DNA of 29,380 nt, from the NCBI GenBank assembly GCA_021158465.1, contig JAGGUN010000051.1, positions 1-29,380 of the forward strand, read 5' to 3'. Shown in pieces: positions 1-29,380 of the stretch. The DNA comes from a bacterium (GTDB lineage: Bacteria > UBP14 > UBA6098 > 4484-93). The notes beneath the pieces were generated by a model, which searched no databases, was not told the origin of the DNA, and saw only the letters and a list, made by a program, of their open reading frames with translations. The translations under genes and the position numbers were made by a program. Every line of letters starts with the position of its first letter. The stretch's first letter is position 1.

Positions 1-853
1 CGAGTTTTTCTGCGGCGACGACGGCTGTCCCGCAACCGCAGAACGGGTCTAAAACGACATCGCCAGGATTTGACGATGCCTTGATTATGCGCTCCAAAAG
101 GGCAAGGGGCTTTTGGGTGGGATAACCAAGCATTTCACTTCTCACTCTATCAACTGTATATATATCAGTCCACCAATCTTCAACTGGCTTTCCTCTTTTT
201 TCAAATTCTTCGGCTTTACTTTCTACAAATGTATCTTTATATGCTAATACCTTCCCTTTTTTGGATACATGTATCCCAGATTTATATGGAACATATTGTT
301 GATTGAAATTATAATTATCTGCCTTTACATATCTAAGAATAACATCATGCTTTCTTTGAAAGTCTTTTTTCGAATGTCCTGGCCCAGTATAGCACCACAC
401 GATTTCATTTCTAAAATTCTTCATTCCGAAAATCTGGTCCATAATAATCTTCAAATAATGGCTCGCTGTCGGGTCGCAATGTAAATAAATGCTTCCCGTA
501 TCTTTTAAGACCCTGTGCAGTTCCACGAGGCGAATCGCCATCATCACGAGGTATGCCATCATATCGGATCTTCCGAGTGCGACACGGAAAGCATCAAGTG
601 TTTGATAAAGTTTCGCAGGATAAGGCGGTTTAGATAATTCCCACATTGTTTCTTCCGTTTCATCGCTCCAATGCCAAGTGTCATCGAACGCCTTTATTTG
701 CGATGGCGGATATTTGCCATCCTTGTCCTTGAAAATAATATTATACGCCCGCTTCGAGTTGAACGGCGGGTCAAGATAAATCAAATCAATCGATTCATCG
801 GGAATGTATTTCCGAAGAATCTTCAGGTTATCGCCATAGTAGAGTGTGTTCAT
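1..853 (-). CDS. Site-specific DNA-methyltransferase (N4/N6, beta class), 3' end cut by window edge
   Basis: My reading of the minus strand is open from an ATG at 851-853 to the left edge, giving 284 codons with no stop. An excellent Shine-Dalgarno site (AAGGAG) lies just upstream. Catalytic motif IV, DPPFNS, is at residues 28-33. The AdoMet-binding motif I, LDPFCGCGT, is near residues 268-276, preceded by TQKP. The order motif IV, target-recognition region, motif I is that of beta-class N6-adenine or N4-cytosine methyltransferases (PF01555). HCDPTASHY near residue 125 is also typical of this family. The enzyme should transfer a methyl group from AdoMet to a base in a specific DNA site. The middle part (about nt 130-460) is visibly richer in A+T than either end. 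A restriction partner could lie beyond the left edge; none is inside the window, so orphan versus restriction-modification status is open. Confidence 0.9.
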   Translation of the reverse strand, partial: MNTLYYGDNLKILRKYIPDESIDLIYLDPPFNSKRAYNIIFKDKDGKYPPSQIKAFDDTWHWSDETEETMWELSKPPYPAKLYQTLDAFRVALGRSDMMAYLVMMAIRLVELHRVLKDTGSIYLHCDPTASHYLKIIMDQIFGMKNFRNEIVWCYTGPGHSKKDFQRKHDVILRYVKADNYNFNQQYVPYKSGIHVSKKGKVLAYKDTFVESKAEEFEKRGKPVEDWWTDIYTVDRVRSEMLGYPTQKPLALLERIIKASSNPGDVVLDPFCGCGTAVVAAEKL

Positions 854-974
854 TTTTTCTCCTTATAAACCAAAAATCTCTCCAATCTTCTCACTAAAAT
901 AGCATTCCCCTGCAACCAAGCAAGAAATATTTGAATCTTGGCATCTTCCCACCTAATAACCTACTATATCCTTT

Positions 975-1400
975 TCAGTGCATCTTCAAAGGAGTTACCT
1001 TAATAACCCTTTTACCTGAATTTATCCTTTCGATGAAGACATCTATCCTCTTGTCTGGCAAGAGGTTAGGGAATTTATCCCCCCATTCGACAAAGACAAT
1101 CCCATCGGAGAAGAGGTATTCGAATACGCCAGCCTCCACCAGCTCATTTTGGGAACTGATGCGGTATAAGTCGATATGATATATCGGGATATTATGTGCA
1201 TATTCATTTATGATGGTAAATGATGGGCTAAACACCCTGTCTTTGCACCCAGTTCCCTTGACTGCTCCCCGGATGAAAGTTGTCTTTCCCACTCCGAGTG
1301 CTCCCCTCACTACCACAATATCTCCAGCCTCGAGCCGGGCACCGAGTTTTTCACCGACAGCCTCCGTCATATCGGCGCTCTCTGTTATGAAGCGTTCCAT
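975..1400 (-). CDS. tsaE: TsaE, tRNA threonylcarbamoyladenosine biosynthesis ATPase
   Basis: A 141-residue protein of the TsaE (YjeE) family, the P-loop ATPase that works with TsaB and TsaD to make N6-threonylcarbamoyladenosine at position 37 of ANN-decoding tRNAs in the cytoplasm. The Walker A motif GALGVGKTT is near residues 33-41. The family motifs SPSFTIINEY, HIDLYR and FVEWGDK follow in the usual order, and the length is normal for the family. I chose the ATG at 1398-1400 because an AGGAAA Shine-Dalgarno site precedes it and the protein then begins right before the conserved fold. A longer in-frame start at 1451 would add 17 unrelated residues inside the upstream gene. It overlaps the 3' end of the deacetylase gene by 16 bases and is the last gene of the operon starting at 5364. 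tsaB and tsaD are not in the window. Confidence 0.95.
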   Translation of the reverse strand: MERFITESADMTEAVGEKLGARLEAGDIVVVRGALGVGKTTFIRGAVKGTGCKDRVFSPSFTIINEYAHNIPIYHIDLYRISSQNELVEAGVFEYLFSDGIVFVEWGDKFPNLLPDKRIDVFIERINSGKRVIKVTPLKMH

Positions 1401-2554
1401 TTGCGCAGTTTCCTGTATATCTTCGATGCTGGCACGACCCTCACTCCCCATTTCTTGAACAGTGGCAGAACATTTTTGAGGGCGGAAAGCGTTTCCTGCC
1501 TTGTGTGTCCGGTGATTATCTTATCGCCACCTTTTTCCCTAATATCGAGGATGAGTTTGATAAGCCTCGTCTCTGTGGCAAGGCTCGTGGATTCTGGGTA
1601 ATCGATGTAATGATACAATCTCAGTATTGGGAATCCGAGCGAGTCTGCTACCTCCTGCGCAACAGAGTATATTGTCGTTCTTGAGTCGACGAAGAAGCGA
1701 CCGCTGGTATGGACAGTCTCAAGCAGTGGCACCATAACCGATTTTTTCTGGGTTGCGAGTGAGCCCATATGGTTGTTCATCCCGACGGCAGCTGGCATAA
1801 GAGCAAATGCCGAATCTACCATACCAGCGACCTCATCCGGCTTCATATCGGCAGTTATAATGAACTCCCCTTCGTATTTTGCAGGTGGCTCCGGCTCCAT
1901 CGGCATATGCACGAGGAACTCCCTCCCTCGAATGAGCGAGAACGATTCTTCCCAGTGTTCGGAGTGCGGGATGACTGTCGGTGTTATATCGATTGGCAGG
2001 GCAAGGAACTGCTTCTCGACATCCAGCTCGCCTACGCCAAAATCGTCTATCAGAATGGCTACCTCGACGGTATCGAGTGGAATCGATGAGAGCCGTCTGA
2101 CATATATCCTGTGGAAGATCTTCCCGCTGTAGCCTATATCAAGCACAAGCGAGTTTCCTGAGGGCGTTTCTTTTGCGTCGATCAACTCGTAGTTTGCGTC
2201 GGTTATAAGCTCCACGAGCTTCTGGTTCACAAGCGGCAGCGGAAAGGCAGAAGGTATGTCCAGCTTGGTGTAGAAATATTCACTCCCGAATTCCGACTTG
2301 GTGTTACATCTCTTGTAGGAGCTTACCTTAGCAGAGAAGATATTCCTCATCCTGTCGAATATATCCTTGAGTGTAGGGTCGGTGAGCTGTATAATGTATC
2401 TTTCCTCAAAGCCAGATGTATCTTCGCTAACAGGAGATGTTTCCTTCTCTCTTCCGCGGGATATGAAGAAAACGAGGACAAGGAGGGCAAGCATTCCGAT
2501 GAGAACAGCAGGCAGGAGTACGTCCCGCCGTGAGGAGGTAGGTAGCTTTCTCAT
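1385..2554 (-). CDS. Divergent polysaccharide deacetylase family protein (YibQ-like), membrane-anchored
   Basis: 389 residues. One hydrophobic segment at about residues 13-33 should anchor the protein in the inner membrane with the rest in the periplasm. The C-terminal half carries the signature of the divergent polysaccharide deacetylase family (PF04748, E. coli YibQ): AILIDDFG, VHMPMEP, GMNNHMGS, FFVDSRTT and GHTRQETLSAL, in that order. Family members have a NodB-like fold, and several sit next to peptidoglycan-remodelling genes, but no substrate is established. The region before it (about residues 50-160) is unassigned. The ATG overlaps the stop of the lipoprotein gene in an ATGA, indicating translational coupling, and the 3' end overlaps tsaE. 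The aspartate pair in LIDDFG and the histidine in NNHMGS are intact, so activity is plausible but unproven. Confidence 0.88.
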   Translation of the reverse strand: MRKLPTSSRRDVLLPAVLIGMLALLVLVFFISRGREKETSPVSEDTSGFEERYIIQLTDPTLKDIFDRMRNIFSAKVSSYKRCNTKSEFGSEYFYTKLDIPSAFPLPLVNQKLVELITDANYELIDAKETPSGNSLVLDIGYSGKIFHRIYVRRLSSIPLDTVEVAILIDDFGVGELDVEKQFLALPIDITPTVIPHSEHWEESFSLIRGREFLVHMPMEPEPPAKYEGEFIITADMKPDEVAGMVDSAFALMPAAVGMNNHMGSLATQKKSVMVPLLETVHTSGRFFVDSRTTIYSVAQEVADSLGFPILRLYHYIDYPESTSLATETRLIKLILDIREKGGDKIITGHTRQETLSALKNVLPLFKKWGVRVVPASKIYRKLRKWNAS

Positions 2555-3087
2555 CTTATTGAGTTATCCTCCCAGAGAACAATTCTGTAAATCCCCTCTT
2601 CCTCTTTGAACTTGAATATTGCGTATCCTCTTGCCTCAGCATTGGAATAGACCCCGTCGTAATCAAACACCATAATGAGGAAATTGACATACCTAACCTC
2701 GAGGGTATCCCCATCTGATGGTTCGGCGAACGAGTCAGTAATGACCCAGCTTGAATCCTCAATTATTATCTCCTCGTATGCATCGAACAGTAGTCTCGTT
2801 CTCGTGAGTTCGCCTGGTTCTCCGCCCTCGTCGTAGAGCCCGTAGGACTCGTACCGGTTCGTTCTGTCATCGAAATAGCGGAAGCGGAAGTCCTCATCGA
2901 GGCAATCCCTGAAATGAGCGAGGTTCTTCTGGGTGTAGGCGAGCCGGAAATTTGCGATAACATTCTCAGGTGAGGTCTGCTCGAGGTAATTTAGACCTCC
3001 ACTGCCGCTTTTGTCCATCGGTGGAGCAAACGGGTTCATACAACTCACAAGAGAGAGGATCAACAGCAGGGAAGCAAGCCGCCTCAT
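2551..3087 (-). CDS. Predicted lipoprotein of unknown function
   Basis: 178 residues. The N-terminus has a lipoprotein signal peptide: MRRLASLLLILSLVSC, with cysteine 16 as the likely lipidated residue after LVS. The mature protein starts with a Pro/Gly/Ser-rich linker (about residues 18-32) and continues as a compact mixed domain. Its pattern, an amphipathic helix with ENVIANFRLAYTQKN, then LDEDFRFRYFDD, then several beta strands ending in YRIVLWEDN, resembles NTF2/SnoaL-like cone-fold proteins. That is a fold guess, not a recognised family. The gene is joined on both sides by 4-base ATGA overlaps, to the ferredoxin gene upstream and the deacetylase gene downstream, so it is co-translated with them. 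No function is assigned. Confidence 0.8.
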   Translation of the reverse strand: MRRLASLLLILSLVSCMNPFAPPMDKSGSGGLNYLEQTSPENVIANFRLAYTQKNLAHFRDCLDEDFRFRYFDDRTNRYESYGLYDEGGEPGELTRTRLLFDAYEEIIIEDSSWVITDSFAEPSDGDTLEVRYVNFLIMVFDYDGVYSNAEARGYAIFKFKEEEGIYRIVLWEDNSIR

Positions 3088-3590
3088 TTAACTATCTTCT
3101 CTTCGAATAGCTCAACGGCATCCACGGGGCAGGTCTTTTTACATTCTCCGCAGCCTATGCATTTCGTAGTATCCACTTTTATACTGCCGTCCCTATCGAC
3201 ATATATGGCGCCCGTCGGGCAGACAGGGATACAGCGTCGGCACCGGATGCATTTCTTCTGGTCTATCCGGGCAAAAACCTTTCCCTTTGCCTTTGTTGGC
3301 TCCGCCGCAACCTCCGTTGTGTCCGATGGTTCAGATTGTTCCACATAGATAGCATGCATCGGGCAGGCAGGGACGCATTTACCACATTTTATGCATTTTG
3401 CTGTGTCGATTACTGCTTTTCCTGTCGATGGGTCGATGCTGATGGCACCGACAGGGCATAATTCCTTGCAGATTCGACAGCCGATGCACCGCTTTGATTC
3501 AACCTTGTATATCTCCTGAGCTAAGGCGGGCAAGGATATGAGTATAGCAATCAGCGCTAATATCTCACAGGGGAAGCGTAACAACGACAT
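3084..3590 (-). CDS. Exported polyferredoxin with four 4Fe-4S cluster motifs
   Basis: 168 residues from the ATG at 3588-3590. That start has GGGAG upstream and creates a credible signal peptide (MSLLRFPCEILALIAILISL, then PALA before QE). An in-frame start at 3722 would add 44 polar residues lying entirely inside the kinase gene and hide the signal peptide. Four canonical CxxCxxCxxxCP motifs lie at residues 35-46, 66-77, 114-125 and 144-155: two two-cluster ferredoxin modules joined by an acidic Ser/Thr/Glu linker (about 85-103). It should carry electrons, probably outside the inner membrane or tethered to it. There is no twin-arginine motif, which is odd for a cluster-bearing exported protein. 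It overlaps the kinase gene by 26 bases and the lipoprotein gene by ATGA. No partner oxidoreductase is nearby. Confidence 0.88.
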   Translation of the reverse strand: MSLLRFPCEILALIAILISLPALAQEIYKVESKRCIGCRICKELCPVGAISIDPSTGKAVIDTAKCIKCGKCVPACPMHAIYVEQSEPSDTTEVAAEPTKAKGKVFARIDQKKCIRCRRCIPVCPTGAIYVDRDGSIKVDTTKCIGCGECKKTCPVDAVELFEEKIVK

Positions 3591-5364
3591 CCGTTCCGAC
3601 TCCCTTTTCGCTTGAGATTTGGAGGCTTCCGCCGTGCGCCTTGATGATGTTATCGGCGATTGTGAGCCCCAGTCCTGTCCCTTCGCCGATGTCCTTCGTA
3701 GTAAAGAACGGCTCTGTAGCACGCTGGCATATCTCGCTCAGCATACCGACACCTGTATCGGATACCTCAATGGAAACAGACCTTCTTCCAAGGAAAAATC
3801 TTATATTGATTTCTCCTTCTTTTCTTGTTGCCCAGACTGCATTGTCGAGGATGTTCTTCAACGCTACACTGGTAAGCTCCTCATCAACAAATACATCAGG
3901 CAGCTCCACTGAGTTATCGATGTGGATACGGGATAGCTCATCTGGGAAATTTTCTGTTACCACACTCTGCACAAGTTTCTGCAGATTCAGATGGGTTCTG
4001 GTTAGTGTGATCGGCTTGGAGAAAAGCATAAGGTCATCGATTATCTTTCTTGCCCGTCTTGCGTTCTGTAAAGCCACTTCGAGATTGTTTCTGGTCTCAT
4101 CGGAAAGCTTCTCCCTACTGATGGCAAGGTCAATATACCCCGTTATGACCCCAAGAGGCTTGTCCAACTCCCTCACTATACCAGATGCAAATCCACCGAG
4201 GGTTGCCAACCTCTCTGCTTGGGAAAGCTTCTGCTTTAGATGCTTTATTTCCGTTCTCTCTTTGGCATACACAACTATCCCGTAGAACCTCTCGTTGGCG
4301 TCATACAACGGGTAAGCCGTTAGCTCATATGCCCCCTTGAAATGTGGGAATGTTACCTCTTCGGTGAAGCTGGTCTTAAAGTTTCTACACCTGACAATTG
4401 CACTCGATTCTGGCGGTCTTGTTTTTCCCATAACCACTGAGAAAAAGTTTCTTCCGATAAGTTCCCTCGGGTGTGTCCCTACAAGTGCAGCAAGTCTTTT
4501 GTTGACCTTGCGGAAGTTGAAATTTTCATCGAGTATGCAGATGATATCGGATATATTGTCGAATGTTTGTTGCCACTCCTGTTTACTCTGGAAAACTATC
4601 TGGCTCAGGTTCTTCAGCTCGTTGAACCGGTCCTGCAGAGCCTTGTTGTAAAGCGATATCCTGTTGGTCATCTTGTTGAAGTTGCTGGCGAGTAGCCCAA
4701 ACTCATCATCACTACTCTCATCAAGACGGAAATTGAACTCCCCGTTAGCTACACGCTGAACCCCCTCGAGAAACTTACGCAGAGATGAGGTCAGCTCGGT
4801 AGAAACGGCTAATCCAAGAAGAACTGCTACAATTATCACAAACGCCAGAAAAACTCCTCCAATCAATGCCAAATACTTTCTCTCAACCCTTAGGAGACTG
4901 CTTGGGATAAGTCCAATGATTACATACTTACCACACTGGCAGTATGCAGCAAGCGGTGTTCCCCAGGTTCTCTTTGCCTTGTCTCTCGGTATAATTCCCA
5001 CTGGGGCAAGTTTATCTGTTCTCATAACGAAACTGGCAGGAAGCTCCGGTTCCTCGGCAGACATAGTTCCCGTCTTGCTGTAAAAAACCATCTTACAAAC
5101 ATCTTCTTCTGGCTTTGCCACCAGAAACAGCTCCCGCGTGAAACCCGTCGAGAAGAGACGGACTGCCGGTATGACATCGGACTCGGAGGGAGAACTGCCC
5201 AGCTGCTCATGTATTATCCTCATTACCGAGAGAAGGGTTGAGAGTTGCTGGTTCTCGCTTGATATTCTGGAGCTCCGCTCAATGAATACCAGAAACAATG
5301 CCACCGTTACAACGACCGTCAACACGAAATGGAACGCTACCTTCCGAGAAAACCTATACCGCAT
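3565..5364 (-). CDS. PAS-domain sensor histidine kinase homologue lacking the phospho-acceptor histidine
   Basis: 599 residues. Membrane segments at about 9-28 and 163-187 flank an extracytoplasmic sensor region. A HAMP domain follows (about 188-240), then a PAS domain (about 262-372), a DHp/HisKA region (about 380-447) and a HATPase_c domain (about 455-599). The ATP site is intact: N box NILDNAVWAT, G1 SDTGVGM, and GEGTGLGLTIA. The H box reads LGGFASGIVRELDKPLG, where kinases of this group have G[IV]AHE[IL]NNPL. Arg398 (codon AGG at 4171-4173) therefore replaces the histidine. The protein may be a pseudokinase, a dimerisation partner or a phosphatase-type regulator rather than a normal kinase. 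It is first in the operon behind a good promoter, with AAGGGA before the ATG. No response-regulator gene is in the window. Confidence 0.92.
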   Translation of the reverse strand: MRYRFSRKVAFHFVLTVVVTVALFLVFIERSSRISSENQQLSTLLSVMRIIHEQLGSSPSESDVIPAVRLFSTGFTRELFLVAKPEEDVCKMVFYSKTGTMSAEEPELPASFVMRTDKLAPVGIIPRDKAKRTWGTPLAAYCQCGKYVIIGLIPSSLLRVERKYLALIGGVFLAFVIIVAVLLGLAVSTELTSSLRKFLEGVQRVANGEFNFRLDESSDDEFGLLASNFNKMTNRISLYNKALQDRFNELKNLSQIVFQSKQEWQQTFDNISDIICILDENFNFRKVNKRLAALVGTHPRELIGRNFFSVVMGKTRPPESSAIVRCRNFKTSFTEEVTFPHFKGAYELTAYPLYDANERFYGIVVYAKERTEIKHLKQKLSQAERLATLGGFASGIVRELDKPLGVITGYIDLAISREKLSDETRNNLEVALQNARRARKIIDDLMLFSKPITLTRTHLNLQKLVQSVVTENFPDELSRIHIDNSVELPDVFVDEELTSVALKNILDNAVWATRKEGEINIRFFLGRRSVSIEVSDTGVGMLSEICQRATEPFFTTKDIGEGTGLGLTIADNIIKAHGGSLQISSEKGVGTDVVVTLPL

Positions 5365-5396
5365 AACTTCCCTTATGTCTCTGCTTACTTTAGTAA

Positions 5397-5425
5397 AATC
5401 TATTATAGAATGGTGGATTTGTCAA
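5397..5425 (-). promoter_or_regulatory. Sigma70-type promoter of the kinase-tsaE operon
   Basis: Reading the minus strand, a perfect -35 TTGACA (5420-5425) is followed after 17 bases by TAGATT (5397-5402), which keeps the three most conserved -10 bases. Transcription would start near 5390, giving a leader of about 26 bases that holds the AAGGGA Shine-Dalgarno site of the kinase gene. Confidence 0.65.
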
Positions 5426-5440
5426 GAGTTAAAAATAGGT

Positions 5441-5469
5441 TTGACAAGGCAAGGAGAAAGGTATATATT
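5441..5469 (+). promoter_or_regulatory. Sigma70-type promoter of the subtilase gene
   Basis: A perfect -35 TTGACA at 5441-5446, a 17-base spacer and TATATT at 5464-5469. The start site would fall near 5476, about 17 bases before the ATG, leaving room for the AGGAGGG Shine-Dalgarno site. The -35 boxes of this promoter and of the kinase promoter are separated by 15 bases, a back-to-back divergent pair. Confidence 0.75.
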
Positions 5470-5492
5470 CGATAGTTCCACAGGAGGGAAAA

Positions 5493-8159
5493 ATGCGAGT
5501 AAGCATTGTCCTGATACTCTTCTTGGCACCAACTGTGGCGCTTTTCTCCGCCGAATACAGCAGTTCGAAGTTCATTGTGGCAATAGAGAGGGAGTTCCTA
5601 CCTCGACTAAACATTGAAAAGGATGCGGTTGCTACAACCGGAATCCCCGAGATTGACTCCTTGAACCGTCGGTTTGCTGTCATCGACATAAGGTTGCTTA
5701 TCAAGCGTTCTGCTACATCTCCGAGGTGGAGAAAGTATGACAACATATTTGTTTTCGTTTATGAGGATTCAACCGATGCACAGGTGGTCTGCACTGAATA
5801 CGAGAGATTGCCCTCGGTTGAATTTTCTCATCCGAGCTGGTTTGACAGGTACTGTTTGACGCCGAATGACCCGTTCTTTTCGTCTCAGTGGATGCATCAG
5901 AGCATTCAGAGTGAGTTTGCGTGGGGAATGACAAGGGGTTCGAGAAGCGTCATACTTGCTGCTCTCGATTCCGGGGTAGACTGGGATCACCCTGACATAA
6001 TAGAGAACATCTGGGTAAACCCGGGCGAGGATCTGGACGGCGATGGTGAACCGTTTGATATTGACGATGTGGACGGTCTCGACAACGATCTAAACGGATA
6101 TATCGATGATCTCATAGGATATGACTTCATCGACGATTGCCATGACGCCTACCCTGGCGAGGACGGTGACGACCCGGACAACGACCCATCTGATTTCGTG
6201 CTTGATGGTCATGGAACCCATATATACGGAATAATGGGCGCTGTGGGGAACAATGCCCTCGGAGTTGTCGGCGTCAACTGGAGTGTATCTCTTATGGCTC
6301 TTCGCTCAGGCTACCTTCGGGACGACGGTGAGGGGTTCCAGGACTATGAGGCGAAGGCAAATGCGATAGTTTATGCTGTTGAAAACGGCGCAGATGTAAT
6401 AAATATGAGCTTTGGAAGCTACCGTCCAGATGACACCTTCAACGAGCTTATCCAAGATGCCTGGGAAGCAGGAGTAGTTCTTGTTGCCGCAGCAGGAAAT
6501 GAAGCTACATCAGCGAGGTCATATCCTGCTTGCTATAACCATGTCGTATCCGTTGGTGCAACCGACAGATTTGACCGCAAGACCTATTTTTCCAACTACG
6601 GCTACTGGGTCGACATCTCCGCACCTGGGGAAAACATTATGAGCACATTCCCCGATGATACATACCAAATGCTCAGTGGTACATCGATGTCATCACCTAT
6701 CGTTGCGGGTGCAGCTGGGCTTCTCTTCTCTTACTTCCCAGATTCATCGAACGAGTGGATTGTCTCACGCTTGCTCAACTCCGCCGACCCGATCGATTCC
6801 CTCAACCCAGACTCCCTCAGAGGGAAACTGGGAACAGGCAGACTAAACCTCTTCAATGCGATAGGACAGGTAGTGTTCCCATCGATTCATCTTTCTTCTT
6901 ATCGGATGGATGACATCGGCGGAAATGAGGACGGTATCATCGACCCGGGCGAGACAGGGGAGATTGTATTCTCATTCTATAACCACCCTGGCTGGCACAC
7001 TGCAACCGATGTCTCACTGACAGTTTCAGCCTCTGACCCAGCAGTAACCGTTCTCGACGATACCGTCTATACGCCTGCAATTGCCCCCGGTGACACCCAG
7101 GAGATCTCTGTGAGGGTTTCATTCGCCTCAGACACGACGGCTCACAGGGTTAGGTTGCGCTGGGAGGTATGCTCCGCTGAGGGAAGAAGGTTTTTAGGAA
7201 ACATAAACCCCATATTCGGGCGCCCTGAGATACTCCTTGTCGATGCGAGTGGTGACTCAGCGTACAGAGAGGCTTACACCACATACACACTCGAACCACT
7301 TCACATTGTGTGGCATACCTGGGACAAATATTCACAGGGTCCTCCCTCTCTATCGGATATTGCGCCGTATCGGACGCTCATCTGGTTCACAGGGGATTCT
7401 GTACCGACCATGGAGGAGGCGGAGCTATTATGCAACTATATGGATACCGGCGGTAAGAGCCTAATACTGACGGGACAATATATAGGGAACGCCATTGGTG
7501 AGACAGCCCTCTTCTCCGACTATCTTGGTGCCAGGCATACATCGGACAATGTGGGTCCGAGATTCTTCATCTCCGGAGTTAACAGCATACCTCATACCGA
7601 TAGCATAAGGTTACCTGATAGCATAATAGTCACCGGAGGGATAGTCCGCAATCAGGTGAATATGTCCGGAGCAGAGCCAGTGGGAACAGGTATTGGAGTT
7701 CTGCGATACGAGGGTGACCCCGAAGGGAATTACGCAGGGATCTTCAACGAGAATTCGACAGTCTATCTTGGCTTTGGATTTGAGGCGATAAATGACGCTC
7801 CTGTTGGCTTCTCGTCCAAATACCAACTGGGCAAGCGGATACTCGAATACCTCGGATACGACTTCAGCGATGTAAGAGAAAGAAAGGAAACAGGGAAGAA
7901 GTCGTCATTACACATCTTCCCAACGCCTTGTAACGCCACAGCCTACATTGAGTTCTGCCTACCAGAAGACGGCAGAATTAGCATATGCTTATATAACATA
8001 AGGGGTGAAACGGTACTTACTCCGATACCGTGGAGATTCTTCACCGAGGGCAGACACAAGATCCAGGTTAACCTAACCGGGCTTCCGACTGGACTCTACA
8101 TCGTTTCACTGGAAGGGAAACATTACGACTGCAACGCTAAGCTGCTGTATCTAAAGTAG
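5493..8159 (+). CDS. Secreted subtilisin-like serine protease (S8) with C-terminal sorting module
   Basis: 888 residues. AGGAGGG precedes the ATG, and the signal peptide covers about residues 1-20. A propeptide-like region (about 21-125) precedes the S8 peptidase domain (about 135-460). The catalytic triad is visible: Asp159 in AALDSGVDWDHPD, His240 in DGHGTH and Ser398 in LSGTSMSSP. The oxyanion asparagine is Asn336 in AAAGNE. Between Asp159 and His240 lies a strongly acidic, probably calcium-binding insert (about 178-238) rich in DxDxD. Beta-sandwich regions follow, including one resembling CARDB (about 465-570). The C-terminal module (about 803-888) begins FPTPCNATAYIEF and ends KLLYLK, matching the other sorted proteins here. 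It should be a cell-surface or released protease. Its stop lies inside the convergent cca gene (9-base overlap). Confidence 0.93.
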   Translation: MRVSIVLILFLAPTVALFSAEYSSSKFIVAIEREFLPRLNIEKDAVATTGIPEIDSLNRRFAVIDIRLLIKRSATSPRWRKYDNIFVFVYEDSTDAQVVCTEYERLPSVEFSHPSWFDRYCLTPNDPFFSSQWMHQSIQSEFAWGMTRGSRSVILAALDSGVDWDHPDIIENIWVNPGEDLDGDGEPFDIDDVDGLDNDLNGYIDDLIGYDFIDDCHDAYPGEDGDDPDNDPSDFVLDGHGTHIYGIMGAVGNNALGVVGVNWSVSLMALRSGYLRDDGEGFQDYEAKANAIVYAVENGADVINMSFGSYRPDDTFNELIQDAWEAGVVLVAAAGNEATSARSYPACYNHVVSVGATDRFDRKTYFSNYGYWVDISAPGENIMSTFPDDTYQMLSGTSMSSPIVAGAAGLLFSYFPDSSNEWIVSRLLNSADPIDSLNPDSLRGKLGTGRLNLFNAIGQVVFPSIHLSSYRMDDIGGNEDGIIDPGETGEIVFSFYNHPGWHTATDVSLTVSASDPAVTVLDDTVYTPAIAPGDTQEISVRVSFASDTTAHRVRLRWEVCSAEGRRFLGNINPIFGRPEILLVDASGDSAYREAYTTYTLEPLHIVWHTWDKYSQGPPSLSDIAPYRTLIWFTGDSVPTMEEAELLCNYMDTGGKSLILTGQYIGNAIGETALFSDYLGARHTSDNVGPRFFISGVNSIPHTDSIRLPDSIIVTGGIVRNQVNMSGAEPVGTGIGVLRYEGDPEGNYAGIFNENSTVYLGFGFEAINDAPVGFSSKYQLGKRILEYLGYDFSDVRERKETGKKSSLHIFPTPCNATAYIEFCLPEDGRISICLYNIRGETVLTPIPWRFFTEGRHKIQVNLTGLPTGLYIVSLEGKHYDCNAKLLYLK

Positions 8160-9386
8160 ATATTGCCTCAGCCATTCCTTCGCTTCCTCAGGGGTGTTCA
8201 GTTCACCTGTATAGTAAGCATACTTCAATAATCTTATTAGTCTCCCGATAGCTCTCCCGGAAACGGTGGCGTTTTCCTTGATGAAATCGCCGCAAATCCA
8301 ATCAGGGAAATCTGTTCTGTCAAAATTGATCCGCACCGGCTCCTTCCCGCTCAGGCAGCGGATTATGCCGGAAAGTATGCTGGCAGGTTTAATGTAGGTA
8401 GAAACGACAGCAGGCAAAACATCCCCTGATTTCTCGGATTCCGTGAGTATATAGCAGCAGTCCAACACTCCGAGTATGTCCGTTCTCCGTTTCCTGTCAA
8501 AGTTGAAATCCTTGCTGATGACATCTGAAACCGCCTGTCTCCCTTTCCTGACAAAGAGTTGGTATAGAAGCGCAGAGAAGTGTAACAAAACCGAGTGCCT
8601 TGGAGATAGCTTCGATATGGTCTTAAGCGTCATCGAATATGCCTTCGCATCTTGTCGGAACAGCTCATCAAGCGGCGGGGAAACGAACTTGAGCAGCCCA
8701 AGCCGGAACATCATCTCAACGCTACGCCTTCTCCCCGGGGCGCGAAGAAGGAGAATACACTCCTCCCTCTTCCTATCAGCAGAGAGCAGAGATACTCTAT
8801 CTGCCATCTCTACCAGAGCGTGACGCGTACTCTCTTCAAGCTTAAAATTCAGCTTTCCTGCGTATCTTATCGCCCTCAACATTCTCAGATGGTCTTCCTC
8901 AAAGCGCAACCGAGGCTCTCCAATGGTCCGAACAACCCTTCTACTTATGTCTTCTACACCATCGAAGATGTCGATAATTTCAACTGTCGGGAAGCTGAGC
9001 GCAAGAGCGTTTATAGTGAAATCACGCCTCTTAAGGTCATCCTCAATCCTGTCAATAAAGCGGAACTCCGCTTGCCTACCGTCACACCTCAAATCTTCTC
9101 TCATTCTCGAAATCTCAACAAGGTAACCTGTTCTCTTGAAACGAAAAAAATGGTATCTCCCAGTGCCACCACAGGTCGCATAGGGGAATAATCTCATAAT
9201 AACATGGTCAGGAGCGTTGGTGGAAATATCGATGTCGTACGGGGTCTTCCCGAGCAGAATGTCCCTAACGAACCCACCAACAGGGTATGCATCATATCCA
9301 GCCCCGCTGATAGCATCACAAACCTGCTCGGCAAACTGCAGGACCTTTTCCTGGGAGGGTTTCAGCTCCTCTCTTACTATCCTCAT
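8151..9386 (-). CDS. cca: CCA tRNA nucleotidyltransferase (class II)
   Basis: 411 residues of the bacterial class II nucleotidyltransferase/poly(A) polymerase family. The family motifs are GGFVRD (about residues 37-42), DIDIST with the metal-binding aspartates (51 and 53), RRDFTINALA (120-129) and the nucleotide-selecting EEDHLRMLR (163-171). It adds or repairs the 3' CCA of tRNAs in the cytoplasm. Both tRNA genes in this window lack an encoded CCA, so the cell needs this activity, although a split CC-adding/A-adding pair cannot be excluded from one gene. There is no C-terminal HD phosphohydrolase domain. The ATG overlaps the stop of the beta-barrel gene in an ATGA, making it the last gene of the nine-gene run. 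Its 3' end overlaps the convergent subtilase gene by 9 bases. Confidence 0.93.
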   Translation of the reverse strand: MRIVREELKPSQEKVLQFAEQVCDAISGAGYDAYPVGGFVRDILLGKTPYDIDISTNAPDHVIMRLFPYATCGGTGRYHFFRFKRTGYLVEISRMREDLRCDGRQAEFRFIDRIEDDLKRRDFTINALALSFPTVEIIDIFDGVEDISRRVVRTIGEPRLRFEEDHLRMLRAIRYAGKLNFKLEESTRHALVEMADRVSLLSADRKREECILLLRAPGRRRSVEMMFRLGLLKFVSPPLDELFRQDAKAYSMTLKTISKLSPRHSVLLHFSALLYQLFVRKGRQAVSDVISKDFNFDRKRRTDILGVLDCCYILTESEKSGDVLPAVVSTYIKPASILSGIIRCLSGKEPVRINFDRTDFPDWICGDFIKENATVSGRAIGRLIRLLKYAYYTGELNTPEEAKEWLRQYLL

Positions 9387-10411
9387 TTCACCAGCGAACC
9401 CTTTATCCCAAACCTCTGATAGCTGTAGCCTTTTTTATCATCCATCTCACAGATAAGAGGTGAGTTAGCAATTGTCCTGTAATAGGTATATTCAAGAGAT
9501 AGACCTATCCTCCTAGAAATATGGTAAGTTATGCCAGCACTGATACGGTGAGCCTTGTTCCTCCTGAAGCGATGCAGAGGGTCAACAGATGGGTGCTTTT
9601 CCGATGTGTAAAACCTCTCAAAATATCTGTAATCCGCAGAGATGGAAACGCCCCTTAAGGGAGTAGTTAGATCGAGACTAAGCGCATATTGGTCTTCCTC
9701 GAATGAATTATCTGGGTCGTTGGAGTCCGTCTCACCCATTTCGGCGACGGTATCATACCCTCTCGCATCCGAGAGCTTGAAGCCGTAACCTACTTCAACC
9801 GTCATATTATCCATAGAGTATGTCAATCTGACAAACGGAACATATTCAATGCAATCATATTCGAGGAATTGTTTATTGTAATACCTTAGGTAGCCTTTGC
9901 AACCTGCTTTAATATCAAAAGATTTTGTAACGGGGTGCCTGACAGATGCCTCGAACTTGTTTAAGGCGTACGAGAACCATACCCTCTCTTCAGAGAGTTC
10001 ACAGCTGTGGTATCTCTTTACCTTCACCTCTGGCGAGTAAGAGTATATAAGATAAAGGGAAAGTTTCCTGATGTGAATTCTTTGTTCAAAAGAAAATAGG
10101 ACATCATTCTTAACGGTATTTATCAAGAAAGCCCTGTACCTTATTGTAAATCTTGATGATAATCTGGAGTTTCCTATCCGATAGTAATATTTCGGCGTAA
10201 TTGAAAACCTTGTAACTATATCATCGTATGTTTTGATTCCGAATGTGGTATCGCCGTTCAGGAAGTCTTCCTTTTCTTCTTTGGAAAGCAGGCAGATATT
10301 GGAATTGTATCTAATATTTAGGTAAGCTGAGTATGATAAACTGCCTGAGGTGTTGTGAGGAAGAATGATAAAAACTGATAACAAGATAAGGTGTATTCTA
10401 CTTCCTTTCAA
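9383..10411 (-). CDS. Predicted outer-membrane beta-barrel protein, unknown function
   Basis: 342 residues with a signal peptide (about 1-23, hydrophobic core HLILLSVFIILP). The rest is a series of alternating polar/aromatic segments of 9-12 residues (for example KYYYRIG, SLYLIYSYSP, GITYHIS, LSLEYTYYR), the usual look of a transmembrane beta-barrel, with a long acidic loop around residues 222-242. It resembles no family I can name. The start codon is TTG (10409-10411), inside the end of the upstream small membrane-protein gene (14-base overlap), with only a weak Shine-Dalgarno site. No later ATG would keep the signal peptide. It is coupled to cca by ATGA. The extreme C-terminus does not end in the aromatic residue typical of BAM substrates. 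Confidence 0.75.
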   Translation of the reverse strand: MKGSRIHLILLSVFIILPHNTSGSLSYSAYLNIRYNSNICLLSKEEKEDFLNGDTTFGIKTYDDIVTRFSITPKYYYRIGNSRLSSRFTIRYRAFLINTVKNDVLFSFEQRIHIRKLSLYLIYSYSPEVKVKRYHSCELSEERVWFSYALNKFEASVRHPVTKSFDIKAGCKGYLRYYNKQFLEYDCIEYVPFVRLTYSMDNMTVEVGYGFKLSDARGYDTVAEMGETDSNDPDNSFEEDQYALSLDLTTPLRGVSISADYRYFERFYTSEKHPSVDPLHRFRRNKAHRISAGITYHISRRIGLSLEYTYYRTIANSPLICEMDDKKGYSYQRFGIKGSLVK

Positions 10412-10646
10412 GTTCTTTTAGTCTCTTTAGCAGTTTGGTGCGTTCAGCCTCGCAGTTTGCCAGGTCTCGTTCCAGCTTTTCGAAGCGCCCCTCCTTGGTC
10501 TTTTTGTAAACCCTATAGACTATAGCGAGCGCAACCAAGAGAACAAGCAGTGGAAAGATGGAGAGGAGATCGATTGCCCAATGTTGTACAAGCCCATAGA
10601 GAAAGATTGAGTTGAGTAAGATCACGACTATCATCCAGATAATCAT
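10398..10646 (-). CDS. Small membrane protein with C-terminal coiled coil
   Basis: 82 residues. Two hydrophobic segments (about 2-20 and 25-45) are followed by a basic stretch (YRVYKKTKEGR) and a heptad-like charged helix to the end (EKLERDLANCEAERTKLLKR), which should lie in the cytoplasm. The ATG has an ideal AAGGAGG Shine-Dalgarno site formed by the last codons of the upstream phosphotransacylase gene, 7 bases away, so it is a real and well-translated gene. The 3' end overlaps the beta-barrel gene by 14 bases. No family is recognised; the size and layout would fit a scaffold or assembly factor, but that is a guess. Confidence 0.8.
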   Translation of the reverse strand: MIIWMIVVILLNSIFLYGLVQHWAIDLLSIFPLLVLLVALAIVYRVYKKTKEGRFEKLERDLANCEAERTKLLKRLKELERK

Positions 10647-10653
10647 TAAGTTT

Positions 10654-11556
10654 CTACCTCCTTTCGTTGGCTTCTACGATAGCTGCGAGTGCGATGGAAT
10701 TGAGTTTTGTTTCAGCAGAATCAGAACGGGAGAGAAGCACAATCGGTGATTGTGCTCCAAGTATCAGGCCGCCCGTCTTAATATTTGAGAGATAGATAAG
10801 CGCCTTAACACAGGCGTTTACAACAACTATATCGTGAGCAAGGAATATATCGACATCGCCGGCAACAGGAGATTTTACGCCTTTTATCTCTGCTGCCCTC
10901 TTCGAGAGAGCGATGTCCATCGCTAATGGACCGTCAAAGATGACATTTCCAAGCTGTCCCCTTTCCGCCATACGGGAGATGAGAGCAGCATCCATAGTCT
11001 CTTCCATCTTAGGATTTACCGTCTCCACCACGGCAAGTCCACAGACCTTTGGTGTTTCAATTCCGAGACATCTGGCGTAGGATACTGCATTCTTGAGGAT
11101 ATTTATCTTCTCATCGAGGGTTGGGCGTATGTTCACCCCACCATCTGTGAAGAGCATAAGCTTGTGATATGCCGGCGATTCCACCACGGCGATGTGCGAT
11201 AGCAGTTTCCCAGTGCGGATACCGTTTTCCTTGTCGAGCACCGCCTTCATAAGGACACCTGTGGGGATTTTGCCCTTCATCAAAAGCCCTGCTTCCCTAC
11301 GACGGACAAGAGAGACAGAGAGAGCTGCTATTTTGCTGGGTTCTTTTTCATCCACCAGTTCGTATCGAGAGAGTCCTGTTTCCTCGATAATGGGTAGTAT
11401 TTTCTCCTTATCGCCGACAAGTACTGGAGAGACAATATCTTCTGCTTGGGCAAGCGCTCTCAGGGTTTCTGTGCTTGCAGCATCCGCTACAGCGATCTTC
11501 TTTGGGTGGTCGGCTTCTCTCGCCTTATTTAGCACCTGCTCAAAACTTGTAAGCAT
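10654..11556 (-). CDS. ptb: Phosphate butyryltransferase family protein (paralogue 2)
   Basis: 300 residues of the phosphate acetyl/butyryltransferase family (PF01515), which exchanges CoA and phosphate on short acyl groups in the cytoplasm. Recognisable blocks include GLLMKGKIPTGVLMKAVLD, LSHIAVVESPAYHKLMLFTD, VNPKM, FDGPLAMDIA, KSPVAGDVD and a late SRSDSAETKLNSIALA. The length fits the Ptb subfamily rather than long Pta enzymes. CGAGGAGGAAACCG precedes the ATG, a strong Shine-Dalgarno site. It follows its paralogue with an 18-base gap and is clearly related to it along the whole length. No butyrate kinase gene is in the window. The paralogues differ in substrate-pocket segments, so acyl specificity cannot be read from sequence; a non-catalytic subunit role for one copy is possible. 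Confidence 0.88.
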   Translation of the reverse strand: MLTSFEQVLNKAREADHPKKIAVADAASTETLRALAQAEDIVSPVLVGDKEKILPIIEETGLSRYELVDEKEPSKIAALSVSLVRRREAGLLMKGKIPTGVLMKAVLDKENGIRTGKLLSHIAVVESPAYHKLMLFTDGGVNIRPTLDEKINILKNAVSYARCLGIETPKVCGLAVVETVNPKMEETMDAALISRMAERGQLGNVIFDGPLAMDIALSKRAAEIKGVKSPVAGDVDIFLAHDIVVVNACVKALIYLSNIKTGGLILGAQSPIVLLSRSDSAETKLNSIALAAIVEANERR

Positions 11557-11574
11557 CGGTTTCCTCCTCGATGG

Positions 11575-12480
11575 CTACGCGTTCAGTGCAGCTAAGGTGA
11601 TCGACAGGAATTTTGACTCATCGGTGTCCGCTCGTGAGGTAAGAACGCATGGTGCAGTAGCCCCTGTGACCACAGCAGCGAGACGCCCCCCAGCAAGGTG
11701 AACCAGTGTCTTATACACCGCATTTGCACTCTCTATGCAAGGGAAAACGAGCACATCCGCATCCCCGGCGACCTCACTTTTCACCCCCTTTATCTTGACA
11801 CTTTCCATAGAAACAGCGAGGTCAAGAGCGAGCGGACCATCGATTATTGCCCCCTTTATCTGTCCGCGCTGGTTCATCTTAGCAATCAGTGCGCAATCAA
11901 GGGTCGACGGCATCTTGGGGTTTACCTTCTCCACCGCAGAAAGCATTGCAATCTTTGGAAGCTCAATTCCGAGCGAGTGCGCGACATCGATGCAATATTG
12001 GACCATCTTTATCTTCTGCTCGAGTGTGGGCTTGATTATAACAGCAACATCGGATAAGAGAAGTAGCTTGTGATATGTTGGCACCTCGACAACCGTAACA
12101 TGTGAGAGCACCTCTTTTGGAGGGAGCAGCCCCCTTTCCTTGTCGAGGATGCCCTTCATATAGTTTGCGGATGAGCACAGCCCTTTCATCAGGATGTCCG
12201 CCTCACCTGAGCGCACCATACGGACGGACTCGGCTATCGCTTCCTTTTCGTTTGGTATGTTGATAATACTCAATATCGACGGGTCGACATTATGCTCAAC
12301 CGCAACCTTCTTTATGCTCTCCTTGTCCCCCGTAAGGTATGCATCGACTATCCCTTCCTTCACTGCCCTTCCGACCGCCTCGATAGTATGAGGGTCCTGT
12401 CCATATGCCACAGCAAGCCTCTTTTTTCCCTTAGATTTTGCTGCGTCAATTAACTGGTCAAGGTGTCTTACAGGTTTCAT
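11575..12480 (-). CDS. ptb: Phosphate butyryltransferase family protein (paralogue 1)
   Basis: 301 residues, same family and full-length domain as the next gene. Blocks include ADILMKGLCSSANYMKGILD, LSHVTVVEVPTYHKLLLLSD, VNPKM, IDGPLALDLA, KSEVAGDADVLVFP and TSRADTDESKFLSITLAA. Expected reaction: acyl-CoA plus phosphate to acyl-phosphate plus CoA, which with an acyl kinase makes ATP from butyryl- or branched-chain acyl-CoA. The ATG is preceded by GGGAGGGAG and lies inside the end of the AlbA_2 gene (23-base overlap), so the two are translated together. This copy matches the usual Ptb pattern somewhat better (for example GATAPCVLTSRAD near the C-terminus) than its downstream partner. No acyl kinase is nearby. 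Confidence 0.9.
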   Translation of the reverse strand: MKPVRHLDQLIDAAKSKGKKRLAVAYGQDPHTIEAVGRAVKEGIVDAYLTGDKESIKKVAVEHNVDPSILSIINIPNEKEAIAESVRMVRSGEADILMKGLCSSANYMKGILDKERGLLPPKEVLSHVTVVEVPTYHKLLLLSDVAVIIKPTLEQKIKMVQYCIDVAHSLGIELPKIAMLSAVEKVNPKMPSTLDCALIAKMNQRGQIKGAIIDGPLALDLAVSMESVKIKGVKSEVAGDADVLVFPCIESANAVYKTLVHLAGGRLAAVVTGATAPCVLTSRADTDESKFLSITLAALNA

Positions 12481-13039
12481 CTCCCTCCCTCTCGATTTGG
12501 GTTATTATTCTATCGAGGATCTCCCCAAATTCCTCGAGCTTACGCTCGACTGTTTCGAGTCTACCAGCAATTTCTGCTACCTGACTCTGCTGTCGTTCGA
12601 GTATAATTCCAACCATCTCCTGCGGTGTGATGCCTCGATTTCCGCCGTCATCGCGAATCTTATATTCACCGCTTGCCGTACAGTATGGCTTGTTTTCTCC
12701 CTCGGGAACCTCCACACGAAATATAGGCTTATCAGATAGATTTTCAATAAAAATTTCTATTTTCACCCCTGGTCGGCAGGAAGATGCCATACTGACAAGT
12801 CTCAGCTTGTTCTTATCTGTGGGCTCGACGCCGCATATCCTTCCGTACTGCATACCGTTTTCATGCTTCGCCTCCTCCACTCCGACAAGTATTGTCCCCC
12901 CAGAGGCGTTAGCAAAGGCAACAAAGGTTGCAGGATGAACTCCATCAATCTCTCGCTTGAAGTCGACGAACAGATCCTCCGCGCCGTTCAAAAGCCTTCG
13001 GGTCCGCTCCGTCAACCCATCGTACACGCTTTTCTTCAT
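12458..13039 (-). CDS. AlbA_2 (Schlafen-type) domain protein with C-terminal coiled coil
   Basis: 193 residues. The first 135 or so match the AlbA_2 domain (PF04326, formerly called divergent AAA-4): LFVDFKREIDG, then FVAFANASGGTILVGVEE, and later GEYKIRDDGGNRGITPQEM. The domain occurs in putative nucleic-acid-binding regulators and in Schlafen proteins. Here it stands alone; the usual C-terminal ATPase-like and winged-helix regions are absent. They are replaced by a helical, heptad-like tail (about residues 145-188, VAEIAGRLETVERKLEEFG) that should oligomerise. It is coupled to thiE by an ATGA overlap and to the first Ptb gene by 23 bases. A regulatory role for the neighbouring genes is possible but not shown. 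Confidence 0.82.
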   Translation of the reverse strand: MKKSVYDGLTERTRRLLNGAEDLFVDFKREIDGVHPATFVAFANASGGTILVGVEEAKHENGMQYGRICGVEPTDKNKLRLVSMASSCRPGVKIEIFIENLSDKPIFRVEVPEGENKPYCTASGEYKIRDDGGNRGITPQEMVGIILERQQSQVAEIAGRLETVERKLEEFGEILDRIITQIEREGDETCKTP

Positions 13040-13671
13040 CCAAGTAGCTCCCTGAAACGGTCTGCCGTTGATGCTGGGTCGTCGGATAAGATTATTGCTC
13101 CTGCCACTGCAACACGCCTAAAGCCAGCGCGTATCAGTTCAACGACATTGTCAGTCGTTATCCCCCCTATCGGAAAAACTGGGATGTACTCTATCATTGC
13201 AGCCTTTTTTATCTCCTCTTCCCGAACTTGCACTGCATCATCTTTGGTCTCTGTCGGGAAGAGCGCTCCAAAACCAACATAATCAGCACCAGCCTTTTTT
13301 GCTTCCTCTATCTCCTGGACATTGTCGCAAGATACACCTATCAGCATCTTCCGAGAACCTCTATCGAAAAACTTCCTCGCTTCACGGATACTGGCGTCCT
13401 CCCTGCCCAGGTGAACGCCGTCCGAATCGGCAAAGAGTGCTATGCGATAGTCATCGTTTATTATGAGCGGAACCTCTTCTGGCAAGATTGCCTTTGTATG
13501 CAGAGCGAGGTTAAGCAGTTCCGGAAAATCCGCGTTTTTCCATCTCAGTTGCACCATCTGGACTCCGCCCTCGACAGCTTCTCGAACGATCCGCAAAAAC
13601 TCCTTACCTGTGCTCTTAATCAACCGATAATCTGCTATAAAGTAAAGTTTTATATCATCCAGGTTGGGCAT
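13036..13671 (-). CDS. thiE: Thiamine phosphate synthase
   Basis: 211 residues, the normal length for ThiE. It joins HMP pyrophosphate and thiazole phosphate to give thiamine phosphate in the cytoplasm. Family motifs appear in order around the TIM barrel: QLRWK (41-45), INDDYRIALFADSDGVHLG (71-89), IGVSCDN, GADYVGFGALFPTETK (128-143), IGGITTDN (168-175) and VAVAGAII (188-194). The pyrophosphate- and magnesium-binding residues I can identify (Lys45, Asp73/Asp74 and the glycine-rich phosphate loop) are present. The related TenI has lost some of these, so ThiE is preferred. It overlaps kdsC by 17 bases and the AlbA_2 gene by ATGA. No other thi gene or TPP riboswitch is visible, so regulation is probably that of the shared operon. 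Confidence 0.93.
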   Translation of the reverse strand: MPNLDDIKLYFIADYRLIKSTGKEFLRIVREAVEGGVQMVQLRWKNADFPELLNLALHTKAILPEEVPLIINDDYRIALFADSDGVHLGREDASIREARKFFDRGSRKMLIGVSCDNVQEIEEAKKAGADYVGFGALFPTETKDDAVQVREEEIKKAAMIEYIPVFPIGGITTDNVVELIRAGFRRVAVAGAIILSDDPASTADRFRELLG

Positions 13672-14197
13672 CTGACAGTTCCATTCTGTGGAAGTCCGCT
13701 TTTTTTATAGCGAATATCAATTCGGCAACCTCTCTGACAGCTCCTCTACCTGCAGGAGAGCGAGTTACATAGTGTGCCACCTCTTTTACCTGAAGCACGG
13801 CGTCCCTTGGAGCAACGGCAAATCCAACCCTCTGCATCACAGGAATATCGATTATGTCGTCTCCTATGAATGCGACCTCATTATCGGTTAAGCCGTGCTT
13901 TTCGAGTATCTTCTCGTATGCCACTATCTTATCCGAATAACCTGTGTAGATCTCGGATGCTCCGAGCTCCTTCCCTCTCTTCTTGATAATTTCTCCGTCC
14001 TTGCCAGTGATGATGGCAAGTTGAAGCATTCTCGAGGTTGTGAGAAGGTACAGTCCGAGCCCATCCTTAACACAAAAATTCTTTAGTTCGAGCTCGCCTG
14101 TGCCGTAGATTATCTTCCCATCAGAGAGCACACCATCGATATCGACTATCAGCATTCTTAGGGGAAGAACCATTGGCGCTATATTGTATTCTTCCAT
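13655..14197 (-). CDS. kdsC: 3-deoxy-D-manno-octulosonate 8-phosphate phosphatase (KdsC-like HAD)
   Basis: 180 residues, the typical length of the cap-less HAD IIIA phosphatase KdsC, which makes KDO for the lipopolysaccharide core in the cytoplasm. Motif I is VDIDGVLSDG with the nucleophile Asp19 and acid/base Asp21. Next come KDGLGL, motif II ITGKD, and motif IV IGDDIIDIPVMQRVGFAVAP, then RSPAGRGAVREV near the C-terminus, the tail that reaches into the neighbouring subunit's active site in this family. The start at 14197 has AAGG upstream; an ATG at residue 9 is an alternative. It begins 3 bases after the DUF3857 gene stop. Its presence supports an LPS-bearing outer membrane. kdsA, kdsB and kdsD are not in the window. 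Confidence 0.92.
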   Translation of the reverse strand: MEEYNIAPMVLPLRMLIVDIDGVLSDGKIIYGTGELELKNFCVKDGLGLYLLTTSRMLQLAIITGKDGEIIKKRGKELGASEIYTGYSDKIVAYEKILEKHGLTDNEVAFIGDDIIDIPVMQRVGFAVAPRDAVLQVKEVAHYVTRSPAGRGAVREVAELIFAIKKADFHRMELSDAQPG

Positions 14198-14200
14198 TTC

Positions 14201-16267
14201 TCAGTTGACCTTAAAAACGGGTCTGTTGTGCTTCGCATAGACCGAGACAGCGTTCAGGAACTCCCTGTACATTTGGTAGTCTTCGACTGGGACAAAGCGT
14301 GTTTTCAGGCGGAAGGAATCGACAAACATAATCTTGTTACCTTTCACCGTCCAGGAAGCGGAGAAATCTGCGTACTCGTTTGAGAGCTCGAGATCCTCTG
14401 GAAGCTGTTCGATCTTCCAACCATCTGGAATACTAATTGTAACCCTGTGTCCTTTCTTTCGTGGTGAGCTGTACTCTATATCGAACTTCCTCTCTGATGT
14501 TGCAGCCTCTGGGAAGTTATACGAATTCTCATAGAACGGTATCGGGAAGATGAGAAGCCCATTGGCGAGTGTTCCATAATCATCTGCAGTAAATGAAAAG
14601 ACCTGTCGGAGTGGCTTGTTCAGGTCGGTGACATTTTCTATTTCCCAGCTGGCGAGTTTTGCACCAGGAGCAGCATAGTTAACCCATCCCTGAAGGATGT
14701 ATTCCCTTTTCTTCTTGTCGACATATTCCCAGAAGCCCCTCCAGTCTGCCTCCTCGTCGCCGACGAGTGAGTCGGTTTCCACAACAAGAATTGAGCGATC
14801 GGGATGAACCGTTATATCCATTATAGTAACATCAGAGTTATCCTCGGGGAGTGGGATGCTCGTGAAGCCTATTTCTCGTTTCATCGGGTTAAGATAGCTA
14901 ACACCGACATCATCATCTCTGTAATACGGGAAGCGATGCGTTGTGGATGTTGCATCGAGAAAGATGTTCTCGCCATCCAACTGTATCTGGGTTATACAGT
15001 GGTTACCATCTATACTCGGTATCGATCGGTCAATCTCCTCATCGCTGTTCGTCATAACAATAATCGGCCAGGCAGGAACGCCAAGCACTCGGAGCATCGT
15101 TGCAAGCAGGATAGATTTATCCGTGCAATCGCCGTACTTATTCTCCAAGGTGAGTTGTGCAGGATGACCGGTCTGCCCTGATGAGATACTCCCTTTGATT
15201 GAAATGTATCTTATCTCTCGCTGGACAAAGTAGTATATTTGGGCAACCTTGTCCCAAAGTCTCGGGAATGTGTCCGTGAGTGAGTGAACGAGCGAATCTA
15301 TCTGTGGAGTAATGACGACTCGATTCTTCTGGAAGCCACCGAGCCAGTCGAAGATATATTCATAATCCTTGAATATCGATCCCTCCAGATGCATAACTAC
15401 ATCTCCGTAGTCGGGCATATTCTTCTCGGGTGTTATCGGCGGAATATCCGTTATCTCCCAGACATATAACCTCGATGTATCGGTTTCGGATATTTCCGGT
15501 GAGTCGAACTCTGGCGGGATGTTCTTGCTCTTATAGATTATCTCTTTCCCTTTCGGTATCTCGACGGTATAGCGTGAAAGATACACAGGTTCATATCCCT
15601 GGAAGTACCATCCGGGGAAGAACATATTCTTATCGTATGGGTTGAATGTTTCCCGCTCGAACATATACTCGACGATGCATCCCTCAGAAACCATCGGAAG
15701 GTTTGCCGTTATTATCTTGCCGTAGCTGAAGAAGGATTCTCCTCTCGCCTGCTCGGATATCTTTACATCCCTTGGGTCAAGGTAGAATATCTTTCCTTCA
15801 GGTGTGATTGTCCGGGCGAAGATAAAGTTTGCCCTGCTTCTCTCCGGCTCGATCCAGATAGAACGGGTTCCCCAAGAGAGTTTTGAACTTTTGATTATCT
15901 TGCCTGCGAAATGGTATATATAGCTTCTCGTCCCATCACTGCGAAGGATATACTTTCCGTCGTCTATAATCAGAATTCCGGCAGCATCCGGGTACCTATT
16001 CTGCATCGAGTCGGCAGCGGATGTAAGCATCGACACATCAGCCGCAAGCTCCTCCGCTTCCTCAGGGGGCTCTTCACCTGGTTTCACGAACGATATAGAC
16101 CGAACATTGTCCCGGCTGAGTCCAAGACTATCTGGTAGGAAACAACCATCACGATAAAGGATCTGAGGGAATTGCTTTATTGTGCCATCGCGGAACTGGA
16201 CAAAATCCCCAAAGACAACGCCCGGAGACAAAACGAGGAAAAAGAATGGAATTATCCTCTTTACCAC
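14201..16267 (-). CDS. Secreted DUF3857 / transglutaminase-like domain protein
   Basis: 688 residues starting with GTG, five bases after AGGGG. A signal peptide (about 1-20) sends it to the periplasm. Residues about 85-260 fit DUF3857 and residues about 330-445 a transglutaminase-like fold. The expected triad is visible: Cys381 in NKYGDCTDKS, His423 in DGNHCITQ and Asp438 in FLDATS. The C-terminal part is a beta-rich region typical of this architecture, widespread in Bacteroidota and relatives. The family is presumed to act on peptides or proteins (as protease or amidase); no substrate is known. It leads the run of nine genes down to cca, behind a clear promoter at 16299-16327. Confidence 0.9.
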   Translation of the reverse strand: MVKRIIPFFFLVLSPGVVFGDFVQFRDGTIKQFPQILYRDGCFLPDSLGLSRDNVRSISFVKPGEEPPEEAEELAADVSMLTSAADSMQNRYPDAAGILIIDDGKYILRSDGTRSYIYHFAGKIIKSSKLSWGTRSIWIEPERSRANFIFARTITPEGKIFYLDPRDVKISEQARGESFFSYGKIITANLPMVSEGCIVEYMFERETFNPYDKNMFFPGWYFQGYEPVYLSRYTVEIPKGKEIIYKSKNIPPEFDSPEISETDTSRLYVWEITDIPPITPEKNMPDYGDVVMHLEGSIFKDYEYIFDWLGGFQKNRVVITPQIDSLVHSLTDTFPRLWDKVAQIYYFVQREIRYISIKGSISSGQTGHPAQLTLENKYGDCTDKSILLATMLRVLGVPAWPIIVMTNSDEEIDRSIPSIDGNHCITQIQLDGENIFLDATSTTHRFPYYRDDDVGVSYLNPMKREIGFTSIPLPEDNSDVTIMDITVHPDRSILVVETDSLVGDEEADWRGFWEYVDKKKREYILQGWVNYAAPGAKLASWEIENVTDLNKPLRQVFSFTADDYGTLANGLLIFPIPFYENSYNFPEAATSERKFDIEYSSPRKKGHRVTISIPDGWKIEQLPEDLELSNEYADFSASWTVKGNKIMFVDSFRLKTRFVPVEDYQMYREFLNAVSVYAKHNRPVFKVN

Positions 16268-16298
16268 TCCTACCCCTATCTATCAAAGCTAACTAAAA

Positions 16299-16327
16299 AA
16301 TATATACTATCCATAGAGGTAGGTCAA
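16299..16327 (-). promoter_or_regulatory. Sigma70-type promoter of the DUF3857-cca operon
   Basis: On the minus strand, TTGACC (16322-16327) and TATATT (16299-16304) are spaced by exactly 17 bases. The start site should be near 16292, about 25 bases before the GTG. The -35 box shares its first four bases with one arm of the inverted repeat at 16324-16345. Confidence 0.65.
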
Positions 16328-16345
16328 GGAAATTATTTTCCTTGA
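16324..16345. repeat. Perfect 9-bp inverted repeat overlapping the -35 box
   Basis: TCAAGGAAA (16324-16332), a 4-base loop, then TTTCCTTGA (16337-16345), a perfect match. It lies just after the stop codon of the gene ending at 16356 and overlaps the -35 of the next promoter. No run of T follows on the minus strand, so it is not a standard rho-independent terminator. It could be a weak terminator, an mRNA 3'-end stabiliser or an operator for the downstream operon. Confidence 0.6.
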
Positions 16346-16355
16346 GCGAGGTAGC

Positions 16356-17201
16356 CTATCTTAAAAGAACAAGTTTCTGAGTTTTGCTAAGCCTTCCAGC
16401 CTGAATCCTCACAAAATATACACCCGATGGTAGCGAGGGGTTCCATATAACCGTATGCCTACCCTCTACTCCGTTAAGAGGTAATTTTACAATCTTTTTT
16501 CCGCAGATATCAAAGATTTCCAGGTGAGGCTGCTCGCTCAGGTCCGGAGGTAGGGTGTATAATATCTTAACTGATGAATTGAACGGATTAGGGAAAGCAG
16601 AAAGCTCAAATTGTCTTGGATGTTGCTTCTCTTCTATTTTTATGCTCCCGCTACTGACTATCGCTCTTATCATGATGTCGCCCTGTGTGCCTATCTCATA
16701 CTCCGGGTCCCAGAGCAGAATCCAATACCAGCTTCCGAGTATCTCACAATGATAGATAGCCCGATTGGAGTGCGGTGGGGAACTATCGAACCCGTTGCCA
16801 TAAGAGGAAAGGGTATCCGAATTTGTCTGTGTCCAGCCGATGAAAAACTCTCCATCGTTGAAAACAACAGGCGTTGGAAGTTCCACGATAAGCCATTCTC
16901 CTGCTGCCGCTGGATAAGCGACGCCGCTTGATAGGACCGTTCCAGGGTCTATACCACCTGTAAGAGGGTCAACGCCATCGTCATCCCAGACCTTCCAGTG
17001 GAGCGGATATGTATTCATCGGGTAGAACTTCACAGCAAAGAGTGTGCAGGGATAAGCTGTCGGAGTGAACCATTCTGCGGCTTCCCAGTTTGTCATACCC
17101 GGCCAGAAGGTATCCTCGGCGCTACCGTCATCGTAGAATATCTCCTCCCCCATCAGTGGAGCAGAAAATAGCAGAATTGCAAATATCAAAAACACCCGCA
17201 T
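16356..17201 (-). CDS. Secreted protein with C-terminal sorting module
   Basis: 281 residues from the ATG at 17199-17201, with GGGGAG 8 bases upstream and a signal peptide (MRVFLIFAILLFSAPLMG). A competing in-frame TTG at 17223-17225 sits 7 bases after a perfect AGGAGG and would add 8 charged residues to the signal peptide; either or both may be used. The body (about 20-190) is a single beta-sandwich-like domain starting FYDDGSAEDTFWPGM. Similar domains occur in secreted proteins of uncultured FCB-type bacteria, but I cannot name a function. The last 85 or so residues form the sorting module, from AFPNPFNSSVKILYTLP to QKLVLLR with SGVYFVRI between. It should be exported and attached or released by whatever system recognises this C-terminus. 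Confidence 0.85.
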   Translation of the reverse strand: MRVFLIFAILLFSAPLMGEEIFYDDGSAEDTFWPGMTNWEAAEWFTPTAYPCTLFAVKFYPMNTYPLHWKVWDDDGVDPLTGGIDPGTVLSSGVAYPAAAGEWLIVELPTPVVFNDGEFFIGWTQTNSDTLSSYGNGFDSSPPHSNRAIYHCEILGSWYWILLWDPEYEIGTQGDIMIRAIVSSGSIKIEEKQHPRQFELSAFPNPFNSSVKILYTLPPDLSEQPHLEIFDICGKKIVKLPLNGVEGRHTVIWNPSLPSGVYFVRIQAGRLSKTQKLVLLR

Positions 17202-17252
17202 CTCATCTTCTCCCCTTTTCGACAACTTGTGTCCTCCTGAAATTCTTAACAT

Positions 17253-17283
17253 AAAATACGCACCAGACACACCAAAAAGTCAA
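17253..17283 (-). promoter_or_regulatory. Possible promoter for the secreted protein gene at 17201
   Basis: TTGACT at 17278-17283 and TATTTT at 17253-17258 on the minus strand, with a 19-base spacer that is longer than ideal. TATGTT at 17248-17253 is an alternative -10 with a poorer -35. The sequence between the HRDC gene stop and this gene otherwise holds only the two Shine-Dalgarno sites. Confidence 0.3.
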
Positions 17284-17299
17284 GGCTTTTTATAATGTT

Positions 17300-17761
17300 T
17301 TAGAGCGAATTGAACACTTGCCGTTGATTTCCCTCTGCTGAAGAAAATGACCTTATCAGCTTGATTATATCGTCCCCATACTTTTCCGCTCGCCTTATTC
17401 GGAGCAAACCTTCTTTGGTGCTGACACGCATTTTCACCATCTGCTTCAACCAAAGATTGTGAGCTATCGTGTACGCTGGGATATTTTCTCTCGTGGCCCG
17501 GTCGTTTCTCCATACCCTAAGAGCCTCATACAGACTGTTTTCGAGGGATGTGAGAGTGATATCTTCTTCTTGAACGGAGGGGTGTTTTGTCTTGGTGGAT
17601 TTATCCTCATAAAAGATAAGGAGAGACCAAAATTGCTGTTTTTTCTCATTAATCACCGCGGAATATATTCGAGAAACTTTCTCGAGGAAATTATTCAAAT
17701 CGGATTCATCACTTCTGACACCCTCCCCCTTCAGACGGAGGTTGAAAACTTTGCACTTCAT
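17300..17761 (-). CDS. HRDC-domain protein of the type found beside reverse transcriptases
   Basis: 153 residues from the ATG at 17759-17761, which begins the conserved MKCKVFNLRL; a longer start at 17803 adds only unrelated residues. The N-terminal 50 residues (NNFLEKVSRIYSA, FWSLLIFYED) match, from memory, the small domain preceding HRDC in proteins encoded next to diversity-generating and other reverse transcriptases. A linker follows, then a HRDC domain (about 75-145: LYEALRVWRNDRA, ENIPAYTIAHN, AEKYGDDIIKLI). HRDC domains bind nucleic acid in RecQ helicases and RNase D. The glycine-rich loop expected before the EKYG segment (GVG-type) is missing: the sequence runs from LLRI directly to RRAEKYG. 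No reverse transcriptase or variable/template repeat was seen nearby, so this is either an orphan accessory gene or a family member with another role. Confidence 0.75.
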   Translation of the reverse strand: MKCKVFNLRLKGEGVRSDESDLNNFLEKVSRIYSAVINEKKQQFWSLLIFYEDKSTKTKHPSVQEEDITLTSLENSLYEALRVWRNDRATRENIPAYTIAHNLWLKQMVKMRVSTKEGLLRIRRAEKYGDDIIKLIRSFSSAEGNQRQVFNSL

Positions 17762-17817
17762 ATCACTATTTTTCCATTTGCTCGCGCAAAAGGCACCCGC
17801 CAACCTTTAGAAGCAGC

Positions 17818-20800
17818 CTATCTTATCAAAAGCACAGTGCCGTTGCAGACGACCTCATCATCCATACTTATCGTATAGAGATAAACCCCTCTCGGGAGTG
17901 GGTTACCAGAGGCATCGGTCCCATCCCAGAACCGCTCACCGACCGGCAGGTCACGGATATGCCTGTTTTCGATTGTATATATCGAGACCTGCCCACGACC
18001 CAGATACTGCCTCGGATAGGTGAATTCAACCACATCGTTGTAGCCATCACCGTTCGGCGTAAACGGGTTCGGGAGTGCATTACAGAAAGAGAGCGGCGGC
18101 ACAAACGGTATAAAGAACCAGCAATAGGGTTCCTCTATGTCGTTCGGCTCACCATAGTCGGGCTCGCTGTCGGTTATGTGGTTTAGGCAGACCCAGACAG
18201 TATCTCCGTTCTCATATGTTACCTCCGGGCTTGCCATCTCGGGAACGAATGTCAATATATGAGTCGACTGGTCCCAGAGAATACCCGGAGATGTGTATAT
18301 GTAGTCGGTGCCATAAATGTTTATAACAAGCGAGCTTATGTCCACATCACGGAGGGCATCCTGAATCCTCAGCATCACATCCTGCTGATGGTCAGAGACG
18401 GTGTCGCCGTTCTCGGGGAGATTGTCAGACCCGAACGGTCCCTCAAGGTCAACCCAGAAGCTCCAGTAGAGTGAATCCTCCATCGGGTTGCCGATAGAGT
18501 CTTCCGCTGCAATGAGCGAGACATAAACCTCTTCACCTGTTGTCCAATATTCTCCTGGCTGCGGATAGTAGGTCAGGAGAGAGTCTGCAAAGTCATACAC
18601 AAGGCGTGTCCCGTCCACAGAGTATACCGTCCCACGGACACGCAGACGGATTGTTGTATCATCAACACCGTTCTCATCGTCATAAAGCCTTATCACTATC
18701 GACTCATCCTCGTTTGTCGTCCAGGTTCCGGGCAAAGGTTTAACTATCTCAGCGGTAGGTCCAATGATATTTCCGAAGTCAATCGTTGCATCAGCACAGG
18801 ACTGCGTTCTATCGGCAGGGTCGCCGTTATCGGTATCGTTGTCGTATGCGCAGACACGATAGACAAAGTTTGCATCCTGTGGTTGTCCGGGGAGGAGATC
18901 GTCCGTGCGAAAGACCGTTGAATCTGATGGGTCGGGCGACATTTGAGCAATACTGTATGAACCATCGTCTACGCTTCCATCCGAGTCGTAGACAAGATAC
19001 ACACCGTATCCCGTTGTGTCGGTATTATCGTCGAAGATGCCCGATGTATCGTTGATATGACAGGTAATCCTGAACGGAACTGTCGCTGGCACATTGGAGG
19101 GTGAGAAATCTGATATGAGAGGACCTGTTGTGTCGTCGTCGGGGATGACAAAGCAGAAGCGGTAAGGAGCATCCTCAAGCGGGTTCGGGTCACCATAATC
19201 CGGCGAATCACCTGCCCGAACAACATTCACGCAGACCGTGTCTCTGTCACCAAAGGCTGCACCATATTCTGCCGGGTCAAAGCTGAAACGGGTTCCGTCC
19301 CAGTCGACTCCGTCGCTTAAAATGGATAGTTCGATGAAATCCGCCATCCAGGTATCCTCGATGAAGACGACAATCGATGTAGAGTCGACACCGGAGAGGT
19401 TGTCGGTTATGTCAAATGCAATCTCCGGATAGTATTGCGGGTCAACAGTTGGCGGCTGTGGTGTCAGATATTCACCGTTTGCTGGCTCCTCACCGGAGAC
19501 ATGAGGTCCTTCGAGGTCAACCCAGAAGTGCCAGGCAACAGGACCATGTATGGCAGGGTTACCTTGATTGTCATACATCCTTGTCAAGCCGCACTCGACA
19601 TACTGCTCATTGACAAACGGAATGGAGGGAGTGAACATCAATGTTTCTCCTCCGCCAGCCAGCTCGAGCTGTGGCATAACAGTGTTGTATTCCACTCCTT
19701 CAACCACAAAGCGGACGCTCGATTCATCTATATCCCTCTCGAAATCACCGAGGTCCATAATTATCTGCTGATATCTGCGGGATGTAATCTTCTCCGGCAG
19801 CGGGACAACAATATGCGCTTCTGGACTGCAGGGCGCAGCATAAGGCATCTCATCCTCGTCAGAGAGCGTGAGATACCTTACCTCTATCTCCACATCACGG
19901 TCGGTGCAATCAGCGATAGGATGATGCGTGGTATAGGAGACATAATATCCTCCCCTGATAGACTCGACGAGCGATGCGAGTATCTCACTGAACGGTGTCC
20001 CGAGAAGATACCAGCTTCCACCCGAGCAGTCGGAAACACTGCCAGGACCGTGAAACTCAGGCAGATCGGGTGTAACCGTGAAGCATAGCGTGTTGGTTGC
20101 AACCAAAAGGTCACAGACAGATTCCACCGTCTCATCGGAGAACGATGTTCCATCTCCTGCTGTATGCGGGCGGTAGTCCGTTATCATTATTATTACACGC
20201 TGTGCACCCATACGCCAGTGCAGAGAGTCAATTGCATCGGCAATCCCGTCGAGCGACACCTCGGGTCCATCACCACCACCAACCATCGGAACATGTTCGA
20301 GCCAATCCTCATACTCACTGACATCGGAGGTAAGGTCTGTTCCAAACGGGAAATATACGGTATCACCGAATGTGACAAGTCCCAGCCTGAAGTTTATCGC
20401 AACATGGGCAAGACTATCAGCAAAATCTGCTATCTGGTCGAGGATGTCGTGAATCCTGCCACTCATACTACCCGTTACATCGAGAACAAAGACAATATCG
20501 GCGTTGCCTCCTCCACCGAGCGACTGAACGATTATCGGATACTCGAACAGACCATCCTCGTGAACGGTGAAATTGCTTTCATCGAGATACATTATCGTGC
20601 GCCCTTCATCATCGAAGACATAGCAGAGGGCAGTTATCACAGGGAAGTTCGCCGGGTTTATCTGATGAATAACGATGTTTATGTCCTCTGGGGGCGGAAC
20701 ATAAATCCTGAAGAACCAACAGATAGAATCTTCTATTGCATTCGGCTCGCAGAAATCAGGGTCATCCTGTGCATAAATCACACACACGGAAACGGTGTCA

Positions 20801-21690
20801 CCATCAGAGAAGAGAACACCCGCACGCAGAGCCTCCCAGTAAAGTGTATCTCCTCTCCAGCGGATAGAAGCATCACTGCTCGGATAATGAACACCGTTCA
20901 CGCTTATAACGACAGAGGATGTATCGACCCCGGAGAGCTCATCCTCCAGAGCAAATGAAATGATAGGTGCGAGGTCGTCCGTTGTTCCACCAGCAGGCGG
21001 AGTATGCCCGGTCACATAGGGCGGAGAGAGGTCAACGATAAACTGACAAGTCAAAGGAGAGGATATCCCATTGTGAAGAAGATCCTCGCAAACAGTGAGT
21101 GACCAGACGACCATATCGCCATCCGACCAGGGTGAAGATGGGCGGAAGATTATCAGCGTGTCAGAGCCTTCAAATTCGACCGAAAGCTCAGGGTCATCTA
21201 TGTGGTAGGGAGTTCCGTCCACCACAAGCTCGAGCGTCGTCGTGTCCAGGCCATGCTCATCCGATAAGGAGATATATATCCCACTGTCGGGGCAAGAAAC
21301 AGTCGGTGTGTCAACACAGGTAGGGAAAAGAACGGTTATATCAGGTGGATACATATCATCCTCAAGCACCTCAAGACCATCGAAGAGCGTATCCGCGAGA
21401 CCATCAAAGTTCGTCAGTATAACATCGTGGAATCCAAGCGGCGCATCAAAGGCAACATCTACATCGACGGATACGAAATTCACATTTATATAAGTTACAC
21501 TGGTGATTGTGATACCAGCTCCCATATCAACGGTTGGACCCGGCTGAAAGTAGTTGCCTGATATGACAATACTTTCTGTCGCTGTTTGATGAACTATACT
21601 CGGAGAGATATCGTATATCACAGGAGCTTGTGCCAGCAGCCAAGCAGGCAAGAAAACAACAAATAGGAAACTTAATACCCATTTCTTCAT
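17818..21690 (-). CDS. Large secreted vWA protein with Ig-like doublet repeats and C-terminal sorting module
   Basis: 1290 residues. The ATG has AGGAGC upstream and a clear signal peptide (about 1-20, cleavage after LLA). An IPT/TIG domain (about 22-110) comes first. Ig-like modules then occur as pairs: A-B (about 115-334), C-D (622-857) and F-G (979-1200), with a different module E (858-978). A von Willebrand A domain (about 395-592) sits between B and C; its metal-site motif is DVTGSMS (Asp404, Ser408), followed by VTFGDTVYFP and IIMITDYRP. The C-terminal 90 residues resemble the gliding-motility/FlgD-like module (PNPFTPNGDGYND ... VLLIR). It is probably a surface adhesin or structural protein that binds ligand through the vWA metal site. 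Cysteines are unusually frequent, suggesting disulfide stabilisation. It has its own promoter. Confidence 0.9.
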   Translation of the reverse strand: MKKWVLSFLFVVFLPAWLLAQAPVIYDISPSIVHQTATESIVISGNYFQPGPTVDMGAGITITSVTYINVNFVSVDVDVAFDAPLGFHDVILTNFDGLADTLFDGLEVLEDDMYPPDITVLFPTCVDTPTVSCPDSGIYISLSDEHGLDTTTLELVVDGTPYHIDDPELSVEFEGSDTLIIFRPSSPWSDGDMVVWSLTVCEDLLHNGISSPLTCQFIVDLSPPYVTGHTPPAGGTTDDLAPIISFALEDELSGVDTSSVVISVNGVHYPSSDASIRWRGDTLYWEALRAGVLFSDGDTVSVCVIYAQDDPDFCEPNAIEDSICWFFRIYVPPPEDINIVIHQINPANFPVITALCYVFDDEGRTIMYLDESNFTVHEDGLFEYPIIVQSLGGGGNADIVFVLDVTGSMSGRIHDILDQIADFADSLAHVAINFRLGLVTFGDTVYFPFGTDLTSDVSEYEDWLEHVPMVGGGDGPEVSLDGIADAIDSLHWRMGAQRVIIMITDYRPHTAGDGTSFSDETVESVCDLLVATNTLCFTVTPDLPEFHGPGSVSDCSGGSWYLLGTPFSEILASLVESIRGGYYVSYTTHHPIADCTDRDVEIEVRYLTLSDEDEMPYAAPCSPEAHIVVPLPEKITSRRYQQIIMDLGDFERDIDESSVRFVVEGVEYNTVMPQLELAGGGETLMFTPSIPFVNEQYVECGLTRMYDNQGNPAIHGPVAWHFWVDLEGPHVSGEEPANGEYLTPQPPTVDPQYYPEIAFDITDNLSGVDSTSIVVFIEDTWMADFIELSILSDGVDWDGTRFSFDPAEYGAAFGDRDTVCVNVVRAGDSPDYGDPNPLEDAPYRFCFVIPDDDTTGPLISDFSPSNVPATVPFRITCHINDTSGIFDDNTDTTGYGVYLVYDSDGSVDDGSYSIAQMSPDPSDSTVFRTDDLLPGQPQDANFVYRVCAYDNDTDNGDPADRTQSCADATIDFGNIIGPTAEIVKPLPGTWTTNEDESIVIRLYDDENGVDDTTIRLRVRGTVYSVDGTRLVYDFADSLLTYYPQPGEYWTTGEEVYVSLIAAEDSIGNPMEDSLYWSFWVDLEGPFGSDNLPENGDTVSDHQQDVMLRIQDALRDVDISSLVINIYGTDYIYTSPGILWDQSTHILTFVPEMASPEVTYENGDTVWVCLNHITDSEPDYGEPNDIEEPYCWFFIPFVPPLSFCNALPNPFTPNGDGYNDVVEFTYPRQYLGRGQVSIYTIENRHIRDLPVGERFWDGTDASGNPLPRGVYLYTISMDDEVVCNGTVLLIR
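18091..21348 (-). repeat. Three copies of a two-module Ig-like repeat within the vWA protein
   Basis: At protein level, modules A, C and F share a pattern ending in a WxFWVDLEGP-like boundary (A: CQFIVDLSPP; C: WHFWVDLEGP; F: WSFWVDLEGP). Modules B, D and G share SGVDxSSIV-like cores and a PDYGxPNxIExxxCWFF-like end. The approximate spans are A-B 20689-21348, C-D 19120-19827 and F-G 18091-18756. Divergence is high, so the duplications are old. Confidence 0.7.
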
Positions 21691-21740
21691 TTTCGCTCCT
21701 TTTGCTTTTATATTTTATAATTAATATAGATTTCATTATC

Positions 21741-21768
21741 ATTTTATCTTTTTTCAGCGAAAAGTCAA
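21741..21768 (-). promoter_or_regulatory. Sigma70-type promoter of the vWA protein gene
   Basis: On the minus strand, TTGACT (21763-21768) and TAAAAT (21741-21746) are separated by 16 bases, in an A+T-rich intergenic stretch of 91 bases. Transcription from about 21734 would give a leader of roughly 43 bases. Confidence 0.55.
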
Positions 21769-21781
21769 ACAAAAACTTTGT

Positions 21782-23548
21782 TTAGAAGGTTAGGGTGTAT
21801 ATCAATTGGAAGAAGCCAGGGTTAAGGGTTCTGCCCGAGATGGCAAACCTTTCCAGTTGATACTCGCCTGAAGCGGAAATGCTCCAGTTTCTATCTCCCT
21901 TTAGCTCTATGTTCGAGAAGATTGCCTTTTTCGTTCGTTCTTCCTTTTTTTCTTTACCAGTTCCCCAATCCCATTCATCCTCACGATGCCACAAGCATCC
22001 TATCGTTGGACGGAACGATGAGAAATTCCATTGCAACTCAACGCGGACACTCCAGCCTCTTCTCTCCCAAGAGAGAGCCTCAACCCACTGTTCCCGCCAT
22101 ATAAGCCCGCCATAGTCCTCGTATATATTCGAAAGTTCGAGATGATATAAAAAATTCCCTCTCGTGTATTCCGTTCGAAGTTCATATGAGCGTCTACGGA
22201 ATATCTTGTTTCTCGATTCAGTGTCCCTCCTTCCATAGTCGTAGATTATATGATTAGCCCGTATCGGCGCCGACGCACAAAAATTTAAGCAGTCCTTAAC
22301 TCTAAGTTCCACTGATGGAACAAGCAGATACGAGTTGTTCCAATTGCTCTCACCAGAGAGTGTAAGGAGATAAACGGAATGTGTTTTCCTAACGATATAG
22401 TCGATCCCAGAGACAAGGAACGGCAGAAGCAATCGATGATAGCTTGCCTTGAGGATCTGGCTTTGAATGTCTCGAGAAAGTGAGCGAGAGGAGTCCAAAT
22501 TATCATCGGTCCGCTCAAGCGACAGGCTCGCCTCAAGCACCAATGTATCGCTCGGAAAGTGTATAACAGCTCCTCCATAAACTGCACCCCACTCCTTGTT
22601 CATATCTCTGGTATCATCGGTATAATCCTCACTTATACTATATGTCCCATAACCCGTCTTCAGGTCAAGGAAATTGAGGAAAGATCTTGAAACCCCTGTT
22701 CCCAATCTTATCATCTTGTAACAGTTGGAATTACCTTCCAGCGCAACCAGGCGAGCAGAATCAGCGTCGGATGAGGAATAGCGTTTCCTGTTCAAACCCA
22801 TCGAGAGTGAACAGGTAAGCATACAGGAAAGAGGTAGTCTGACCTTGTTGATAGAAAAGATGTTACCGCTCCACTCTTCTCTTCTGTCCACCTCGTATCC
22901 GGAGGGCAATTCGTTAAAGTATCCGACCTGTCTGCCCTCTCCTTTCATATCAAACGAGATATCCCAGAATGCAAAAGGTGAATGCGATCCTTTAAGATGC
23001 ACAAGAAGGAAGCTTTCTGGTGTCTTCGGAGAGAAGTCATACTGTCCTTCAAGGCTTGCCCGATCAAAGATGAAAAACGGCTTGACCGAGGAGATTTTTT
23101 CACCAACGATGCAGGCAGGCTCGAAGCTGCTGTCAGCGAAGTTCACACGGAGGTTGCCTCGCAGAGCAACACTCGAATTTGTATGCAGAACGCCCCAGAG
23201 TGTCCTCTCATAAAACGGACCAAAAGCAAACTTACGAACACCGCTCCCAGCCTCGAGATTGTTATCTATCTCAAACAAGACCCCAAAACCTCTGTGGGAA
23301 AATTCAAGCGAACCGATACCCCTCTCCCTATTAACAGAACCAGACCCCACAAGCGAGGGGCGCTGGGAAAGAAGCTGGTTGAAACTCACCCGCAGGTTCT
23401 TCCCAGACAAAAAAAGTGTATGCCTCAAGGAAAAGCTCGTGTTGTCATAACTGTATCCGACAGAATACCCTCCACAAACATCAGAAATCCAGAGGAAAGG
23501 GAGCAGAATGATTAAAATTTTATACACTAATCTTTTCATATACAACAT
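21782..23548 (-). CDS. Predicted outer-membrane beta-barrel protein, unknown function
   Basis: 588 residues from the ATG at 23546-23548, which has CAGG 7 bases upstream. An ATG three codons later and a TTG at 23563 are alternatives. A signal peptide (hydrophobic core LVYKILIILLPFLWI) is followed by VCGGYSVGYSYDN. The whole mature chain is made of alternating hydrophobic/aromatic strands with charged loops (for example ISFDMKGEGRQVGYF, LRTEYTRGNFLYHLEL, VRVELQWNFSSF). It ends in LIYTLTF, a typical C-terminal beta-signal with terminal phenylalanine for insertion by the BAM complex. A large 24-30-strand barrel would fit the length. No named family is recognised. The 5' end overlaps the TatD-RsmA gene (29 bases with this start), so the two form an operon. 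Confidence 0.8.
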   Translation of the reverse strand: MLYMKRLVYKILIILLPFLWISDVCGGYSVGYSYDNTSFSLRHTLFLSGKNLRVSFNQLLSQRPSLVGSGSVNRERGIGSLEFSHRGFGVLFEIDNNLEAGSGVRKFAFGPFYERTLWGVLHTNSSVALRGNLRVNFADSSFEPACIVGEKISSVKPFFIFDRASLEGQYDFSPKTPESFLLVHLKGSHSPFAFWDISFDMKGEGRQVGYFNELPSGYEVDRREEWSGNIFSINKVRLPLSCMLTCSLSMGLNRKRYSSSDADSARLVALEGNSNCYKMIRLGTGVSRSFLNFLDLKTGYGTYSISEDYTDDTRDMNKEWGAVYGGAVIHFPSDTLVLEASLSLERTDDNLDSSRSLSRDIQSQILKASYHRLLLPFLVSGIDYIVRKTHSVYLLTLSGESNWNNSYLLVPSVELRVKDCLNFCASAPIRANHIIYDYGRRDTESRNKIFRRRSYELRTEYTRGNFLYHLELSNIYEDYGGLIWREQWVEALSWERRGWSVRVELQWNFSSFRPTIGCLWHREDEWDWGTGKEKKEERTKKAIFSNIELKGDRNWSISASGEYQLERFAISGRTLNPGFFQLIYTLTF

Positions 23549-25085
23549 TTGCCAGCCTGCCAAAGTCCTCGGGAGAGATGGTCTCTGCCCGGATATCCTC
23601 AGGGAAAGAAAGCTCTCTCATCGCCAGAGAAACAGCCTCAGACGGAATATCGCTTGAAAGCGCCACTGAGTTTATCAATTTTTTCCTCCTCTTTGCGAAG
23701 GACAGCTTGACAAATTTTATGAAGAATTCCTCATTTGTCAGCTGGGCTACAGGGGGCTTTTTCTCAAAGAGCAGAACCGTTGATGTTACTTTCGGTCGGG
23801 GGATAAAACACTCTGGCGGGAGGTTCATAATCCGGGAAATCTTAAAGAAAAACTGAAGAAGCACCGAAAGGAAGCCATAGTTTTTTGTCCTTGGTAAAGC
23901 GAGGAGCCGGTCTGCTACCTCTTTTTGCACCATAAGAGCAGTTCTGCGGATAAATCTCCTCTCAGAGATAATCTTGAAGAGTATGGACGATGTGATATTG
24001 TACGGTATATTGCCGACGACGACGAGCCTTTCGCCAAGATCCGACAGGGAGATGTTCAGGAAATCCTCGTTTATAATCTCGAGGTTCGGAATATTCTTTT
24101 CAGAAAGCAGGATTGCCAGGTTCTTGTCTATCTCAACAGCTATTACCCTGCCTGCTTTCTCGCACAGGAAACGGGTAAGCATTCCCCTTCCCGAGCCTAC
24201 CTCCACGACGGTATCGTTCCGGTTTATCTGAACAGCTCTTGCTATCTTCCTTGCGACATTCTCATCGACGAGGAAGTTCTGCCCGAGCGATCTTCTCGGG
24301 CGAACGGGGGATACAACCGTCGGCTTCTCGATTCCGAAGAATCTACACCCGTTGTTCGTGGTTAACTTCTCCACATAAGAGAGAGGCTCCTTCCAGATAG
24401 CTGCAAGCCGACAAGCAACATTCCTCAAAAGTGCAGGTCTATTGAGAGCCCCTCTGAACGGGTGCGGAGTAAGATACGGCGAATCTGTTTCAAGCAGGAT
24501 CTTTTTACGGTCTGCAAGGCGGGCAATCTCTGCCCTATCCGTCCCGGGGTATGTAAGTGTCCCGTTGAACGAGACAAAGAACCCCATATCCATCGCCAAG
24601 GCAAGAGCTTTCTTGTCCCCAGAGAATGAGTGAAGAAGAACTGGAAGCTCCAATGCGAACGGCTTGAGTATTGAAAAGGCATCAGAAAAGGCATCTCTTA
24701 TATGTACAATTACAGGCAGCCCGAGCCGTTTAGCTATCTCAAGCTGACTACGGAAAACCTCCCTTTGAACATTCTGCGGAGAAACATTCCGATAGTAGTC
24801 GAGCCCTATTTCCCCTATCGCAACGACCTTGTCAAGCGATGCAAGACGCTCTATCTCGGCAAAGGATTCATCCGTTGCCTCTTTTGCCTCATGTGGGTGG
24901 ATGCCAACAGCTGCATATATCTGGGGATAGAGAGTTGCGAGCTTGTAGGCTCTCCTGCTCGACGCGACATCTATCCCTGGGTTCACGATAAGATGAACGC
25001 CAGAGGAGATTGCCTCATCGATTACATCCTTTCTTACCCCGTCAAACTGGGGAAAATCAAGATGCGCGTGTGTGTCGAAAAGCAT
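23520..25085 (-). CDS. rsmA: TatD-family hydrolase fused to RsmA 16S rRNA dimethyladenosine transferase
   Basis: 521 residues in one uninterrupted frame. Residues 1-253 form a complete TatD-type metal-dependent nuclease: HAHLDF with His6/His8, GEIGLDYYR (Glu92), VIVHIRDA (His128), LLHSFSG (His152) and ETDSPYLTPHPFRG (Asp201). A 10-residue linker follows. Residues 264-521 form a complete RsmA/KsgA: RRSLGQNFLVDENVARKI, VEVGSGRGMLT, AVEID, catalytic NIPYNIT and FIPRPKVTS. RsmA dimethylates two adjacent adenines near the 3' end of 16S rRNA; TatD enzymes are 3'-5' nucleases. The two genes are neighbours in many genomes, but a fusion is unusual. The ATG is exactly at the predicted transcription start and no Shine-Dalgarno site is suitably placed. 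Confidence 0.93.
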   Translation of the reverse strand: MLFDTHAHLDFPQFDGVRKDVIDEAISSGVHLIVNPGIDVASSRRAYKLATLYPQIYAAVGIHPHEAKEATDESFAEIERLASLDKVVAIGEIGLDYYRNVSPQNVQREVFRSQLEIAKRLGLPVIVHIRDAFSDAFSILKPFALELPVLLHSFSGDKKALALAMDMGFFVSFNGTLTYPGTDRAEIARLADRKKILLETDSPYLTPHPFRGALNRPALLRNVACRLAAIWKEPLSYVEKLTTNNGCRFFGIEKPTVVSPVRPRRSLGQNFLVDENVARKIARAVQINRNDTVVEVGSGRGMLTRFLCEKAGRVIAVEIDKNLAILLSEKNIPNLEIINEDFLNISLSDLGERLVVVGNIPYNITSSILFKIISERRFIRRTALMVQKEVADRLLALPRTKNYGFLSVLLQFFFKISRIMNLPPECFIPRPKVTSTVLLFEKKPPVAQLTNEEFFIKFVKLSFAKRRKKLINSVALSSDIPSEAVSLAMRELSFPEDIRAETISPEDFGRLANVVYEKISV

Positions 25086-25091
25086 CGGTTA

Positions 25092-25120
25092 AATCTAACA
25101 ACCTGCCTATCAAATGTCAA
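25092..25120 (-). promoter_or_regulatory. Sigma70-type promoter of tatD-rsmA, predicted leaderless
   Basis: On the minus strand, a perfect TTGACA (25115-25120), 17-base spacer and TAGATT (25092-25097). Six bases follow the -10 before the A of the ATG at 25085, so the expected +1 coincides with the start codon. The same -10 variant and spacing occur in the kinase promoter. Confidence 0.65.
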
Positions 25121-25129
25121 CATTTTGTA

Positions 25130-25157
25130 TTGACAAATCGGATTTTACTTCTATAAT
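25130..25157 (+). promoter_or_regulatory. Consensus sigma70-type promoter of the tRNA-Ser genes
   Basis: TTGACA at 25130-25135 and TATAAT at 25152-25157, both perfect, with a 16-base spacer. The start site would be near 25164, just 5 bases before the first tRNA. It is back to back with the tatD-rsmA promoter, the two -35 boxes being 9 bases apart. Confidence 0.8.
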
Positions 25158-25168
25158 ATTTGGGAAAC

Positions 25169-25253
25169 GGAGGACTAGTCCTAACTGGTAAGGCAGCGGA
25201 CTTGAAATCCGCCGGGCTTTAAGCCCTTGGGGGTTCGAATCCCTCGTCCTCCG
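25169..25253 (+). tRNA. tRNA-Ser (anticodon TGA)
   Basis: Cloverleaf read by eye: acceptor stem GGAGGAC pairs with GTCCTCC (25246-25252), discriminator G. The anticodon arm is GCGGA-CTTGAAA-TCCGC with anticodon TGA. A long variable arm (GGGC-TTTAA-GCCC) is typical of class II tRNAs. The T arm contains GGTTCGAATCC. CCA is not encoded, so it must be added after transcription. It should read UCA and, by wobble, other UCN serine codons. Confidence 0.95.
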
Positions 25254-25284
25254 GTAAATTAGTAATTAGCGAATAGCGGGTTCA

Positions 25285-25376
25285 GGAGAGGTGGCCGAGC
25301 TGGCTGAAGGCAGCCGCCTGCTAAGCGGCTGAAGGGTCAAAAAACTCTTCCCGGGGTTCGAATCCCCGCCTCTCCG
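25285..25376 (+). tRNA. tRNA-Ser (anticodon GCT)
   Basis: Acceptor stem GGAGAGG pairs with CCTCTCC (25369-25375), discriminator G. The anticodon arm is GCCGC-CTGCTAA-GCGGC with anticodon GCT, reading AGC and AGU. The variable arm is long (GAAGGGT ... ACTCTTC), as expected for serine tRNA. The T arm is CGGGG-TTCGAAT-CCCCG. CCA is not encoded. It follows the first tRNA after 31 bases and ends 4 bases before the stop codon of the convergent gene. No terminator is visible on the plus strand. Confidence 0.95.
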
Positions 25377-25380
25377 AATT

Positions 25381-28026
25381 CTATTTAAGGTATATTACCT
25401 TCTTTACCACTGTCCCTTTCTCAACGCTTGCCTTAATTAGATATACTCCACTTGGAATGTCCTTGTCTGGTGCCCAGATGACCATCGTAGGGTCAGGACG
25501 CACACTTTCATCCTTTGCGGGGATGTTTTCAACCAACCTACCGTTTATATCATATATCTCAATATCTGCACCAGCAAGCGCCTCTATCCTGAGCGAGGAA
25601 TTAAACGGGTTGGGACAAGCAGAAATAGCGATTCCAAGGGGCGATCTTGATCTTCCTTCTGCAATCTTTGTTGTATCTGCGAAATCGAGGATGATAATGT
25701 CATAGTATTCAAGCACTGGGATTACAAGACTGATAATACCATCCTCATAATCGAATTCGGGGTAGACCGTATCTGGGAAATCGGGCGAGACAAGCATCAC
25801 AACCCTGCAAGTATCGCTGACGGGAACTGTAACCGGGACGCTCTCCTGTGGGAGCATCACGCGCCCGGCGCTGTCCCAGTTGTGGTTTATAATGTGCAGA
25901 TACGCGCGCGAGCTGTCCGCCGCGTATGTATAGGCTATCGTAACATTCGATTCATTCACCGGTGAGTCGAATCGCAAGCCACCCGATTCCCAGTCGATAT
26001 TCCACTCACCGTTGAACGGCACAATACCGTTGACAGTAACCAGTGTTTCGTTATCACTCACAGTAGCATTCTTATAAATATCAAAGTATGCATTCAGGAA
26101 ATCCGCCTGCTGCTTGATGATTTCGATAAGCGGTGTGCCATCAGAAAGTGTGTCAGTCCACGAGTCCTCATCCGATACCTGAACAGGGAAGCAGAAATTG
26201 ACACCTGCGGCACGCATTTCCATTCCATAGGTCCGAATGTAAATTGCCCGCTCATCGGCAGGTTCGTCTATTCCGCCGAGATGTGCGAACGGCATACCGA
26301 GCTGCCAGAAATCGCAGAATGCAACAAGCGGAACATCCTCGCCCAGATAATCCACTGCTCTTCTTTTTATCAGTCGCCAGATATTTATCTGCGCCTGATT
26401 ACCAATAAGACATACTCCATCGGTATCTGTCGCGGTGGGGCAATGATACGCAGGAAAATTAAGCCCATCGAACATCGGTGCAAGTGAATAATCAACGAAG
26501 TGTGGATTGCAGTAAGCTGAGCCGTTATATGTGATGAAAACTTCCCGCCCGAGAGATGCTGCATAAGCCCTTACGCTGTCGGCAATTGTCCGCCACCAAT
26601 TTAGATATATCAATTCATACATAAATGACCTCTCAAACAAATCATTCACAAGATTTACCGTAAAATCGTCGTCGTAGAAAAGCAAAGTAAGTAGCAGGTG
26701 GTAATCTCTTGGGAACCAGTCGAGGAATAGCTTGTTCGGTGGGTCGAGCATAGTTTCCCAGGTTAGCTCGCCGCCGAATGGGTTAAGTGTCCACTCGTGC
26801 GCCTGAAGATATCTACGATAATTGAAGCTGTTCATCGTGCCGTCGGGGCAGACAAGTGTGTCGGATAGCTCTATGAGCTTTTGCGTCTCCCAGCGTGCGT
26901 CGGTTGGCGTCCAGCCCGAATCAACACAATAGCGCTGGAGCAAAAATTGACGGAATCCTTGCCCAAACAGTTGCATCTCGGATAGCCATATTTCGCTCTC
27001 GGTAGAGGACAGCAGGACTTTCTCAGCGCGAGCTGGCTCAACGAGGAAGGAGCGTATTGAATCGGCGTTCGATATGTCGAACAGGGGCGGTTCAAAATCC
27101 CGCCATATAGCGCCATCCCAGTAGACGACATAAAAATTGCCAGGTATGTGCTCGGCAGGGAACCTCAAATACACTTGCCGAATTGTCCGAATTCTACCGA
27201 AGTCTATCATAACCCAATGGGTGTCGCATGTATCTGAACGCCAGGATGTTGAAAAATTGTCGTCGAAAGCGAGAAAAGCGGAGTCCTCATTCGAGCTCGC
27301 CGATGCGGTAGGAACGAACCATTCCACAGGTGTATCATATCCATGCCCGAAAACAACTGAAAGCCTCGTCGCAAAATTCGCTGCACCGATTGTGTAATCG
27401 TCATAGCCGATATTCTTATTGTTTGTGGAATCAGCATCGAAATCAAGCTCATAAGCGCCCTCCACCTGGTCAAACTCAAGCGCATTGACACCGGCATCGA
27501 GCTGTTCAAAAGCCCAGTACAGGCAATAATCGAGGTAGTTCTCGTTGGCAATAGTGCCGTTGGTGATAGTAAACCCGAATGGTCCCGTTGGCTGATAATA
27601 TATCTCACCATCGGCGTTAAGTGTAACAAAATCATAATAGACGGGATCGGGTATCTCAAACGGATAAACATGGTCGTCATCGTATGGGTTATCGCAGTGC
27701 CATCCGCCTTCTCGAGTGAGCTGAGGCACCTGCACACCGCCCTCGAACAGTGCACCATTTCCATTCACTGCCGGCGGAAGCGAAGGAAAGCCATAAAGAG
27801 GGTTGGTGAACGGATTTCCCGGCATACTGGAATACTTGAACCAGGCGCGTTTTATAAACTGTGGTTCAATATATGTTGCCACATCAGCAACGGAGTCGCA
27901 CCACACGGTAGGACCGAATGACCAGACAGCGACATTGGAGAGGTCATCGACGATCTGGGCACTGCACACCCCCGCACCAATCATCATTGCCACCACAAGG
28001 ATCATCGCATTTCGCATTTTACCCAT
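25381..28026 (-). CDS. Secreted TIM-barrel glycoside-hydrolase-like protein with inserted discoidin domain
   Basis: 881 residues with a signal peptide (MRNAMILVVAMMIGAGVCSA). The catalytic-looking part appears as two halves (about 28-235 and 357-645) of an (alpha/beta)8 barrel, with strand ends such as AGVNALEFDQVEGAY, VFITYNGSAY and VPLVAFCDFWQLG. A discoidin/F5-8C carbohydrate-binding domain (about 237-355) is inserted between them: TASASSNEDSAFLAFDDNFS, WVMIDFGRIRTIRQVYLRF, IWLSEMQLFG. Beta-sandwich regions follow (about 650-790), then the sorting module (ACPNPFNSSLRIEA ... KKVIYLK). It probably binds or cleaves polysaccharide at the surface. The glycosidase family is not recognised, and Asp/Glu candidates (such as Glu184 or Asp186) are only guesses. 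An ATG at 28017 is an alternative start. Confidence 0.82.
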   Translation of the reverse strand: MGKMRNAMILVVAMMIGAGVCSAQIVDDLSNVAVWSFGPTVWCDSVADVATYIEPQFIKRAWFKYSSMPGNPFTNPLYGFPSLPPAVNGNGALFEGGVQVPQLTREGGWHCDNPYDDDHVYPFEIPDPVYYDFVTLNADGEIYYQPTGPFGFTITNGTIANENYLDYCLYWAFEQLDAGVNALEFDQVEGAYELDFDADSTNNKNIGYDDYTIGAANFATRLSVVFGHGYDTPVEWFVPTASASSNEDSAFLAFDDNFSTSWRSDTCDTHWVMIDFGRIRTIRQVYLRFPAEHIPGNFYVVYWDGAIWRDFEPPLFDISNADSIRSFLVEPARAEKVLLSSTESEIWLSEMQLFGQGFRQFLLQRYCVDSGWTPTDARWETQKLIELSDTLVCPDGTMNSFNYRRYLQAHEWTLNPFGGELTWETMLDPPNKLFLDWFPRDYHLLLTLLFYDDDFTVNLVNDLFERSFMYELIYLNWWRTIADSVRAYAASLGREVFITYNGSAYCNPHFVDYSLAPMFDGLNFPAYHCPTATDTDGVCLIGNQAQINIWRLIKRRAVDYLGEDVPLVAFCDFWQLGMPFAHLGGIDEPADERAIYIRTYGMEMRAAGVNFCFPVQVSDEDSWTDTLSDGTPLIEIIKQQADFLNAYFDIYKNATVSDNETLVTVNGIVPFNGEWNIDWESGGLRFDSPVNESNVTIAYTYAADSSRAYLHIINHNWDSAGRVMLPQESVPVTVPVSDTCRVVMLVSPDFPDTVYPEFDYEDGIISLVIPVLEYYDIIILDFADTTKIAEGRSRSPLGIAISACPNPFNSSLRIEALAGADIEIYDINGRLVENIPAKDESVRPDPTMVIWAPDKDIPSGVYLIKASVEKGTVVKKVIYLK

Positions 28027-28030
28027 TAAT

Positions 28031-28058
28031 AATATAATACAGAAGGGACAGAAATCAA
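28031..28058 (-). promoter_or_regulatory. Possible promoter of the glycosidase-like gene
   Basis: TTGATT (28053-28058), 16-base spacer, TATATT (28031-28036) on the minus strand. The -10 ends only 4 bases before the ATG at 28026, so the mRNA would be leaderless or begin just inside it. In the latter case the ATG at 28017 (GGGTAAAATG) would be used. Confidence 0.45.
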
Positions 28059-28087
28059 AGGGGAATTATCAGGAGGATTGGGATGGT

Positions 28088-28117
28088 AAAAGGGGGGTGA
28101 AAAGATTTCCACCCCCC
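28088..28117 (-). terminator. Rho-independent terminator after the carboxypeptidase-regulatory repeat protein
   Basis: Reading the minus strand, GGGGGGTG (28110-28117), a 10-base loop, CACCCCCC (28092-28099), then TTTT. The 8-bp stem is nearly all G-C. It begins 10 bases after the stop codon at 28127 and is the only strong intrinsic terminator I see in the window. Confidence 0.88.
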
Positions 28118-28126
28118 AAAGACTGC

Positions 28127-29380
28127 TTACCTCAGGAGCATAACCTTCGTGGCTCTCAACTCGCCTTTTGCCTTGACCGTTATGAAATAGACGCCCGATG
28201 GCACATCGCTCGCATCCCAGGCAACGATGTAGCTTCCTCTACGCTGCTTGCCGCTGAATATCTCTGCCACCTGCTCACCAAGCACATTCCTGACAGATAT
28301 CTCAACATCCGCATCACCGAACAGCTCATACGGCAGATGGACATAAGAGTTGAACGGATTAGGATAGGCAGGGTAGATGGCAAATCCGAGCGGCTTTACA
28401 TCCGTCTCAGCGATGCCCGTTCCTCCACGGCGGAGGACGAAGTGCACTGTCTCGGTATCGGCGTATGCAATCTCCATCTCTGGGAACGAGGTTGTCGGCT
28501 CATACAATACCTTGTCGAACTCCACACGATACACTCCAGGCAGGATATCATCGAAGCGGAAGTAGCCATCCGGATAGGTGTATGTGGCATACATATACTC
28601 GCCGTTCTCCGGGTTGACGAGATACACCCTCGAGCCGACAAGCGGTATTTCATCGTCCTTATAGAAGGATGATGTATCCTCCTCGACATAGCCATCGAGG
28701 TATGCTCCACCGCCTCTGCCGTGTGCATATAGCAGATGGACATCATACCCTGAAGCGTCAGCCGTATCCACAGGAATAGGTGTCGCATCGTGCCAGTTGG
28801 TTACATCGTTGTAGAACATCGGGATAAACCCGGGATGGTACGCAAGCAGGTAATACGAGCCGGGCGGCACACGGAGCTCGTACTCACCCTCAGAGTTGGT
28901 GACACCTGCTGTTGCCCACTCCTCTTCATCCTCAGTGGATATAGCAACCGTCAGCACATGAGGAAGCGGTGTCGTCGTATCCTCATCGAATATCGCACCA
29001 GAGAGGTAGAATAGTCGAATCATCGGTATCAGGTCGAAGTTGAACCCAAACAATGTATCTGGCGTATCGGGCGTGATAAATATCACATCCGCATCCATCG
29101 GGTTAGCCTTGTGGTCAAAGAACTGTGGATTGTAGTTGCCCGTCGAGTCAAACGCACCAAGTATGAACTCACCCATCGTTACATCGAGGGAGAATTCACC
29201 ACTATCATTTGTAACGGTGCAGTGGTCAAAGATAGGCTCACCGTAGTGCCTGAATGCACAGACCAGTATCCCCTCAAGCGGCTCATCCGTTTCATCATTA
29301 CGGACGGTTCCAACAAGTGTATGCAGACGCTCGCCGCAGGGAACGGTGAGGAATCGCCAGTCGAAGACACCAGCATTGCC
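28127..29380 (-). CDS. Secreted protein with carboxypeptidase-regulatory-like repeats and C-terminal sorting module (5' end off the window)
   Basis: The frame is open to the right edge, so at least 417 residues are present and the N-terminus is missing. An internal ATG at 29176 lies inside a domain and is not the start. Three carboxypeptidase-regulatory-like (Ig-fold) repeats can be seen, each with a GTV/SGA/DGY-type first strand and a G-E/Y-F central strand: LHTLVGTVRNDETDEPLEG ... NDSGEFSLDV; FYLSGAIFDEDTTTPLPHV ... NSEGEYELRVPPG; and AYLDGYVEEDTSSFYKDDE ... YPDGYFRFDDILPGVYRVEF. The last 85 or so residues are the sorting module (AYPNPFNSYVHLPYELFG ... TKVMLLR). Such repeats usually act as rigid spacers in surface proteins; the missing part may carry the active domain. 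A strong terminator follows. Confidence 0.88.
   Translation of the reverse strand, partial: GNAGVFDWRFLTVPCGERLHTLVGTVRNDETDEPLEGILVCAFRHYGEPIFDHCTVTNDSGEFSLDVTMGEFILGAFDSTGNYNPQFFDHKANPMDADVIFITPDTPDTLFGFNFDLIPMIRLFYLSGAIFDEDTTTPLPHVLTVAISTEDEEEWATAGVTNSEGEYELRVPPGSYYLLAYHPGFIPMFYNDVTNWHDATPIPVDTADASGYDVHLLYAHGRGGGAYLDGYVEEDTSSFYKDDEIPLVGSRVYLVNPENGEYMYATYTYPDGYFRFDDILPGVYRVEFDKVLYEPTTSFPEMEIAYADTETVHFVLRRGGTGIAETDVKPLGFAIYPAYPNPFNSYVHLPYELFGDADVEISVRNVLGEQVAEIFSGKQRRGSYIVAWDASDVPSGVYFITVKAKGELRATKVMLLR

Follow-up and report, generated by a model that had tools for sequence, protein, structure and literature searches.

The window analysed here, which is the whole stretch of 29,380 nt, carries on its reverse strand a gene whose product combines, from the N-terminus onwards, a transmembrane helix, an extracytoplasmic sensor region, a second transmembrane helix, a HAMP domain, a PAS domain, a HisKA domain and an HATPase_c domain (Table 1). 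The HAMP, PAS_4, HisKA and HATPase_c matches all lie above the Pfam cut-offs (26.9 bits for PF00512 and 26.4 bits for PF02518). Judged by sequence, the core is of the AtoS/ZraS type, the best NCBIfam model being AtoS (NF008468; 217.3 bits, E=3.4e-64), although this score falls short of the curated cut-off of 646 bits and leaves the protein outside the AtoS equivalog. Regarding the sensor region, its pLDDT is mostly <50 in two AlphaFold models, so that its fold is left unnamed; the order of strands and helices in the models only vaguely suggests a Cache/PDC-like domain.

Table 1. Features of the pseudo-histidine kinase locus, in coordinates of the window.
Feature	Position	Strand	Basis
Pseudo-histidine kinase gene, 599 aa	3565..5364	-	Open frame; Pfam matches; orthologous gene in G001, another species of the genus
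Extracytoplasmic sensor region, residues 31-162, flanked by two hydrophobic helices, without assigned family	4879..5274	-	
HAMP domain, residues 191-236	4657..4794	-	Pfam PF00672, E=3.6e-10
PAS domain (PAS_4), residues 268-372	4249..4563	-	Pfam PF08448, E=4.7e-11
HisKA (DHp) domain, residues 390-450	4015..4197	-	Pfam PF00512, 40.2 bits
Arg398 (AGG), at the phospho-accepting His position	4171..4173	-	Alignments
Lys402 at +4, where the HisKA phosphatase motif has Asn/Thr	4159..4161	-	Alignment; role of the position from PMC3510030
HATPase_c (CA) domain, residues 499-599	3568..3870	-	Pfam PF02518, E=8.2e-21, 75 bits
ATP boxes within HATPase_c	N 3829-3867; G1 3742-3768; F/lid/G2 3640-3717	-	Conserved columns
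Sigma-70-like promoter TTGACA-17-TAGATT, upstream of the kinase gene	5397..5425	-	Conserved in the second species (G001)
Ferredoxin, four Cys clusters, leader resembling a Sec signal peptide	3084..3590	-	ATG start at 3590 inferred
Putative lipoprotein, lipobox-like LVSC, without family	2551..3087	-	

The kinase gene is followed by the ferredoxin gene, the putative lipoprotein gene and a polysaccharide deacetylase family gene, in that order, and the ferredoxin, if begun at the inferred ATG, overlaps the end of the kinase gene by 26 nt. This overlap and the gene order suggest an operon, which the kinase and the ferredoxin likely share as read in their own genome, the contig of the other species of the genus (G001) ending inside the kinase gene. 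Export of a ferredoxin that has no twin-arginine motif would be out of the ordinary. Related ferredoxins that look exported can be found in four other genomes of the class (G006, G007, G008 and G009), where they adjoin other genes and not such a kinase, so that any redox connection of the ferredoxin with the kinase is just a guess. On its other side, the kinase gene is adjoined in both species by a divergent protease gene (protease 86% identical), and divergent sigma-70-like promoters lie between the two genes at 5397-5469, with TTGACA-17-TATATT on the forward strand and TTGACA-17-TAGATT on the reverse strand. Elsewhere in the window, a single reverse-strand ORF (23520-25085) fuses a TatD-type DNase (residues 3-251) with an RsmA/KsgA-type rRNA dimethylase (residues 264-513), and two PTA_PTB-family (phosphate acetyl/butyryl transferase) genes can be found side by side at 10654-12480, also on the reverse strand.

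The H box of the HisKA domain, ASGIVRELDKPLG, comprises residues 393-405 (nt 4150-4188). The initial annotation had it slightly displaced, at 4165-4204, with the codon of Arg398 correctly positioned, and its main claim, that Arg stands in place of the phospho-accepting His, is borne out. In HMM and pairwise alignments, Arg398 is the gap-free match to the phospho-His of Pfam HisKA, of KinB (3d36) and of ZraS (9jfj), the residue that a canonical HisKA domain requires in its H box. The acceptor column holds His in 105 of 108 aligned related cores, which is not an unbiased rate because these relatives were picked by similarity to the protein itself; a census of HisKA domains across the class, given below, comes closer to one. 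The three cores lacking His are those of the kinase, of its G001 orthologue and of one paralogue in its own genome. A shifted alignment exposing a His nearby was rejected, as comparison of both species found none within residues 376-457, a stretch that includes all of the DHp domain and thus leaves no shifted acceptor in it. The nearest His common to the two species is His375, located 23 residues N-terminal of Arg398 in the PAS-DHp linker. Autophosphorylation on this or another residue (Ser, Thr or Tyr), driving a regulator, would fit the intact ATP site and the conservation of His375 in both species. However, His375 lies about 35 A from the acceptor position along the helix by geometry, we know of no HisKA kinase using an acceptor site that far off, and such a replacement acceptor is very unlikely.

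The codon AGG differs from CAT and CAC at all three positions, where the initial annotation had counted two or three base changes and argued against a single read error. Since a change from His to Arg can begin as one A-to-G change (CAY to CGY) and continue by silent drift, the codon distance is a sign of age and not of multiple amino acid steps. The G001 orthologue, the only close one found, is 86% identical over 591 aa and carries the same AGG/Arg398 where a His would have pointed to a local mutation. Over the whole gene, dN is 0.068 and dS 0.635 (ratio 0.108), and the 27 codons around Arg398 (386-412) display nine synonymous differences, while residues 386-410 are without any amino acid change. 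The gene is kept by purifying selection in two species and, with two orthologues in all, its maintenance is shown across one divergence.

Beyond the genus, the sensor half has no relative among 386 genomes, where the HAMP region alone finds matches, nor in the viral contigs searched. Core-level matches can be found in 13 of the 17 genomes of the class, with His in every match from outside the genus, and in the other genera of the class such core matches were obtained and no orthologues. The core tree unites the two orthologues (100/100) at the end of a long stem of 2.9 changes per column and supports no sister group for them, so that no ancestral gene could be named. This stem is consistent with faster change once the usual constraints were lost, although long stems have other causes too. 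Both the restriction to one genus and the long stem might be taken as signs of a local mutation, an assembly error or a decaying pseudogene. Against this, the AGG codon is shared with an independent genome of another species, which refutes an assembly or read error and, together with a dN/dS of about 0.11, indicates that the gene is not decaying; moreover, the frame is intact, and the promoter-like site and the synteny with the divergent protease gene are conserved. An artefact or a gene in decay is therefore hardly credible.

HisKA proteins divide their two activities between two residues, the acidic one next to the His being used for kinase activity and the Asn or Thr at +4 for phosphatase activity (Willett and Kirby, PMC3510030; PMC11502775). 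In CrdS, the counterpart of Glu399 is needed for kinase activity alone, and CrdS, HK853 and others no longer act as phosphatases once the +4 Asn/Thr is lost (PMC3510030). Here, the acidic residue is retained as Glu399, and the +4 position is occupied by Lys402 in both species as against Asn or Thr in 100 of the 108 relatives, the stretch reading E399-L-D-K402 where the canonical motif after the His is E/DxxT/N. This loss of the phosphatase residue is new with respect to the initial annotation and speaks against the phosphatase that it had listed as one option. A sensor working solely as a phosphatase, stripping phosphate from a regulator, is conceivable insofar as HisKA phosphatase activity is in principle independent of the His, but Lys402 in place of the Asn or Thr makes this role unlikely, and we attach very little probability to it.

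In contrast to the H box, the N, G1, F and G2 boxes required for ATP binding are all present; the open frame and the intact N, G1 and G2 boxes thus agree with the initial annotation, to which the F box can be added. By definition, this protein retains every ATP-site column that does not vary across the 34 kinases aligned. Between the two species, no residue differs in the G1 box or the F/lid/G2 stretch and the N box differs by a single conservative change, whereas 12 of the 38 residues of the DHp-CA linker have changed; the dN/dS of the HATPase part is 0.086, compared with 0.108 for the whole gene. Because the ATP site is so strictly conserved, the main rival to a purely binding protein is a kinase acting in trans, in which the CA domain would phosphorylate the His of another, His-bearing kinase within a mixed dimer. 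The retained Glu399 points the same way, and four His-bearing kinases of the genome without a neighbouring receiver match (C24, C31, C11 and C48:39466) would be possible partners. Kinase heterodimers usually pair closer relatives, however, and the protein has no close paralogue, its best match in its own genome being about 33% identical and confined to the core. A kinase sharing the sensor domain, the partner envisaged initially, was searched for in the same genome and not found. Action in trans is on these grounds unlikely, though clearly the strongest of the alternatives.

The protein shares with AtoS/ZraS-type (NtrB-like) kinases the order extracytoplasmic sensor, HAMP/PAS, HisKA and HATPase_c, and ZraS is among its best structural matches. 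Unlike these kinases, it has no phospho-His, no phosphatase Asn/Thr and no adjacent sigma-54 regulator, and it scores far under the AtoS cut-off. In residue pattern, the closest tested precedent is DivL, in which Tyr replaces the His and the other boxes are kept; it is inactive both as kinase and as phosphatase, and binds DivK specifically in its phosphorylated form, DivK~P (PMC4211667). DivL likewise has a PAS domain ahead of its DHp/CA core and is a retained pseudo-histidine kinase of the binding type. It differs in having Tyr and not Arg, in being conserved across alphaproteobacteria and not in one genus, and in being reported as weak at ATP binding, whereas the ATP boxes are strictly conserved here. 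Its structure (4q20) is one of hundreds of Foldseek matches, outranked by ZraS, ThkA and many active kinases, and is not among the sequence matches at E<=1e-10. NifL of the Azotobacter type was matched both by sequence (9qq6, E=5.6e-12) and by fold, and also combines PAS with a kinase-like DHp/GHKL core; it is a nucleotide-binding protein and acts on NifA through contact with the AAA+ domain, no phosphoryl group being transferred (PMC9866876, PMC12998174). NifL nevertheless keeps a conserved His (PMC9866876), and it has two PAS domains, no described HAMP domain and NifA as partner, compared with one PAS, a HAMP domain and two transmembrane helices here, where the neighbouring genes code for the ferredoxin, lipoprotein, deacetylase and protease and not for an activator. 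By the features tested, the protein falls outside both the DivL and the NifL family. RetS and a pseudokinase variant of ChrS also work by contact with another kinase (PMC5992135, PMC9491836), but RetS is itself a phosphatase with its HExxT phosphatase motif retained, and the ChrS variant has lost its CA domain and not the His.

At the level of the sequence, the presence of HisKA and HATPase_c above cut-off and the absence of the acceptor His, also in the orthologue, confirm a conserved, genus-restricted pseudo-histidine kinase, which joins a known and thinly studied kind. This agrees with the initial proposal of a retained pseudokinase or dimerisation partner with an intact ATP site and no autophosphorylation at the usual His. 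We infer ATP binding, dimerisation, the absence of activity and a mechanism of binding to a partner, and we lean towards a membrane-anchored pseudo-histidine kinase that signals by nucleotide- and signal-dependent binding to another two-component protein. The extracytoplasmic sensor and the PAS domain would alter the coiled-coil HAMP/DHp/CA core, which would still dimerise and still bind ATP or ADP, with no autophosphorylation at the usual site owing to Arg398 and no usual dephosphorylation of a regulator owing to Lys402. Sensor, HAMP and PAS would thereby mould a DHp/CA surface for contact with another signalling protein, which may be a genuine kinase, as CckA is for DivL, or a receiver/sigma-54 activator, as NifA is for NifL, encoded elsewhere. 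Some points weigh against a purely binding protein: the strictly conserved ATP boxes, in contrast to the poor ATP binding of DivL, also fit a protein that uses ATP catalytically, and Glu399 is retained. The receiver search of the genome, which yielded 19 matches beside 15 HisKA and 15 HATPase_c matches, found no receiver domain within the window, and there is no adjacent response regulator. Candidate partners do exist among the orphan kinases named above and among four NtrC-type regulators without a neighbouring kinase match (C41:90215, C4:71113, C15:35147 and C11:79438), none of them being singled out.

Other HisKA proteins without the acceptor His can be found in the class. In the 2-Mb genome of the kinase they amount to 3 of 15 HisKA matches, compared with 3 of 76 matches when six genomes from other genera of the class are taken together (Fisher p=0.054), the three cases being common to both genomes of the genus by descent; this borderline difference is suggestive of a lineage that tends to repurpose HisKA proteins, without establishing it. 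The second case in the genome (C10:22187-22360, in the gene C10:21197-22831) has Leu for His and Ala for Glu and has lost lid/G2 residues; full-length orthologues occur in 13 of the 17 genomes of the class, the 11 outside the genus all having the His (HE[LIV]NNPL) and the two within it lacking it. That gene is followed by a receiver-HD-GYP-like gene, the receiver of which keeps its Asp. The third (C7:18974-19120, in the gene C7:18371-19186) is a GAF-HisKA-like protein with no HATPase_c match, confined to the genus within the class, with Arg at the acceptor position in the same genome and Asn in G001. Further HisKA domains in the class have Leu (G004:C22:26838-26993 and G004:C23:84838-84987) or Asn (G003:C63:32985-33191) at the acceptor position. 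On the regulator side, an NtrC-type regulator of the genome (C34:11194-11517) reads FVGSKLPDG at the phospho-accepting Asp site of its receiver, which is thus a pseudo-receiver.

A wider and decidedly speculative reading would make the protein a fully ATP-competent, genus-specific pseudo-kinase that has lost acceptor and phosphatase residue alike and that an orphan kinase or a sigma-54 regulator uses as its nucleotide-gated membrane anchor or as a trans-kinase, in a lineage where several sensor kinases may have turned into non-phosphorylating scaffolds. Few pseudo-histidine kinases have been characterised so far, and by combining an intact ATP pocket with the loss of both the acceptor and the phosphatase residue, this one would offer a clean test of whether a CA domain can act as an allosteric nucleotide sensor or as a trans-kinase.
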